This document shows, in pieces, positions 1 to 64,000 of a DNA stretch of 64,000 nt. Every line of letters begins with the position of its first letter. The stretch's first letter is position 1. Under the pieces are notes generated by a model. That model searched no databases, was not told the DNA's origin, and saw only the letters and a list, made by a program, of their open reading frames with translations. The position numbers were made by a program, and so were the translations under genes. This stretch comes from Providencia huaxiensis (GTDB lineage Bacteria; Pseudomonadota; Gammaproteobacteria; Enterobacterales; Enterobacteriaceae): positions 3,906,001-3,970,000 of the forward strand of contig NZ_CP031123.2 of NCBI RefSeq assembly GCF_002843235.3, written 5' to 3'.

Positions 1-44
1 ATTGGATAACTACGTTCGCCTAGAGTGACGGTGACTTTTTCCAT
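1..44 (-). CDS. aroB: 3-dehydroquinate synthase, N-terminal fragment at window edge
   Basis: The first 44 bases, read on the minus strand, give an ATG and about 15 residues (MEKVTVTLGERSYP...) that match the start of AroB, the second enzyme of the shikimate pathway. An AAGGTGG Shine-Dalgarno sequence lies about 7 bases upstream. The rest lies outside the window. Its place directly after aroK is the usual aroK-aroB order of enterobacteria, so the two are probably co-transcribed. Confidence 0.85.
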   Translation of the reverse strand, partial: MEKVTVTLGERSYP

Positions 45-92
45 CTTGCTTTACCACCTTGAGTTCATTTTTGAAAATAACACCATGAATAA

Positions 93-614
93 TTAGTTTT
101 TTTCTAATAGTTCAATGATTTGGCTGGCAACAACTTTTGCGCTTTGCTCATCAGTATGAATAGTAATATCAGCAATTTCTTCATACATAGGATTACGTTC
201 GTCAGCCAGTTTCTCAAGTACCTCACGTGCGGGTTCGTCAACTTGTAGCAGTGGACGTTTTTTGTCACGTTGTGTACGAGATAGTTGCTTCTCAATAGTG
301 GTCTCAAGATAAACAACGACACCGCGAGCGGATAAGCGGTTACGGGTCTCTTTGGACTTAACAGAGCCACCGCCCGTTGCTAATACAATGCCTTGTTTCT
401 CTGTAAGCTCATTGATGATTTTTTCTTCGCGATCGCGAAAGCCTTCTTCGCCTTCAAGGTCGAATACCCAGCCTACATCCGCGCCAGTGCGTTTTTCTAT
501 CTCGTGATCAGAGTCGAAAAACTCCATATTAAGCTGTTGAGCCAACTGACGGCCAATAGTACTTTTGCCAGCACCCATTGGTCCAACCAGAAAGATATTG
601 CGTTTCTCTGCCAT
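93..614 (-). CDS. aroK: shikimate kinase I
   Basis: The 173-residue protein phosphorylates shikimate to shikimate-3-phosphate in aromatic amino acid synthesis in the cytoplasm. The P-loop GPMGAGKST is at residues 11-19. The shikimate-site Asp (FFDSD, about residue 34) and the glycine-rich ATGGGSV segment (about 79-85) are present. The length equals that of E. coli AroK (173). aroB follows 48 bases downstream on the same strand, the conserved operon order. Nothing is unusual. Confidence 0.96.
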
Positions 615-1121
615 GTTTTTTGGTATTACTACGATTATTCGTTAATGATTACCCGCCCCGCCAATCAGATTAGCGGCGGGACCTAAACTGAAACCTCATA
701 AGTGATGATGTGAGATCAGATAAGAAAATTATCTCAATACATCAACCTGAATTGCAACTATATAAATATGGCACTAAGCATGCAAAGTGCCATATTTCAA
801 ATTACAGGTTTCGATATTTGAGCCGTCTATGTTGTCTAATGCCTTGTTTATCATGGTTTTTAACAGTTTTTGGCTATTAGTATTAGCTAGCTATTTCTGT
901 TAAGTGTAGAGCAACATTAATTGTGGCTGTTTTATAAGCGACTGACAGCTTGTTCTTTAATCTACGGATAGTTAGAACACTCAATGGATAACCTTGTATG
1001 CTAAAACGACGCCAGCGTCAAATTTATCCGGCAGGTTTATGGCATAAAAAATATTTTTTTTTGTCATCTTTGACTTATTGCGTATTCAACTAGTTGAAGT
1101 ATATGTGTTATTTTTCCCATA
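615..1121 (-). other. aroK upstream region with a perfect 12-bp hairpin
   Basis: This is a roughly 500-base gap between hofQ and aroK with no convincing ORF. It should hold the aroK promoter. Its clearest element is a perfect inverted repeat: arm AAATATGGCACT at 764-775, arm at 786-797, 10-base loop. No U-run follows it on either strand, so it is not a typical intrinsic terminator. A weaker GC-rich inverted repeat (CCCGCC 657-662 / GGCGGG 675-680) lies just upstream of aroK. Confidence 0.5.
764..797. repeat. 12-bp perfect inverted repeat downstream of hofQ
   Basis: Arms at 764-775 and 786-797 are exact reverse complements around a 10-base loop. The site is between the hofQ stop and aroK. It could end or attenuate hof transcription, protect mRNA ends, or be a protein site; the sequence does not decide which. 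Confidence 0.6.
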
Positions 1122-2198
1122 TTAAATATTGATAAGTTTTGGTGTTATAAAAACAATAAGGACACGCTTATCTGTATGCTCTGCCGTATTTGTAAATAAT
1201 GCCCCTAAGAAAGGGATATGGGATAAAAAAGGTAACCCCATCTCTGTTTTTTCTTGTTTTTGCTGAAAAATCCCCCCAAGAATAAGGGTTTCGTTATTTT
1301 TGATGGTGACGGTTGTGGCGATTTCTTGCTTATTGATGGCCAAGTGATGATGTTGACTGCTCGTGAGTGCCGTATCAGGCGAGTTATGGCTAATTTTAAG
1401 GATTAACTCAATTTTTTCATCACGTGCAATGGAAGGTGTGACATCCATCCCCAGTACAGCGTCTTTAAATTGTACGTGAGTTTTCTTTTCACTACTGGTG
1501 ACGTAGGGGATCTCTGTACCTTGCTGAATACTTGCGGCTTGTTGATGTGAAGCAACTAAGCGAGGACTTGCAATAATAGAAAGCAGATTTTCTTTTTCTA
1601 ATGCTTTTAGTTTCATTTCAAGTAAACCATCACTAAGGCTAAGAACGTTGAAGGAAAATTGCCCTGATGTTGAAGAGTAACGGTTGTAGCGATTTAAATG
1701 ATTAGTGGTCAGATTTCCCCCTGTCATCATTCCCCACTCTAAACCCAATTCTTGTAATGCAGTTCGGCTGCTACTAATGATATGTGCGGTGATTTGCACT
1801 TGTTTATTCGGCTTATCTTTATGTTTTATCCACTCATCAATCAGTGCTAACCGCTCTGGACTATCTTTAATAATGAGACTGTTTGTCGTGATATCGTGAT
1901 GGATAGATGCATTTTTTGATAATAACGAAGTACCTGAATGCTCTAATAGATGACGAACTTCTTCGACATTGATTGAGACTAATTTAAATATTTTTTCGGT
2001 TAGTGATGTTTTATTTGGCGTTATCGGTGCGACTACTGTCTCTGAGTTGAGGTGATTTTCTGTTGTAAAAGGTGGCGTTAGTGGTGCAAAGGGATCTCGA
2101 ATCTCTTCGGCAGAGACTAAAAATGAAAATAGAAAGAAGAGCCCCACAACAATCACTTTGGGAATGTTAATTAGTGAACTATTCATTATGGTTATCAT
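1122..2198 (-). CDS. hofQ: HofQ-type secretin with HofP-like N-terminus
   Basis: The 358-residue protein matches the C-terminal two thirds of HofQ, the outer-membrane secretin homologue needed for use of external DNA as a nutrient in E. coli. Clear secretin features include ASPRLVASHQQAASIQQG, the VLGMDV segment, ETLILGGIF and a final RVLIVFITPKL. A signal peptide is at about residues 12-31. After it the sequence reads RDPFAPL, typical of HofP/PilP, not of HofQ. The N-terminal STN-like domain of HofQ (about 100 residues) is absent, and no separate hofP exists between hofO and hofQ. The protein looks like a HofP-HofQ fusion or deletion product. It overlaps hofO by 20 bases. Confidence 0.82.
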   Translation of the reverse strand: MITIMNSSLINIPKVIVVGLFFLFSFLVSAEEIRDPFAPLTPPFTTENHLNSETVVAPITPNKTSLTEKIFKLVSINVEEVRHLLEHSGTSLLSKNASIHHDITTNSLIIKDSPERLALIDEWIKHKDKPNKQVQITAHIISSSRTALQELGLEWGMMTGGNLTTNHLNRYNRYSSTSGQFSFNVLSLSDGLLEMKLKALEKENLLSIIASPRLVASHQQAASIQQGTEIPYVTSSEKKTHVQFKDAVLGMDVTPSIARDEKIELILKISHNSPDTALTSSQHHHLAINKQEIATTVTIKNNETLILGGIFQQKQEKTEMGLPFLSHIPFLGALFTNTAEHTDKRVLIVFITPKLINI

Positions 2199-2727
2199 CC
2201 TTGATAGCGAGAGAGTTGTTGAATAATGAAAATGAGATGGTGGTAACGATAATCCCTTGTTTTAAATATATTTTTATATCATGGAAATGCCATTTTTGTG
2301 TTTGAGGAAGGGTAAGAAGCTGTTCTATAACGTGATAAATAGGAATGAAAGTGCCCTGAAGTTCCATGAAATAGGTATTGATATCAGTTGGTTGTAACTG
2401 GTTAAGTGTGACAGATGAATGTGAGAGTAAGATATTTAACTGCGTAAGGGATTCAAGAGGCGCTTCTTGAATATTAACGGATTGTTTTAACAATTGAGCT
2501 TGTTTTTCAAGCTGTTGTAATGAAGGTGAGCGGTGGATGATTTTTGTTTCTTTTGCGATGGCTTCAATTAAATTCAGGTTTTCAGTATCTAATTCCATGA
2601 TTTTATTTTGATTTTCCTTCCAGTGTAAAAAATACCCCATTGAGATACAAAGCGCAATTAAGAACCAAACAGGTAGAGTTTGTTGCCAAAATGGACGATA
2701 CCAAAAAGAATGTGTTGATTCACTCAT
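2179..2727 (-). CDS. hofO: HofO-like pilus-assembly (PilO-type) protein
   Basis: The 182-residue protein has one N-terminal membrane segment (about residues 17-34) followed by a coiled-coil-like region and a small C-terminal domain. This is the layout of PilO/HofO inner-membrane proteins that pair with HofN. It overlaps hofN by 8 bases and hofQ by 20 bases, so translation of the cluster is probably coupled. The assignment rests mainly on position and topology because HofO diverges quickly in sequence. Confidence 0.75.
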   Translation of the reverse strand: MSESTHSFWYRPFWQQTLPVWFLIALCISMGYFLHWKENQNKIMELDTENLNLIEAIAKETKIIHRSPSLQQLEKQAQLLKQSVNIQEAPLESLTQLNILLSHSSVTLNQLQPTDINTYFMELQGTFIPIYHVIEQLLTLPQTQKWHFHDIKIYLKQGIIVTTISFSLFNNSLAIKDDNHNE

Positions 2728-3265
2728 CGAGACCCCCTTGATATTTGGCTGTTAGATGTAAACGGTTTAACTGATTCACTCGGCTGATTTTTTTCAATTG
2801 AATGTCACTCAAACCAGGATGATTTTTAAGTTGTAGGCCGAGCGAGTTGATATCTTGAAAGTCATAGCTGTTAGCTTTGATTTCTATTTTGTTATTCATT
2901 AACTGTAGATTTGTTAGCCAGCTTCTGGGGGGAGTTATAGTTGAAAGATTTTGTAAAAGACCAAGTAAAAATTGGTTATTTACCATAATGTTATCTATCT
3001 TTCTTTTTTGGTTCATTAAACGATTAATTTGTGTTTGTTGATCTGTGATTTGCAATGTTAATTGTTGTATCTGCTCGTATTGCAGTTGGTTATTATGCTT
3101 TCTATTTTTTAGGTCTTCTATCTCAATGTGTTGAAAAATAAATAAAAATACACATGCTGTAATCACCGAGCAGCAAATCACAGAACAAAAAAGTAAAAAC
3201 GCTCGGATCTTCTTTTTTATTTGCCGTTGGCGCCAAGGGAGAAAATTAACTTGGTATAGTTCCAT
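2720..3265 (-). CDS. hofN: HofN-like pilus-assembly (PilN-type) protein
   Basis: The 181-residue protein begins MELYQVNFLPWRQRQ, the NFLPWR motif typical of PilN/HofN. One membrane segment follows (about residues 21-45) and then a coiled coil. PilN proteins bind PilM in the cytoplasm through the N-terminal motif and PilO in the periplasm. The gene starts 3 bases after hofM ends and overlaps hofO, as in the hofMNOPQ operon. Confidence 0.85.
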   Translation of the reverse strand: MELYQVNFLPWRQRQIKKKIRAFLLFCSVICCSVITACVFLFIFQHIEIEDLKNRKHNNQLQYEQIQQLTLQITDQQTQINRLMNQKRKIDNIMVNNQFLLGLLQNLSTITPPRSWLTNLQLMNNKIEIKANSYDFQDINSLGLQLKNHPGLSDIQLKKISRVNQLNRLHLTAKYQGGLDE

Positions 3266-3268
3266 CAG

Positions 3269-4108
3269 TTAAATATCTCCATGACGTAAAGCAAGACCAG
3301 CCGCAATCACAAAATCTCCCAGCAATTGGGGTAATTTAATATTACTCTGTTGAAAAGCTTGGCGTAATTCCCAGAGATGAGCTGCCTCAGCAGTACGATG
3401 AGTATGCTGATGGTCTGTAATGAGGTAGATAGGTGAGGCGGGAGAGGTGTTTTCTTGATCAAGAAAGGGCAGTAAATGAGAAATTGTTGGGATATCGGTA
3501 TCTTGCAAATGGTTATAATTCGCTGGCTGGCTAATTGGCCCTGACCAAAGCCATTCACCTTGACGATAATGAACAACCCAACATTCATCGGGTAAACCCG
3601 CATTTCTTGCCACATAGCGTAAAGCTATGGGGGCGACATCAATAGCCAGCAGGTTGAACCCGCTTTCTGTAAGTAGGTTTTGCCAAAAAGTAATATCTGA
3701 CTGGCGAGCCCCATTAAAATAAACTTGTTGCTTGATGACACGATAGTCGATAACTAGCTCTTGGGCGTGCATAGCAAAACGTTTTTCAGCTTGAGATTGT
3801 AAATACCAACCGAGTTCTGGCTGTGGCAAATTGATTTCACTTGGTAATGAAATTTGTTGTTTTATTGTGCGAACAGCGGGTAATGCGAAGGAGACAGAAC
3901 ACTTTTTAGGTAATTTCTGACGCCATTGTAATAAAATATTCAGTAAAATTTTATATTGTTCATGGCTAGAACTATCCGTCAGCTCGAATGGTAATTGTTG
4001 TTGCCAACATTCACATAAGTGCCAATATTGTCTGCGCCGCTTTGCAGCGACTAGCTGTATTCTATCTTGATATAGGTCGATCCCAATGTTCCATTTTGAT
4101 GTATACAT
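3269..4108 (-). CDS. hofM: HofM-like (PilM-type) protein
   Basis: This is an actin-like PilM/HofM family protein, the first gene of the hof cluster and divergent from mrcA as in E. coli. The ATG at 4108 (MYTSKWNIGIDLYQD, 279 residues) is preferred over one 8 codons upstream. It has AAGGA about 8 bases upstream, and WNIGIDL aligns with the start of E. coli HofM. In E. coli these genes are needed for use of DNA as a carbon source and are expressed under competence (Sxy/CRP) control. No Sxy site was identified here. Confidence 0.82.
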   Translation of the reverse strand: MYTSKWNIGIDLYQDRIQLVAAKRRRQYWHLCECWQQQLPFELTDSSSHEQYKILLNILLQWRQKLPKKCSVSFALPAVRTIKQQISLPSEINLPQPELGWYLQSQAEKRFAMHAQELVIDYRVIKQQVYFNGARQSDITFWQNLLTESGFNLLAIDVAPIALRYVARNAGLPDECWVVHYRQGEWLWSGPISQPANYNHLQDTDIPTISHLLPFLDQENTSPASPIYLITDHQHTHRTAEAAHLWELRQAFQQSNIKLPQLLGDFVIAAGLALRHGDI

Positions 4109-4224
4109 AATTAATTTCCTTATCATTAACAAATAAATTACGTTTTCTATTGTGCTGTATAAGCTTTATACTGTGTGTTAGTGATATCTAAACCCTCTTG
4201 TTAGTCGAGCATGGGAATTTTCCG

Positions 4225-6738
4225 GTGAAGTTCGTAAAATATTTTTTTATTCTTGTTTTCTGTTGCATTTTTTTGGGAACCGCCTCGATTTATGGCATGT
4301 ATAAATATGTTGAAGGTGAGTTACCTGATGTAGCAACAATGAAGGACATTCGTCTGCAAATTCCAATGCAGGTATACAGTGCGGATAACGAATTGATTGC
4401 CCAATATGGGGAAAAACGTCGTATTCCTTTGCCGCTGGCCGAAATCCCTCCTTTAATGATAAAAGCGTTTATCGCCACTGAAGATAGCCGTTTTTATGAC
4501 CACCATGGGATTGATCCTATTGGTATTTTCCGTGCAGTTACCGTAATGGCATCATCTGGTCACGCCTCCCAGGGGGCGAGTACGATCACGCAGCAGCTCG
4601 CGAGAAACTTTTATTTAAGTCCTGAAAAAACCTTGATGCGTAAAGCTAAAGAGGCATTTTTGGCTATTCGCATTGAGCAGCTTTTTACTAAAGATGAAAT
4701 TATGGAGCTGTACCTGAATAAAATTTATTTAGGTAACCGTGCTTATGGCGTCGGGGCGGCTGCATACGTTTATTTTGGTAAGACAGTGGATGAGTTGACC
4801 CTCAGTGAAATTGCGATGATTGCGGGTTTACCAAAAGCACCTTCTACATTTAACCCGCTGTACTCTTATGATCGTGCGGTAAGCCGTCGTAATGTGGTCC
4901 TTTCTCGTATGTTTGAGGAAAAGTACATTACTCAAGACCAGTATGAACAAGCAAAAAATGAAAAAATAGTGGCTTCGTACCATGCACCGAAAATCGATTT
5001 TTCTGCACCGTATTTAGCTGAGATGGCGCGTCAAACCCTGTTTGATAAATATGGCGAAGATGCCTATACCGATGGATATAAAGTCTACACTACGGTGATC
5101 CGCAAAGATCAGGAAGCTGCCACAACGGCAGTTCGTAATAATTTGATCGACTACGATACGCGTCATGGTTATCGCGGCCCTGCTGAAGTTTTATGGAAAC
5201 AGAATGAAACGGCTTGGACAGCAGAGCAGATTGTCGAAAAATTGAAAAAAATGCCTACCTATGGTCCTTTAATGCCAGCTGTCGTCACATCTGCCACCGC
5301 TTCAGAAGCACAAGTGATGTTAGCTGATGGTTCGCAAATCCCTATTACGATGACCGGAGTGCGTTGGGCGCGTAAATTTATTTCAGATACTCAACAAGGT
5401 GCCGCGCCAAGAGCTGTAAACGCAGTCATGCAGGTGGGTGAGCAAATTTGGGTTAGAAAAGTTAAAGATAACTGGTGGTTAGGGCAAGTACCTGATGTGA
5501 ATGCGGCATTTGTTGCCTTAAACCCAAATGACGGTGCAATTATTGCACTTGTTGGTGGGTTTGACTTCAATATGAGTGAATTCAACCGGGTCACCCAATC
5601 ATTGCGACAAGTGGGTTCGAATATTAAACCTTTCTTGTATACAGCCGCGATGGATAAAGGCCTGACTTTGTCATCATTACTTAATGATGTGCCGATTAGC
5701 CGTTGGGATGCGGGCGCTGGTTCTGATTGGCGTCCTAAAAATTCACCACCTCGATATGATGGACCTATTCGGTTACGCCAAGGTTTAGGTCAATCAAAAA
5801 ACGTCGTGATGGTTCGTGCGATGAGAGCCATGGGTGTGGATTATGCTGCTGATTATCTGACACGTTTTGGCTTCCCTGCGGAAAATATTAACCGTACGGA
5901 GGCATTAGCGTTAGGTGCGCCATCATTTACACCAATGCAAATGGTTCGTGGGTATGCCGTCATGGCCAATGGCGGGTATTTGATTGACCCATACTATATT
6001 TCGAAGATCGAAAATCATAATGATGAGGTTATTTTCGAAGCCAATCCTAAAATAGCATGCCCTAATTGCACGGATATTCCTGTGATTTATGGGGATACCG
6101 AGCGCACTATTGCGAGCAAAGGTATTGATGATGACTCTACCGAAGAAGTGACACAGTCCGACAATACTGTGATACAAGAGCCAACAATGGAGCTAACAAC
6201 GGCAGCTGACCTAAATGGGAGCTCCGCTGACCAATATGCACCTCATGTGATTAATACCCCACTCGCATTCTTAATTAGGGATGCGATGATGACCAATATC
6301 TATGGTGAGCCCGGTTGGTCTGGTACCGGTTGGCGTGCAGCGAGAGACTTAGGTGGTCGGCGTGATATTGGTGGGAAAACAGGAACCACGAATAGCTCGA
6401 AAGATGCTTGGTTCTCTGGTTATGGCCCAGATGTTGTTGCTTCTGCATGGATAGGTTTTGATGATAATAGGCGTACATTAGGCCGCGGTGAAGCTGGCGC
6501 GAAAAGCGCACAACCAATGTGGGACGACTTTATGAAGTCAATTTTGGCCGGGGTGCCAGTCAAAACAATGAAGCCGCCTAAGGGGGTTATTTCTGTATCC
6601 ATTGATAGCCGAACAGGTCAATTAGGTTCTTCCCGCCGTGAGTATTTTATTGAAGGAACTGAACCGAAAGAACATGCAGTTCAAGAGGTGGGTACGACAA
6701 TTTCTACGGAAGGTGGGGTTAGCCAAGAGTTATTTTAA
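4225..6738 (+). CDS. mrcA: penicillin-binding protein 1A (transglycosylase/transpeptidase)
   Basis: This bifunctional peptidoglycan synthase is anchored by an N-terminal membrane helix. A GTG start at 4225 (MKFVKYFFIL, 837 residues) is chosen because it aligns exactly with E. coli PBP1a and is preceded by GGGAA; an in-frame TTG at 4198 adds nine unrelated residues. The glycosyltransferase motif ATEDSRFY and the QGASTITQQLARN segment lie near residues 84-140. The transpeptidase has GSNIKPF (SxxK), SKN and KTGTT. The acidic segment before KTGTT varies from E. coli, as expected. The C-terminus ends QELF as in E. coli. Confidence 0.97.
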   Translation: MKFVKYFFILVFCCIFLGTASIYGMYKYVEGELPDVATMKDIRLQIPMQVYSADNELIAQYGEKRRIPLPLAEIPPLMIKAFIATEDSRFYDHHGIDPIGIFRAVTVMASSGHASQGASTITQQLARNFYLSPEKTLMRKAKEAFLAIRIEQLFTKDEIMELYLNKIYLGNRAYGVGAAAYVYFGKTVDELTLSEIAMIAGLPKAPSTFNPLYSYDRAVSRRNVVLSRMFEEKYITQDQYEQAKNEKIVASYHAPKIDFSAPYLAEMARQTLFDKYGEDAYTDGYKVYTTVIRKDQEAATTAVRNNLIDYDTRHGYRGPAEVLWKQNETAWTAEQIVEKLKKMPTYGPLMPAVVTSATASEAQVMLADGSQIPITMTGVRWARKFISDTQQGAAPRAVNAVMQVGEQIWVRKVKDNWWLGQVPDVNAAFVALNPNDGAIIALVGGFDFNMSEFNRVTQSLRQVGSNIKPFLYTAAMDKGLTLSSLLNDVPISRWDAGAGSDWRPKNSPPRYDGPIRLRQGLGQSKNVVMVRAMRAMGVDYAADYLTRFGFPAENINRTEALALGAPSFTPMQMVRGYAVMANGGYLIDPYYISKIENHNDEVIFEANPKIACPNCTDIPVIYGDTERTIASKGIDDDSTEEVTQSDNTVIQEPTMELTTAADLNGSSADQYAPHVINTPLAFLIRDAMMTNIYGEPGWSGTGWRAARDLGGRRDIGGKTGTTNSSKDAWFSGYGPDVVASAWIGFDDNRRTLGRGEAGAKSAQPMWDDFMKSILAGVPVKTMKPPKGVISVSIDSRTGQLGSSRREYFIEGTEPKEHAVQEVGTTISTEGGVSQELF

Positions 6739-6767
6739 CGTTATTGTTGGCTAAGTTTTCACCATTA

Positions 6768-6803
6768 GCACCCCATTGTTGATTTTAAACATGGGGTGTT
6801 TTC
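6768..6803 (+). terminator. mrcA terminator
   Basis: Inverted repeat CACCCCAT (6769-6776) and ATGGGGTG (6791-6798) with a 14-base loop, followed by TTTTC. It lies 30 bases after the mrcA stop, between convergent mrcA and nudE. Confidence 0.75.
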
Positions 6804-6894
6804 TATAGAGAAAACTAATATATCAGTGGGTTACATAGCCACACTCATGATGGGTTATGGAAATAACATTCCGCTGATACAATAAAACGTATTT

Positions 6895-7446
6895 TTACTT
6901 AATACTTTTTAAGTAACGTTCTAGATAGAAAAGTGCGCTAATATTCCGAGCTTCGTTGAAATCTGGGTGTTCTAGTAATTCCATCATTCGAGATATTGGC
7001 CATAGTTCCTGCTGTAGAGGCTCAGGCTCATCTCCTTCGAGTTTTTCGCTGTATAAGTCTTGAGCGATAAGAATATTCATTTTACTCGAAAAGTATGAGG
7101 GTGACATTGTCAGTTTGGCGAGCTGAACAATGTGATTAGCGCCATAACCAATTTCTTCTTTGAGTTCACGCTGGGCTGCTTCAATGGCGATTTCACCGGG
7201 GTCGATAGCACCTTTGGGAAAGCCTAATTCATAGCTTTCAATCCCGACAGCGTATTCGCGAATGAGAATGAGGTTATCACCCATGATAGGAACGATAAGA
7301 ACCGCTTCGCGTTTTGCGGGCCGCATTCTTTCATAGACTCGTTTTTCACCATTGCTAAATTCGAGGTCAACTGATTGAATGCTGAATAATTTTGATTGAG
7401 CAACATCTTGAATATTCAAGATTTTAGGTTTTTTTAACTCTGTCAT
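6895..7446 (-). CDS. nudE: ADP compounds hydrolase (Nudix)
   Basis: The 183-residue Nudix hydrolase acts on ADP-ribose, NADH and Ap-n-A type substrates. The Nudix box GX5EX7REUXEEXGU is complete at residues 79-101 (GAIDPGE...RELKEEIGY). It is convergent with mrcA and divergent from igaA, the same neighbourhood as in E. coli (mrcA-nudE-yrfF). Nothing is unusual. Confidence 0.94.
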   Translation of the reverse strand: MTELKKPKILNIQDVAQSKLFSIQSVDLEFSNGEKRVYERMRPAKREAVLIVPIMGDNLILIREYAVGIESYELGFPKGAIDPGEIAIEAAQRELKEEIGYGANHIVQLAKLTMSPSYFSSKMNILIAQDLYSEKLEGDEPEPLQQELWPISRMMELLEHPDFNEARNISALFYLERYLKSIK

Positions 7447-7771
7447 AACGATTTCCGAACAGGATGAGTAAAATCTATTGCTAAAAGCCTATTTCATTGA
7501 TTTACAGGACACAGTTTATCTAGCTCGGTCTGTATTTTGAAATCATCATACAACTATGACCTATATCAAAATAAAATGATAGATATTATCGAGTAGATAA
7601 AATGCTGTTAGTATAATCGGCTCAAACAAATAATATGGGTAAATAAATAAAACATTTTTTACAAGGTGTTGTAATTTAAAATAAAAACCACAAATAGAAT
7701 AGGAATCGGCTTATTTTTAGGAAGTGTGAGGGCTGATATGCTTTTCTTATTCATTTTTCATTGGGGAAACA
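7447..7771. promoter_or_regulatory. divergent nudE / igaA upstream region
   Basis: A 325-base AT-rich gap between two divergent genes must contain both promoters. No ORF, hairpin or operator clear enough to annotate was seen, apart from a GGGGAA ribosome-binding site just before the igaA ATG. Confidence 0.4.
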
Positions 7772-9865
7772 ATGCTGAACCATGTCATTATAACGGCTAT
7801 AATTGTTATTAGCCTAACTATAATGGCTTCCTTCCTATTTTTTAGGCGGGGGCGGCGTTCTGGCGTCTATCAAATACCTTCTGTTGCGTCACCATCATTT
7901 AGGAAAATGATTGATTCAGATTACCAAACCATCTCCCAGTATTTGAATTATTGCGCTGCTATATCAATAAATACTTCTCAATATCCATGGCAAATCAAAA
8001 AAAATTCAATAATTGCCACGGTTTGTCATTCATTAACGCGTTTTAACTTACGTCAAGAACAGGGGAATAGCTGGCGCTATTTCATTGATACCATTGAGGT
8101 TCAGCTCCCTTCGCAGCTTGAACCTTTTTTGCAACGCCAAAATGTCATGGAGATTGTAGAAACTGACCACTTACCCTTGATCATTTCAATGAACAGCCAT
8201 TCGTTGAAGGATTTCAGTGGTGAATGGCAAACAGGTGTACCAAGCGACTCAACATGGTCTGATGCGGCGATTCAAGAACGTGGTGAACATAGTATTGAGC
8301 GATTGAAAGTTCGTAAAGAGACGCTTGAAGAGCATAGGTTACACCATTCTACAGGTTGGCTTGGCGCCGCAATTATTTGCCTGAGCTTTTTATTTGGTTA
8401 TTTAACCCTCGTTTCAATTCCGTTATTACAGGAATCGGGGTTAGTGATTACCATGATTACGTTTGTTATTGGGTTACTTGTTCTCTTTCGCTCTAGGATG
8501 TTTCCTCGAAAATATCAAGATATTCAATGTATTCACGGTCAGCCAAAGCGCTGGGAACTCTATGGTGAGCTTGATAAAAAATATTCCACGAATACGTCTA
8601 TTGCAGGTATTGACTTGTACTACCCCAGTCATTGGGCAAATTATTTAAAATACGAAGAGAATCAAGCTGTTAATATTGATTTTTATACGACTGGTGAGGT
8701 AGTTAAGCACGGCAAGTACCTTTCTTTGCATGAAGAAGAACGTTATTACCCATACAAGCGGTTCAAAAAGAATGTATTGATGTTAGTTGGGGCATTGTTA
8801 ACGATGACTCTGATATTTGCCTATCAACCGATGGGGTTACCGATAAAGCTCGGTTTTGCTTGGTTAGGTGGCACAGAGAAAATTAAGGTTGATAGCCCTA
8901 ATGATCTTGTTTCTCGGCCAATAAAAATTGGGGATACATTAGTTGCCCAAGGGAAAGGGATGTGTTACCGCCCTCCAAATTTGAATAAAGAAAACCAAGC
9001 ACAATTTGTGCCGTTTGATTGCTCAGGTATTTATTGGAATGATGTTAGTTTATTGACCGAGCCTCAATCGGAAGTTGTTGAGCGCTCAATAACATTGCTT
9101 GATACCGTCAAAAGCCAGTTGCATCCAGATAAAAACTCGGTAGGCGTTAACCCAAGATTACAGCGCGATATTATGAAATCAGGGATGAATATTATCTTTG
9201 ATTTTTCAGCTATTATTATGGGAACAGAACAACTGTGCCATAATTCTGATAACTGCCTAAAACTAAAAAATGCGCTGACTAACCTAGGAAGTACAGAGGA
9301 TTGGCCTACTTTAGTAAAAAAAGCGTCCGCGGGGAAATTAAAAGGGGCTCATGTTTTATTACGTGCAGGCAGTGCTGAGGCCTTGGAAAACATCGTGGAA
9401 GACACCATATATGATTTTATCAGTACAGAAATAGACAGAGAAGTGCGCAAGATTAATAGTCCGCCCCCTGGCGGTGTTTTATTAATTAGTGATGAAAATA
9501 AGCCTTTAGTCGATTCGATACCGGGAATTTCTTTTAATGAGCAATCGCCATTACAGCGCTGGCAAGAGCTGCAAAGGTTATCAAATCTTCTGATCAATAC
9601 ACCGTTCAATATTGAAGGGGTTATTACTCGTTTATCCGTAGATGCCAATGGCACATTGCAGATTGTGTTGCATGAAGAACCCAATGCAAAAGTGGTATCT
9701 CAGTATATATGTAGTGCGCTTTTTATACTGTTTTTGTTGGTGTGTGCGCTGTTAAATGGTTCGTTGATTGTGCTACGTGTTTTGAATAATAAGAAGCGTT
9801 TGCGTAATATCACAGAATATTATGATAAATGCTTTGAGGCTAATCCCCCTCCCTATCGTCGATAG
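7772..9865 (+). CDS. igaA: IgaA / UmoB membrane regulator of the Rcs system
   Basis: The 697-residue inner-membrane protein restrains the Rcs phosphorelay; its Proteus orthologue UmoB affects flagellar master operon expression and swarming. Membrane segments are visible near residues 5-24, 197-240 (two), 335-352 and 646-670, with a large periplasmic domain between the last two. Matches to E. coli YrfF include the RYLSLH(D/E)E segment, GMC..., PFDCS.I.WND and KSGM. E. coli has yrfG between this gene and hslR; here hslR follows directly after 64 bases, so yrfG is absent. Confidence 0.94.
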   Translation: MLNHVIITAIIVISLTIMASFLFFRRGRRSGVYQIPSVASPSFRKMIDSDYQTISQYLNYCAAISINTSQYPWQIKKNSIIATVCHSLTRFNLRQEQGNSWRYFIDTIEVQLPSQLEPFLQRQNVMEIVETDHLPLIISMNSHSLKDFSGEWQTGVPSDSTWSDAAIQERGEHSIERLKVRKETLEEHRLHHSTGWLGAAIICLSFLFGYLTLVSIPLLQESGLVITMITFVIGLLVLFRSRMFPRKYQDIQCIHGQPKRWELYGELDKKYSTNTSIAGIDLYYPSHWANYLKYEENQAVNIDFYTTGEVVKHGKYLSLHEEERYYPYKRFKKNVLMLVGALLTMTLIFAYQPMGLPIKLGFAWLGGTEKIKVDSPNDLVSRPIKIGDTLVAQGKGMCYRPPNLNKENQAQFVPFDCSGIYWNDVSLLTEPQSEVVERSITLLDTVKSQLHPDKNSVGVNPRLQRDIMKSGMNIIFDFSAIIMGTEQLCHNSDNCLKLKNALTNLGSTEDWPTLVKKASAGKLKGAHVLLRAGSAEALENIVEDTIYDFISTEIDREVRKINSPPPGGVLLISDENKPLVDSIPGISFNEQSPLQRWQELQRLSNLLINTPFNIEGVITRLSVDANGTLQIVLHEEPNAKVVSQYICSALFILFLLVCALLNGSLIVLRVLNNKKRLRNITEYYDKCFEANPPPYRR

Positions 9866-9929
9866 TATCATCCCGAAAATAGAGGGAGCCTCTTCTTAGT
9901 TTGATTCAGACTTATGTCGAGGAGGCCCC

Positions 9930-10340
9930 ATGAATCAATCCACTATAGAACCTGTTCGCCTTGATAAATGGCTGTGGGCTGCGCGATTCTATAAAACGCG
10001 TGCCGTCGCCCGTGAAATGATTGAAGGCGGTAAAGTCCATTACAATGGGCAAAGAACTAAGCCTGGGAAAATTGTTGAGCTGCATGGGGTCGTTAAACTT
10101 CGGCAAGGTAATGATGAACGTACGGTTGAAATCTTGCAGATCAGCAGCCAGCGCAAAGGCGCACCGGAAGCACAGTCCCTGTACAGTGAAACCGTAGAAA
10201 GTATTGAGCAACGAGAGAAAATGGCACAAGCACGTAAGATGAACGCACTTACGATGCCACATCCAGAGCGACGTCCAGATAAGAAAGAACGGCGTACTCT
10301 GTTAAAGTTTAAACAAACAAATTCTCATGAGTCGTCTTAA
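9930..10340 (+). CDS. hslR: heat shock protein 15 (ribosome-associated, S4 domain)
   Basis: The 136-residue Hsp15 binds free 50S subunits that carry a nascent chain and helps recycle them. The S4 RNA-binding domain is at about residues 9-70 (RLDKWLWAARFYKTRAVAREMI...GGKVHYNG), with a basic C-terminal tail. It has a strong GGAGG site about 8 bases upstream. It lies 39 bases before hslO, the conserved heat-shock pair. Confidence 0.95.
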   Translation: MNQSTIEPVRLDKWLWAARFYKTRAVAREMIEGGKVHYNGQRTKPGKIVELHGVVKLRQGNDERTVEILQISSQRKGAPEAQSLYSETVESIEQREKMAQARKMNALTMPHPERRPDKKERRTLLKFKQTNSHESS

Positions 10341-10379
10341 TGACGGCCTGAGCAACAGTCAGAGCAATAGAGAGATATT

Positions 10380-11252
10380 ATGGCAAACCAAGACTCACTC
10401 CACCGTTTTTTATTTGAACAACATTCCGTTCGTGGAGAAATGATTAGTGTTGATGAAACTTTTGAACATATTTTAGAAAACCATGACTACCCAACAGCGG
10501 TAAAAGGTTTGCTAGGAGAGTTGCTTGTTGCAACCAGTTTATTAACGGCAACGTTGAAGTTCGATGGCGATATTACTGTCCAAATTCAAGGTGATGGCCC
10601 TGTTAATTTGGCGGTTATCAACGGTAATAATTTACAACAGATGCGTGGTGTTGCACGTGTAGATGGCCCGGTTGTTGCAGGTAGCACCCTGAAACAGATG
10701 GTTGGTAACGGCTTTATAGTGATTACTATTACACCGAGTCAAGGTGAACGTTATCAAGGGATTGTAGCGATCGAAGGGGATTCTATCGAAGAAAGCATTG
10801 ATGCCTATTTCCGCCAATCAGAGCAATTACCAACCCGTTTATTCATCCGTGTGGGTGAAGTGGATGGGAAACCAAGTGCAGGTGGCATGTTGTTGCAAGT
10901 TTTGCCTGCAGCAAATGACACAAGCCATGACTTTTTTGACCACTTAGTGCAACTGACGGCCACGATTAAGGGCCAAGAACTGAGTACATTGGATGTGAAA
11001 GAGGTTTTACATCGTCTTTATCATGAAGAAGATGTCACGCTATATGACCCACAATCTGTCGAGTTTCGTTGTACTTGTTCAAGGGAGCGTTGTGAAAGTA
11101 CATTAGCCACCTTACCTAAGGAAGATGTTATCGATATTTTGCACAAAGATGGGAAAATTGATATGGAATGTGAATTTTGTGGCTCACACTACGTATTTAT
11201 TGAATCTGATCTTCAAGGGTTAAATAATGAGCTAAATCAGCAACTTCACTGA
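10380..11252 (+). CDS. hslO: redox-regulated chaperone Hsp33
   Basis: The 290-residue Hsp33 is switched on by oxidation and heat. The zinc-binding cysteines are in place near the C-terminus: CTC in RCTCSRERC and CEFC in [10 protein letters not shown] (CxC and CxxC). The N-terminal domain matches E. coli Hsp33 (FLFE...VRGE, LLGELL). It is in an operon with hslR and is followed by a strong terminator. Confidence 0.96.
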
Positions 11253-11278
11253 TACGATTTAGCAACCTAATTATGTGA

Positions 11279-11306
11279 CAAGGGTGCAATTCTGCACCTT
11301 TTTTTT
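11279..11306 (+). terminator. hslRO terminator
   Basis: Stem GGTGCA (11283-11288) / TGCACC (11293-11298), extended outward by A-T and G-T pairs to about 9 bp, with loop ATTC and an eight-T run at 11299-11306. It is a canonical intrinsic terminator. Confidence 0.9.
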
Positions 11307-11455
11307 ATAATTTTAAAGCATTATTACGTGCTCTAAGTCTCATTATGAATTAAAAAAAATTATACATTTTCAATTCTTTGATAGCAATCGCTGTTAATTA
11401 GTCGTAAAGAATTATGATCATCCGCAGATTAGTTATGTTTACCAGGAGCAATATA

Positions 11456-13075
11456 ATGAGCGCTAAAAGCATTACCCTGAAGGAACTTGAAAAGTACGGT
11501 ATTCATGATGTAGCTGAAGTGGTTTATAACCCAAGTTACGAGCTATTATTCACGGAAGAAACTAAGCCAGGACTTGAAGGTTATGAACGTGGAACAGTGA
11601 CCACTTTAGGTGCTGTTGCGGTTGATACTGGTATCTTTACTGGCCGTTCACCAAAAGATAAATATATTGTACGTGATGACGTGACTCGCGATACAGTTTG
11701 GTGGGCAGACCAAGGTAAAGGTAAAAATGACAACAAACCTATGTCACAAGAAGTTTGGGCGGATCTCAAACATTTAGTGACGGAACAACTGTCAGGTAAA
11801 CGTTTGTTTATCATTGATGCATTCTGTGGTGCGAACGCTGACACGCGTCTAAAAGTACGTTTTATCACTGAAGTTGCATGGCAGGCGCATTTCGTTAAAA
11901 ACATGTTCATTCGCCCATCTGATGAAGAGTTAGTGGGTTTTGAACCTGATTTCATCGTTATGAATGGTGCGAAATGCACTAACCCGAATTGGGAAGCACA
12001 AGGTTTGAATTCAGAAAACTTTGTTGCGTTCAACTTAACAGAACGCATGCAACTGATCGGTGGCTCTTGGTACGGCGGCGAAATGAAGAAAGGTATGTTC
12101 TCTATGATGAACTACCTGTTGCCATTAAAAGGCATTGCATCTATGCACTGTTCCGCTAACGTCGGTGAGAAAGGCGATGTAGCTATTTTCTTTGGTTTAT
12201 CTGGAACAGGTAAAACCACGCTTTCTACCGATCCAAAACGTAAGTTAATTGGTGACGATGAACACGGTTGGGATGATGACGGCGTATTCAACTTTGAAGG
12301 CGGTTGCTACGCAAAAACGATCAACCTATCTAAAGAAGCTGAGCCAGACATCTATGGCGCTATCAAACGTGATGCGTTATTGGAAAACGTGGTGGTATTG
12401 GCTGATGGTTCAGTCGATTTCAATGATGGTTCAAAAACAGAAAACACTCGTGTTTCTTACCCAATCTACCACATTGAAAACATTGTAAAACCTGTTTCTA
12501 AAGCAGGCCATGCAACAAAAGTTATCTTCTTAACCGCAGATGCATTTGGTGTGTTACCGCCTGTTTCTCGTTTAACGCCTGAGCAAACTCAGTACCACTT
12601 CCTGTCGGGCTTTACTGCGAAATTAGCCGGTACAGAGCGTGGTGTGACGGAGCCGACTCCAACATTCTCTGCATGTTTTGGTGCTGCATTCTTATCACTG
12701 CACCCAACACAATACGCTGAAGTATTAGTTAAGCGTATGGAAGCAGTGGGCGCGAAAGCTTACTTAGTGAATACAGGTTGGAATGGTACAGGTAAACGTA
12801 TTTCTATCAAAGATACACGTGCCATCATCGATGCTATCTTAAGTGGCGATATCGAAAAAGCAGACATGATTAAACTACCGGTATTCGATTTAGAAGTCCC
12901 AACAGCATTACCGGGTGTGGATACCAATATCCTTGACCCACGTAATACTTATGCAGACAAAGCACAGTGGGATGAAAAAGCGCAAGATTTAGCGGAACGT
13001 TTCGTGAACAACTTTGATAAGTACACGGACACTCCAGCAGGCGCGGCACTGGTGAAAGCAGGGCCAAAACTGTAA
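11456..13075 (+). CDS. pckA: phosphoenolpyruvate carboxykinase (ATP)
   Basis: The first committed step of gluconeogenesis: oxaloacetate + ATP to PEP + ADP + CO2. The ATG at 11456 (MSAKSITL..., 539 residues) is preferred over one 14 codons upstream. It has AGGAGC 6-11 bases upstream, and the length matches E. coli PckA (540). The P-loop [11 protein letters not shown], the kinase-2 motif [21 protein letters not shown] and the substrate-site TGRSPKDK are all present. It is monocistronic, with its own terminator. Confidence 0.97.
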
Positions 13076-13101
13076 TTGGTTTTGTGAGTAGGTAATAGCA
13101 G

Positions 13102-13130
13102 AAAGGCTCTACGTTGGTAGAGCCTTTTTT
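13102..13130 (+). terminator. pckA terminator
   Basis: Stem AAAGGCTCTAC (13102-13112) and its complement (13117-13127) with tetraloop GTTG and a T-run to 13130. It stands between convergent pckA and yhhW and could also work on the minus strand because of the leading A residues. Confidence 0.9.
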
Positions 13131-13143
13131 GTTGTGAAAATGA

Positions 13144-13842
13144 TTATTCTGCGGCTGGTAAGTCAAACAATAGAATTTCGCTATCTTCACTCGCTTTAAT
13201 GGAGAGTTCAGTTTCCTGCCAAATGGCTAGACCATCGCTGGTGGTTGCTTTTTGGCCATTCACTTCAACATCTCCTTTAACGACTTGAATCCATACAACT
13301 CGCTTATCAGCGACCGCATGAGAGTGTGTTTTATTAGCAGGCAATGCCCAGCGCCACAGTTCCATATCTTGATAAACTTTCAATGCACCATCACGCGCAT
13401 CCGGTGATAGCACCAATTGCTTGCCATCTTTGGAATCGAACCGTTTTTGCTCATAACGTGGCTCAATACCTGTTTTTTCAGGAATGATCCAAATTTGGTA
13501 CAGATGTAGCTCTTCTTCATTGCTTGGGTTGTACTCAGAATGACGAATACCCGTACCTGCACTCATGATTTGGAATTCACCCGCAGGGATTTGCTCCATA
13601 TTGCCCATGCTGTCTTTATGTTCAACAGCCCCATTGAGCACATAGGTCAATATCTCCATATCTTTATGGGGATGTGTTCCAAACCCTTGGCCTGCAGCAA
13701 TAAAGTCTTCGTTAATCACTCTCAGCGCAGAAAAGCCCATAAATTGCTCGTCATAGTAGCTAGAGAATGAAAAGGTATGCCAACTGTCGAGCCATCCATG
13801 GTTTGCATGACCACGTTCGTTTGCTTTGCGTAAATAGATCAT
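13144..13842 (-). CDS. yhhW: pirin-family quercetin 2,3-dioxygenase homologue
   Basis: The 232-residue bicupin protein is very close to E. coli YhhW, which has quercetinase activity in vitro; the physiological substrate is unknown. The metal-site pattern THPHKDME and SGTGIRHSEYNPS (His, His, His, Glu) is conserved. The N-terminus MIYLRKANERGHANHGWLDS matches exactly. ryhB lies upstream, as it lies close to yhhW in E. coli, which supports conserved synteny. Confidence 0.94.
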   Translation of the reverse strand: MIYLRKANERGHANHGWLDSWHTFSFSSYYDEQFMGFSALRVINEDFIAAGQGFGTHPHKDMEILTYVLNGAVEHKDSMGNMEQIPAGEFQIMSAGTGIRHSEYNPSNEEELHLYQIWIIPEKTGIEPRYEQKRFDSKDGKQLVLSPDARDGALKVYQDMELWRWALPANKTHSHAVADKRVVWIQVVKGDVEVNGQKATTSDGLAIWQETELSIKASEDSEILLFDLPAAE

Positions 13843-14049
13843 CGTGTTCTCTCCTGTACGGATTCCAACCTTGGTTGAACTCGCTCTAAATGTATTGATG
13901 ACAGTTTAACCATTTTGCTAAAAGAGAAAAGTAGCTGTCATTAACCATAGGATCCAAAAAATTTGAATAAGTAGGTTTGAGATAAGTTAAGAAAATGGAT
14001 AGGAAATGATGATGTGGGAATTTTAACCAATTAAGCCGTTGATGCAGAT

Positions 14050-14153
14050 AAAAAAATAGCCAGCGCGAGGCTGGCTAAAGTAAACACTGGAAGCAATGTG
14101 AGCAATGTCGTACTTCTTACAATAGGTGACTAAGTAACCGTATTGAGGAAGTG
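14050..14153 (-). ncRNA. ryhB: RyhB iron-stress small RNA
   Basis: On the minus strand the segment around 14077-14118 reads ACGACATTGCTCACATTGCT, then TCCAGT and TTAGCCAGCC. This is the conserved pairing core of E. coli RyhB. The 3' end is an Hfq-type terminator: TAGCCAG (14057-14063) / CTGGCTA (14071-14077) plus seven U residues. The promoter has a -35 TTTACA (14184-14189) and -10 TATCAT (14160-14165), with a Fur box over the -10. RyhB represses iron-rich, non-essential proteins when iron is scarce. The 5' end is estimated from the promoter (about 104 nt, versus 90 nt in E. coli). It lies upstream of yhhW, in a region close to the E. coli location. Confidence 0.93.
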
Positions 14154-14155
14154 AT

Positions 14156-14174
14156 GATAATGATAATAGTTATC
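14156..14174 (-). promoter_or_regulatory. Fur box over the ryhB promoter
   Basis: The 19-mer GATAATGATAATAGTTATC differs from the Fur consensus at two central positions (17/19). It overlaps the proposed -10 of ryhB, as expected for iron-dependent repression. Confidence 0.9.
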
Positions 14175-14346
14175 ACTATCGTTTGTAAAGCATTATTTTT
14201 AACCAAAATAATATATCTTATAATTAAAACTGCAATTATATGATTTCTATGGAATTAAATATTAACCATTATTTTTCAATGGATTAAGAGATATTCGGTT
14301 AAAAGGATGCAAACAAGAAGGCATCGCGAATATTAATTCCCTTAAA

Positions 14347-15546
14347 TTAATTAGGGTTAATAGGCAGACTTTCTGCACATGCTGCCGCAGAGCTCCAAGC
14401 CCATTGGAAGTTATAACCACCTAACCAGCCGGTGACATCGACGACTTCACCAATAAAATATAGCCCCTCAGTTTTCAGTGACCCCATTGTTTTCGATGAT
14501 ATCTCATGGGTATCAACACCCCCTAAAGTCACCTCTGCGGTGCGGTAGCCTTCTGTCCCGTTGGGTTGAACTTGCCAAGCATGTAACGTGCTATGCAGTG
14601 CTTCAATTTGCGGATGGTTCAATTGCTTTAGGGCACACTCAGGGATTTGCCCTTGCGCTTGCATGATTTCAATTAGTCGTTTAGGCAATAATTTTGCAAG
14701 GGTATTTTTTAAGGATTGATTTGGGTGATTTTGCTTTTCTACCGCTAAAAAGTCGCTCAGTGAAAGGTTAGGAAGTAAGTTAATGCTCACATACTCTCCG
14801 GGGTTCCAATAGCTAGAAATCTGCAAAATAGCAGGGCCAGAGAGGCCCCGATGGGTAAAGAGAATATTTTCTTTAAACAACGTCCCATCCGCAGCTGTCA
14901 CGCTTGCCGCGACCGAGATCCCTGAAAGGACTTGCAGCGCTTCTAAAAGCGGCTTATGCAGTGTAAATGGGACAAGGCCAGCACGAGTTGGAATAATCGA
15001 GTGGCCAAATTGTTCTGCGATGCGGTAGCCAAATGGTGTGGCGCCAAGACCTGGCATCGATAACCCACCCGTTGCGACAACCAGTGAGCGAGCACTTACT
15101 TGGCTCCCATTCACCGTGACTAGAAAGCCCTCAGGTGTTTTTTCGACACCAGTGACTTCACTGCGAAGTTTTATTGTTATATTCGGTAAATTACACTCAT
15201 TTTGCAGCATATCGACGATATCTTGTGCACTATTATCACAAAAAAGCTGCCCTAGGGTTTTTTCATGGTATGGAATATTATATTTAGCGACTAAGGCGAT
15301 AAAATCCCACTGTGTATAGCGAGCAAGTGCTGACTTACAAAAGTGTGGATTTGTTGAAATGTAATTGCTGTGTTCTGCGTACATATTAGTGAAATTACAG
15401 CGCCCACCACCGGACATCAATATTTTTCTGCCTAATTTTTTCCCGTTATCAACTACTAGCGTCTTTAAACCGCGTTTGCCAGAGTGTGAGGCACAAAATA
15501 AACCCGCAGCGCCAGCACCTAAAATAATAACGTCGAAATTTTTCAC
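14347..15546 (-). CDS. yhiN: YhiN-family FAD/NAD(P)-binding flavoprotein
   Basis: The 399-residue protein belongs to the HI0933/BaiN-like flavoprotein family. The N-terminal dinucleotide-binding loop GAGAAGLFCA is at residues 10-19. GRKILMSGGGRCNFTN and the C-terminal YFIGEVVDVTGWLGGYNFQWAWSSA are family hallmarks. The E. coli enzyme has no settled substrate. It lies beside pitA in divergent orientation, as in E. coli (yhiN-pitA). Confidence 0.92.
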   Translation of the reverse strand: MKNFDVIILGAGAAGLFCASHSGKRGLKTLVVDNGKKLGRKILMSGGGRCNFTNMYAEHSNYISTNPHFCKSALARYTQWDFIALVAKYNIPYHEKTLGQLFCDNSAQDIVDMLQNECNLPNITIKLRSEVTGVEKTPEGFLVTVNGSQVSARSLVVATGGLSMPGLGATPFGYRIAEQFGHSIIPTRAGLVPFTLHKPLLEALQVLSGISVAASVTAADGTLFKENILFTHRGLSGPAILQISSYWNPGEYVSINLLPNLSLSDFLAVEKQNHPNQSLKNTLAKLLPKRLIEIMQAQGQIPECALKQLNHPQIEALHSTLHAWQVQPNGTEGYRTAEVTLGGVDTHEISSKTMGSLKTEGLYFIGEVVDVTGWLGGYNFQWAWSSAAACAESLPINPN

Positions 15547-15921
15547 AGTAAGTATCTCTATATATGTTTGATTTTTAGTATAATTACATTGATAACCGGG
15601 ATATTTTACGTCATCTCATCGGGATTGTAATGTAAAGCTTTGAGGAAGAACTGATGAAAACTATACAGGACGTATTATAATTAGAGAAATTTGTCTAAAA
15701 AAAGCAAACAACGATTATTTTCTGGAAATATCGTTAAAAAGTTTCAAAAATTCAGAATAAGTTTGATTGCTTTAATTTATTGAAAAATATGGGGTAATTG
15801 CCATGAGGTACTTTTTTGATGAGTAGTTAAATCAAAAAAAGGTTAGATTTTGCTTCCACCGCCAGCGTTTGTCACTGATAATGCGCCGCGTTCATGTCCA
15901 ACATATAATGGCTTAACGTCT
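15547..15921. promoter_or_regulatory. divergent yhiN / pitA upstream region
   Basis: About 375 bases between divergent genes. It is AT-rich with no ORF that matches a known protein. In-frame codons upstream of the pitA ATG (from 15850) have no counterpart in E. coli PitA. No operator was recognised. Confidence 0.4.
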
Positions 15922-17412
15922 ATGCTACATCTTTTTACAGGTTTAGAATTTCATACAGGTCTATTATTAGTTCTGGCACTGTTATTTGTGCTGGTCTATG
16001 AGGCTATAAATGGCTTCCATGACACCGCTAACGCGGTAGCTACGGTTATTTATACCAGAGCAATGCGGGCTCAGTTCGCAGTTGTCATGGCAGGGGTTTT
16101 TAACTTTTTTGGTGTTTTGCTGGGAGGGTTGAGCGTCGCATATGCAATTGTCCATCTCTTACCAACAGACCTCTTGCTTAATGTGAGCTCAGCTCACGGC
16201 CTTGCAATGGTTTTTTCATTGCTCTTGGCTGCAATTATTTGGAACCTTGGAACTTGGTACTTCGGTATTCCTGCTTCCAGTTCGCACACGCTGATCGGGG
16301 CGATAATCGGGGTGGGTTTAACCAACGCGATTGTGACTGATTCGTCTGTCGTTGATGCCTTGAATATACCGAAAATGATCAGTATTTTCATGTCATTAAT
16401 TTTGTCTCCCGCTATCGGTTTTGTGATTGCCGGTTTGATGATTTTCTTTTTGCGCCGTTATTGGAGTGGCACAAAGAAACGTCGACGCATTCACTTAACA
16501 CCAGCGGAACGTGAGAAAAAAGATGGTAAGCGTAAGCCACCATTCTGGACCCGTACTGCATTGATTTTGTCAGCAGTTGGGGTAAGTTTCTCCCATGGTG
16601 CGAACGATGGCCAGAAAGGCATCGGTCTTATCATGTTAGTGCTAATTGGTGTTGCTCCAGCAGGTTTCGTTATGAATATGAATTCTAACGGTTATGACAT
16701 CGCAAAAACGCATGATGCGGTTGTCCACCTGCAACAATACTATGAAACACATAAACCAGCGTTAAACCATGCAATAGAAAATGCGCCTGTCGTTGCAGAA
16801 AGTAGTGATGAACCAGGTGGCGAATTCCATTGTGATAGCACGCGTACTGGCGCTATTTTAAATCAAGCTCAAACGATGCTAAATGGCATTCAAAGCTATG
16901 AAGAGCTGACGCCAGACCAACGTAACCACGCACGCCGTTTGCTGATGTGTATCTCTGATACTGCTAATGCGGTTGCGAAATTACCGGAAACAAGCTCGAA
17001 AGATGCCAGCTTACTGAAAAAACTCAGTAATGATTTGCTGTATACCGTTGAGTATGCACCACTGTGGATCATTATTGCGGTTGCTTTAGCATTATCATTA
17101 GGCACCATGTTTGGTTGGCAGCGTGTTGCTGTGACCATTGGTGAGAAAATTGGTAAGAAAGGCATGACTTATGCGCAAGGCGTATCTGCTCAGGTGACTG
17201 CAGCGGTGTCTATCGGCGTGGCAAGTTATACTGGTATGCCCGTTTCAACAACGCAGGTTTTATCTTCTGCCGTTGCGGGGACGATGGTTGTCGATGGTGG
17301 CGGTGTACAAACAAAAACCATTAAAAGCATTGCGTTAGCATGGTTATTAACTTTACCAGTATCCATTGTGTTATCGGGTGGTTTGTACTGGTTATCGCTG
17401 CTGTTTATCTAG
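15922..17412 (+). CDS. pitA: low-affinity inorganic phosphate transporter
   Basis: The 496-residue inner-membrane metal-phosphate/H+ symporter. The ATG at 15922 ([13 protein letters not shown]) aligns with the E. coli start; the ORF is open 24 codons further upstream. The duplicated PiT signatures are present: [11 protein letters not shown] near the N-terminus and [10 protein letters not shown] in the middle, with the C-terminal [12 protein letters not shown]. About ten membrane segments surround a soluble loop (residues about 260-370). uspB and uspA follow, as in E. coli. Confidence 0.95.
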
Positions 17413-17485
17413 TCGCACTAATTTGGGCTTCATACATGAGTATGGAGCCTTTAACAGTTACATGAACACAGTAATCTACATATAC

Positions 17486-17522
17486 AAAATAGTGATGATC
17501 GTAAGGTCATCACTATTTTTTC
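17486..17522. terminator. bidirectional pitA / uspB terminator
   Basis: Arm AAAATAGTGATGA (17486-17498) pairs with 17507-17519, extended inward to a GTAA tetraloop. It has A residues on the left and a T-run on the right, so it can serve both convergent genes. Confidence 0.85.
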
Positions 17523-17544
17523 ATTAGTCAGTCACTAATTACAA

Positions 17545-17880
17545 TTAACCCGTTATCAATAAATAGACTAAACTCACGACAACAAGAATGCTGAGCCTGC
17601 TTATCATCATGAATTGCTTGCGGATCCGCTCACAACGCAAAATAACTTCAGGGTCATAATGTTCAAGGTACTGTTTGTTATTTATGTATCGAACTAACCG
17701 TAGTTGTTTGTTCAGTTGACCGTGTGTAGTAAAAAAGCCATTACCATCAACGGATTGATAAAGCAGAGGGTCTGAATCCCTTAAAATAGACAATAAAACA
17801 CGAACGGAAGAAAAATACCGCATCATATTTAAGATGCACAAAATGCATAATGCCCAAAACAATGCAATCATACTGAACAT
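17545..17880 (-). CDS. uspB: universal stress protein B
   Basis: The 111-residue membrane protein has helices near residues 1-20 and 90-109, the same length as E. coli UspB. Matching blocks include ALFWALC, DPLLYQ.VDG.GFFT.HGQ.NKQ and RCER.R.QF. In E. coli it is RpoS-dependent and linked to ethanol tolerance. It is divergent from uspA, the conserved arrangement. Confidence 0.95.
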
Positions 17881-18331
17881 AATCCTCTCCTTAGAACCTA
17901 GCTCAAGCTCACAGCAATTGTCGCAAAGGAAATACAGCAGAAAAATTGTACTTATACTCAGTTATTTTATTGTAGGATAAATTACTGTTTAAAAAAAGTG
18001 CAGTTAGCGCAAATTTGTGATGACTTTTTGTTTTCATTGAAGAAAATAAAACTGAATGGTTGAACTTTAGTATCACAGTTTGCGGTGCAACTTTGTTGTT
18101 TTTCTAAGCTAAAATATTTCCCATAACTCGAATTTTTTAGGGCAATATATTAATATTGTATGAATGATGTTATTGTTTTATAAAATGTTATATGTAGTGA
18201 TGATTTTAAGGTTAATCTGCTTAGATGTGATCAAAGCAACACTTAATAATCACAATTAGCAGGTATAGTATTCATAAAGATGTGGTGAAGGCATAACCAC
18301 CAGATAATCAGCATTCGGAAGGAGTTTACTT
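17881..18331. promoter_or_regulatory. divergent uspB / uspA upstream region
   Basis: About 450 AT-rich bases with no convincing ORF. The uspA ribosome-binding site (GGAAGGAG) is at its right end. The region must contain both stress promoters, but no single promoter stands out enough to place. Confidence 0.4.
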
Positions 18332-18766
18332 ATGGCTTACAAACATATTCTTGTTGCGGTAGATTTATCACCTGAAAGTAAAGTATTACTGGATAAGGCT
18401 GTCTCTATGGCAAAACCTTATGGGGCCAAAGTATCTATGATCCATGTTGATGTTAACTATTCAGACCTCTATACCGGTCTTATTGATGTCAATCTTGGAG
18501 ACATGCAGCAACGTATTACTGATGAAACACGTAATGCTCTGAAGGATTTGTCTGCGGGTGCAGGTTATGAAATTCAAGAAACACTCAGTGGCAGTGGTGA
18601 CTTAGGCCAAGTACTGGTCGATGCCATTAAAAAATACAATATGGATTTAGTCGTCTGTGGACACCACCAAGATTTCTGGAGCAAGCTCATGTCTTCTGCT
18701 CGCCAGTTAATCAATACCGTTCATGTGGATATGTTGATTGTGCCACTAAATGATGATGAAGAATAA
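18332..18766 (+). CDS. uspA: universal stress protein A
   Basis: The 144-residue cytoplasmic stress protein matches E. coli UspA from the N-terminus [16 protein letters not shown] to the C-terminal DMLIVPL. UspA is made on growth arrest. It lacks the ATP-binding glycine motif of UspF/G types, as is usual for UspA. It has a strong GGAAGGAG site and a canonical terminator. Confidence 0.97.
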
Positions 18767-18798
18767 TCCATATCACTATATTTGAAATATTATTCACT

Positions 18799-18829
18799 AA
18801 AAACGCTTGCTTATGCAGGCGTTTTTTTT
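18799..18829 (+). terminator. uspA terminator
   Basis: Stem AAACGCTTGC (18801-18810) with GCAGGCGTTT (18815-18824), one mismatch, loop TTAT, and an eight-T run through 18829. Confidence 0.88.
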
Positions 18830-19033
18830 GTTTCAAAATATGTATCTTGAGGGAGTTATTGGCAGGTCAAGCAATTTATTTTGCTATTGAGTGAAAAAAA
18901 ACCTTGAATTTAGAATACAAACTAATGATATATTCAATAGGCAAACGCAAATCAACCTCACATTTCCTAAAAATAATGAAAAGAAAGAGTGAGGCACATC
19001 ACAACAACTACAATGTTAAAAAGGAAGACATAG

Positions 19034-20368
19034 ATGACACAATCACTATCTTCGTTCTTGGAGTCTGTCCAAAAAAGAGACCCTTCTCAACCTGAATTTC
19101 TACAAGCGGTGCGTGAAGTATTCACTTCCCTTTGGCCGTTCTTAGAGCAAAATGCTAAGTATCGTGACCAAGCATTACTTGAACGTTTTGTTGAACCTGA
19201 GCGTGTAATTCAATTCCGTGTGTGTTGGGTAGACGACCAAGGTAAAGTTCAAGTCAACCGCGCATGGCGTGTACAATTTAGCTCTGCAATCGGTCCATTC
19301 AAAGGTGGTATGCGTTTTCATCCGTCTGTGAATTTATCCATTCTGAAATTCTTAGGCTTCGAACAAACACTGAAAAATGCCCTGACCACATTACCAATGG
19401 GTGGTGGTAAAGGTGGCTCTGACTTTGATCCTAAAGGTAAAAGTCATGGTGAAGTGATGCGTTTCTGCCAAGCATTGATGACTGAGCTTTATCGCCATAT
19501 TGGTTCTAATACTGACGTCCCAGCAGGGGATATTGGTGTGGGTGGCCGTGAAGTGGGCTTTATGACGGGTATGATGAAAAAACTGTCTAATGACACTTCT
19601 TGTGTATTTACTGGTAAAGGATTGTCCTTTGGTGGCAGTTTAATTCGCCCTGAAGCAACTGGTTACGGTTTGGTTTATTTCACCAATGCGATGTTAAAAC
19701 GCCATGGCCTAGGTTTTGAAGGAATGCGTGTCGCAGTTTCTGGTTCAGGTAACGTTGCACAGTACACCATTGAAAAATGTATGGAACTAGGTGCGAAAGT
19801 GGTTACTGCATCTGATTCAAGCGGTACTGTCGTTGATGAAGATGGTTTTACAACAGAAAAACTCGCACGTTTGGAAGAGATCAAAAACAACTATGGTCGC
19901 ATTGAAGAGTATGCAAAAGAGTTTGGCTTGACTTACTTAGCAGGCCAGCAACCATGGAATGTGCCTGTCGATATCGCTCTGCCATGTGCAACACAAAATG
20001 AGCTGGATGTGGATGCAGCAAAAGTGTTAATCAAAAATGGTGTTAAGGCGGTGGCTGAAGGGGCTAATATGCCAACGACTATTCCTGCAACGGAGCTGTT
20101 CCTTGAAGCGGGAGTGCTGTTTGCACCAGGTAAAGCGGCTAACGCAGGTGGTGTTGCGACCTCTGGTCTAGAAATGGCACAGAATGCGGCTCGCCTAGGT
20201 TGGAAAGCAGAGAAAGTTGACGCTCGTCTGCACCACATCATGTTGGATATCCACCAGCACTGTGTGGAATTCGGTGGCGAAGAGAAACAAACAAACTATG
20301 TTCAAGGTGCTAACATCGCAGGCTTTGTAAAAGTCGCTGATGCAATGCTTGGGCAGGGTGTGTTGTAA
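19034..20368 (+). CDS. gdhA: NADP-specific glutamate dehydrogenase
   Basis: The 444-residue enzyme makes glutamate from 2-oxoglutarate and ammonium with NADPH. The catalytic region GPFKGGMRFHPSVN..., PMGGGKGGSDFDPKGKS and PAGDIGVGGREVG is intact. The nucleotide-binding loop VAVSGSGNVAQYT is in the C-terminal half. The length is close to E. coli GdhA (447). A short ORF upstream in another frame (from 18904) has no recognisable identity and is left out. Confidence 0.97.
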   Translation: MTQSLSSFLESVQKRDPSQPEFLQAVREVFTSLWPFLEQNAKYRDQALLERFVEPERVIQFRVCWVDDQGKVQVNRAWRVQFSSAIGPFKGGMRFHPSVNLSILKFLGFEQTLKNALTTLPMGGGKGGSDFDPKGKSHGEVMRFCQALMTELYRHIGSNTDVPAGDIGVGGREVGFMTGMMKKLSNDTSCVFTGKGLSFGGSLIRPEATGYGLVYFTNAMLKRHGLGFEGMRVAVSGSGNVAQYTIEKCMELGAKVVTASDSSGTVVDEDGFTTEKLARLEEIKNNYGRIEEYAKEFGLTYLAGQQPWNVPVDIALPCATQNELDVDAAKVLIKNGVKAVAEGANMPTTIPATELFLEAGVLFAPGKAANAGGVATSGLEMAQNAARLGWKAEKVDARLHHIMLDIHQHCVEFGGEEKQTNYVQGANIAGFVKVADAMLGQGVL

Positions 20369-20382
20369 TTCTCTGACCTCAA

Positions 20383-20452
20383 AACGTACGCGAAAGGGCG
20401 GCTGTATCATACTGATAATTTCACCTGTACATACGCCCTTCGCCGTTACGTT
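20383..20452. repeat. long imperfect inverted repeat between gdhA and rsmJ
   Basis: AACGTACGCGAAAGGGCG (20383-20400) is complementary with small bulges to 20434-20452 (CGCCCTTCGC...ACGTT). The 33-base loop is open. It sits between convergent genes, abutting the rsmJ stop, and lacks a U-run. It may act as a two-way transcription stop or RNA-processing signal. Confidence 0.6.
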
Positions 20453-21231
20453 TATTCGCTACTTTTAATGCATGGATAGATATCAAACCGATGGTTTTTA
20501 GTGGTAACCGCTGATGGCGCTTTTTGTCCCGCAAGGGGCTCTGCGTAATCAGGGCGCTTAACAACCACTCTACGTTTAGCCAAAGCAATCGCAGGGGCTA
20601 ACAATGAATCTGCATCATCATCTGCTCCCACTAATGACTGAAATACTCGCATTTCTTTCTTCACTAAAGCACTTTTTTGCCGATGAGGGTACATCGGGTC
20701 AAGATAGATAACATCAGGCGCGTGGGTTATCTCGCTCAGTGCTGTAATACTGGATGCATGAATCAATGACATTCGCTCTTGTAACCATGGGCCAATTTCT
20801 GCATCTTGGTAGCCTCGTTGTAAACCATCATCCAATAGGGCTGCAACCACAGGGTGGCGCTCCAACATACGGACATGGCAACCGAGAGCGGCTAGAACAA
20901 AGGCATCACGCCCTAGGCCAGCAGTGGCATCAATCACATCGGGAAGGTAATCTTTTTTGATCCCGACAGCTTTGGCAACAGCTTCACCGCGGCCTCCACC
21001 AAATTTACGACGATGGGCCATCGCCCCAGAGACGAAGTCGACAAAGATCCCCCCTAACTTAGGCTCATCTAGCTTACGTAGTTGTAAGTTTTCAGGCGTA
21101 AGTACAACAGCCATAACGGCATCAGGGGTGTGAGAAAGCTGCCATTTTTCAGAAAGTTGAGAAAGAGTGCCGGGATCGGCACCCTCTTCGCAGATCAATT
21201 GGATCTCAATACGATTAGCCATGAATACCAT
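20452..21231 (-). CDS. rsmJ: 16S rRNA (guanine-1516-N2)-methyltransferase
   Basis: The 259-residue SAM-dependent enzyme methylates G1516 of 16S rRNA. The segment [37 protein letters not shown] and the SAM-site [14 protein letters not shown] match E. coli RsmJ. The catalytic YLDPMYPH is present. The start overlaps the prlC 3' end. Either the ATG at 21231 or the one three codons later (21222, MANRIEI) is possible. The prlC-rsmJ order is conserved. Confidence 0.94.
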
Positions 21232-23257
21232 AGCTCTTCAACATGGCATCTAATTCTGGTTTGCGACCACGGAAACGCTCAAACAGTGCCATTGGCTCTT
21301 CTGAGCCACCACGACTTAAGATATTGTCGAGGAAAGACTGGCCTGTTTGGCGGTTAAAGATGCCTTCTTCACTGAAACGTGAGTATGCATCTGCCGCAAG
21401 CACATCTGCCCATAAGTAGCTGTAATAGCCAGCGGCATAGCCACCTGCGAAAATATGGCTAAAAGCATGTGGGAAGCGAGACCATGTTGGTGAAGGGACC
21501 ACAGCGACTTTATCTTTAATTGCATATAACGTTGGCATGACTTGCGCGCCTTTCGCTGGGTCATATTCAGCATGCAAGGTGAAATCAAACAGGCCAAACT
21601 CCAACTGGCGCAGAACAAACATGGCTGATTGGTAGTTTTTTGCTGCTAACATGCTATTGAGCATTTCTGTTGGTAATGGTTCGCCTGTCTCATAATGGCC
21701 AGAAATAAATTCGAGGGCTTCAGGCTCCCAGCACCAGTTTTCCATAAACTGACTTGGCAATTCGACGGCATCCCATGGTACACCGTTAATCCCAGCAACA
21801 TCAGCAACATCAATTTGCGTTAACATATGGTGTAAGCCGTGACCAAATTCGTGGAATAAGGTCGTGACTTCATTATGAGTAAACAGTGCGGGTTTATCGC
21901 CAAGTGGCTTGTTGAAGTTACAAGTTAAGTAAGCAACAGGATTTTGTAATGAACCGTCTTTATGCACCATGCGGCCAACACAGTCATCCATCCAAGCACC
22001 GCCGCGTTTGTGTTCGCGGGCGTAGAGGTCTAGGTAGAAGCTACCACGCAGAGTGTTGGTTTCGTCATAGAGCTCGAAGAAACGCACATCTTTATGCCAT
22101 GTTTCCACATCATGGCGCTCTTTGGCGGTTAAGCCATAGATACGATGAACAACTTCGAATAACCCATTTAGGACACGTTGTTCAGGGAAATATGGACGCA
22201 ATTGTTCATCATTTAATGAGAATTTATGCTGTTTTTGTTTTTCGCTGTAATAGGCTAAATCCCATGATTCAAGCGTATCGACACCATAATGCTCTTTAGC
22301 AAAAGCCGTCAGTTCAGCCAGCTCATTTTCCCCTTGCTGATGAGCTCGGTCAGCTAAATCATTGAGGAAATTCAGCACTTGTTCTGGTGATTCGGCCATT
22401 TTGGTGGCAAGGGATTTCTCTGCGTAGTTTTTAAAACCTAATAATTGCGCCAGTTCGTGGCGTAACGCCATCAGTTCATCAATTAATTCGCTGTTATCCC
22501 ATTTACCGGCATTTGGACCTTGGTCAGACGCACGGGTGCTATATGCATGGCTCATCTCACGACGCAATTCTGCGTTATCAGCATAGGTCATAACAGGTAA
22601 GTAGCTTGGCATATCGAGGGTGAGTAAGTAGCCTTCTTCGCCTTTTGATTCAGCCATGGCTTTTGCTGCGGCAATTGCACTTTCTGGCATGCCTGCTAAT
22701 TCTTTTTCGTCTTTAATGAGCTTACTCCAACCCATAGTCGCATCAAGGACGTTATTGCTAAACTTAGACGCTATTTCCGACAAACGTGCAACAATTTCAC
22801 CATAACGTTGCTGTTTTTCAGCAGGTAGGCCAATTCCAGATAATTCAAAATCACGTAAAGTATTTTCGATGGATTTACGTTGGGCCTGGTTAAGGGAATT
22901 AAATTCAGCCCCTTCTTTTAATGATTTATATGCTTGATATAAAGGCTCATGTTGCCCCATCCAAGTACTGAACTCGGACAGTAATGGCAAACATTTTTCA
23001 TACTCTTCGCGCAGTTCTGGACTGTTTTTCACGGAGTGTAAATGGCTGACTGGCGACCAAACACGAGAAAGCTTATCACTGGCTTCTTCTAAAGGTTGGC
23101 ACAGGTTGTCCCAAGTATATTGATCCGCTGCGCTCAGCAGGTTTTCTACTGTTTGGCGATATTCATTGAGTACGTGTTGGACTGCGGGGAAAATATCCGC
23201 GGGCTCTATAGTAGAAAAACGGGGTAGTGCGGAATCGGCTAATAATGAATTTGTCAT
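21215..23257 (-). CDS. prlC: oligopeptidase A (M3 zinc metallopeptidase)
   Basis: The cytoplasmic oligopeptidase degrades signal peptides and small peptides. The ATG at 23257 (MTNSLLADS) gives 680 residues, exactly the E. coli length; the ORF is open 13 codons further upstream. The zinc motif HEFGH occurs in [15 protein letters not shown], with the downstream Glu in [10 protein letters not shown]. The C-terminus ends LKSYGIHG. It overlaps rsmJ. Confidence 0.97.
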
Positions 23258-23520
23258 AAAACATCCTGTGATTGCAGGCTTGTGCTCGTAGGCCAAGGCT
23301 TACTGTGTTGACAATAAAAGTTAAATGGCGAACTTAAACCCAAATATGGTCAATGTTATGGGTGATAGAACTAGCACGCCATTGCGAATATAAGAAAGTA
23401 TATGGGGGCAAATGTACAAACCTCAATATCAATCTAACGTTTTTTCTTATTAACGCTTATCAATAAATGGGGTTTTTATTGGCTTTTATCAATAAAGGCA
23501 ATAGTTGTAGTTTCAATGCT

Positions 23521-23548
23521 TTGGAAAATAATGAATTCAGTCTATAAT
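23521..23548 (+). promoter_or_regulatory. selC promoter
   Basis: TTGGAA (23521-23526), 16-base spacer, perfect TATAAT (23543-23548), about 19 bases before the mature tRNA start. Confidence 0.75.
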
Positions 23549-23566
23549 CGTTTTCCAATCTATAGA

Positions 23567-23661
23567 GGAAGATCGTCGTCTCCGGTGAGGCGGCTGGATT
23601 TCAAATCCAGTTGGGGCTGCCAGCAGTCCCGGGCAGGTTCGACTCCTGTGATCTTCCGCCA
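23567..23661 (+). tRNA. selC: tRNA-Sec(UCA), selenocysteine
   Basis: The 95-base tRNA agrees with E. coli selC almost throughout, including the long acceptor stem (GGAAGATC ... GATCTTCC), the anticodon stem CTGGA/TCCAG with TCA at 23601-23603, the long variable arm, and GGTTCGACTCC in the T arm. GCCA at the 3' end is encoded. selC is a classic integration site for P4-type islands (for example LEE and SPI-3), and a P4-type integrase follows here. Confidence 0.97.
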
Positions 23662-23870
23662 CTCAAGTTCAATACACCTCCACTGAAGTCAATTAAATCC
23701 TTTAAATTCAACATATAAAGGCAAATCATAGTCAACTCAGTTCAACTGGGGTTACCCCACATCAACCCCCTATTGGGGGTGTTAATCGGGGGTGCATTTA
23801 GGTATGGTATATCTTGCACCCCCAAATTCTCATTTTCTTTGTAACAGATAGGGCTTACGGAGGTTTTGTT
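23662..23870 (+). promoter_or_regulatory. selC-proximal attachment/arm region of the integrase
   Basis: The space between selC and the integrase start. It carries G5-type repeats (TGGGGGTG at 23774-23781 and CGGGGGTG at 23787-23794) and runs of C (for example 23765-23770). Similar paired G5 motifs recur at 46951-46970 and 48771-48790, once beside another integrase remnant. They could be integrase arm sites or int regulatory sites. I saw no second copy of the selC 3' end in the window. Confidence 0.5.
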
Positions 23871-25077
23871 ATGGCTCTGAGTGATATAAAAATTAAAACG
23901 GCAAAGCCGCTAGATAAGCCCTACAAACTTTCTGATTCAGGTGGGTTATATCTGATCGTTAATCGCAATGGTTCTAAATATTGGAGAATGAAGTACCGCT
24001 TTGCAGGCAAAGAAAAGATGCTTTCTATAGGTGTTTACCCGCAAGTGACATTAGCGGAAGCAAGAAACCAGCGTGATGATGCGAAAAAATTGTTGGCTCA
24101 AAATAAAGCTCCAAGTGAGCAAAAGCAATTAGCGCGATTAGAAAAGCACTTAGCTTCTGAAAGTACCTTTGAAGCAGTCGCTCGTGAATGGCATACCGTC
24201 TAAAGCGGATCGCTGGTCACTACGTTATCGTGATGAAATTATTGATACCTTTGAAAAGGATATATTTCCTTATATCGGTAAGCGTCCGATAGCAGAAATT
24301 AAGCCTCTAGAGCTACTTGAAACGTTGCGTAAGATAGAAAAGCGCGGGGCCTTAGAGAAGATGCGGAAAGTCCGTCAACGCTGCGGTGAGGTCTTTCGCT
24401 ATGCAATTATTACTGGTCGAGCGGAATATAACCCAGCCCCTGATTTGGCTTCTGCTCTAACTCCCCCTAAGAAACAGCATTTTCCATTCTTAACAACTGA
24501 AGAGTTGCCTTATTTCTTGAAAGATTTAGCGGGTTATACAGGCAGTGTGATCACGAAAACAGCGACTAAAATTATTCTGCTTACGGCTGTTAGAACGCAA
24601 GAGCTCCGTTTTGCTCGTTGGCAGGATCTTGATTTAGAAAAAGGAATTTGGGAGATACCTGCTGAAGTAATGAAAATGAAGCGACCGCATGTTGTGCCAT
24701 TATCAAAGCAGGTGATCGAGCTGTTTAATTCACTCAAGCCACTATCAGGGCATTATGAGCTAGTTTTTATAGGCCGTAATGACCATAGAAAACCGATCAG
24801 TAAGGAAAGCATAAATCAGGTTATTGAATTGTTAGGGTATAAAGGAAGGCTAACAGGACATGGCTTCCGCCACACAATGAGTACGATTTTGCATGAGAAA
24901 GGATTTAATTCAGCATGGATTGAAACCCAGCTAGCGCATATCGATAAGAACGCGATCCGTGGCACGTATAACCATGCTCAGTATATGGATGGACGCAGGG
25001 AAATGATGCAGTGGTATGCGGATTATATGGATGAGTTGGAGGGGAGTTTGGATAATGTGGTTAGTGTGAATTTTTAG
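23871..25077 (+). pseudogene. P4-type tyrosine integrase, frameshifted
   Basis: This island integrase belongs to the P4/DUF4102 family. The ATG at 23871 has GGAGG upstream. Frame 1 carries MALSDIKIKTAKPLDKPYKLSDSGGLYL... to AREWHTV and stops at about 24203. The protein continues in another frame from about 24196 (SKADRWSLRYRDEII...). The catalytic Arg (AVRTQELR), HGFRH and the Tyr region (RGTYNHAQY) are all in the second part. One net frameshift near 24196-24203 therefore splits it (about 400 residues in total). It stands directly next to selC, so it probably brought in the adjacent DNA and is now unable to excise it unless a sequencing error is involved. Confidence 0.9.
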
Positions 25078-25286
25078 TGATAGATAGCTTTATTTATATA
25101 AAGAAGGCTACTTATGTAATGGTATTATTGATAAAAATTATTGCTTAATCTCGCTGAGATTTTTTATAGAAATATTCATATATGCTGTGAGTTGGATAGA
25201 TAAACGATCTTTTTTTACTTCCAAATTCAATTTTTCTTGATAATCTTTTGTTTAATACACTAAGTCAAAGCGTTCGAGGAATTGTA

Positions 25287-26384
25287 ATGGATAGCGAAAT
25301 AGAGATGGATAACCCACTTGCAGTAGCTCAGCGAGAGTCTGCTGGAGCTGAATCCTATGACCGTTTTGAATATCAATATCACTGGGCTCTATGTCAGGCT
25401 TTTTCAGCGTACAGAAATGCTAAAGATTTTGCTGTATTTATGGAATACCATGAAGACGTCATTATTGCTGATTCATTAGACAAAGAAAAAGTTAAGTTTA
25501 CTTTTAATCAAGTCAAAGCTAATTCTTCAGTTCGTTATACGACGAAAAGCCTTACTAAACGGGATAAAGGGAAAAAAAATGAAAAACCATCTCTTTTAGG
25601 AAAACTATGTTCTTCAGCCCATAAAAAAAGCTATTTAAAAAAAGTTACTGAGATAAATTTTGTAAGTACAATAGGTTTTAATTTTTCTCCAAAAGATGGA
25701 TTAAAATTGAAGGCCATGGGGCTGTCTGATCTGAAATCAGGTGATTTTGATTCGATAACAAATGCTTTAAAGAAAGAAGTTGATGACTTCGATTCTTTTC
25801 CAAAAGAAATACTTAGGCTTGTTTGTTCTGACATACCACTTCAAAGTTATTATGAGCACACAATAACAAGTATAACTGATAGTGTTGAGGTCGTATTTCC
25901 TAAACATTTATTGAAACCAAAGGATATTTATAGAGTTTTAATGGATGCACTTAGAATCCGAGGTAAAGATACTTTTGATTATGCTAAGTGGGATGAAATA
26001 CTTGTCAAAAAGGCATTAACATATGATGACATACATGATGTTGTTACAAAAGGTATATCAGGAGAAAACTCAGGAGTTGCTCTTGAAGCAGCCAAATATA
26101 TTATTGATGACTTAACTGTAACTGCTTTAGAAAAGGGGAAATTATTAAAAGAAGTTAACACATACTCTTTGCGTGTTTTATCTCCTTCATTAGCTATACA
26201 GGACATTCAGAAAAGCATTCAGAAAATTATTATAAATAATCGAAGTGATTTAAATAAAAAAATAACTTATGAGCTTCTTGAAAAGATTAAAACTGAATTG
26301 CTAAAGAAAAAAATCTCTTTCTTTGAGTCAGATAGGGCATTGATTGCAGCGATTATATACGAAATTATATTGAGTGAAATCTAA
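25287..26384 (+). CDS. DUF4297/Cap4-type nuclease-like defence effector
   Basis: The 365-residue protein starts at the ATG at 25287, with GAGGAA upstream. The N-terminal half (residues about 16-150) matches the DUF4297 (Cap4-like) domain: ESAGAESYDRFEYQYHWALC, then VFMEYHEDVIIAD and FNQVKAN. This gives the restriction-endonuclease-like pattern of an acidic residue followed by Q-x-K. Such domains are DNA-degrading effectors of Cap4-CBASS and Lamassu systems. The C-terminal half is helical and not recognised. It is followed by an SMC/Rad50-like ATPase, the pairing seen in Lamassu/ABC-3C systems. Catalysis is inferred, not shown. Confidence 0.78.
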   Translation: MDSEIEMDNPLAVAQRESAGAESYDRFEYQYHWALCQAFSAYRNAKDFAVFMEYHEDVIIADSLDKEKVKFTFNQVKANSSVRYTTKSLTKRDKGKKNEKPSLLGKLCSSAHKKSYLKKVTEINFVSTIGFNFSPKDGLKLKAMGLSDLKSGDFDSITNALKKEVDDFDSFPKEILRLVCSDIPLQSYYEHTITSITDSVEVVFPKHLLKPKDIYRVLMDALRIRGKDTFDYAKWDEILVKKALTYDDIHDVVTKGISGENSGVALEAAKYIIDDLTVTALEKGKLLKEVNTYSLRVLSPSLAIQDIQKSIQKIIINNRSDLNKKITYELLEKIKTELLKKKISFFESDRALIAAIIYEIILSEI

Positions 26385-26533
26385 TGGAAAAAAACTATAA
26401 ACTGTTGATTAGGAACTTAAGGATAAAATTACATGAGAAAGTTAATTTTAGAGAAAATAATAATAATATCTCATTCAACAAAGTCCGCGAGGCAATTCGA
26501 GTTCGGAAAGAATCTGACTCTAATAACTGCTAA
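26384..26533 (+). CDS. small ORF coupled to the DUF4297 gene by TAATG overlap
   Basis: The stop of the preceding gene (TAA 26382-26384) shares its last A with an ATG, giving the classic TAATG coupling overlap. The ORF encodes 49 residues (begins MEKNYKLLIRNLRIKL, basic). It overlaps the start of the ATPase gene in another frame. Lamassu and ABC-3C operons often have a small middle component between effector and ATPase, but I see no homology here. It may instead be a leader that carries ribosomes to the ATPase start, or chance. Confidence 0.3.
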   Translation: MEKNYKLLIRNLRIKLHEKVNFRENNNNISFNKVREAIRVRKESDSNNC

Positions 26534-28104
26534 TGATGGTAATAGCGTTGGTAAATCGACGTTAGCTAAAATGATTTTTTGGTCATTTGGTTGTGAACCA
26601 TTGTTTTCTAATGTTTGGAAGGCATTGGATTGCTCATCGATTATAAATTTCAGTATAGATGGTGAGTCATATTCTATTCATCGCTATAAAAATGAAATGA
26701 CCTTTCAAAAAAATGGTGGTATATTAAAAAATTATAGTAAAATTACTGGTGAGTTTTCGGATTTATTCTCAAAATTGGTTTTTTTCGATGTTTTGTTACC
26801 AAAAAAAAATAGTTTTAATTTAGAAGTTCCCCCGCCTGCATATTATTTTTTACCTTTTTATATTGACCAGAAGAGGACATGGGTTAAACCATGGGATTCA
26901 TTTTTGAATTTACAGCAATATAGTAAATGGGCTAAGCCTGTAATATCTTTCCATGCTGGCCTTGTTTCGAAGGAACACTTTGTTATTGAGGAAGATATTT
27001 ATGAAGTTAAATCTCAAGTAGATGAAGTTAAAAGTAATATCAATGAGCTAACTAATGCTGTTGCTATTTTAAAAAACAATGTAATTCAGCAGGAGTATAT
27101 TATTGATTCTGAAAGTTTAGCTAGTGATATATTAGAATATGAAGAGTTAATTAAAAATAATTTAGACGAGTCTGCTAATTTAAAAATTGATATTATTAGT
27201 CTTGATTCTCAAGTAAAACTTGCAGAGTCCATAGTTAATGAGTTGGATAAAGATTACATTTTTTCTGTGGAAAATATGAGTGAAGGAAGTATTGAATGTC
27301 CTACATGTGGAACAATTCACGAGAACTCTATAGCACATAGAAGTAGCATTCTTATTGATAAAGAAAGTGCCGAAAGACAATTATTTTCATTGAAGAATGA
27401 AAGAGTTAACGCTCAAAGAGATTTAACTCACTTGAATGAGATGCTTTCAAAGCTTAAAGAAAAATTATTAAATTCACAGTTAGCGTTTGAATCAAGTAAT
27501 TCAAAGGAGTTTTCAACGTTTACTGCTAATAATGTTGATAAACAAGTTGATATTATTATTGAAAAGAAATCGGTCGTTCTTGAAACAAAAGAAATAGAAG
27601 AGAGGAATTTAAAGAAAACTCAAAAGGCTTTGATTACAAAGGAGCAAAGAGACACTGTAAAAGAAAATTTCTCGAATACATTCTTTAAGTATATAGCAAA
27701 GTTAAAGGTTAACATTGATGCTTCACTTATAACTAGCCCACTTGACTATAATAAAATATATGAAGTTGGTGGTGCAGCAGAGGATGCAAGGGCTGTTTTA
27801 GGATATTATTTGGCTTTTGTATGAGCATATTGCAGAACATTGTTGTGAGGCCATACCACCTCTTGTTATTGATACCCCTAACCAACAAGAGCAATCTACA
27901 GAAAATTATAAGAAAATAGTTGAGGCAATTGCTAGGGGGGTTACTGAAAACAAGCAGTATATTATTTGTGCAATGCAGCATAGTGCATTGGATACCCTTT
28001 CAAAAAATGCGAAGGTTATTCGTTTAGATGAAAAAAAAATACTTACAGCTTTTGAGTATGAAAAAGCAAAAAGTATTGAAGAAGAATTTCTTTTAGTATT
28101 ATGA
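26433..28104 (+). pseudogene. SMC/Rad50-like ATPase with zinc hook, frameshifted near the Walker B
   Basis: This is the ATPase partner of the DUF4297 protein (LmuB-like). The first part has Walker A GNSVGKST at residues 36-43, long coiled coils, a zinc-hook CPTC near residue 289, and the conserved AAEDARAVLGYYLAF block. A frameshift at about 27813-27820, in a run of four T residues, ends it with a TGA. Another frame continues LYEHIAEHC and PPLVIDTPNQQEQ (Walker B plus D-loop) to 28104. Removing one T restores about 557 residues. The split separates Walker A and B, so function is doubtful unless the frameshift is bypassed or is a sequencing error. Confidence 0.8.
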
Positions 28105-28583
28105 CCTGTACGTACTAGTGTGAATACGATAAAGTTGGATGGTAATTATGTCATCAGGCTTCCTTGGTAATCACACTAATATATCAAATCTTAAGTAAGG
28201 CATTTTTAGCTCTAATCTATGGAGGCGATTCAACTATGAAAGTTAGAATTTCAGGATTTTCTAATAGTTCTGGTATGGATCTTTATGAAAACATCATTTC
28301 TATTTATCAAACACCCTGTATCGAAGTACCTATTCACTTCTCTTTAATTCAGATTTAATAATAAAGTAAATTAAAGAGTTTTCTAGGCAAAAAATGGAAA
28401 GTGTAATTCTTAAAGATGTCATCGTGTATGATCGCTAAATAGTGGGTAGCGCATAACGATGGAAACTAAGTCTAGCGAGTTAAACGTTACACGTGTCATA
28501 AGCTCTACTATATATCAATCGCGAAAATTAAAGCGGTAGAAATGATGCTCCAAGCAGACGATTTTTATGGGGCTGCTGATTGA
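28105..28583. other. non-coding remnant region after the defence cassette
   Basis: About 480 AT-rich bases. A 40-codon ORF with a GGAGG site (ATG 28236, stop 28358, begins MKVRISGFSNSSGMDL) is the only plausible peptide and resembles nothing I know. An inverted repeat TAGTGTGA/TCACACTA (around 28120 and 28171) may end the upstream transcript. Confidence 0.35.
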
Positions 28584-29504
28584 CTAAATAATGTTATTTT
28601 TTTCATGGATAGGTATATAGTACCTAACCTCATAAATATAATTAGAAGGATTATCAATAAAATCATTATAATTAGTTCCTTCCTTTATTTTGTACAGTTC
28701 AATATTGGTTTTTATTAATACATTTAAATTCAATTTATTAATTGCAAAGTAATTCATTAATTGTATTATTCTATCTATATCAATATTAATTTTTTTATTG
28801 GTTATTTTGAACTCAATGAAATCTCCCTCCGTAACGTTATGATTGAATTTATTTGTTCCTATGTTTTCTTCAGATGTCATTGTGTAATTATATTTCATTT
28901 CTTTTTGGTTTTTTTCTATGTCTCTAAAGAAAATAATTTTATTTGGAATGGTGCCATTTTTATTTGGCAGATATTTCCATAACTTTTTTTTTATTTCTTT
29001 TATTGTGCTTTGGTTTTTTTCAGACTTATGAAGATATAAGTCTGGCATCTGTAATTTTTTAATTTCATAATCAAAGATAAACTCTCGGTTGCAAATGAAG
29101 GGGATCTGAAAAGCATCTAATTTTATTTTTTCACTTCGTCTATATTCTAGTGGGGTTATTTTAAATAGTGATTTAAATGATCGGGAAAAACTTTGCTGTG
29201 AGTCAAAGTTGTATTTAATTGATATATCAAGAATTCTATTGTTTGATTGTTTCAAATCTATAGCTGCATTTGATAATCGTCGACATCTAATATAATGACC
29301 AATAGATATACCGGTATATTCTTTAAATAATCGTTGGAAATACCATTTTGTATATCCTGATTTTTCTGCGACCATATTTAAATCAATTTTTTGGTCTATG
29401 TTACACTCAATCCAATTGATAATGTCTTTGGTGGTTTCTTCTTGTAATTTTATTGAGTTTTTTTTCATGTTTAGTAATAACTCCGTTGAGAAATAATTTA
29501 TCAA
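28584..29504 (-). CDS. AraC/Rob-type transcriptional regulator
   Basis: The 306-residue regulator has an N-terminal AraC-type double helix-turn-helix (about residues 20-115: DLNMVAEKSGYTKWYFQRLFKEYTG, SIKYNFDSQQSFSRSFKSLF) followed by a longer C-terminal domain, the order found in Rob. The MarA/SoxS/Rob group controls efflux pumps. It lies 5 bases after a TetR gene and downstream of the acrAB-like genes on the same strand, so it probably belongs to that locus. An internal ATG at codon 12 (GGAG upstream) is another possible start. Confidence 0.8.
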   Translation of the reverse strand: MINYFSTELLLNMKKNSIKLQEETTKDIINWIECNIDQKIDLNMVAEKSGYTKWYFQRLFKEYTGISIGHYIRCRRLSNAAIDLKQSNNRILDISIKYNFDSQQSFSRSFKSLFKITPLEYRRSEKIKLDAFQIPFICNREFIFDYEIKKLQMPDLYLHKSEKNQSTIKEIKKKLWKYLPNKNGTIPNKIIFFRDIEKNQKEMKYNYTMTSEENIGTNKFNHNVTEGDFIEFKITNKKINIDIDRIIQLMNYFAINKLNLNVLIKTNIELYKIKEGTNYNDFIDNPSNYIYEVRYYIPIHEKNNII

Positions 29505-29509
29505 GTGTT

Positions 29510-30118
29510 CTATAGATTATTTTTTAATAGTAAATTAAGAGAGTTCAATGCTGTACTTAACATGTCTTTATTTGTGATGATCTGTGATCTGGCAAGGCCA
29601 ATCAAGAAAAAATAAATTAAATAGGAGAAGGTTTCTTCATTCATATCATTCGTTATCTCATTATTTATTCTAGCCTTTTTTAATATCGCTGTTAGTGTGC
29701 TCAGTATTTTTTCTTGTTCAGACAATAGGGGACTTATTGATTTTATTTTTTCGATTTCAGCGGTATCACAACGATGAAATATGATTTCAATTATATTACG
29801 AGTGTGTGAATCAAAGAATGCATCGTGTATGCATTGATGTAAGCACTCAATTAATTCGGGTAGAATTTTATCTTTTTTCGTCTTGGATATAAATTCAAGA
29901 CGGGTCAATATATCAAGTTTTCCTCTATCAATTACCGTCCGTAATAGCTCATCACGACTTGAAAAATACCAGTATATAGCTCCTCGAGTATAACCAGCCT
30001 TCTTTGCTATATCGGAGAGAGTTGTCTGTGATACACCTTTTTGGCTATAACACCATTCTGCTGAATCTAAAATTTTTTCTCGAGTTTCTGAAGAGGTAAT
30101 ATTTATTCTCGGTGTCAT
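29510..30118 (-). CDS. TetR/AcrR-type repressor
   Basis: The 202-residue regulator has an N-terminal TetR helix-turn-helix at about residues 13-58 (REKILDSAEWCYSQKGVSQTTLSDIAKKAGYTRGAIYWYFSSRDEL), very close in style to AcrR. It follows the acrB-like gene by about 75 bases, and a 36-bp perfect palindrome sits in that gap 24 bases before the start. This is the second TetR-family gene of the efflux locus. Confidence 0.85.
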   Translation of the reverse strand: MTPRINITSSETREKILDSAEWCYSQKGVSQTTLSDIAKKAGYTRGAIYWYFSSRDELLRTVIDRGKLDILTRLEFISKTKKDKILPELIECLHQCIHDAFFDSHTRNIIEIIFHRCDTAEIEKIKSISPLLSEQEKILSTLTAILKKARINNEITNDMNEETFSYLIYFFLIGLARSQIITNKDMLSTALNSLNLLLKNNL

Positions 30119-30141
30119 AATATTCCCATTGAATCTGAATT

Positions 30142-30177
30142 TGGATATCAGAATTTAATTTTAAATTCTGATATCCA
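30142..30177. promoter_or_regulatory. 36-bp perfect palindrome upstream of the AcrR-like gene
   Basis: Arms 30142-30158 (TGGATATCAGAATTTAA) and 30161-30177 are exact reverse complements around TT. It lies between the acrB 3' end and the TetR start. There is no U-run after it, so an operator for the repressor is more likely than a terminator, though it could do both. Confidence 0.65.
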
Positions 30178-30835
30178 GTTATTTTTCTTTAGCTTATGAA
30201 TTTTTTTTCCTGATACGCTGTATTCTTTCAAAGACAGAAATGACTACAACGAAGAATAAAGGAACAAAAAAGATGGCAAGGAATGTTGCAGATACCATTC
30301 CGCCGACAACTCCTGTACCAATTGAATGTTTACTCCCTGCACTAGCCCCAGTAGATATGGCAAGAGGAATAACTCCCGCAGTGAATGCTAATGATGTCAT
30401 TATAATAGGACGTAGTCTCAGCCGTGCAGCTTCTATTGCAGCATCGATGAGTGATTTTCCTTGTTTTTCTACCAGTTCTTTTGCAAATTCAACAATTAAA
30501 ATTGCATTTTTAGCTGACAATCCAACGATGGTTAGTAGCCCTACTTGGAAAAATACATCATTTCCAAGCTCTCTAAGCAATGTGGCAATAACAGTTCCAA
30601 TTACACCAAGTGGCACTACTAAAATAACTGCGATAGGAATAGACCAACTTTCATATAAAGCAGCAAGGCATAAAAATACAATAGTGAGGGATAGTGCATA
30701 CAATGCAGGGGCTTGTGAGCCCGATAATAATTCTTCATATGACAATCCAGTCCATGCTACACGCCCCCTGTGTCAGGATAGTTGTCGCCTCAGTTTTTCA
30801 TAAAAATATAACAGGGAGCGGTAAGTTAGATATTA

Positions 30836-31327
30836 GTGAAGCATTATCCTGAAGATCATAAGAAAGCCATCATTAGAAAGCTGGTTGAAAGTGGCTTATC
30901 ATTACGCCAATTCGCAAAGCTAGAAAGTATCAACTTATCTACTTTGTATTCATGGCGAGATAAGTATTTAAAAGCAGGTTCTAGTTTGGCTGATAGCAAT
31001 AGTTCAGATGGTTGGTCACCAGAGCAAAAGTTCTCAATTGTTTTAGAAACAGCAGCATTGAGCGAAATTGAGTTAAGTGAGTATTGCCGTGAAAAAGGGC
31101 TTTACCCTGAGCAAGTTAAAGAATGGAAGCGAAGCTGCATTGCAGGCAATCAAACTAAAGCCCAGCAACGTAAGCAATTAACCCAAGAGCGAAAGGATGA
31201 TCGTAAGCGGATTAAAGAGTTAGAAAGAGAGTTAAAGCGCAAAGATGCTGCGCTTGCTGAAACGGCAGCGTTGTTGGTGCTCAGAAAAAAGTTAAATGCC
31301 TACTGGGGGGAAGACGAGGACAATTAA
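30836..31327 (+). CDS. IS3-family OrfA (copy 1)
   Basis: A GTG-started 163-residue protein with an N-terminal helix-turn-helix (HKKAIIRKLVESGLSLRQFAKLESINLSTLYSWRDKY), a second HTH-like segment and a C-terminal leucine-zipper-type coiled coil (ERKDDRKRIKELERELKRKDAALAE). It binds IS ends and regulates transposition. The A6G heptamer A-AAA-AAG at 31285-31291, in the correct phase, allows -1 frameshifting into orfB. Confidence 0.9.
   Translation: MKHYPEDHKKAIIRKLVESGLSLRQFAKLESINLSTLYSWRDKYLKAGSSLADSNSSDGWSPEQKFSIVLETAALSEIELSEYCREKGLYPEQVKEWKRSCIAGNQTKAQQRKQLTQERKDDRKRIKELERELKRKDAALAETAALLVLRKKLNAYWGEDEDN
31285..31291 (+). promoter_or_regulatory. A-AAA-AAG programmed -1 frameshift site
   Basis: The heptamer is phased as A AAA AAG relative to orfA. 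A -1 slip continues [17 protein letters not shown]... without a stop into orfB. The same site in copy 2 is 34220-34226. Confidence 0.85.
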
Positions 31328-32367
31328 CCTCACTCACAGATAGGCAGCATTACGCATCTCTGATTGATGAAGCAGTCGGCTCAGGTGCTAGAAAAGAGAA
31401 AGCCTGTGAAGAAGTTGGTATGTCTGTACGCACATTACAACGCTGGCAGGAAAGCGGTGAAATCAGTGGTGACAAAAGACCTACAGCTGATAGGCCAGAA
31501 CCGAGTAACAAGCTCACTGAGGAAGAGCAGCAAGCGATATTAGCTACCTGTAACCAAGAAGAATACGCCAATTTAGGGCCAAGTCAGATAGTGCCAATGC
31601 TGGCAGATAACGGGCAATATCTCGCGTCTGAATCGAGCTTTTATCGTGTGTTGAAAGCCAATGACCAGCTAGCCCATCGAGGTAAAGCAAAACCTAAAGG
31701 TAGCCGAGCTAAACCTAAGGGGTACACAGCGACAGCGCCAAACCAAGTGTGGACTTGGGATATTAGTTACTGCCCGTCAACGGTCATTGGTCGGTTCTTC
31801 TACCTCTACATGATAATCGACATCTTCAGCCGTAAGGTTGTCGGGTGGGAAGTTCATGACAGTGAATCAGGTGAACATGCTGCCCAATTGCTTGAGCGCA
31901 CGCTCTGGTCTGAGAAATGCGTTAAAAAAGACGTGGTATTGCATTCAGATAACGGTAGCCCGATGAAATGTTTGACGATGCAAGCCAAAATGCTTGATAT
32001 GGGTGTCATTGGCTCTCGTAGCCGCCCCGGTGTCAGCAATGATAATCCGTACTCAGAATCATTGTTCCGCACGGTCAAATACAGTCACCGCTGGCCAAGC
32101 GAAGGCTTTAAAAGCCTTGAAGATGCAAGAGCTTGGATGAAAGGCTTCGCTCAATGGTACAACACTGAGCACAGGCATAGTCGCATCAAATTCGTGACAC
32201 CAGCGCAACGCCATAATGGTGAAGATAAAGCGATATTGGCAAGACGCCATGAGCTATATACCAAAGCGCAAAAAAAGAACCCTAACCGCTGGTCAAAGGG
32301 TATTAGAAACTGGGAGGAAATCGGTGATGTGAAATTAAACCCAGAGAACAAAAAAGAAGCTGCTTAA
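31291..32367 (+). CDS. IS3-family OrfB transposase (copy 1)
   Basis: This DDE-type integrase-core protein is expressed as an OrfAB fusion by frameshift at 31285-31291; a free-standing ATG is at 31420 (315 residues). The rve core is visible: [10 protein letters not shown] (first Asp), LHSDNGSP (second Asp) and [13 protein letters not shown] (Glu). A final helical region follows. It is identical to the copy 2 protein. Confidence 0.93.
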   Translation, partial: VKCLLGGRRGQLTSLTDRQHYASLIDEAVGSGARKEKACEEVGMSVRTLQRWQESGEISGDKRPTADRPEPSNKLTEEEQQAILATCNQEEYANLGPSQIVPMLADNGQYLASESSFYRVLKANDQLAHRGKAKPKGSRAKPKGYTATAPNQVWTWDISYCPSTVIGRFFYLYMIIDIFSRKVVGWEVHDSESGEHAAQLLERTLWSEKCVKKDVVLHSDNGSPMKCLTMQAKMLDMGVIGSRSRPGVSNDNPYSESLFRTVKYSHRWPSEGFKSLEDARAWMKGFAQWYNTEHRHSRIKFVTPAQRHNGEDKAILARRHELYTKAQKKNPNRWSKGIRNWEEIGDVKLNPENKKEAA

Positions 32368-33143
32368 CAGCTCAGGCGACAACTACCTTGAAAAACGCCG
32401 CACGTATCCCTTCAGGTAATGATTCAGCTATTTTTTCGATAGCCGCCATTGCTTCTCCTGAGCTTTTACCGGGAGAAGGTGCCCCTAATAATTCAATGGC
32501 AGGAACTCCGTTATAACGCTCTAATTTAGGTGAGCCATAAATCCATTTACCTGTAGCGAAAGAAGCAAAAGAGACCATTTTGCCATCCTTATTACGCACA
32601 TACCATTTGTCAAAATCTTCTTGGGATATACGTGAATCAGGGATTCCTTGAATATAGACTTTTTTTACTCGACCTTTATCGATAAAGTCATTTACATAGG
32701 AAGATCCCCATGCTGCAGACATCGTATTGTTTACATCACTTAAATTAAGTCCAAGTGCTTTGACTTTTTCATCGTCAATTATTATTTGGAATTGGGGCTC
32801 ATCATTCATGCCGTTTGGGCGAACCATAGAAAGTGCAGGGTCTTGCGCTGCCATTCCTAATACTTGATTACGCGCTTGCATTAGCTCTGCGTGACTATAT
32901 CCTCCTTTGTTTTCTAAAAATAAATTAAATCCTGTTGCATTTCCAAGTTCCATAACTGCGGGGGGAGCAAATGCGATAACATTAGCTTCTTTAATATTAT
33001 TAAATCTGGACATAGAGCGATCAGCTAATTGAAAAACACTTAGTTTTCGTTCTGACCAAGGTTTTAATTGTACAAAAGCCATACCTGATCCTTGTCCACG
33101 ACCTGCAAAGCGGCGTTTTTCAAGGTAGTTGTCGCCTGAGCTG

Positions 33144-34220
33144 TTAAGCAGCTTCTTTTTTGTTCTCTGGGTTTAATTTCACATCACCGATTTCCTCCCA
33201 GTTTCTAATACCCTTTGACCAGCGGTTAGGGTTCTTTTTTTGCGCTTTGGTATATAGCTCATGGCGTCTTGCCAATATCGCTTTATCTTCACCATTATGG
33301 CGTTGCGCTGGTGTCACGAATTTGATGCGACTATGCCTGTGCTCAGTGTTGTACCATTGAGCGAAGCCTTTCATCCAAGCTCTTGCATCTTCAAGGCTTT
33401 TAAAGCCTTCGCTTGGCCAGCGGTGACTGTATTTGACCGTGCGGAACAATGATTCTGAGTACGGATTATCATTGCTGACACCGGGGCGGCTACGAGAGCC
33501 AATGACACCCATATCAAGCATTTTGGCTTGCATCGTCAAACATTTCATCGGGCTACCGTTATCTGAATGCAATACCACGTCTTTTTTAACGCATTTCTCA
33601 GACCAGAGCGTGCGCTCAAGCAATTGGGCAGCATGTTCACCTGATTCACTGTCATGAACTTCCCACCCGACAACCTTACGGCTGAAGATGTCGATTATCA
33701 TGTAGAGGTAGAAGAACCGACCAATGACCGTTGACGGGCAGTAACTAATATCCCAAGTCCACACTTGGTTTGGCGCTGTCGCTGTGTACCCCTTAGGTTT
33801 AGCTCGGCTACCTTTAGGTTTTGCTTTACCTCGATGGGCTAGCTGGTCATTGGCTTTCAACACACGATAAAAGCTCGATTCAGACGCGAGATATTGCCCG
33901 TTATCTGCCAGCATTGGCACTATCTGACTTGGCCCTAAATTGGCGTATTCTTCTTGGTTACAGGTAGCTAATATCGCTTGCTGCTCTTCCTCAGTGAGCT
34001 TGTTACTCGGTTCTGGCCTATCAGCTGTAGGTCTTTTGTCACCACTGATTTCACCGCTTTCCTGCCAGCGTTGTAATGTGCGTACAGACATACCAACTTC
34101 TTCACAGGCTTTCTCTTTTCTAGCACCTGAGCCGACTGCTTCATCAATCAGAGATGCGTAATGCTGCCTATCTGTGAGTGAGGTTAATTGTCCTCGTCTT
34201 CCCCCCAGTAGGCATTTAAC
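33144..34220 (-). CDS. IS3-family OrfB transposase (copy 2)
   Basis: Identical in sequence to the copy 1 transposase; internal ATG at 34091, frameshift fusion site at 34220-34226. The DDE core is intact ([26 protein letters not shown]). Confidence 0.93.
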
Positions 34221-34675
34221 TTTTTTCTGAGCACCAACAACGCTGCCGTTTCAGCAAGCGCAGCATCTTTGCGCTTTAACTCTCTTTCTAACTCTTTAAT
34301 CCGCTTACGATCATCCTTTCGCTCTTGGGTTAATTGCTTACGTTGCTGGGCTTTAGTTTGATTGCCTGCAATGCAGCTTCGCTTCCATTCTTTAACTTGC
34401 TCAGGGTAAAGCCCTTTTTCACGGCAATACTCACTTAACTCAATTTCGCTCAATGCTGCTGTTTCTAAAACAATTGAGAACTTTTGCTCTGGTGACCAAC
34501 CATCTGAACTATTGCTATCAGCCAAACTAGAACCTGCTTTTAAATACTTATCTCGCCATGAATACAAAGTAGATAAGTTGATACTTTCTAGCTTTGCGAA
34601 TTGGCGTAATGATAAGCCACTTTCAACCAGCTTTCTAATGATGGCTTTCTTATGATCTTCAGGATAATGCTTCAC
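34184..34675 (-). CDS. IS3-family OrfA (copy 2)
   Basis: Identical to OrfA of copy 1: GTG start, 163 residues, helix-turn-helix and C-terminal coiled coil. Confidence 0.9.
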   Translation of the reverse strand: MKHYPEDHKKAIIRKLVESGLSLRQFAKLESINLSTLYSWRDKYLKAGSSLADSNSSDGWSPEQKFSIVLETAALSEIELSEYCREKGLYPEQVKEWKRSCIAGNQTKAQQRKQLTQERKDDRKRIKELERELKRKDAALAETAALLVLRKKLNAYWGEDEDN

Positions 34676-36606
34676 TAATATCTAACTTACCGCTCCCTGT
34701 TATATTTTTATGAAAAACTGAGGCGACAACTATCCTGACACAGGGGGAAAGTTAAAACCAGAAACCGTCATCACAGACTCAACAGTTTCACTTTCATCAT
34801 CAAGCATATATTTTGCAATTTCAGAGAGAACCTTTTGTGTTCGTTCTGCGCTACTATTTGCTGGCATTTGTACTTGAACGAGCATAGTGCCTTGGTCTTC
34901 ATCTGGGAGAAATGATGTAGGCATCATTGGAAATAGGACAATAAGAGAACAAGTAATAAGAGTAAACGCAGCCATGCCACTTTTTCTTGCTTTGAGCAAA
35001 CGAGTTAGTCCATTAATATACTTATTTGTTGAATACTCAAAGAAACGGTTAAACCAACCAAAAAATCTATTTTTGTGTTCATGTCCTTCTACCACCGGTT
35101 TTAATATTGTAGCGCAGAGCGCGGGGGTAAAAATTAGCGCAACAATAACTGAAAGAGCCATTGCTGAAACAATAGTGATAGAAAATTGTCGATAAATTAC
35201 ACCAGTTGATCCGCCAAAGAATGCCATTGGAACAAATACTGCAGATAAAACTACTCCTATACCAATTAGCGCCCCAGTAATCTGGTCCATTGATTTACGG
35301 GTTGCCTCAATTGGAGATAGTTTTTCATCAACCATTAAGCGCTCAACATTTTCAACAACGACGATTGCATCATCAACTAATAAGCCAATGGCAAGTACTA
35401 GGCCAAACATAGTCAAAATATTAATAGTAAAACCAAATGCTGCCATTACGCCTAGTGTACCCAAAAGCACCACAGGTACTGCTAAAGTAGGAATAAGTGT
35501 TGCTCGCCAATTTTGTAAAAATAAGAACATGACGAGAAAAACTAACACAATCGCTTCAAATAAAGTATCTACTACGCCTTCTATAGAAGTGCTTATTACT
35601 GTGGATGTGTCGTAAGGATAAACAACTTTTACACCATTAGGGAAAGTTGCCTCCAAATCTTTTAAAGTATCTTTAACTGCATTAATAGTTTCTAGGGCAT
35701 TAGCACCACTTGCTAATCTTAATGCTATACCTGCAGAAGGTTGATTCTCACCATAGTTAGCTTGTATATAAAAATTTTCAGAACCTAATTCAACTTTAGC
35801 CACATCTTTTAAACGAACTTGTGAACCATCTGTATTCATTTTGAGTAAAATATTCTCAAACTGCTCTGGTGTTTCAAATCGTGTTTTTCCGATAATAGTT
35901 GCATTTAATTGAACATTTTTAGTTGTTGGTAGTCCCCCTAATTGTCCTGATGAAACTTGTACGTTCTGTGATCTTATTGCGTCGCTAACATCTAAGGGAG
36001 TCAGGTTATAGCTAACTAATTTCACAGGGTCTAACCAAATACGCATCGCATTTTGGGCTCCAAGAACCATGAAGTCGCCAACGCCTTTTGTTCTTGATAG
36101 AGGGTCTTGTAAGTTAGAAACTATATAGTCGCCAAGGTCAAAGCTACTCATTTTTCCATCGGTAGAAATTAACCCCATAACTAACATAAAATTGATTTGG
36201 AACTTAGCGACCCGGATGCCTTGTTGTTGCACCTCGTCAGGCACTAATGGTGTTGCAAGCGATAATTTATTTTGTACTTGTACTTGAGCAATGTCTGGGT
36301 CTGTTCCTTGGTCAAAAGTGACTGTAATTGAGAAACTTCCATCAGCATTACCATTTGAACTAATATATCTGAGGTTATCAAGGCCATTTAGCTGTTGTTC
36401 AATAACTTGTACAACCGTATCTTGAACAGTTTGTGCAGAGGCTCCTGGGTATGTACCGCTAATTTGAATTGCTGGTGCGGCAATATTGGGATACTGGTTA
36501 ATAGGAAGCACTTTAATTGATAAAGCACCAGCTATCATAATAATAATTGCAATAACCCAAGCAAATATAGGTCGATCAATAAAAAATTTTGACATTGAGA
36601 TTTTCC

Positions 36607-37812
36607 TTAATCATCTTCTTTTTGATGTGTTGCAGGCAATATAATGGAAGATGTTATATTGTCTTTTTCATCTTTTTGACTTGAGTTTTTCGTCGGAAAA
36701 TCATTAATAGTATTATTTGAAGTGATATGAACAATAGAACCTGGCTGGACTTTCTGTAAACCTTCAATAATAACCTTATCACCAGAGGACAATCCCTCAG
36801 AAACTAACCAATTATTTCCGATCGTCCTATCAACGGTGATATATCGTAATTCTACTGTATTTTTGTTATTAACGACCAATGCTGTCGCTTTCCCATCAAG
36901 ATCCCAGGTGATACCTTTTTGCGGGACTAATATCGCATTTTCGAGGCTTCCTTCTTGAAGTTGGGCATGTACAAACATGCCTGGAAGTAACGTTCCGTTT
37001 GGATTGGGAAAAACAGCTCTTAAAGTTACAGCGCCAGTACCTTCATCTACAGTTATTTCAGAAAATTGCAACTTTCCTTGGTGATTGTATTGTTTACCGT
37101 TTTCTAGCGTTAATTCAACAGCGACTTGGCTATTACCAATATTTTTTAATTTTCCGCTTTCTAGTTCATCTTTTAAACGAAGTAATGACGTTGATGACTG
37201 TACAATATCTACATAAATAGGGTCTAATTGCTGAATAGTTGCTAGTGGCAATACTTGATTAGCCGTTAACAATGCGCCTTGAGTAAAAGATGAACGACCT
37301 ATACGGCCTGATATTGGCGCCGTTATTTGAGTATAACCTAAATCAATTTTTGCACTTTCTACAGAGGCTTTTGCCTGCAAATATTTTGAACGAGCGTCAT
37401 CTCTATCTTGCTGACTAACAGCATTACTTATCACTAAGCTGTCATACCTTTTAGAGAGTAATCTTAGAGCTTCTAAGTTTGCTTGCGCTTTTGCTAATGT
37501 TGTTTTGTAGGGGGCGGGATCTATCTGATAAAGTGGTTGCCCTACTTGAATTTTAGAGCCTTCTTCAAAGTATCTTTTTTGAAGAATTCCTCCGACTTGC
37601 GGTCTGATTTCGGCAATTAAAAAAGGGGATGTTCTACCTGGTAATTCAGTTGAGAGTACTAATGTTTTTGGTACCAGCTCAATCGTAGATACCTCTATTA
37701 TTTGGCTTTTTTTTTCAATATCTTCCACGTTTTTTTCACAAGATGTAAGTACGAAAGATGTTAATATAGCTAACATTATGTTCTTACTGGGAAGTTTTAG
37801 TTTCTTGTTCAT
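36607..37812 (-). CDS. AcrA-like periplasmic adaptor lipoprotein of an RND pump
   Basis: The 401-residue membrane-fusion protein has a lipoprotein signal (LTSC at about residues 22-25, cleavage before Cys). Lipoyl halves flank an alpha-hairpin, with [29 protein letters not shown] and [11 protein letters not shown] as the family signatures. It would connect the RND transporter with a TolC-type channel. Its partner acrB is interrupted, so the adaptor has no local functional partner. It is divergent from a TetR gene, with palindromic operators between. Confidence 0.92.
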
Positions 37813-37907
37813 ATAAAGTCAACCTATCTATAATGTAAAATGAATACTCTAGTAAAAAACATAATCTATTGATATAAAAGAGTATTGTGCATTATTTCAT
37901 ACCTACT

Positions 37908-37939
37908 CACTTATAGGTTGGTCAACCAACCTATAAGTG
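37908..37939. promoter_or_regulatory. TetR operator 1 (32-bp palindrome)
   Basis: Arms CACTTATAGGTTGGT (37908-37922) and its exact complement (37925-37939) around CA, in the acrA/tetR divergent region. It contains the GGTTGGT...ACCAACC core that recurs in two weaker sites. Confidence 0.85.
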
Positions 37940-37991
37940 GTCGGAATTGAAAGACCACAAAAGGAAAACAGATCCTGATTTAAAAAAAAAC

Positions 37992-38014
37992 TGGTTAACC
38001 AACCTATTTAATGG
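37992..38014. promoter_or_regulatory. TetR operator 2 (partial)
   Basis: TGGTTAACCA at 37992-38001 continues into ACCTATTT. It keeps the right half of the operator motif (GGTTAACCAACCTAT) and a weak left half. Confidence 0.6.
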
Positions 38015-38057
38015 AGATATATAGCTATATCTATACCAAATTTTTTAATCACGCATT

Positions 38058-38079
38058 CTAGGTTGAGTAACCAATCTAG
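38058..38079. promoter_or_regulatory. TetR operator 3
   Basis: CTAGGTTGAG then TAACCAATCTAG forms an imperfect 22-bp palindrome with the same GGTTG...CAA(T/C)CTA plan, 78 bases upstream of the tetR start. Confidence 0.7.
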
Positions 38080-38156
38080 GTCAAGTAGAATTAGTTTATA
38101 CTTTTGATGAAAAGAGCTACATTAACTTATTGATATAATAGTTATAGAGGTACTTT

Positions 38157-38762
38157 ATGATTTCTAAAGATATAAGAGGTATAGAGAAGGATGACTCTGA
38201 TACAGCTAAAAAACGTAAGGCCCAAGTACTAGGTGCGGCAGCTGAGTGCTTCAGCATTAGAGGTTTTCATAAAACGAGCTTAGCCCAAATAGCAGAAAAA
38301 GCAAATATGAGTACTGGACATATATACCACTATTTTAAAAGCAAAGAAGATATTATTGCAGAGATTGTGCGAAATGAAAAAAGTGATGCTGACCTTTTTA
38401 TTGAGAAAGCTCGTCAGGCAGTAAATGACGATGAAGCGATAGATATGTTAATTGAAGATTTTGCCATTGCAGCAGCTATACATAAAAATACACAAAGAGC
38501 TTCATTGATGATGGAAACTTTAGCTGAAGCAGCTAGAAACCCATTTATATCAAAAGTGGTTCACAAAGAGAATAAAGAATTTCAAGAGTCAATTTTGGGA
38601 ATTTTTAAATATAAAAAATCAGAAATGAAATCAAAGCTTGAAATCATTAGTGCAATTTTACATGGGTTATCAGTGAATGCTTTAAGGAACCCTGATATTG
38701 ATAAAACTCTTGATTTAGATATGCTAAAAAGTGTTGTTAAATTCATATTAAAGGAGGCATAA
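38157..38762 (+). CDS. TetR-family repressor divergent from the efflux genes
   Basis: The 201-residue regulator has its DNA-binding part at about residues 19-66 (KAQVLGAAAECFSIRGFHKTSLAQIAEKANMSTGHIYHYFKSKEDI). GAGGTAC is upstream of the ATG. It is divergent from the acrA-like gene, and three palindromic sites sharing the GGTTG core lie between, so it very likely represses the pump and itself. The ligand is unknown. Confidence 0.88.
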   Translation: MISKDIRGIEKDDSDTAKKRKAQVLGAAAECFSIRGFHKTSLAQIAEKANMSTGHIYHYFKSKEDIIAEIVRNEKSDADLFIEKARQAVNDDEAIDMLIEDFAIAAAIHKNTQRASLMMETLAEAARNPFISKVVHKENKEFQESILGIFKYKKSEMKSKLEIISAILHGLSVNALRNPDIDKTLDLDMLKSVVKFILKEA

Positions 38763-39410
38763 GAGTAGTTATTATTAAATAATCATTAATAGTATTGATG
38801 GGCAATAGCATTGATTTTTTAGACTAAACTATTATCTATTGTGTTAAAAATCTAAGGCTAATTTAAAGTTAGTCTTAGATATAAGAAAGTTAAGTGAGAA
38901 TAGATTAAAAATTTATACCTCTCATTTTTGTCATGTTGATACAAATAATATTACTAGTTTAAATAAACCTATCGAGTCTTTAATGAATTTGGTGTTCGTG
39001 GCTAGAGGTATTTATCAACTGGAGCAGTAATTTAGCTACCATTCCTAGCTGCCTTTTTATAGTCTCTTGTATTTGAATTTTACAAAGTGTTTATAAGCAA
39101 TGACAGTCTTTGCCGTGCTTCAAGTGTATGGGTTTTACAGCGAATTGGCATATTGTTTAAATGCATGTGTATAAGAATCCAAAACCGAACAGGAACATAT
39201 ACACAATCCTATATAGATTCAGTATCGGACTCTATCAGATGGTTACGGATAATGATTGACTAAAAAGCAGTATAATCATTATAAATCAAGGTGTTTACAG
39301 ATGAGTACGGACGTCTGGGGACGTTGAGATGACACCGATAATAGAAGTTGAACCTATGACCTAGCATTATAAATAAAGCAATATATATCTATATTATTCC
39401 AATAACATAG
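38763..39410. other. non-coding AT-rich gap
   Basis: About 650 bases after the tetR gene with no ORF or RNA that I recognise. It ends at the stop of an alpA remnant and may be eroded island DNA. Confidence 0.4.
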
Positions 39411-39551
39411 TTAGTTATTTTTTCTCGATTCAGTAATCCGTTGCTGCAGCCAGTTTTCAACTTCACTCCGTAACCAACGAGAGCTACGTCCTAGTTTGAT
39501 AGGTTTAGGAAACTCGCCGTCTTGAATTAGCTTATAAAACTGTCCACTTCC
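39411..39551 (-). pseudogene. AlpA-type regulator, 3' remnant cut by an IS
   Basis: The minus strand encodes GQFYKLIQDGEFPKPIKLGR then SSRWLRSEVENWLQQRI and a stop at 39411. This matches the second half of AlpA/phage excision-type MerR-like regulators, common beside P4-type integrases. The 5' half is missing because an IS3-family element begins at about 39552. Confidence 0.82.
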
Positions 39552-39553
39552 CT

Positions 39554-40405
39554 TTAATTGAGACACACCAATTTAGAGTTTTTTAACTGTTGACGATAGG
39601 CCTCCGGTGGGAGGTGATTTAAACTTTCGTGAGTTCGATTTTGGTTATAATCTTGCAGCCAAAACCACGCTAATTCTCGCACTTGGCTTAACGATTCAAA
39701 TAAATACGCATTTAAAAACTCACGACGGAACGAACCATTAAAACGCTCGATAAACCCATTTTGCTGCGGTTTTCCCGGTTGAATATGGCACAGTAAAATT
39801 TGGTTATCTTCACAATAATTCAATAAGTTAACTGAAATGAGTTCAGGACCATTATCGAATCGGATCTGTTTCGGCAACCCTCTTTCGGCTTTTAAACGAT
39901 CAAGCAACCTGATGACGCGTTCAGCCGGTAATGACGTATCAACCTCAATCGCCAAGCATTCACGCGTTCCTTCATCAATAATGTTGAGAGTTCTGAAGCG
40001 CTTACCGCAATATAAACTGTCGTGCATAAAATCCAATGCCCATTGAATATTTGGGAATTTTTCAATCACTAATGGCCTTTTTGATGTATCGGAAGTACTT
40101 TTTTACCCCGTCGTTTCAGGTTTAATCCTAATCGACAATAAACGCGATAAATTCGTTTATGATTAAAAGGATAGCCTTGAAATCTCAGTCGAAAATAGCA
40201 TTTCCAGAATCCCGATTGTGGTGATTTCGCTAACACCGATTGTATGGCATCGATCATTACTTGATCTTTTTTACGCCAATCTATTTGCTGATGGTAAAAC
40301 GTGGCTCGTGACAACGACGTTAGCTTACAAGCCTTAATGACTTGATTGATAAGCCTGCCTCTTTTAATGATTGAGCACAGGATCTCTTTTCAGCCACTAC
40401 CAACC
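39554..40405 (-). pseudogene. IS3-family OrfB transposase, frameshifted
   Basis: The N-terminal part (VVAEKRSCAQSLKEAGLSIKS) leaves frame near 40330. It continues from about 40314 (SLSRATFYHQQ... to KKVLPIHQKGH) and is frameshifted again near 40072 into SKRPLVIEKFPNIQWALDFMHDSL. The DDE core remains readable (WALDFMHDSL, IRFDNGPE, NGFIERFNGSFRREFLN). It is not translatable as one protein. Confidence 0.82.
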
Positions 40406-40669
40406 CTTTTTTGCGAAAAGCTCCTTCATCGCGTGGTTTTCAAGGCTAACTTCCGCAAAGAGCTTTTTCAGTTTCGCATTTTTATCTTCAAGTTCTTTTA
40501 ATCGTCTAATATCATTAGCTTCCATGTCACCATACTTTGATTTCCAATTATAATAAGTGGCGTTGCTGATCCCATTTTGGCGGCAAATATCGTCCTCTTT
40601 CATACCAGAATCAGCGAGTTTTAAAATATTAACGATTTGAGTTTCAGTAAAACGGGCTTCCTTCATCAT
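40397..40669 (-). CDS. IS3-family OrfA
   Basis: The 90-residue transposase subunit (KEARFTETQIVNILKLADSGMKEDDICRQNGISNATYYNWKSKYG) has a helix-turn-helix followed by a coiled coil (LKELEDKNAKLKKLFAEVSLEN). It is intact, but its partner orfB is broken. Confidence 0.88.
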   Translation of the reverse strand: MMKEARFTETQIVNILKLADSGMKEDDICRQNGISNATYYNWKSKYGDMEANDIRRLKELEDKNAKLKKLFAEVSLENHAMKELFAKKGW

Positions 40670-40690
40670 GACCTCTGCAATTTTTAAGGC

Positions 40691-41092
40691 AGAAAATCTA
40701 ATTATAGCTATCTAATTTTAGAGAAACTGAACGGTTATATTTAAAACATCAACCTTCTAAGGCTCATCTAGATGCTCTATTAAGTTGATTCATGTTTATG
40801 TATCTGACTATTTACAATAGGAAACCAAGCAAGATCTTGCATGTTGATTGTGGTTAATAAACTATTTGAAAGTGAGCCTTTCTATATACCCGATAAGAAA
40901 TAATATCATTTTAGATGATGAAGTCATTCAAAAGATGCCTAAAAATAAGAGTCTCATATTGACGTTTATGATTAGAATCCAGTGCTTATATAGCGTGATG
41001 TATCTGAAATTTTTATATTAGCTACGGTATGGTTCATAAACTAAATATTTAGTTTATGAACCATACAATTTTAATATTATTTTATGAATCAA
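40691..41092. other. gap with a 40-bp perfect palindrome
   Basis: About 400 AT-rich bases between the decayed IS and the oxidoreductase gene. No ORF. The only notable element is the palindrome at 41027-41066. Confidence 0.45.
41027..41066. repeat. 40-bp perfect palindrome
   Basis: GTATGGTTCATAAACTAAAT (41027-41046) is followed directly by its exact reverse complement (41047-41066), with no spacer. It lies 27 bases past the stop of the minus-strand oxidoreductase gene, so it may act as that gene's terminator hairpin, though no U-run follows. Confidence 0.75.
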
Positions 41093-42046
41093 TTAGCCAT
41101 TTATTGCAATGGCTATTTTACCTTTTCTTGTACCAGCTTCAATTAAATCATGAGCCGCAACAATATCGGTTAGCATCATAGTTCGCTCTAATATAGGTTT
41201 GATACCACCTTTATCGATGACATCTGCCATATCTGCCAACCTTCTAGCTGATTGAGTCGTAAATACAAAATGAATTTCACCGTTAGCTGACCAACCATTA
41301 ATCAAGTTTTGCGGTGTTGACATATCGACAATAGAAACAATTTTTCCTGCATGTGCTAGCAAAGCAAGACTGTTTTCTATGGTTTTTTGACCTACAGTAT
41401 CTAATATAATATCGAAGCCGTTAGGATGGTCATTATAAATTTTCTCGTATAAACCAGCACTCTTATAATCATAGTACTGGTCAGCGCCCAATTGCTTTAC
41501 AAATCCTTCATTTGTATTATTACAGGTAGTAACCACATGAGCACCAAAATATTTAGCAATTTGTAGAGCATAAACACCAACACCACCACTTCCACCATGA
41601 ATTAGAACGTTATCACCCGCTTTTAAACGCCCCCTTTCGACTAAACATTCCCAAGCAGTCCCCGCAGATAAAGGTAGTGTAGCAGCCTCTTCAAAAGTGA
41701 TTGTTGCTGGCTTTTTAGCTATAATTGCCGCTTTCTCAATATGATGGGTAGCATAACTACCTTCATTTTCAAGCAATCTTGGCACATAGTAAACTTCATC
41801 ACCAACATTTAAGTTTTGGACGTGTTTGCCTACTGCTTCAATAATTCCCGCGCAATCTACACCTAATTTTGCAGGTAACGAAATAGCATCTTTATAGTCA
41901 CCACGGCGAGTTTGAATATCTACTGGGTTTATGGATGTAGCTTTTATTTTAACAAGTACTTCATCATCTTTCGGCTTCGGTGTTGATTGCTCAACCAGCT
42001 CCATAACCTGTGATGCACCGAATTGTTTAATAATTACCGCTTTCAT
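41093..42046 (-). CDS. zinc-independent quinone-oxidoreductase-type alcohol dehydrogenase (MDR family)
   Basis: The 317-residue medium-chain reductase starts at ATG 42046 (MKAVIIKQFGASQV) with GGAG upstream; the ORF runs 13 codons further. The N-terminal catalytic fold has TSINPVDIQTRRGDY and GVDCAGIIEAVG. The NADPH-binding loop is HGGSGGVGVYALQIAK. The structural zinc cysteines are absent, as in quinone oxidoreductases. The substrate is unknown. Confidence 0.87.
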   Translation of the reverse strand: MKAVIIKQFGASQVMELVEQSTPKPKDDEVLVKIKATSINPVDIQTRRGDYKDAISLPAKLGVDCAGIIEAVGKHVQNLNVGDEVYYVPRLLENEGSYATHHIEKAAIIAKKPATITFEEAATLPLSAGTAWECLVERGRLKAGDNVLIHGGSGGVGVYALQIAKYFGAHVVTTCNNTNEGFVKQLGADQYYDYKSAGLYEKIYNDHPNGFDIILDTVGQKTIENSLALLAHAGKIVSIVDMSTPQNLINGWSANGEIHFVFTTQSARRLADMADVIDKGGIKPILERTMMLTDIVAAHDLIEAGTRKGKIAIAING

Positions 42047-42427
42047 TTTAATCTCCATGTTTGAGTTAAAATGCAGTGTATACATATATGATTCTTTATA
42101 TAAGTACGCACAATTTTGTAATGTAGTATCATTTTGTATACCGAAAAGATAACTAAATAAATGATGATAGCCTTTATAGATATATAATTATCTCTTGCTT
42201 TTGACTTCCCTTATTCTGTCTCAGCAGATACGATTTTGAATTATCAGGGTTAAAAAAACATTGCGGTATTGAGAATAAATTGCACTTGACAAATGCAATC
42301 AGACTCATAGAATTGCATCATCAACGGTCAATTCTCTGACCCGTAAGCGTTTACGTTAATCAACGCATGTAACTTTGTAAATTACAACGGTTATGTGTTG
42401 TTGTGTCGTCACTATACGGAGTCATCT
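42047..42427. promoter_or_regulatory. divergent oxidoreductase / DUF2798 upstream region
   Basis: About 380 bases between divergent genes. No operator was confidently identified. GGAG precedes the ATG of the right-hand gene. Confidence 0.35.
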
Positions 42428-42694
42428 ATGTCTTTTCAGGACAAAAATTATATTTTAGGTTTTCCTAAGCTGCCTCAGCGTGCGTTAATCTTTCTGGTTC
42501 CTTTTTTCTTATCGCTGGTGATGAGCGGTATTGTTTCTTTTATCAGTACGGTCAAAGCACTGGGCTTTTCCTGGCAACTGGTTTCCCCGTGGCTGACATC
42601 ATGGAGTATATCTTGGGCTATTGCTTTTCCGACAGTCTTATTTGTTCTGCCGTTTGCCCGTAAATTATCGCTGTTACTGGTCAGAAGCTCATAA
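42428..42694 (+). CDS. DUF2798 family small membrane protein
   Basis: The 88-residue protein starts at ATG 42428 (MSFQDKNYILGFPKLPQRAL) with CGGAG upstream; eleven in-frame codons before it are not needed. Two membrane helices (about residues 19-39 and 53-74) and a conserved W.ISW..AFP segment fit DUF2798. Function is unknown. Confidence 0.75.
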   Translation: MSFQDKNYILGFPKLPQRALIFLVPFFLSLVMSGIVSFISTVKALGFSWQLVSPWLTSWSISWAIAFPTVLFVLPFARKLSLLLVRSS

Positions 42695-43625
42695 TTACAA
42701 AACCTGACTCACCAGTCATTGCCGAAATTTTTTTCCTTTTCCAGTAATCATCATTTCACGATAGCCCGGTGTGCGGGCCTGCCAGCTCTGTTGCTCACAA
42801 CAGGTTCGGGCCTATAGTAAATGTACTGGTGCGGGGGGATTTTTGGATAGCGGCTGTTACCTGAATCTAGGTAAGATTAATCATTTATTCGATAACTTCA
42901 GTCATGTTTAATCCGGAAAGCTGATAGTAGTGATGACGCCCCTACGGTATACAGATGATTAGTTTTCCGGTGACCAATTTTGCCAGATACGCGCTGGCCA
43001 TTGACAACTATGGCTAGTCAATGGCATCCAACTTCTCGCAGGAAAGTAATCTGTTCTGTCAGAACCGCTCGAAAACGCCGGCCTTACAGTACTCCTGGAA
43101 GCGGCGATTGGCAGAGTTTGATCAGCAAATGCTTGTTGCATTCAGGGCATGCCACTGACAACCTGTTCTGAGCACACGAATAAAATCGCGTTCACTGTGG
43201 CACGATTATCCACGCGCTTGCGGTGTGTCCCTAGCGGGTGATGAATTTTGTTCTCTGGGAGTGTGTAGCCATTTTTCCCCAGAGATCACTGCTAATTCGT
43301 CACTTTCTGCTTGTCATATTTCGACATCAGGAATTATTTTAACTAAGTGTACGATAATTCCTTTTAGGATAAGTTCTAAAAATAATATTAATCCGCATGA
43401 GCTTTAAGTTTCCCTATACAAGCCAGGTTAATTATTCTGGAATAATATTGCATAGATTTTTAATGGATATCTAAAATATTTTATTTCTAATTCTTAGCTA
43501 TTACTGTAACTCTCCGATTGAGCATATTTTTTAGTTTATATTTAGGTGATAGATATTTTACAATACAATAGAGAAACGACACATTTCATGAATGGTACTG
43601 TATTTCTATTCATGAAATATATTTA
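42695..43625. other. gene-poor region of higher GC, probably decayed DNA
   Basis: About 930 bases with no intact gene. The part from about 42760 to 43260 looks richer in GC than its surroundings and has short disrupted reading frames (for example one reading WKRRLAEFDQQMLVAF near 43100 before a stop), suggesting an eroded mobile or foreign gene. I could not identify it. Confidence 0.4.
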
Positions 43626-43919
43626 TTAAAATAGCCCACGTAAAACAGCAGTTGATACGACACTAATAATTACCACCGGTAATAAGGAAAAACGTGATGT
43701 AGCCACAATTGATATTACAAGTGCTAACAAATTTACTGGGGACGAAGTAGCAAAATATGGAGTGATTACAGTCAACAGTACACAGCCCGGAACAGCTTCG
43801 ATAATTTGCTGTATTTTCGGGCTCAGATTACGATTACGTAGAATTATATAACCAGCGCAACGGATCGCAAAAGTACTGAAAGCCATTAGTAAGATAGTGA
43901 ATAAAACTTGTAAACTCAA
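43626..43919 (-). CDS. azlD: AzlD-type branched-chain amino acid exporter small subunit
   Basis: About 97 residues with three to four membrane helices (LLMAFSTFAIRCAGYIIL, VPGCVLLTVITPYFA, LLALVISIVAT). The start is placed at a TTG (43917-43919) that overlaps the azlC stop (TTGA), giving translational coupling; longer upstream reading in this frame overlaps azlC and is not protein-like. AzlCD pairs export branched-chain amino acids or analogues. Confidence 0.82.
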   Translation of the reverse strand: MSLQVLFTILLMAFSTFAIRCAGYIILRNRNLSPKIQQIIEAVPGCVLLTVITPYFATSSPVNLLALVISIVATSRFSLLPVVIISVVSTAVLRGLF

Positions 43920-44647
43920 TTCTTGTCTCCCATCAGAAGTATTGTAGCGAATCCAGCGGCCACTCCAACAGGTACATATAAGGCATTTGAAATAAATTGG
44001 TATGTTACGGTAGCACATATTAGGCTGACAACCCATGGTATTGATGCTCTAAGGCCCTTCCACATCCCCTTGAGTAAGACAAAAAAAACAGCAGGAAATG
44101 CCATATCGAAGCCCCAAGTAGTGATATCACCCAACATAGGTCCAACGATTACTCCAGCTATTGTTGAAATGGCCCAAGTCAACCACATAGCTCCAGCTAA
44201 ACCTATATAAAACCAGCCACTAAATGGAGTTAGACCACTCGCTTTTCTGCGAGCTGCATCGGCCATTCCCAATGCCCAACTTTCATCACTCATAGCGAAC
44301 AGTGTAGGGAGCGCTTTTTTTGGCGGTAAATGGTAAATTAATGGTGCAAAGGTAATGCCCATGATTAGATAACGACTATTTACCAGTATCGTGATCAGGA
44401 CGATTGTTAGTATATTGGGCATTGGTGACCATATCGGCATAACCGCGAATTCAGAACCACCTCCAAAGTTGAGACCTGTCATCATTCCCATTTCTAGTGG
44501 GGATATCCCTTTTTGTGCGGCCTGTGTTCCTAGAAGCAAACCAAAAGGAATATAACCAATTAATACTGGCAATGCATAGATAAGTCCCCGATATATTTCT
44601 TTCACTATTGAAGCATAAGAGTTACTATACAGTTTATTTTTAAGCAT
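43916..44647 (-). CDS. azlC: AzlC-type branched-chain amino acid exporter large subunit
   Basis: The 243-residue membrane protein carries the AzlC family pattern: PVLIGYIPFGLLLGTQAAQKGISPLE, FGGGSEFA, NSRYLIMG and ALFAMSDESW-like blocks, with seven or so helices. AAGG lies 7 bases before the ATG. It is translationally coupled to azlD. An ArsR-type regulator lies upstream on the same strand, and one of two matching palindromes stands between them. Confidence 0.9.
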   Translation of the reverse strand: MLKNKLYSNSYASIVKEIYRGLIYALPVLIGYIPFGLLLGTQAAQKGISPLEMGMMTGLNFGGGSEFAVMPIWSPMPNILTIVLITILVNSRYLIMGITFAPLIYHLPPKKALPTLFAMSDESWALGMADAARRKASGLTPFSGWFYIGLAGAMWLTWAISTIAGVIVGPMLGDITTWGFDMAFPAVFFVLLKGMWKGLRASIPWVVSLICATVTYQFISNALYVPVGVAAGFATILLMGDKN

Positions 44648-45035
44648 ATGATAACCTTAATGAATATAATTTTTTGCTCAACCAACTGATTAGTCTGTAT
44701 ACGGTAAATAATCATTAATTAAGTTTTTAGTTGTGAAATAATTTGAACTATTGTTTATTGAAGTACCCACTAAAATACTACAAGCAAATATAAAAATTTT
44801 TTTGCCAAGTCATCTGCGGTAAAAGATAAACGGATAGAATATTTATCCATTCCTTAAACGAATCCCATACTGCTCTCATTATTTTCAATACACTAAAAAT
44901 TCAATAATATTATAGTGTTATCCTGTTTAAATCATACGAACTTGGGAGTATTTAATAACTTAATGGTTTGTTCATTATCACTTTTTGTAGAAGCAAATAT
45001 CGAGATATTTCGATATCTGGATTTTAAAATGTAAA
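44648..45035 (-). promoter_or_regulatory. azlC upstream region
   Basis: About 390 AT-rich bases between the ArsR-type gene and azlC. It holds an ATATCG-N8-CGATAT palindrome at 44997-45016 and no ORF that I recognise. Confidence 0.5.
44997..45016. promoter_or_regulatory. ATATCG-N8-CGATAT palindrome, site A
   Basis: ATATCG (44997-45002), 8 bases, CGATAT (45011-45016), just after the ArsR-type gene and about 350 bases before azlC. It has the same architecture as the site upstream of the regulator (45377-45396). Confidence 0.6.
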
Positions 45036-45338
45036 TTACAATTCCTCTTTAATAAGCTCAGCTAACGAACTGATATTTGCTTCATTCCGCTTATAGTAAG
45101 TCCACTGACCTATTCGCCTAACTTCAACTAAACCCGCTCGTTGCAGAGTTGCAAGATAATCAGACACTGTTGACTGTGATAACCCAACATATTCCTGAAT
45201 ACTACTAACACAAACTCCTACAGTGTTAAAATCGCCTTCATCCTGTGGAGGGAAATTTTTTTCAGGCTCCTTTAAACCATTCAAAATTTCAAGACGAGTC
45301 GAGTTCGCAAGAGCTTTAAATATTTTCAATAGATCCAT
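45036..45338 (-). CDS. ArsR-family winged-helix regulator
   Basis: The 100-residue regulator has a winged helix: LFKALANSTRLEILNGL at the N-terminus, VSSIQEYVGLSQSTVSDYLATLQRAGLVEVRRIGQWTYYKRNE for recognition helix and wing. One Cys (VGVCVSS) is present but the metal-binding CxC of ArsR/SmtB types is not, so it may sense something else. A palindrome 39-58 bases upstream suggests autoregulation. Confidence 0.87.
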   Translation of the reverse strand: MDLLKIFKALANSTRLEILNGLKEPEKNFPPQDEGDFNTVGVCVSSIQEYVGLSQSTVSDYLATLQRAGLVEVRRIGQWTYYKRNEANISSLAELIKEEL

Positions 45339-45376
45339 GATATAAAATGCCTTGAATAGATTTATGATGTATCATG

Positions 45377-45396
45377 ATATCGATATTTACCGATAT
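45377..45396. promoter_or_regulatory. ATATCG-N8-CGATAT palindrome, site B
   Basis: ATATCG (45377-45382), 8 bases, CGATAT (45391-45396), upstream of the ArsR-type gene. It is the probable autoregulatory operator. Confidence 0.65.
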
Positions 45397-45613
45397 GTCA
45401 ATATGAAATGTATAAGGCTTGGTGTAAAAGTCAAGGAGGTGATTTAAAATCAATTTCTTACTTATAAGCGCTATTATTATTGGAAAGAATTTGGATATTG
45501 GCATTGCAATCTTTATTGTTGGGTTCAAAAAAGATTTATATAGAGAATATCCTTTACATAATTAAACGGCATTTATAATGTATAGTCTTTTTGTATATCA
45601 ATGGAGAAATCGA

Positions 45614-45946
45614 ATGAATTATGATGAACCTTATGGGTGTTCCGTTACCACTACCTTGAAAGTTATTGGGGGTAGATGGAAACCAATAATTTTATTTCAT
45701 TTACTCGAAAATGAAACTTGTCGGTTTAACGCATTAAAAAGGATGATCAATGGCATTACACAGCGAATGCTAACAATGCAACTTAAAGAGCTAGTTGAGG
45801 ATGGTATAGTGACGAGAACAGTATTCGAAATTGTCCCTCCACATGTTGAATATTCCCTTACTGAATATGGAAATACATTAACCCCTTTGTTGATTTTGAT
45901 GAGAGACTGGGGAGCCAAACACGCCGAAAGAGGTGAAACTCAGTAA
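45614..45946 (+). CDS. HxlR-family winged-helix regulator
   Basis: The 110-residue regulator starts at ATG 45614 with GGAG upstream. The HxlR signatures C(S/P)VTTTLKVIGGRWKPIILFHLL, FNALKRMINGITQRMLTMQLKELVEDGIVTR and VEYSLTEYG are clear. The conserved N-terminal Cys (YGCSVT) is often redox- or aldehyde-sensing in this family. It is divergent from the ArsR-type gene; its target is not evident. Confidence 0.9.
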   Translation: MNYDEPYGCSVTTTLKVIGGRWKPIILFHLLENETCRFNALKRMINGITQRMLTMQLKELVEDGIVTRTVFEIVPPHVEYSLTEYGNTLTPLLILMRDWGAKHAERGETQ

Positions 45947-45973
45947 ACTGAGGTGCTAATTAACACCTCAATT

Positions 45974-46552
45974 TTATTGTTTTTTCTTACGCTCTCTAAA
46001 TGCAGCAACTTTCATACGGTTTCCACATGTTGACATACTACACCAGCGGCGACGGTGAGATTTAGTTAAATCTAAAAAATATAAGACGCAGTCGGATGCT
46101 TCACATTGCCGAATGTATTGCATGTTTTCATGAGTAAGTAAGTACAACATTGAACTAATAACAGGCTCTAATATTGAGAGAGAGCTTTTAACTCGGCATT
46201 TTTTTAGCAGTATGAATTTTTTATTATCATTATCCCAATCTAATTGTTCGAGAAATTGAACTTCATCTAAGAGATGGTTAAACGCTGACAACTTGGGGGG
46301 CTGACCATTGAGTAATTGGTCAATAATATTTTTTAGTTCCGTCCTTAATTGCTTGGAAATTACCATTAAATCTATAGGTATGACATTAGGTGACTCCTTT
46401 AATTGCCCCACTTGTTCTAGCCAACTTATAACACTTTGATTATTAGCCAAAACATCTTTATCTATCCCATTCTCACTATACTGGGTATTTATAAAATCTA
46501 GTGCTACATTTCCTGAAAGAAATAGCGGAGAAGCCTGAATGGTATTTGGCAT
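45974..46552 (-). CDS. CGNR zinc-finger regulator (ABATE domain)
   Basis: The 192-residue protein has an N-terminal ABATE domain (LFLSGNVALDFINT...) and a C-terminal CGNR zinc finger: CEASDC...YFLDLTKSHRRRWCSMSTCGNR. It probably regulates the divergent alpha/beta-hydrolase gene, whose upstream region has GGTTAC inverted repeats. Confidence 0.87.
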   Translation of the reverse strand: MPNTIQASPLFLSGNVALDFINTQYSENGIDKDVLANNQSVISWLEQVGQLKESPNVIPIDLMVISKQLRTELKNIIDQLLNGQPPKLSAFNHLLDEVQFLEQLDWDNDNKKFILLKKCRVKSSLSILEPVISSMLYLLTHENMQYIRQCEASDCVLYFLDLTKSHRRRWCSMSTCGNRMKVAAFRERKKKQ

Positions 46553-46578
46553 AGCTTAACCTAACCTGAAAAATGTAT

Positions 46579-46631
46579 TTGACAGGTTACATTAAAAGAT
46601 CGTAACCTTCAAATCTGATTTTAATGGTTAC
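46579..46631 (+). promoter_or_regulatory. promoter and GGTTAC operator of the truncated hydrolase gene
   Basis: TTGACA at 46579-46584 is a perfect -35. GGTTAC (46585-46590) and GTAACC (46602-46607) form an inverted pair over the promoter, and another GGTTAC lies at 46626-46631. The -10 is weak. The site pattern suggests repression or activation by the divergent CGNR protein. Confidence 0.6.
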
Positions 46632-46642
46632 GTGAGGTTGTT

Positions 46643-46852
46643 ATGAAAATAAAACCAAATACAGAATTGCAAAGTCATTATCGATATGAGCAAGTAGGGG
46701 ATATGAATATTTTTTATCGCGAAGCTGGAAGTCCAAGCAATAAAAAAGTATTGTTACTTCATGGCTTTGCAGCATCATCTTTTATGTTCCGTAATTTAAT
46801 TCCACAACTAGCAGCAAAATATCATGTTATCTCCGCCAAACGCAGTCTCTGA
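46643..46852 (+). pseudogene. alpha/beta hydrolase, N-terminal fragment
   Basis: Only about 65 residues of an alpha/beta hydrolase remain: MNIFYREAGSPSNKKVLLLHGFAASSFMFRNLIPQLAAKYHVIS, with the oxyanion-loop HGFAAS. Homology stops near 46830, where the sequence reads TCTCCGCCA, the 3' end typical of serine tRNAs. The catalytic Ser, Asp and His are lost. This looks like truncation by an integration or deletion event. Confidence 0.82.
46830..46838 (+). other. possible att core resembling a tRNA-Ser 3' end
   Basis: TCTCCGCCA is exactly the last nine bases of several serine tRNA genes and sits at the point where hydrolase homology ends, about 165 bases before an integrase remnant. It is short, so chance is possible. 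Confidence 0.3.
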
Positions 46853-47422
46853 ATTTCTCCTAAAATCTACATTTTCCTTTTAAATCAATAAGATTAATCA
46901 TCTCGGAGTCTGTCTGATTCTCCCCATGTTTACTGGTTTATACCCCTGTTTGGGGGCAAAATTGGGGGCATAATTTTTCCCTATTTTTTGGATGCCCCCA
47001 CGATGAAGCCTTACGCCCGCCAGGTAGCGGCCTCAAGGCCAATGGTAACCCCCTATAAAATGACCGATGGAGGGGGGCGAGGTTAACACCAATGGATCGA
47101 AGGCTTCTGTTTGTTCGTTGTTTGCTAAACTCGTGTACGTGAGATAAGTTATCGAGAGCATAAGTCAAAGGTGAGCGAGTTTATATTCGTTCAATTAATA
47201 GCATTGTGATGATATTAAACTGAATAAAGCGCCGTGGGTAATGACTGAAAAAATGCATGAATATTTTTCTTGCAAAGAAAGAATATAGATAATAGTAGTA
47301 TATTGTTTTTTCATAAAATAATGTGCTTGCTACCTATTTGCTGGTGGCCTTATTTTTTTGTTAAATATGCTATATTGTTGTTCATATTTTATGCATAACG
47401 TATAGAGAGCGGAGGCAATTTG
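46853..47422. other. integrase-remnant region upstream of rhuM
   Basis: About 570 bases that contain paired G5 repeats (TGGGGGCA at 46951-46958 and 46963-46970), a P4-type integrase N-terminal fragment (47003-47086) and a 30-base sequence repeated near 52260. GGAGG at 47411-47415 is the rhuM ribosome-binding site. Confidence 0.5.
47003..47086 (+). pseudogene. P4-type integrase, N-terminal fragment
   Basis: A 27-codon fragment reading ...ARQVAASRPMVTPYKMTDGGG matches the start of DUF4102 integrases (pattern KPYKLTDGGGL), then stops. It indicates a second, mostly deleted P4-type integrase in addition to the one at selC. Confidence 0.65.
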
Positions 47423-48457
47423 ATGAGCGACAATCTTCCTGAAGCACCACAGGGCGAATTTGTTTTGTTCCGCAGTGAAGATGGCCAAACTCACGTTGAA
47501 TGCCGCTTTGAGTCTGATACGCTGTGGTTATCTCAGGCATCCATTGCTGAACTGTATGGAAAAGATGTTCGTACAATTAACGAACATCTTGTTAATATTT
47601 TTTCTGAAGGGGAACTTGCTCAAAACGCAACCATCCGGAAATTCCGGATAGTTCGATTAGAGGGAAATCGTCAGGTCTCCAGAGAGATCGACCATTATAG
47701 CTTACCTGCCATTCTTGCTGTCGGTTACCGTGTCCGTTCGGTTCGCGGTACACAGTTTCGTCAATGGGCAACGCAAATACTGGAGCAGTATCTGGTCAAA
47801 GGGTTTGTGATGGATGATGAACGACTGAAGAACCCGCCTGTCGGTCAGTCAGTCGTGCCTGATTACTTTGATGAGATGCTCGAACGCATCCGTGATATTC
47901 GCGCCAGTGAGCGACGTGTGTATTTACGGGTGAAAGATATATTCACTATGGCAGCGGATTACGAGCCTTCCAATAAAGAAACCAATCGTTTCTTCCAAAC
48001 CATTCAAAACAAACTGCATTTTGCTTGTACTGGCATGACTGCTGCTGAGCTTATAGCCAGTCGTGCAGATGCTAGCCAGCCGGATATGGGCTTAACCAGC
48101 TATAAGTCGGACGAAGTTCGTAAAACGGATGTGACGATTGCGAAGAATTATCTACGTGAAAATGAGCTCAAAGAATTAAACCGTATCGTCAATATGTGGC
48201 TCGACTTTGCCGAAGACCAAGCACTGCGCCGTAAGCAAGTTTTCTTACAGGATTGGGATACCAAGCTGGATCAGTTTTTAAGTTTCAATGAGCGTGAAGT
48301 TTTGCAGGGTGCTAGTGGAATTAGTAAGAAAATTGCTGACGAAAAAGCCAAAGAAATGTTTGATATTTATGCTCAAAAGCGTCGCCAATTAAAAGAAGCT
48401 GAAGGGGCAAGGGCGAATATTGCGGCGTTGAAAGACTTATTGAAAAAAAGTAAATAA
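47423..48457 (+). CDS. rhuM: RhuM-family protein
   Basis: The 344-residue protein has the RhuM family pattern: GEFVLFRSEDGQTHVECRFESDTLWLSQASIAELYGKDVRTINEHL, REIDHYSLPAILAVGYRVRSVRGTQFRQWAT and the C-terminal basic coiled-coil region. ATG 47423 is preceded by GGAGG; RhuM has no known enzyme activity. In Salmonella rhuM lies in SPI-3, itself at selC, so its presence in a selC-linked region here fits. A decayed second copy of part of this gene is at about 52270-52365. Confidence 0.92.
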   Translation: MSDNLPEAPQGEFVLFRSEDGQTHVECRFESDTLWLSQASIAELYGKDVRTINEHLVNIFSEGELAQNATIRKFRIVRLEGNRQVSREIDHYSLPAILAVGYRVRSVRGTQFRQWATQILEQYLVKGFVMDDERLKNPPVGQSVVPDYFDEMLERIRDIRASERRVYLRVKDIFTMAADYEPSNKETNRFFQTIQNKLHFACTGMTAAELIASRADASQPDMGLTSYKSDEVRKTDVTIAKNYLRENELKELNRIVNMWLDFAEDQALRRKQVFLQDWDTKLDQFLSFNEREVLQGASGISKKIADEKAKEMFDIYAQKRRQLKEAEGARANIAALKDLLKKSK

Positions 48458-48833
48458 AAGAAGCCGCTTGCTAGTTTTTGCGTAATGTTTTGCTCCCTAG
48501 TCTTTTATCAGGATAACTAAGGGGTTGAAGTGGGTAAGTCACACACACAAGCTTATGAATCATTCAAGCTGTTGGAAGAACAAAAATATGAAACAAGGGC
48601 AACTCATATTTTCGATTGTGAACCAAGTTTGGCAGTATTTTTGTTATTGATTGCCTCAACTCAGGACTCCCTAAAAGGATCGATTTTTTAACTAAAAAAG
48701 AATAGTGATGTACAGAAGAATAGAGGAAAGAAATGATTGTTTCTAAAAACCTATCACTCAAAAGCCAATCTGGGGGCATTAATGGGGGTACTGCTATTTA
48801 GCCAACTCCATAAACTCATTTAATATCAACGCC
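48458..48833. other. gap with a third paired G5 motif
   Basis: About 375 bases without a convincing ORF. TGGGGGCA (48771-48778) and TGGGGGTA (48783-48790) repeat the 12-base spacing seen at 46951-46970. No integrase sequence follows. Confidence 0.45.
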
Positions 48834-48834
48834 A

Positions 48835-49734
48835 TTACCCACATAGTGCGACTCCTTTGTTCCGATACCTTATTGCTTCTACAAAAGCCATAAAAGCGGG
48901 TGAGGATTGGCGACGGTTTGGGTAATACAGATGGAAACCTTCAAAGTAAGGGCTATAATCGATTAATACAGCCTGTAACTTACCCTCGGCAATATAAGGC
49001 TCTGCTAAATGTTCAGGAATATAGGCTATTCCCATTCCATCAAGTGCTGCATTTAACTGGTGTAGTGTACTATTGAAAACGAGTTGCCCATCCACCTTTA
49101 TACTCGTTGTACGGCCATCTTGTTTAAATTCCCATGCATAAATAGCCCCCGCAGCACGATGGCGAATATTGATACATTGATGTTCAGATAAGTCGTTAGG
49201 AAATAAAGGCTTAGGGTGCTGTTTAAAATAGTCCGGTGAAGCGACAGCAATTAAGCGCCAATCTGGCCCAATGCGAACTGCTATCATGTCTTTATTGATA
49301 TCATCGCCAATTCGAATTCCTGCATCGAAACGCTCTTCAACAATGTTTGTAAAACCATAGTCCACATATATTTCTATTGTGATATCAGGATATTTTTGTA
49401 AAAAATTATTCAATATTGGTCGAATATAAATTTCTATTTGGTCATCGGTACAACTTAAGCGAATAGTTCCTCTAGGGCTGTCTCGTAACTCACTTAATGC
49501 ATTAAGTTCAATATCAATCTGTTCAAATAATGGGTGGATGGCATTCATTAGCTGTGCGCCAGCCTCTGTCACTGAAACATTTCGGGTTGTTCTTGCGAGA
49601 AGCCGGATCCCTAAGCGTTCTTCCAAAAGTCGTATTGTATGGCTCAATGCTGAAGGCGTCACACCCAGTCTTGCGGCCGCTTTTGTAAAACTTTGCTCTT
49701 GAGCAATGATAAGAAAAGCGTGCAAGTCATTCAT
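48835..49734 (-). CDS. LysR-family regulator
   Basis: About 299 residues; the ATG at 49734 (MNDLHAFLIIAQEQSFT) has AAAGG upstream, and another ATG lies four codons earlier. The N-terminal helix-turn-helix (FTKAAARLGVTPSALSHTIRLLEERLGIRLLARTTR) and a type 2 periplasmic-binding effector domain are complete. It is divergent from an MFS gene and is likely its regulator. This group resembles chromosomal LysR/DHA1 efflux pairs. Confidence 0.9.
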   Translation of the reverse strand: MNDLHAFLIIAQEQSFTKAAARLGVTPSALSHTIRLLEERLGIRLLARTTRNVSVTEAGAQLMNAIHPLFEQIDIELNALSELRDSPRGTIRLSCTDDQIEIYIRPILNNFLQKYPDITIEIYVDYGFTNIVEERFDAGIRIGDDINKDMIAVRIGPDWRLIAVASPDYFKQHPKPLFPNDLSEHQCINIRHRAAGAIYAWEFKQDGRTTSIKVDGQLVFNSTLHQLNAALDGMGIAYIPEHLAEPYIAEGKLQAVLIDYSPYFEGFHLYYPNRRQSSPAFMAFVEAIRYRNKGVALCG

Positions 49735-49860
49735 TTTACCTTTCATAATTAATGAATTTTTCTCACAAGTTTATGAAGATTATACCCACTAATTAAATTA
49801 TTACCTGTATGACATGATGATGTCCATTAAATATCGTAGGTACATAGGCGAATATAACTG

Positions 49861-51063
49861 ATGGATAATGTCATTTTTCAAAAGCGAAATTTTCCTGAAA
49901 GAGCGAATTGGAGTGCAGTTTTTGCCATGACGCTATGTGTTTTTGTATTGATTGCCTCAGAATTTATGCCTGTGAGCTTGTTAACGCCGTTAGCGCTTGA
50001 TTTTCAGGTAACTGAAGGCATGGCAGGACAAGGTATTACGATCTCAGGAATATTTGCTGTCATAACGAGTTTATTTATTTCTGCGCTGACTCGTCATTTA
50101 AATCGTAAAACTTTATTGCTCGGGCTCGCGTTCTTAATGGGGCTGTCAGGTGCAATGATTGCTTTGGCTCCTAATTATTATGTTTATATGGTTGGCCGTG
50201 CGCTAATCGGTGTTGTTGTTGGCGGTTTTTGGTCTATGTCTGCCGCGATAGCAATGCGCCTTGTACCGATAGATCAAGTTCCTAAGGCACTGGCTATTTT
50301 CAATAGCGGCAATGCACTAGCAACGGTTATTGCTGCACCTTTAGGGGCTTATTTAGGCTCAACTATTGGGTGGAGAGGGGCATTTTTAGGCTTAGTACCT
50401 ATCGCGATTGCAACTATTGTGTGGTTATGGGTGAGTTTACCCTCAATGCCAACTGCTCCGAATAGTCATCAAAATACGCCTCAGATTCTCAGTATTTTTA
50501 GCTTTTTTAAATACCGGGTTGTCACACTGGGTATGCTTGCTATCGGTCTATTTTTTATGGGGCAATTTACCTTATTTACCTATGTGCGCCCTTTTCTTGA
50601 GACCGTGGTAAAAGTCGATATCTCGATGGTGACATTTATCTTGTTACTTATTGGTATTACTGGATTTATCGGAACTTTACTGATTAATCGTGTATTAAAA
50701 ATAGGGTTCTATCAAATATTAATCACGATTCCATTATTGATGGCCAGTATTGCTGTATCACTTATTTTCTTTGGCTATTCCACTCTTGCTGCCACCGTAT
50801 TATTGAGTCTTTGGGGGTTTATCGCGACTGCCGCGCCTGTTGGTTGGTGGAGCTGGATACCTCGAATATTTTCAAATAACACAGAAGCAGGAGGGGGGTT
50901 GATGGTCGCAGTGATCCAACTTTCCATTGCCTCAGGTGCTTCGGTGGGAGGCATAGTATTTGATTTGATGGGCTATGAAAGTACTTTTGCAATCAGTGCG
51001 TTATTTCTTGTAGTTGCAGCAATACTTGTTCAGTGCACAGCAAAGGCTGAAAAGGAAACATAA
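49861..51063 (+). CDS. MFS efflux transporter (DHA1 type)
   Basis: The 400-residue protein has about 12 membrane helices. ASEFMPVSLLTPLA in helix 1, the motif A-like region between helices 2 and 3 (SALTRHLNRKTLLLG) and motif C-like IAAPLGAYLGSTIGWR are typical of DHA1 members related to AraJ/NepI/sugar-efflux proteins. It is controlled presumably by the divergent LysR protein and is followed by a hydrolase gene. The substrate cannot be told. Confidence 0.88.
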   Translation: MDNVIFQKRNFPERANWSAVFAMTLCVFVLIASEFMPVSLLTPLALDFQVTEGMAGQGITISGIFAVITSLFISALTRHLNRKTLLLGLAFLMGLSGAMIALAPNYYVYMVGRALIGVVVGGFWSMSAAIAMRLVPIDQVPKALAIFNSGNALATVIAAPLGAYLGSTIGWRGAFLGLVPIAIATIVWLWVSLPSMPTAPNSHQNTPQILSIFSFFKYRVVTLGMLAIGLFFMGQFTLFTYVRPFLETVVKVDISMVTFILLLIGITGFIGTLLINRVLKIGFYQILITIPLLMASIAVSLIFFGYSTLAATVLLSLWGFIATAAPVGWWSWIPRIFSNNTEAGGGLMVAVIQLSIASGASVGGIVFDLMGYESTFAISALFLVVAAILVQCTAKAEKET

Positions 51064-51139
51064 CCCATGGGCTGGAATATTACCAAAACAAGCGGTGATA
51101 GAGCTTTTCCAAAGAAATGACTAAAAGAGGATGTACATT

Positions 51140-52235
51140 ATGGATCATGAACGTAGAGATTTATTGAAATTAACGGGGGCAAGTATTGCTGTTGCAGGTA
51201 TGGCATCGATAATTACAGCGCCAGTATTAGCGCAACCAAATACAAATTTCAGTGAGCTATGGGATAAAACCTTTGTAAAAAGTGATAAGGTTGAACATAA
51301 AAAAGTCACATTCAAAAATCGTTATGGTTTAGCCTTAGTCGGAGATTTATATCAACCTAAACATAGTGGTGGATTATTTTCTGCGATTGTATTGAGTGGT
51401 CCATTTGGCGCAGTAAAAGAGCAGTCTTCGGGGTTGTATGCGCAAACATTAGCAGAGCGTGGTTTTATTACTCTCGCATTTGATCCCTCTTTTACGGGGG
51501 AAAGTGGTGGTGAGCCTCGAAATGTTGCTTCTGCGGATATCAATACGGAAGATTTTAGTGCGGCTGTTGATTTTTTAGGTCTACAGCCAAATGTTGACCG
51601 GGGTGCTAGCTATTTGTGGATTAAGTGGTATGGCTTTAACCGCAGCGAGTAGCGATTCACGTATTAAAGCCGTAGCGACGGCATCAATGTACGATATGTC
51701 TCGCAGTATTAGCCGCGGGTACCAAGATAGTTACACCATTGAAGAACGACATAAAGTGATTGATTATCTTAGCCAGCAGCGCTGGAAAGATGCAAAAAAT
51801 GGACACTATGCTTTAGGTTACCATGAGGTGCCATTCGATGAGGATGGCAATATTATCGAGGGGCAACGTGTTTTACCGGAGACTTTGCCAGAGAATGCAC
51901 CGCCTGTATTAGTCGCATTTTTTGATTATTACCGTACTCCTCGAGGTTTTCATCCTCGTTCAATTAATTCAACAACCGCGTGGACAGCAACAACGCCTAT
52001 ATCTTTTTTTTATTTTCCAATGCATACCAATATTGAAATGATATCACCAAAACCAATTTTGCTGATTGCGGGGGAAAATGCACATTCTCGTTATTATTCA
52101 GAAGATGTGTACAAAGTGGCTTCAGAACCTAAAGAACTCTTGATTATTCCAAATGCTGATCATGTTGATTTATATGATAATCCAAGCAAGATCCCTTTCG
52201 ATAAACTCACTGTTTTCTTTCAACAGAATTTATAA
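51140..52235 (+). pseudogene. Tat-exported alpha/beta hydrolase, frameshifted
   Basis: This is a YcjY-like hydrolase. ATG 51140 has AGAGGA upstream. Residues 1-31 are a twin-arginine signal (RRDLLKLTGASIAVAG...ALAQ type). Frame 1 covers the first half to FLGLQPNVDR, and a second frame continues GVLAICGLSGMALTAA (nucleophile elbow). Alignment with the usual NVDRERIGVLGICG pattern suggests about 11 bases are missing near 51600. The C-terminal part with Asp (AGENAHSRYY) and His (NADHVDLYD) is intact. The gene is probably non-functional. Confidence 0.82.
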
Positions 52236-52466
52236 ATATAGTAGCGCATTATTTTTTAGTAAAATAATGTGCTTGCTGTCAGTTACCGCGTTCGATCTGT
52301 TGGTGGCACTCAATTTCGCCAGTAGGTAATACAGAAACAGTATCTGATCAAAGGGGGGATGATTAACGGTTGAATTACTGGCTAGCGGTTCATAATCACG
52401 AAAAGTGTATTAAGAACCTTCCAGTATTCGTTAGGTATTGCAGACTTTAATTGGGATGATTTTTAA
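52236..52466. other. gap containing a rhuM fragment
   Basis: About 230 bases between the hydrolase and yibL. It holds a 30-base repeat of a sequence upstream of rhuM (52249-52277) and a piece of rhuM itself (to about 52365). Confidence 0.6.
52270..52365 (+). pseudogene. rhuM fragment
   Basis: The reading LAVSYRVRSVGGTQFRQ, a stop, then QYLIKG follows RhuM residues LAVGYRVRSVRGTQFRQ...QYLVKG. DNA similarity is obvious (TTACCG.GT.CG.TC). It is a decayed second copy 4.5 kb from the intact rhuM. Confidence 0.8.
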
Positions 52467-52829
52467 CTAAAAATCAGTTTTAGCAAAACCCGTCATAACA
52501 TCCAGTTCCATTTCACGGCCTAATGCCGTCATTGGATGGACGATTATTAAGCCTCGCACTGACTTTTTCAGTTTGCCAAGGTCGGCTTGTTCTTTCTTAG
52601 TGATGGGGCGCTTGAATGGCATATCTACAAGCTTTTGCGCTTCTTTGCTTAGTTTTTTGTTACGCAGCGCTTTCAGGCGAGCGATTTCAATTTCCAGTGT
52701 CGCTTTTTCTTTCTCTAGCTCTGAATGTTTTTCTACTTCACTCGTCAGCTGCATACTTGCCATCTGGTGACGAATAAGGTCTAAACGGTCGCTAAGAAGT
52801 TTAATTTGTGTTTTTTCAATTTCTTTCAT
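52467..52829 (-). CDS. yibL: YibL family ribosome-associated protein (DUF2810)
   Basis: The 120-residue protein has the same length as E. coli YibL and matches [33 protein letters not shown]...[12 protein letters not shown] and [17 protein letters not shown]. It is mainly an N-terminal coiled coil and a basic C-terminus. YibL has been found on ribosomes; its role is unclear. It marks the return to conserved genes after the accessory region. Confidence 0.94.
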
Positions 52830-53158
52830 TGTTCATTAACCGTGGATAAATTTCTTGCTGGCAAGTATACACTATTCTAGATAAGGGGGGAAAAGGGATA
52901 CAGGCTAATGTTCATGTGAGGCTACCTTTATCGTTCATGCAATGAAAACAATATAACTACCTTATAAATCAATTTCCACTCAACTATTCATCATATTTCG
53001 TTTTTTATATCCTAGTGACATCATGATTAAGTTGTTGCATTTCGGTATCATCACTGACTTTTCTGACATATTATATTTAATTTTCTGGAAAATTATTATT
53101 TTTAGTTAATTTATCGTTGGTATATAGCGAAATATAATGAGGTATAGATGAGATCATA
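52830..53158. promoter_or_regulatory. divergent yibL / recombinase upstream region
   Basis: About 330 AT-rich bases with no ORF. It must hold the promoters of yibL and the recombinase gene; no single site was confidently placed. Confidence 0.35.
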
Positions 53159-53716
53159 ATGACTAAACGTAAATTTATTACACGTACAGAAGTTAATTCT
53201 TTATTGGATGCTACAAAGCAAGGTCGCTATCCTAATCGAGACTATTGCTTGTTATTAATGAGCTTTCTGCATGGATTAAGAGTTAGTGAGCTCACTCATA
53301 TCACAATGGCTGATATTGATTTGGCGCAGAAAGTGATATTTATTAGGAGACTAAAAGGAGGGCTGTCTACCGTACAGCCTATAATCCCCGAAGAGTTTAA
53401 TGCGATTGAAAAATGGCTAGTTGAAAGAGATTCTTGGAAAACAGCAGGGTCAGATTGTTTATTCATTTCACAAAAGGGAAGCCAAATTTCTCGTTATCAA
53501 ATTTATCGCTTATTTGAGCAGTATGGGAAAATTGCAGGGCTTCCTGTAAAGCTTCATCCTCATATGCTAAGGCATGCATGCGGCTATGCTTTAGCTGATT
53601 TGGGTAGGGACACTCGATTAATCCAAGATTATTTAGGACATCGAAATATCGCCCATACTGTAATTTATACTGCTAGTAATGAAAAAAGATTTAGTGGTAT
53701 TTGGTCGAATCAATAA
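53159..53716 (+). CDS. mrpI: FimB/MrpI-type tyrosine recombinase
   Basis: The 185-residue phase-variation recombinase belongs to the FimB/FimE/MrpI family. The catalytic residues are present: Arg in LHGLRVSELTHI, HPHMLRHACGYALAD (H-x-x-R-H), LGHRNIAHT and the nucleophile Tyr in VIYTASN. Only the catalytic domain is present, as in FimB (200 residues). It lies upstream of a fimbrial operon and should invert the element at 54258-54569. The symbol follows Proteus mrpI by analogy. Confidence 0.9.
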   Translation: MTKRKFITRTEVNSLLDATKQGRYPNRDYCLLLMSFLHGLRVSELTHITMADIDLAQKVIFIRRLKGGLSTVQPIIPEEFNAIEKWLVERDSWKTAGSDCLFISQKGSQISRYQIYRLFEQYGKIAGLPVKLHPHMLRHACGYALADLGRDTRLIQDYLGHRNIAHTVIYTASNEKRFSGIWSNQ

Positions 53717-54257
53717 GTAATTTAATGAGTTGTGTCAACATAAAGCTAACGCTAAACATAATAATATGAACTAAACATCAAGAATACCTCGGTTATTTAG
53801 GTGATTGATTTTATAAAACTGAGGTATTCTTATGCATATTAAGGGCAATGATTATTTTTAAACCCATAAATAGCATACTCAAATAATTTATTTTCCAGTC
53901 ACTAAAAACAAAATTAGTTAATAATTTTATTTATTCTTTTTTTTTGAATTATCATGATTTAATTACTCAAATTAAGAGTGTCAGCAAATCACTTTCGTGG
54001 TTAACTAATTATTATCATATTTTAATCATTTTCTTCACAATAATAGTCTATTTTTGATTATCCAATAAAGCCGCTCTGTGAAACGGCACGATGTAAGTGA
54101 AATCATTTAGATGATAAATTCATATTTTTGGTTTTTGTAAGTTAAAAACCTTTAATTGATGTTTTAAAATACAGCAATATAAAATATAACAAAAAAATTA
54201 ATCAATTATCAATAATAATCAATTAGATAAATAAAATACCTATGAAAATCAATGCAT
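53717..54257. other. AT-rich gap left of the switch
   Basis: About 540 bases with no ORF. It begins with a 15-bp hairpin (53780-53831). The promoter in the switch points into this region in the sequenced orientation. Confidence 0.45.
53780..53831 (+). terminator. probable recombinase terminator hairpin
   Basis: AAGAATACCTCGGTT (53780-53794) pairs with 53817-53831 with one G-T pair and a 22-base loop. It is 63 bases past the recombinase stop. No T-run follows, so termination is likely but unproven. Confidence 0.55.
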
Positions 54258-54283
54258 AATGCAACATAATAAATCAAAATGTT
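54258..54283 (+). repeat. left inverted repeat of the fimbrial switch
   Basis: This 26-base sequence ends in AATAAATCAAAATGTT, which is perfectly matched in the right repeat. The full arm is 24/26 identical to the reverse complement of 54544-54569. It is the inferred crossover site for the MrpI-type recombinase. Confidence 0.85.
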
Positions 54284-54297
54284 CAAATTACCTAATA

Positions 54298-54326
54298 AGT
54301 ATAATTATCAGACTAACTAAAATCAA
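54298..54326 (-). promoter_or_regulatory. promoter inside the invertible element, pointing away from the operon
   Basis: On the minus strand: -35 TTGATT (54321-54326), 17-base spacer, -10 TATACT (54298-54303), start near 54291. I found only a weak candidate on the plus strand (TATAAA at 54511-54516 with TTTAAT). Confidence 0.7.
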
Positions 54327-54538
54327 ACAGCATAAAACTCTGTTGCTGCAATGCATTTTAGAGGTAATTATTAATTAATGTAAAAATTTGTCATTAACAA
54401 CAAAAAGTTATCATTTATGATTTTTTTTGAAATAAAACCCACTAGTTAAATTATCTAATTTATCCAGTATAAAGTATAAATTAAAGATTTTAATCCTGAC
54501 GATTCTTATATATAAAACAATTTACCTAAAACTCATTT

Positions 54539-54576
54539 AACGCAACATTTTGATTTATTTTGTTGCGTTTTTTTTT
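54539..54576 (+). terminator. orientation-dependent intrinsic terminator at the right switch junction
   Basis: AACGCAACA (54539-54547) pairs with TGTTGCGTT (54561-54569), followed by a nine-T run that starts within the stem and ends at 54576. The first five bases of the left arm are inside the invertible segment. After inversion they would be replaced by TTTG-type sequence and the hairpin would be lost. Confidence 0.8.
54544..54569 (-). repeat. right inverted repeat of the fimbrial switch
   Basis: Reverse complement of 54258-54283 at 24 of 26 positions, including a perfect 16-base core (AACATTTTGATTTATT). It overlaps the terminator hairpin. Confidence 0.85.
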
Positions 54577-54656
54577 GCATTTCAAAAAATAAATTGTTTA
54601 TTTTGCGAGCGGTTCTGATTGTTTTGCCACATTACATAAGGCTTTATTGGTGAGAT

Positions 54657-55046
54657 ATGAAAAGTAATAAATTAAAGACCAGTATAGATAGCTTTCAGAA
54701 AATACTAACTGAACAAATTGGCATGGAATTATCGCATCTTAGAAAAGAGAAAGGACTTAGTGGTAGTGATCTAGCTAAAAAATTAAATATATCACAACAA
54801 CAAATATCTCGTTATGAAAGAGGAATATGTAGCATTAACTGTGGAATGCTATTTTCAATTTTATTCTATCTAGAAATTAGCCCAAGTGCATTTTTTGACA
54901 GTGTATCATTGAAAATAAATGAAAAAAACCCTAGTGCTAATTCATTTATTCATAATAGTGCATGTTTATCCGATGAAAAGGATAACTACCATTATATTTT
55001 TAATCGACAAACAGAAATTATTTTAAATTCTTTATACAGCAAATAG
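54657..55046 (+). CDS. XRE-family helix-turn-helix regulator (MrpJ-like)
   Basis: The 129-residue protein has an XRE/Cro-type DNA-binding domain at about residues 22-76 (IGMELSHLRKEKGLSGSDLAKKLNISQQQISRYERGICSINCGMLFSILFYLEISPSAFF). In Proteus, MrpJ-type proteins are made from fimbrial operons and repress motility genes. Here the gene is first, between the switch and the major pilin, whereas mrpJ is last in the mrp operon. It would be switched with the pilins. GGTGAG precedes the ATG. Confidence 0.87.
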   Translation: MKSNKLKTSIDSFQKILTEQIGMELSHLRKEKGLSGSDLAKKLNISQQQISRYERGICSINCGMLFSILFYLEISPSAFFDSVSLKINEKNPSANSFIHNSACLSDEKDNYHYIFNRQTEIILNSLYSK

Positions 55047-55076
55047 TTATTTTAAAAATAATAAATTCTAACTATG

Positions 55077-55115
55077 CCCTACATCATGTTGGGTAATCAT
55101 CACGTTGTTATATAT
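55077..55115 (+). promoter_or_regulatory. second promoter and near-palindrome before the major pilin
   Basis: TTGGGT (55089-55094), 16 bases, TATATA (near 55111-55116) form a possible promoter. The near-palindrome CCCTACATCATGTTGGG (55077-55093) covers its -35. The XRE protein encoded just upstream is a candidate ligand. Confidence 0.45.
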
Positions 55116-55128
55116 AAATGAGGTTCAA

Positions 55129-55692
55129 ATGAAAAAAGTATTTTTAGCCGCACTAGTTTCTGCCGCTATTGCATCTCCAGCACTCGCTGATCAAGGGCAT
55201 GGTAAAGTCACATTTAAAGGTGAAATCATCGATGCACCTTGCTCAATTAGTTCAGATTCTATTGACCAAACAGTATGGTTAGGCCAAATCGCTAACTCTG
55301 TTTTAGCGAATGGCGGTACTTCTAGCGCGAAGCAATTCAATATTGAATTGGAAGACTGTGTATTCCCGAAAGATGCAGATGATAAAGTGTACAACGATAA
55401 AGTGAGTATCACATTCTCTGGTTCTAGCGCTGCTTTCAACTCTAAATTACTTGGAGTAACAGGCTTAGACGCAACAGATACAACTATTGCTGGCAACGTG
55501 GGTATTCAATTAACGGATACTAATGGCGCAGCGTTAGATATGGGAGTTGCAACAGCTCAAGAACATCAATTACAAGCGGGTGATAATACATTACGTTATA
55601 GCGCTTATGTACAAGGTGCAAACGTTGCGGTTGATAAAATTCCATTAGGTAAATTCGAAGGCGTAACTAACTTTACCTTAACTTATAACTAA
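55129..55692 (+). CDS. mrpA: major fimbrial subunit (MrpA-like)
   Basis: The 187-residue pilin has a signal peptide (MKKVFLAALVSAAIASPALA, cleavage before DQGHG). The N-terminal donor strand begins GHGKVTFKGEIIDAPCSI; the conserved pilin disulfide Cys pair is Cys in DAPCSIS and Cys in LEDCVFP. The C-terminus ends TNFTLTYN (beta-zipper). ATG 55129 is used, with GAGG upstream. It is the first structural gene and is followed by a strong hairpin that likely favours high expression. Confidence 0.92.
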   Translation: MKKVFLAALVSAAIASPALADQGHGKVTFKGEIIDAPCSISSDSIDQTVWLGQIANSVLANGGTSSAKQFNIELEDCVFPKDADDKVYNDKVSITFSGSSAAFNSKLLGVTGLDATDTTIAGNVGIQLTDTNGAALDMGVATAQEHQLQAGDNTLRYSAYVQGANVAVDKIPLGKFEGVTNFTLTYN

Positions 55693-55693
55693 T

Positions 55694-55736
55694 TGATTAG
55701 TTTAAGAGGAATACCTTTGTGTTCCTCTATTAATCA
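55694..55736 (+). promoter_or_regulatory. intercistronic hairpin after the major pilin
   Basis: TGATTA (55694-55699) and AGAGGAA (55705-55711) pair with TTCCTCT (55722-55728) and TAATCA (55731-55736). There is no long U-run. Such hairpins after major pilins stabilise the pilin message and limit read-through to the minor genes. Confidence 0.75.
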
Positions 55737-55758
55737 CCAAATTAAGTCAGAGGTTAAA

Positions 55759-56304
55759 GTGAAAGGATTTATCTATTTGCGAAGAAAAGTATCTTCCCTA
55801 TTTCTTCTAACATTATTTCTTTCGCCACAAATGGCTGCATCATCTCATGGATGGGGAAAAGTCACGATGAATGGCGAAATAGTCGATACTGCCTGCGCAA
55901 TAGATATTGGGTCTAGGGATCAGACCATTAATATGGGGGTACTTCCAACAAGCTATATTCGTGAAGTTGGGAAAGGCCCCATAAAAGAATTCGATATTAA
56001 GCTCATTGATTGTCGTTGGGAAAAATATTCGAAAGATAATAACGAATGGAATTCACTCGAAGTCACTTTTGATGGTCCATCAGAAGGTGATTTTTTCACA
56101 CTCTCGGGTGAAGCAAAAGGAGTGCAATTGGCATTGCATGATATATCGGGATATTCCATTACACCAGGAAAGCCATTACCTGCATTAGGAATTACACCAG
56201 GGACAATGATCCTGAAATATCAAATGCAATTAGTCACCAATTATCATCCTGTTAAAGCGGGTAATTACCAAACCTTATTAAGGTTCAAGGTCGATTATTA
56301 TTAA
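55759..56304 (+). CDS. mrpB: minor fimbrial subunit (MrpB-like)
   Basis: About 181 residues from a GTG start at 55759 with GAGG upstream (MKGFIYLRRKVSSLFLLTLFL signal). Mature part SSHGWGKVTMNGEIVDTACAI..., with the pilin Cys pair (TACAID, LIDCRW). The upstream open frame (from 55693) overlaps the hairpin and is not needed. It probably ends or anchors the fimbrial rod. Confidence 0.85.
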   Translation: MKGFIYLRRKVSSLFLLTLFLSPQMAASSHGWGKVTMNGEIVDTACAIDIGSRDQTINMGVLPTSYIREVGKGPIKEFDIKLIDCRWEKYSKDNNEWNSLEVTFDGPSEGDFFTLSGEAKGVQLALHDISGYSITPGKPLPALGITPGTMILKYQMQLVTNYHPVKAGNYQTLLRFKVDYY

Positions 56305-56333
56305 TTCTAAGAAATTATATTGGTGTTTTAGGG

Positions 56334-58865
56334 ATGTTTTTTATGTTTTTTAAACAACACAAAATAAATATAATAACGACAACGATAATGATTACATTTG
56401 GGGCATTATCCGCTCAGTTATATGCTGCCGATACCATACAATTTAATACGGCATTATTTGATTTAGAAGACAAAAAAAACATTGATATTAAACAATTCTC
56501 ACGGGCAGGCTATATTATGCCTGGCACTTATCCTCTCAAAGTACAAGTAAATAAAGAAACTTTACCTGAGCAACGGTTTTCATTCTATGCGCCAGAAAAT
56601 GACCCTGAAGATAGCCTCGTTTGTATCACACCAGAGCAAGTCCAGCAGCTAGGATTAACAGCCAGTTCGTTGAAGCAAATTACGTGGTGGCATAATAATG
56701 AGTGCCTTGATTTACGCAGCTTACCCGGCTTTCAAGCACGAGGGGATTTATCGGACTCAACGTTGTATCTGAGTATACCTCAAGCCTACCTTGAATATAG
56801 AACAGCTAACTGGGATCCGCCTTCTCTGTGGGATGAAGGAATCTCAGGGGCTATTTTAGACTACAATATCAACGCAAGAGCGAATAAGCCTCATGATAAC
56901 AATAGTAACTATAATGTGACAGCAAATGGTGTCGCAGGTGTGAACCTTGGTGCATGGCGCTTTAGGGGGGATTGGCAGGGGCGTGCTCAACGAGAAACTG
57001 GCTCGAATAGTAAAAATGAGCATGACTTTCAATGGAGCCGGTTATACGCCTACAAAGCGTTAACCAGTATTAAAGCAAAATTGACCTTGGGTGAGGACTA
57101 TTTTAACACCGATTTATTCGATAGTTTTCGATTTACAGGTGTTAGCTTACGCTCTGATATCTTAATGTTACCACCTAATTTACGTGGGTATGCACCTGAA
57201 ATAACAGGTGTTGCGACGACAAATGCGACGGTGATTGTTAGCCAACAAGGGCGAATTATTTATCAAGAACAAGTCGCCGCGGGTCCTTTCCGTATCCAAA
57301 ATTTAAGTGATGCGACGACGGGAAAACTGGATGTTCGAATCGAAGAGCAGGATGGTTCGGTTCAAGAATATCAGGTTGAAACAGCCAATATCCCTTATTT
57401 AACTCGACCAGGTAGTATTCGATATAAATTAGCGATGGGTCGCCCAACGGATATGAGTCATCATGTTAATGGAGATACATTTGCGAGTGGTGAAATGTCC
57501 TGGGGTGTCACTAATGGTTGGTCATTACTTGCAGGTTCACTAAATAGCCAAGACTATAATGCATTTAACGTGGGTGTCGGTCGTGACTTATTGGCATTTG
57601 GTGCCTTATCTTTCGATATTACGCATTCTATTGCAAATATTCCTAATGATAAAAAACTCACAGGTAATTCTTATCGAATAAACTATTCAAAACGTTTTGA
57701 TGACTATGATAGCCAAGTTCAGTTCGCAGGTTACCGATTCTCAGAACGCAGTTTTATGACTGTAACCGATTTTTTAACGGCTAAAGATTCTGGTGAGCGT
57801 CAAGGTAGTAATAAAGAAATGTATGTGATTTCTTTAAATAAAAACTTTAGAGAATCGAGAATTACAGCGTATTTAAACTACTCGCACCAAACCTATTGGG
57901 ATAAGCCAGAAAGTAATCGCTACAATTTAATGGTGACAAAAACCTTAGATTGGGGAAGCCTGAAGAATATTAATATTTCGTTATCGGCCTATCGTAATAA
58001 ATATAACGAAACAAATGATGATGGCCTGTATATCTCAGCTTCAATGCCTTGGGGAAATGGTGCAAATATTGGTTATTCATTACAAGCAACACGGGATGAT
58101 ACCGTTAATCGAGCAACCTATTATGACAAATTGTCAGATAGAACCAATTATCAAGTCAGTGCAGGCTCAACCAACAAAGGTGGAACCGCAAGCACCTATA
58201 TTACCCATTATGGTGATAATACTAAGTTAACTGCGAATGCTAGCTATATTCATAATAATTACACGTCATTTGGGGTAGGGGCACAAGGTGGATTTACCAT
58301 GACTTTAAATGGTGCGGATGCTCACCGAGTCTCAAATATTGGCGGAACTCGTTTGCTGATCGACACTGATGGTGTGGCTAAAATTCCCGTATCAGACCGA
58401 GGGATCCCTATTGCATCAAATGCATTTGGTAAAGTGGTTGTTCCTGACTTAAATAGCTACTACCGCAGTAAAGTTAAAGTCGATTTAAATGCATTACCGA
58501 ATAATGCCGAGGTAACGGATTCTATTGTTCAAGCGACATTAACAGAAGGCGCGATTGGCTATCGCAAATTTAATGTATTGTCTGGTGAAAAGATGATGCT
58601 TTCAATGCGTATGTCTGACGGTTCTGCACCGCCATTTGGCGCTCAGATCACGAATTTGAAAGGAAAAGAAACGGGAATAGTTACTGATAATGGATATGCC
58701 TATGTTAGTGGTATCAATCCAAATGAAGTCATGATTATTCATTGGGGTGGTGAAGCACAATGTGAAATTAATTTTCCTGAAAACTTAGAAACAATTAACC
58801 AAGGATTATTCATTCCTTGTAAACCATTATCAAATAAACGTAATGAAGCAGATAATAATCTGTAA
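56334..58865 (+). CDS. mrpC: fimbrial outer-membrane usher (MrpC-like)
   Basis: The 843-residue PapC/FimD-type usher has a signal peptide ending near LYAADT. It has the N-terminal chaperone-binding domain (IQFNTALFDLEDKKNIDIKQFS), the beta-barrel, the plug region (PEITGVATTNATVIVSQQGRIIYQEQVAAGPFRIQNL) and C-terminal domains (GSAPPFGAQI). A second ATG three codons in (56343) is at better spacing from AGGG. Two Cys pairs are visible. It assembles chaperone-bound subunits. Confidence 0.94.
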   Translation: MFFMFFKQHKINIITTTIMITFGALSAQLYAADTIQFNTALFDLEDKKNIDIKQFSRAGYIMPGTYPLKVQVNKETLPEQRFSFYAPENDPEDSLVCITPEQVQQLGLTASSLKQITWWHNNECLDLRSLPGFQARGDLSDSTLYLSIPQAYLEYRTANWDPPSLWDEGISGAILDYNINARANKPHDNNSNYNVTANGVAGVNLGAWRFRGDWQGRAQRETGSNSKNEHDFQWSRLYAYKALTSIKAKLTLGEDYFNTDLFDSFRFTGVSLRSDILMLPPNLRGYAPEITGVATTNATVIVSQQGRIIYQEQVAAGPFRIQNLSDATTGKLDVRIEEQDGSVQEYQVETANIPYLTRPGSIRYKLAMGRPTDMSHHVNGDTFASGEMSWGVTNGWSLLAGSLNSQDYNAFNVGVGRDLLAFGALSFDITHSIANIPNDKKLTGNSYRINYSKRFDDYDSQVQFAGYRFSERSFMTVTDFLTAKDSGERQGSNKEMYVISLNKNFRESRITAYLNYSHQTYWDKPESNRYNLMVTKTLDWGSLKNINISLSAYRNKYNETNDDGLYISASMPWGNGANIGYSLQATRDDTVNRATYYDKLSDRTNYQVSAGSTNKGGTASTYITHYGDNTKLTANASYIHNNYTSFGVGAQGGFTMTLNGADAHRVSNIGGTRLLIDTDGVAKIPVSDRGIPIASNAFGKVVVPDLNSYYRSKVKVDLNALPNNAEVTDSIVQATLTEGAIGYRKFNVLSGEKMMLSMRMSDGSAPPFGAQITNLKGKETGIVTDNGYAYVSGINPNEVMIIHWGGEAQCEINFPENLETINQGLFIPCKPLSNKRNEADNNL

Positions 58866-58878
58866 ATGAGTGATTGCT

Positions 58879-59628
58879 ATGAAAAAATTAACTAATTTAT
58901 ATATCAGTACTATTTTATTAAGCAGTTTAGTTAGCGGAAGTGCGTTCTCGGCAATTGCTTTAGATAGAACCCGAGTTATTTTTAATGGCGATCAAAAAAG
59001 CGTTTCAATTACTATCACGAATAAAAATAACCAGCTACCTTATTTGGCCCAAGGGTGGGTTGAAAATATTCAAGGGGTAAAAATTACTTCACCGTTTGCG
59101 GTATTACCTCCGGTGCAGAGAGTTGAGCCCGAAAAATCAAGCCAAGTCCGTATTGAGGCACTTCCTGAAATTAACCAGTTACCTCAGGATAGAGAAAGTG
59201 TTTATTACTTTAATTTAAGGGAGATCCCGCCAAAAAGTGATAAACCGAATGTTTTGCAATTAGCGTTACAAAGCAAAATTAAATTATTTTATCGCCCTAA
59301 AAGTATCATGCTAAGCGAAACTGAAATGCTGAATAATCCTTGGCAAGAAAAAACACAGCTTATTAAACAAGGCGACCAATATATCATTAAAAACCCAACT
59401 CCTTTTTATATTACGATTATTGGTGCGGCCGAGCGAAAAAATTCACCTGTAAACCAGAATTTTAAGGCAGTTATGGTTGCACCATTTAGTGAAGAAAAAT
59501 TAGGGGTTCCAAGCTCTACTGTAGGGGCAAACCCAGTATTGACCTATATAAATGACTATGGTGGCCGTCCAAAACTTCAATTTAAATGTCAAGCAAATAC
59601 ATGTCAGGTTGTTCCTGAAAATAAATAG
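58879..59628 (+). CDS. mrpD: fimbrial periplasmic chaperone (MrpD-like)
   Basis: The 249-residue PapD-type chaperone has a signal peptide (MKKLTNLYISTILLSSLVSGSAFS). The Ig-like domain 1 pattern is ALDRTRVIFNGDQKSVSITITNKNN and the conserved YFNLREIPPKS..., with IKLFYRPKS and the C-terminal domain Cys pair (FKCQANTCQ) also present. ATG 58879 is preferred; a GTG three codons upstream is open. Confidence 0.94.
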   Translation: MKKLTNLYISTILLSSLVSGSAFSAIALDRTRVIFNGDQKSVSITITNKNNQLPYLAQGWVENIQGVKITSPFAVLPPVQRVEPEKSSQVRIEALPEINQLPQDRESVYYFNLREIPPKSDKPNVLQLALQSKIKLFYRPKSIMLSETEMLNNPWQEKTQLIKQGDQYIIKNPTPFYITIIGAAERKNSPVNQNFKAVMVAPFSEEKLGVPSSTVGANPVLTYINDYGGRPKLQFKCQANTCQVVPENK

Positions 59629-59636
59629 AGAGGAAA

Positions 59637-60254
59637 ATGATGATTAATCAAAAAAGCTTTTCCTTACTCTTTGGCTTATCTCTTATATTTCATTCATCTG
59701 TGATATATGCGACATCAAATAATGCCTTTTATAACACAACAGGTAATTGGGATGTTGAAGGTGCAAATGGCAAAATTTTCGTTTATGGCTCATTAACGGA
59801 GAGTGCATGCCATTTATCGATGGATTCTGCATTTCAATCCGTTGATTTAGGAAATATTGAAACTGCATCATTAAAAACAATTGGTGCCCAAGGCCACAAG
59901 ACGCCGATAAACATCGAGTTATTGGATTGTATCGAAACCCCAACGGTTTTGAGAAACAATAAATCAGGTAATGTTACATGGAGTATTTCTCAGCCTGGCA
60001 TGAAAATTAGGTTTATTACGCCAGTTGTCCCTTTTAGACCGAATATCGCGAGAGTTGAAGGTGTGAATGGGCTTGGATTACAGATAACTAATCCTAAAGG
60101 AAAAGAAATTGCTTTTGGTGAGTACAGTGAACCTGAGCTTATTTCTACGGGGCAAAATATTTTAACTTATTATGTAGCTCCCGTAAGAATTGCAGAAAAA
60201 TTACAGGCTGGAGCTTATCGAAGTGTTATTTCTTTTCAAATAACGTATGAATAA
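59637..60254 (+). CDS. mrpE: minor fimbrial subunit (MrpE-like)
   Basis: A 205-residue subunit with a signal peptide (MMINQKSFSLLFGLSLIFHSSVIYA). The pilin pattern follows: GKIFVYGSLTESACHLSM, LLDCIE and a C-terminal SFQITYE. It starts 8 bases after the chaperone with GAGG upstream. Assignment to MrpE or a tip-adaptor role is by position only. Confidence 0.83.
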   Translation: MMINQKSFSLLFGLSLIFHSSVIYATSNNAFYNTTGNWDVEGANGKIFVYGSLTESACHLSMDSAFQSVDLGNIETASLKTIGAQGHKTPINIELLDCIETPTVLRNNKSGNVTWSISQPGMKIRFITPVVPFRPNIARVEGVNGLGLQITNPKGKEIAFGEYSEPELISTGQNILTYYVAPVRIAEKLQAGAYRSVISFQITYE

Positions 60255-60293
60255 TCTTAATAGGTTTTCTGATATAGCATTGAAGGTATTTAT

Positions 60294-60860
60294 ATGAATA
60301 ACTTAAATTTCAATTTTTATAAATTTAAAAAAATAATACTCTCGATGCTATTAAGTTTGTTATTTTTTTCGTTACAGAGTCAGGCAAAAAATGGTCAAAT
60401 CGGTGAAATTAAGATACGAGGACAGCTTGTCGCTGAAGCTTGTACAGTAAGACCGGGTGATGAAAATATCATTGTGGACTTTGGTACTATTGTTAATAAG
60501 TACCTCTATATTAACCAAAAAACGCCACTTGAAAATTTTAATATTCATTTAGATGACTGTGATAATAGTATCTTTAGAACGGTGACCGTTAAGTTTACAG
60601 GAAATGAGAATATCAACTTACCTGGCCTTCTTGCATTAGATTCTGGCAGCATGGCTTCAGGTATCGGAATTGAAATCTTAGAGTATAGTGGTAAAAAAAT
60701 TCCCATTAATAGTACGACACCTGCATACAATCTAGAGAATGGCACGAATATTTTAAGTTTTAATGCGAATGTGCAAGGGGAACCTGATGCAATAAAAAAT
60801 AAAAGTATTGCATTTGGTCATTTTACTGCAACCGCTATTTTTAGTTTAATTTATGATTAA
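60294..60860 (+). CDS. minor fimbrial subunit (MrpF/G-like)
   Basis: A 188-residue pilin-type protein with a signal peptide (about residues 1-31, ...LQSQA) and the pilin pattern GEIKIRGQLVAEACTVRPG, LDDCDN and FSLIYD. The stop overlaps the first possible ATG of the next gene. It could be mrpF or mrpG; the Proteus operon has both and only one is found here. Confidence 0.8.
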   Translation: MNNLNFNFYKFKKIILSMLLSLLFFSLQSQAKNGQIGEIKIRGQLVAEACTVRPGDENIIVDFGTIVNKYLYINQKTPLENFNIHLDDCDNSIFRTVTVKFTGNENINLPGLLALDSGSMASGIGIEILEYSGKKIPINSTTPAYNLENGTNILSFNANVQGEPDAIKNKSIAFGHFTATAIFSLIYD

Positions 60861-60873
60861 GGTATCAGCAACA

Positions 60874-61875
60874 ATGAAGATATTAATATTACTTCTCGCA
60901 ACCTTATTATTTTCCCCAACTATTTTTGCGTTCCAATGTAAAACTAATGGAGGACAAGAAGTTGGTGGGGGAACACAAAGTATTTATGATGTTCCTCTCG
61001 ATAATGATATTTTTGCTGTACCTAATCGTATAAATGAATTCGCGGATGTGAGTGATTTTATGACCTGCCGTAATGAAGCACCTAGTGCTTACGTTGATTA
61101 TTTAAATGTGACTGGTGCTGACCTTGGTCCTACATTTAAGAATAACCCAGAATTAAAAGCGGGTGTGGTCGTACGTGGCGCTTACTATTTAGCACCATTT
61201 AGTGGTAAAGAAATTCAAGTATTTCGTTTAACCACAGCAAGTGAACCTTTACAAATTAAATTATATTTACAGGTAAATGTTAAACCAACGCCATCAGTTT
61301 TGGTAAGAAAAGGCGATTTGCTGATGACGTTAGATCTCCATAAATATGCGACATTTGTAAATAGTAATCAGCATATTGACCATGCTTATTTTAAATGGAA
61401 TTTCTATGCAGGTAATGATGTGGTTGTTGGAACGGGTACGTGTGATATCAATGATAACCAAATCATCATTGTTGATTTTGAAACAGTAAATGCATCGGGT
61501 ATTTCAACGGTGGGAAGTGCAAGTCGTTTTCAACGTAACGCAGAAATCACTTATAGTTGTGAAGATAATAATCTGACGGCGCCAATAAAGATGATTATTA
61601 GTGGAGAAACTTCGACTTTTTCATCTGATGCTTTACTTGTTAGAACTGGAGATATTGGTAGTCAAGGTCCTATTATGCCGGGATTAGGTGTTGAGATTTA
61701 TCATCAAGGGCAAAGAGTTTCCCCTATGAATGGGCATTTCGATTCAAAAATAGAAAATGGGCATGGTAGAGATACACTAATGTTCACGCTAGTTAAAAAA
61801 CCTAATTTATCTCCAAATGAATTGATAGAAGGCCAGTTTAGTTCAGCAGCTACCATTATTATGTCCACTCCGTAG
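60874..61875 (+). CDS. fimbrial tip adhesin (MrpH-like, two-domain)
   Basis: About 333 residues from ATG 60874 (MKILILLLATLLFSPTIFA signal), with an earlier ATG at 60853 overlapping the previous stop. The mature protein starts FQCKTNGG. A receptor-binding-type N-terminal domain (about 150 residues, with Cys in FQCK and TCRNE) precedes a pilin-like C-terminal domain with Cys at GTCDI and YSCEDN. The C-terminal strand ends FSSAATIIM. It is last in the operon and longer than the other subunits, as tip adhesins are. The ligand is unknown. Confidence 0.8.
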   Translation: MKILILLLATLLFSPTIFAFQCKTNGGQEVGGGTQSIYDVPLDNDIFAVPNRINEFADVSDFMTCRNEAPSAYVDYLNVTGADLGPTFKNNPELKAGVVVRGAYYLAPFSGKEIQVFRLTTASEPLQIKLYLQVNVKPTPSVLVRKGDLLMTLDLHKYATFVNSNQHIDHAYFKWNFYAGNDVVVGTGTCDINDNQIIIVDFETVNASGISTVGSASRFQRNAEITYSCEDNNLTAPIKMIISGETSTFSSDALLVRTGDIGSQGPIMPGLGVEIYHQGQRVSPMNGHFDSKIENGHGRDTLMFTLVKKPNLSPNELIEGQFSSAATIIMSTP

Positions 61876-61883
61876 CTATTGAA

Positions 61884-61922
61884 GTAGAGAGGTTTTTATG
61901 TGGATGAAAGCCTCTATTTTTT
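61884..61922 (+). terminator. fimbrial operon terminator
   Basis: AGAGGTTT (about 61888-61895) pairs with AAAGCCTCT (61907-61915) with a bulged G, followed by a T-run to 61922. Confidence 0.75.
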
Positions 61923-62103
61923 CGCATAAGCACATTTTAGATTAGACAAAATAAGTTAAACACGCCGAATTTTAAATTATCATCGTTAGCATATTTTCTT
62001 AAATAACATCACATAATTTCTCCATCAATGAAGCTCAAAGCCTATCCGGCCTCAATTGCTACAGGTATAATCACATAATTATCCGATAGATTTAGAGGCG
62101 AAG

Positions 62104-62643
62104 ATGGCAAAACTCACCTTACAAGAGCAAATGCTAAAAGCAGGATTAGTCACCAGTAAGAAAATGGCGAAAGTGCAAAGAACGGCTAAAAAATCACGAG
62201 TTCAAGCGCGTGAAGCAAGGGAAGCCGTAGAAGAGAATAAAAAAGCACAGCTTGAGCGTGATAAGCAATTGAGTGAGCAGCATAAACAAATGGTGCAATC
62301 CAAAGAGTTCAAAGCGCAAGTCAAACAACTTATTGAAATGAATAAAGTTGATATTTCAAAGGGAGATATTAGTTTTAATTTCACCGATAACAACGTTATC
62401 AAGCAAGTTGTTGTAGACAAGATAACACAAACGCAACTGATCAGTGGGCGTCTGGCTATTGCTCGTTTAGCGATTGATAACAGTGATATTAACGAGTATG
62501 TGATTATCCCAGCAAGCGTCGCGGATAAAATAACGCAAAGAGATGCAGATAGCATCGTACTCAACAATGCGCTCAGCCAAGAAGAACAGGATGAAGATGA
62601 CCCGTATGCGGACTTTAAGATCCCTGACGACCTGATGTGGTAA
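62104..62643 (+). CDS. yaiL: YaiL-family DUF2058 nucleoprotein
   Basis: The 179-residue DUF2058 protein reads MAKLTLQEQMLKAGLVTSKKMAKV at the start, has a long charged coiled-coil helix to about residue 70, and ends near DPYADFKIPDDLMW. It matches E. coli YaiL in start and end motifs. It may bind nucleic acid; the function is unsettled. It is convergent with the pseudouridine synthase. Confidence 0.92.
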   Translation: MAKLTLQEQMLKAGLVTSKKMAKVQRTAKKSRVQAREAREAVEENKKAQLERDKQLSEQHKQMVQSKEFKAQVKQLIEMNKVDISKGDISFNFTDNNVIKQVVVDKITQTQLISGRLAIARLAIDNSDINEYVIIPASVADKITQRDADSIVLNNALSQEEQDEDDPYADFKIPDDLMW

Positions 62644-62674
62644 TACTCGTCAAATTTAAGCCGTAGCTTTGGCG

Positions 62675-63364
62675 TTAAAACGGGCTCGCACAGTGAGTAT
62701 TAACTCTTTCTTGGCTAATGGGATGAACAAAATGCAGTTCGCTGGCATGTAACATGAGCCGAGATGCATGCTCTGGTATTTGGCCTCCATATAAGTCACA
62801 GCCTAATATAGGGTGGCCTAATTGTTGGCAATGAATACGAAGCTGATGCGTTCGGCCTGTTTCTGGAATTAATTGGACTCGGGTTACTGGAAGCAATGTG
62901 CCATTATCTAATGGGTGATATAGGCGCTCAATTACTTGATAGTGAGAGCGGGCAGGTTTGCCATTAATTTCACAAAGAGACATGCGGGGAAACTGTGCAG
63001 GGTCTTTTGCTATTGCCGCATCAATGACACCTTTATCATCAGTTAAGTGGCCACAAAGTAGCGCTTGATATATTTTTGTTACGGTACGTTGGCTAAATTG
63101 CTGGCTCAGTGCGGCATTAATTGCTTTATTGCGAGCAACTACCATCAACCCTGATGTACCAAAATCGAGACGATGAACAAGAGTACATTCTGGGAATATT
63201 TGTACTAATCGGTGATGGACGGAGTCTAGGTTTTGTGGGTTTTTTCCAGAAAGGCTGAGTAGGCCGCTTGGCTTATTAATAAGAACCAGATACTCATCTT
63301 GATAGATAATTTCTATCTCATCGTGACAAGGCGGAGCAATAAAGGTGTCGATGATTTCAGTCAT
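62675..63364 (-). CDS. RluA-family pseudouridine synthase
   Basis: About 229 residues from ATG 63364 (MTEIIDTFIAPP) with GGAAAGG upstream; the frame is open 13 codons more. The catalytic segment is TLVHRLDFGTSGLMVVARNK with the key Asp in HRLD, and the C-terminal LIPETGRTHQLRIHCQQLGHPILGCDLYGG is typical. It is in the RluA group (tRNA/23S rRNA). I cannot separate RluA itself from paralogues. Confidence 0.88.
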   Translation of the reverse strand: MTEIIDTFIAPPCHDEIEIIYQDEYLVLINKPSGLLSLSGKNPQNLDSVHHRLVQIFPECTLVHRLDFGTSGLMVVARNKAINAALSQQFSQRTVTKIYQALLCGHLTDDKGVIDAAIAKDPAQFPRMSLCEINGKPARSHYQVIERLYHPLDNGTLLPVTRVQLIPETGRTHQLRIHCQQLGHPILGCDLYGGQIPEHASRLMLHASELHFVHPISQERVNTHCASPF

Positions 63365-63547
63365 TAGCCTTTCCAACAAAAAATGGTTGTTGATAATAAC
63401 CAATTTTTATTAGGCAGGCGAATGCTTGCCGCTTGCATCGGGTAAATTTATCACTCAGACTAAAAGCAAAGCCGTAGTCTGCGCACGCATTGTGCTCTAT
63501 ACTGCGCGTTGTAAAAACTGAGTCAATAAAAGATTAATTAGGCGGTA

Positions 63548-64000
63548 ATGGCAATGAATGGAACGATCACAACATGGTTCGAAGATAAAGGTTTTGGATT
63601 TATCAAAGATGAGAATGGCGATAACCGTTATTTTCATGTGGTTAAGGTTGCCAACCCAGATTTGATTAAAAAAAATGCCGCAGTCACTTTTGAACCGACG
63701 ACAAATAATAAAGGGTTATCTGCTTTTGCGGTCAAAGTCATACCTGAAAGTAAGTACATTTATATTGCAGGTGAACGGATTAAGATTACATCAATCAAAT
63801 CCTATCGTGTTTATTCGGTAGAAGTACCTGCGGATACGCATATTGATAAAGAAAATACCGTGTTATCAATTGGTGCATTAATGAATAGTATTAAACCAAA
63901 ATCAGATAAACCTAACCAAATGCGTTCATTGAAAAAATTAGAAATTAGCACGTTACATGGAGCATCGTTGACATTTTCGGAAGATGAAATTGATATCGAT
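63548..64000 (+). CDS. cold-shock-domain protein with C-terminal extension, partial at window edge
   Basis: An open frame runs from ATG 63548 (or 63554) to the window end, at least 151 codons. The N-terminal 65 or so residues are a cold-shock domain: MNGTITTWFEDKGFGFIKDE (RNP1-like KGFGFI) and NRYFHV in place of RNP2 (usually VFVH). The continuing region (IAGERIKITSIKSYRVYSVEVPAD...) is not part of CspA, which is only 70 residues. It was not reported as a complete ORF because the stop is outside. Confidence 0.8.
   Translation, partial: MAMNGTITTWFEDKGFGFIKDENGDNRYFHVVKVANPDLIKKNAAVTFEPTTNNKGLSAFAVKVIPESKYIYIAGERIKITSIKSYRVYSVEVPADTHIDKENTVLSIGALMNSIKPKSDKPNQMRSLKKLEISTLHGASLTFSEDEIDID

Follow-up and report, generated by a model that had tools for sequence, protein, structure and literature searches.

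A probable MrpI/FimB-type switch for phase variation of fimbriae, conserved in the genus Providencia

Is the DNA between a recombinase gene and a fimbrial operon in a Providencia species an invertible promoter and, if so, which way does it face in the genome as sequenced? The locus lies within a stretch of 64,000 nucleotides that was analysed as a whole (the window), and a first-pass annotation had read it as an invertible promoter element controlling mrp-like fimbriae, caught in the OFF orientation. The invertible-promoter reading is supported by the catalytic residues of the recombinase, by conserved arms and promoter, by related sites elsewhere and by an inversion at a sister locus; the element itself is in one orientation at 9/9 readable loci. 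We give a probability of roughly 0.9 to its being an MrpI/FimB-type switch for phase variation of fimbriae. In such a switch, an upstream tyrosine invertase would pair two 26-nt sites and flip the 260-nt segment between them. In the OFF state a conserved σ70-like promoter within the segment would be directed away from the operon, and after inversion to ON the same promoter would drive phase-variable expression of the XRE regulator, pilins, usher, chaperone and adhesin.

The left arm (IRL, 54258..54283, + strand) was located by inverted-repeat search, cross-genome alignment and motif scan, and the right arm (IRR, 54544..54569, + strand) by inverted-repeat search, motif scan and related sites elsewhere; between them lies the 260-nt segment (54284..54543), apparently in the OFF orientation. 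Of the 26 positions in each arm, 24 pair with the other arm in inverted orientation; the mismatches are at 54260/54567 and 54267/54560, and the 16-base core (54268-54283 and 54544-54559) is perfect. The first-pass coordinates, pairing and core were thus re-found exactly, and the placement of the arms between an MrpI/FimB-type recombinase and a fimbrial operon agrees with the gene calls and with Pfam and NCBIfam matches. Arms of 26 nt set 260 nt apart fall inside the segment range of MrpI/FimB-type switches (∼250-320 bp). The top inverted-repeat score in the 940-nt intergenic region was 20; 100 dinucleotide shuffles averaged 11.9 and peaked at 18. By sequence alone, in AT-rich DNA, this excess is clear but not enormous. 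With up to three mismatches allowed, the 4.8-Mb genome has two copies of the arm motif, one per strand, and control matches numbered 0.

Conservation across genomes was more decisive. When 60 relatives were searched with the switch region, matches were obtained in 21; these were near full-length in the genome under study and seven others, all of the same genus, and the remaining 13 of 21, which gave short AT-rich matches only, were dropped. In the alignment of the eight, 24 of 26 columns are invariant in each arm, whereas in the outer flanks this holds for 25 of 98 columns on the left (54160-54257) and 22 of 71 on the right (54570-54640). Within the segment, the promoter span is invariant at 24 of 29 columns and the middle at 61 of 130. 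Because the arms are near-invariant while their outer flanks diverge, which is stronger evidence than the shuffles, we take them to be parts of a real element; a chance repeat is ruled out by this conservation and not by the shuffles alone. The DNA of the element had no match in the plasmid collection at 1e-8, and no exact arm was found among the viral contigs.

The recombinase gene (53159..53716, + strand) encodes a FimB/MrpI-type tyrosine DNA invertase of 185 aa (PF00589, 3.9e-43) that scores above the cut-off for the NCBIfam tyrosine-type DNA invertase models NF007370 and NF007371. Residues R41, H135, R138, H161 and Y170 are invariant in an alignment of five sequences; the essential tetrad of FimE is given in the available part of one review as Arg41, His136, Arg139 and Tyr171 (PMC9820224). 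Identity to the invertase of the P. mirabilis mrp locus is 61.6%. A scan of its own genome returned nine matches, with the protein itself at 417 bits and the runner-up at 71 bits, so that this is the sole strong match of FimB type in the genome. For that reason it would have to switch both ways, as does MrpI, which is described in the same review, seen in part, as a sole recombinase switching in either direction (PMC9820224). The gene lies upstream of the fimbrial operon and on the same strand (+), and a hairpin just 3′ of it (53780..53831, + strand), an inverted repeat of which both arms are recognizable with few changes in 8/8 aligned genomes, probably marks its 3′ end. From the end of the invertase gene to the left arm the distance is ∼540 nt, compared with ∼20-40 nt in the sister locus described below.

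Invertase matches at E≤1e-20 occur in 17 of 24 genomes of the genus. Identity is at least 85% in 10 of the 24, our own included, and these orthologues add a conserved fimbrial switch to Providencia. In a scan of genome contigs with the invertase, of which the best 80 matches were kept, the closest named loci among the matches listed were those of P. rettgeri RB151 and P. vermicola, with no strain added. A repeat pair scoring at least 14 was present within 1.5 kb at 15 of the 28 invertase loci examined among those 80, not all of which need be switch arms, and was absent at 13 of 28.

The first-pass annotation had likened the repeat to no other invertible repeat; relatives do exist. The closer belongs to the P. 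rettgeri plasmid pVCSW10.1, whose 22-nt repeat agrees with the right arm at 19 of 22 positions, a value that none of 100 window shuffles and none of 500 intergenic shuffles reached. This plasmid region (NZ_CP082352.1; positions 10001-11624 of our extract L158) is a putative plasmid-borne switch module comprising an invertase, similar repeats, an HTH gene and a fimbrial operon different from that of the window. It resembles the present locus in its invertase (67% identity) and in the co-directional arrangement of invertase, repeats, HTH gene and pilin. It differs in being plasmid-borne and attached to a fimbrial operon that is only distantly related (usher 28%) and has another gene order.

The second relative is the repeat of the Proteus mrp switch, with which alignment had been proposed. 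In two P. mirabilis records of ∼4.08 Mb, 21-nt repeats that pair perfectly and are separated by 251 nt lie beside an invertase gene; the adjoining fimbrial operon is divergent, and its last gene is an XRE gene. The records (L156 and L157) are held in PLSDB as plasmids and look like mislabelled chromosomes. They are without annotation at this position, and we name the locus mrp because its size and layout fit the published switch, for which the accessible text of two papers gives a segment of 251 bp (PMC5903667) and a distance of 252 bp from mrpI to mrpA, mrpJ being the last gene (PMC9820224). Against the exact mrp repeat the window arms score 16/21, which was equalled in 36 of 500 intergenic shuffles. 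In a register picked post hoc, AACAAAATACACCAAATTGTT, the right arm scores 18/21, and this was reached in 0/100, 1/500 and 1/60 shuffles of three sets. The direct match is therefore suggestive only. It is strengthened by orthologues that bridge the two at 17-18/21: the best match of the mrp repeat in each of the eight aligned regions is the left arm (16-18/21), and the one site remaining in a ninth orthologue, G013, scores 18/21 to the exact mrp repeat and 20/23 to the right site of the window, each in 0/500 shuffles. Alignment to mrp thus holds less strongly than that to pVCSW10.1 and mainly through these intermediates. Since the sites are tied to a plasmid-borne locus and, via orthologues, to those of Proteus mrp, related switches become searchable.

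We next consider the direction of the switch. On the − strand at 54298..54326 a consensus scan finds a σ70-like promoter, TTGATT-17-TATACT, directed away from the operon. The hexamers and their 17-nt spacing do not vary among 8/8 genomes, and the distance to the arm is always 14 nt. The promoter claimed in the first-pass annotation at 54326-54298 is accordingly present and conserved, but as a class such sites stand at chance density, with 19 promoter-like sites in 53000-56000 against a shuffle mean of 18.2; its credibility comes from the identity of hexamers and spacing in 8/8 genomes and not from site density. Arithmetic inversion of the segment would bring the hexamers onto the + strand, with the −35 at 54501-54506 and the −10 at 54524-54529, and leave 14 nt between the −10 and the right arm. 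The XRE start codon lies ∼90 nt past that arm, ∼130 nt downstream of the inverted −10. The best reading is that the sequenced orientation is OFF. The reverse assignment, in which the sequenced orientation is ON by way of another promoter within the segment, such as TTAACA-16-TATGAT at 54394-54421 on the + strand, we regard as very improbable. That site does score 10/12 in the consensus scan, one above the leftward promoter, yet its −10, TATGAT, is unique to the window and its −35 is altered in four genomes (G012, G007, G006 and G002), whereas all eight share the same leftward promoter, and between the 54394-54421 site and the operon there would be a stable hairpin followed by a T-run.

With the sequenced state read as OFF, the leftward promoter would produce a transcript running away from the operon. 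Three frames of this transcript were scanned for small ORFs, and none exceeds 37 aa. A candidate terminator for it at 54087-54070 was rejected: in a relaxed search of the eight genomes, similar sequence was found in the window and G011 only.

Among the 10 genomes with an invertase of at least 85% identity, eight align across the element, all in one orientation. In the ninth, G013, a left-arm-like site and an adjacent promoter remnant survive, by eye in the same orientation; the tenth, whose switch region reads as N, was left out of the orientation count. The ON orientation was consequently seen in 0/9 readable orthologues (the eight aligned and G013). Under a model of equal frequencies, the chance that eight further genomes would agree with the first is ∼0.004. 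The uniform OFF orientation therefore means either that cells grown for sequencing strongly favour OFF or that the switch is locked. The extreme form of the latter, a relic or an effectively locked element in which the sites are retained and inversion is lost or limited to rare conditions, draws on the same 9/9 agreement and on the inner half-sites, which differ between left and right in 8/8 aligned genomes. We consider it improbable, since conservation across species is strong for arms, promoter and invertase alike, whereas a relic would be expected to drift as the flanks have, and the only decayed site among the nine readable loci is the one struck by an insertion sequence. In that locus (L054, 10419-11569) a transposase pair (PF01527, PF00665) interrupts the switch and the remaining site is degenerate; the 14 kb fetched from G013 contain no orthologous match to the XRE gene, major pilin, usher or chaperone.

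Comparison of genomes reveals an inversion at a sister locus. Five genomes of the genus have such a locus, with an invertase 50-51% identical to that of the window, and in the three that were mapped (L063, L064 and L067) the gene order of invertase, arms, XRE and pilin is that of the window. In L064 the segment (10534-10889) is inverted relative to the other four genomes and the right flanks are collinear; two of the four non-inverted loci are 99.7% identical and hence not independent. By sequence comparison, then, the invertase-arms-XRE-pilin layout has undergone inversion within the genus. One stop is flagged in each of the five sister invertase matches, and we read it as the natural end of the protein because the matches run unbroken to residue 182 of 185. 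Site pairs were also sought at ten mrp-type loci, and in two of them (L056 and L059) none was obtained.

The right recombination site has a further property. A 9-bp hairpin (54539-54547/54561-54569) spans the junction between segment and flank, with 7 T after the stem, making 54539..54576 (+ strand) a candidate intrinsic terminator. It has four G-C pairs, a 13-nt loop and a predicted folding energy of −10.6 kcal/mol (z=−3.99; 0/200 shuffles). The inner half-stem lies partly in the segment, so that inversion would break the hairpin: the junction folds at −9.7 to −13.2 kcal/mol in OFF and at a predicted −1.2 to −3.6 kcal/mol in ON across 8/8 genomes. The terminator scan gave an output without this hairpin. 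One possible interpretation, which we advance tentatively and think doubtful, is a switch with two locks, in which a single inversion turns the promoter away and also makes the right recombination site into an intrinsic terminator. The segment would contribute the inner half-stem, and the fixed flank the outer half-stem and the T-run; OFF would then also stop read-through from upstream, and ON would dissolve the predicted terminator.

A simpler account, to which we give slightly better than even odds, is that the hairpin is a mere dyad of two recombinase half-sites with no role in termination. Each arm of the sister locus is a dyad whichever way the segment lies, and no T-run follows (5/5), and the pVCSW10.1 sites also fold as dyads. 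The T-rich tail, moreover, is found in just 5/8 loci of the window type, counting those with 7 or more T among the 9 nt that follow the GCG of the stem. However, in the window type the full dyad occurs at the right site only, and T-rich 9-mers of this kind fill 5-19 of ∼550 positions in these regions, yet one lies directly after the stem in 5/8 loci. A precedent for a terminator built by recombination is cwpV of C. difficile, a switch proposed to act in this way, for which the part of the report available describes a predicted intrinsic terminator at the junction of repeat and segment, in the OFF orientation only (PMC2784873). The two share a 9-bp stem, four G-C pairs and a poly-U tract (PMC2784873, in part). 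They differ in that the cwpV promoter lies upstream of the segment, on the same partial evidence, whereas here a conserved promoter-like site lies within it, although a further promoter outside may exist; a terminator would therefore be a second layer here, and its loop of 13 nt exceeds the 3-10 nt criterion of that study (PMC2784873). If the two-lock interpretation were true, the principles of fim/mrp and of cwpV would be combined in one element, and the right-junction hairpin offers a simple testable case of a recombination-built terminator in a promoter-inversion switch.

How close is the locus to the switches already described? It is a real and conserved element, most probably an ordinary switch of the MrpI/FimB kind, but not MR/P itself, because the invertase is co-directional, the MrpJ-like gene comes first and the tip adhesin is FimH-like. 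The first-pass label 'mrp-like' accordingly stands for invertase, usher and chaperone, and fails for gene order, direction of the invertase and tip adhesin. In P. mirabilis mrp the segment is 251 nt compared with 260 nt here, the usher and chaperone are 51% and 53% identical, and an XRE regulator belongs to the operon in both; in P. mirabilis the invertase gene and the operon diverge, and the XRE gene comes last and not first. MrpJ is the product of the last operon gene and the tip adhesin of MR/P fimbriae is MrpH, according to the accessible portions of two articles (PMC9820224 and PMC7444556, respectively). Against the P. mirabilis mrp-type locus, the FimH-like tip adhesin of the window had no tblastn match at 1e-4.

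E. coli fimS is similar in being an invertible promoter of ∼300 bp with FimB-type invertase genes and a chaperone-usher operon that includes FimH; it differs in having two recombinases (FimB and FimE), 9-bp repeats (TTGGGGCCA) and a 314-bp segment, as stated in the available part of the review (PMC9820224). Homology of the window repeats to the E. coli 9-bp repeat is not claimed. An invertible site in P. stuartii shares the genus, a fimbrial locus and a linked recombinase; it differs from the present element in that the recombinase ORF is enclosed in an 844-bp segment with 14-bp imperfect repeats (PMC5903667, in the part accessible). This is the only other fimbrial invertible site named for Providencia in the portions of the literature searched, and no earlier report of the present element was found in the literature on fimbrial phase variation in Providencia and P. 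rettgeri within our reach, which most subscription journals lay outside.

The operon itself, all on the + strand, begins with an XRE/HTH regulator (54657..55046; HTH_3, 7.9e-10) that is MrpJ-like by similarity and setting. Over 96 aa it is 34% identical to the product of the XRE gene that ends the P. mirabilis mrp-type operon, and by analogy with MrpJ, which the available text of the review terms MarR-like (PMC9820224), it may couple the fimbriae to other genes. Next come the major fimbrial subunit (55129..55692; PF00419, 2.6e-15) and a second pilin-like subunit (55759..56304), for which an in-frame start at 55759 was assumed; the Pfam scan of the latter gave 0 matches, and its matches to NCBIfam pilin families, for example LpfA at 1.1e-10, fall below the cut-off. 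They are followed by the outer membrane usher (56334..58865; PF00577, 4.9e-158; NF011812 above cut-off), the periplasmic chaperone (58870..59628; PF00345/PF02753) and two minor pilins (59637..60254, PF00419 at 2.7e-7; 60294..60860, PF00419 at 1.9e-17). The last gene encodes a two-domain tip adhesin with a FimH-like lectin domain (60853..61875; PF09160, 5.3e-11; PF00419, 1e-11), whose top PDB match is FimH (3.3e-15). At the positions that we take to be equivalent to the FimH pocket, F1, N46, D54 and D140 are kept. D47, Q133 and N135 look changed, and mannose binding by this adhesin is therefore uncertain. On the other side of the invertase gene, at 51131-52235, lie two overlapping ORFs in different frames; neither piece had a match in the Pfam scan, so we propose no name, and by eye they look like one hydrolase-like gene split by a frameshift.
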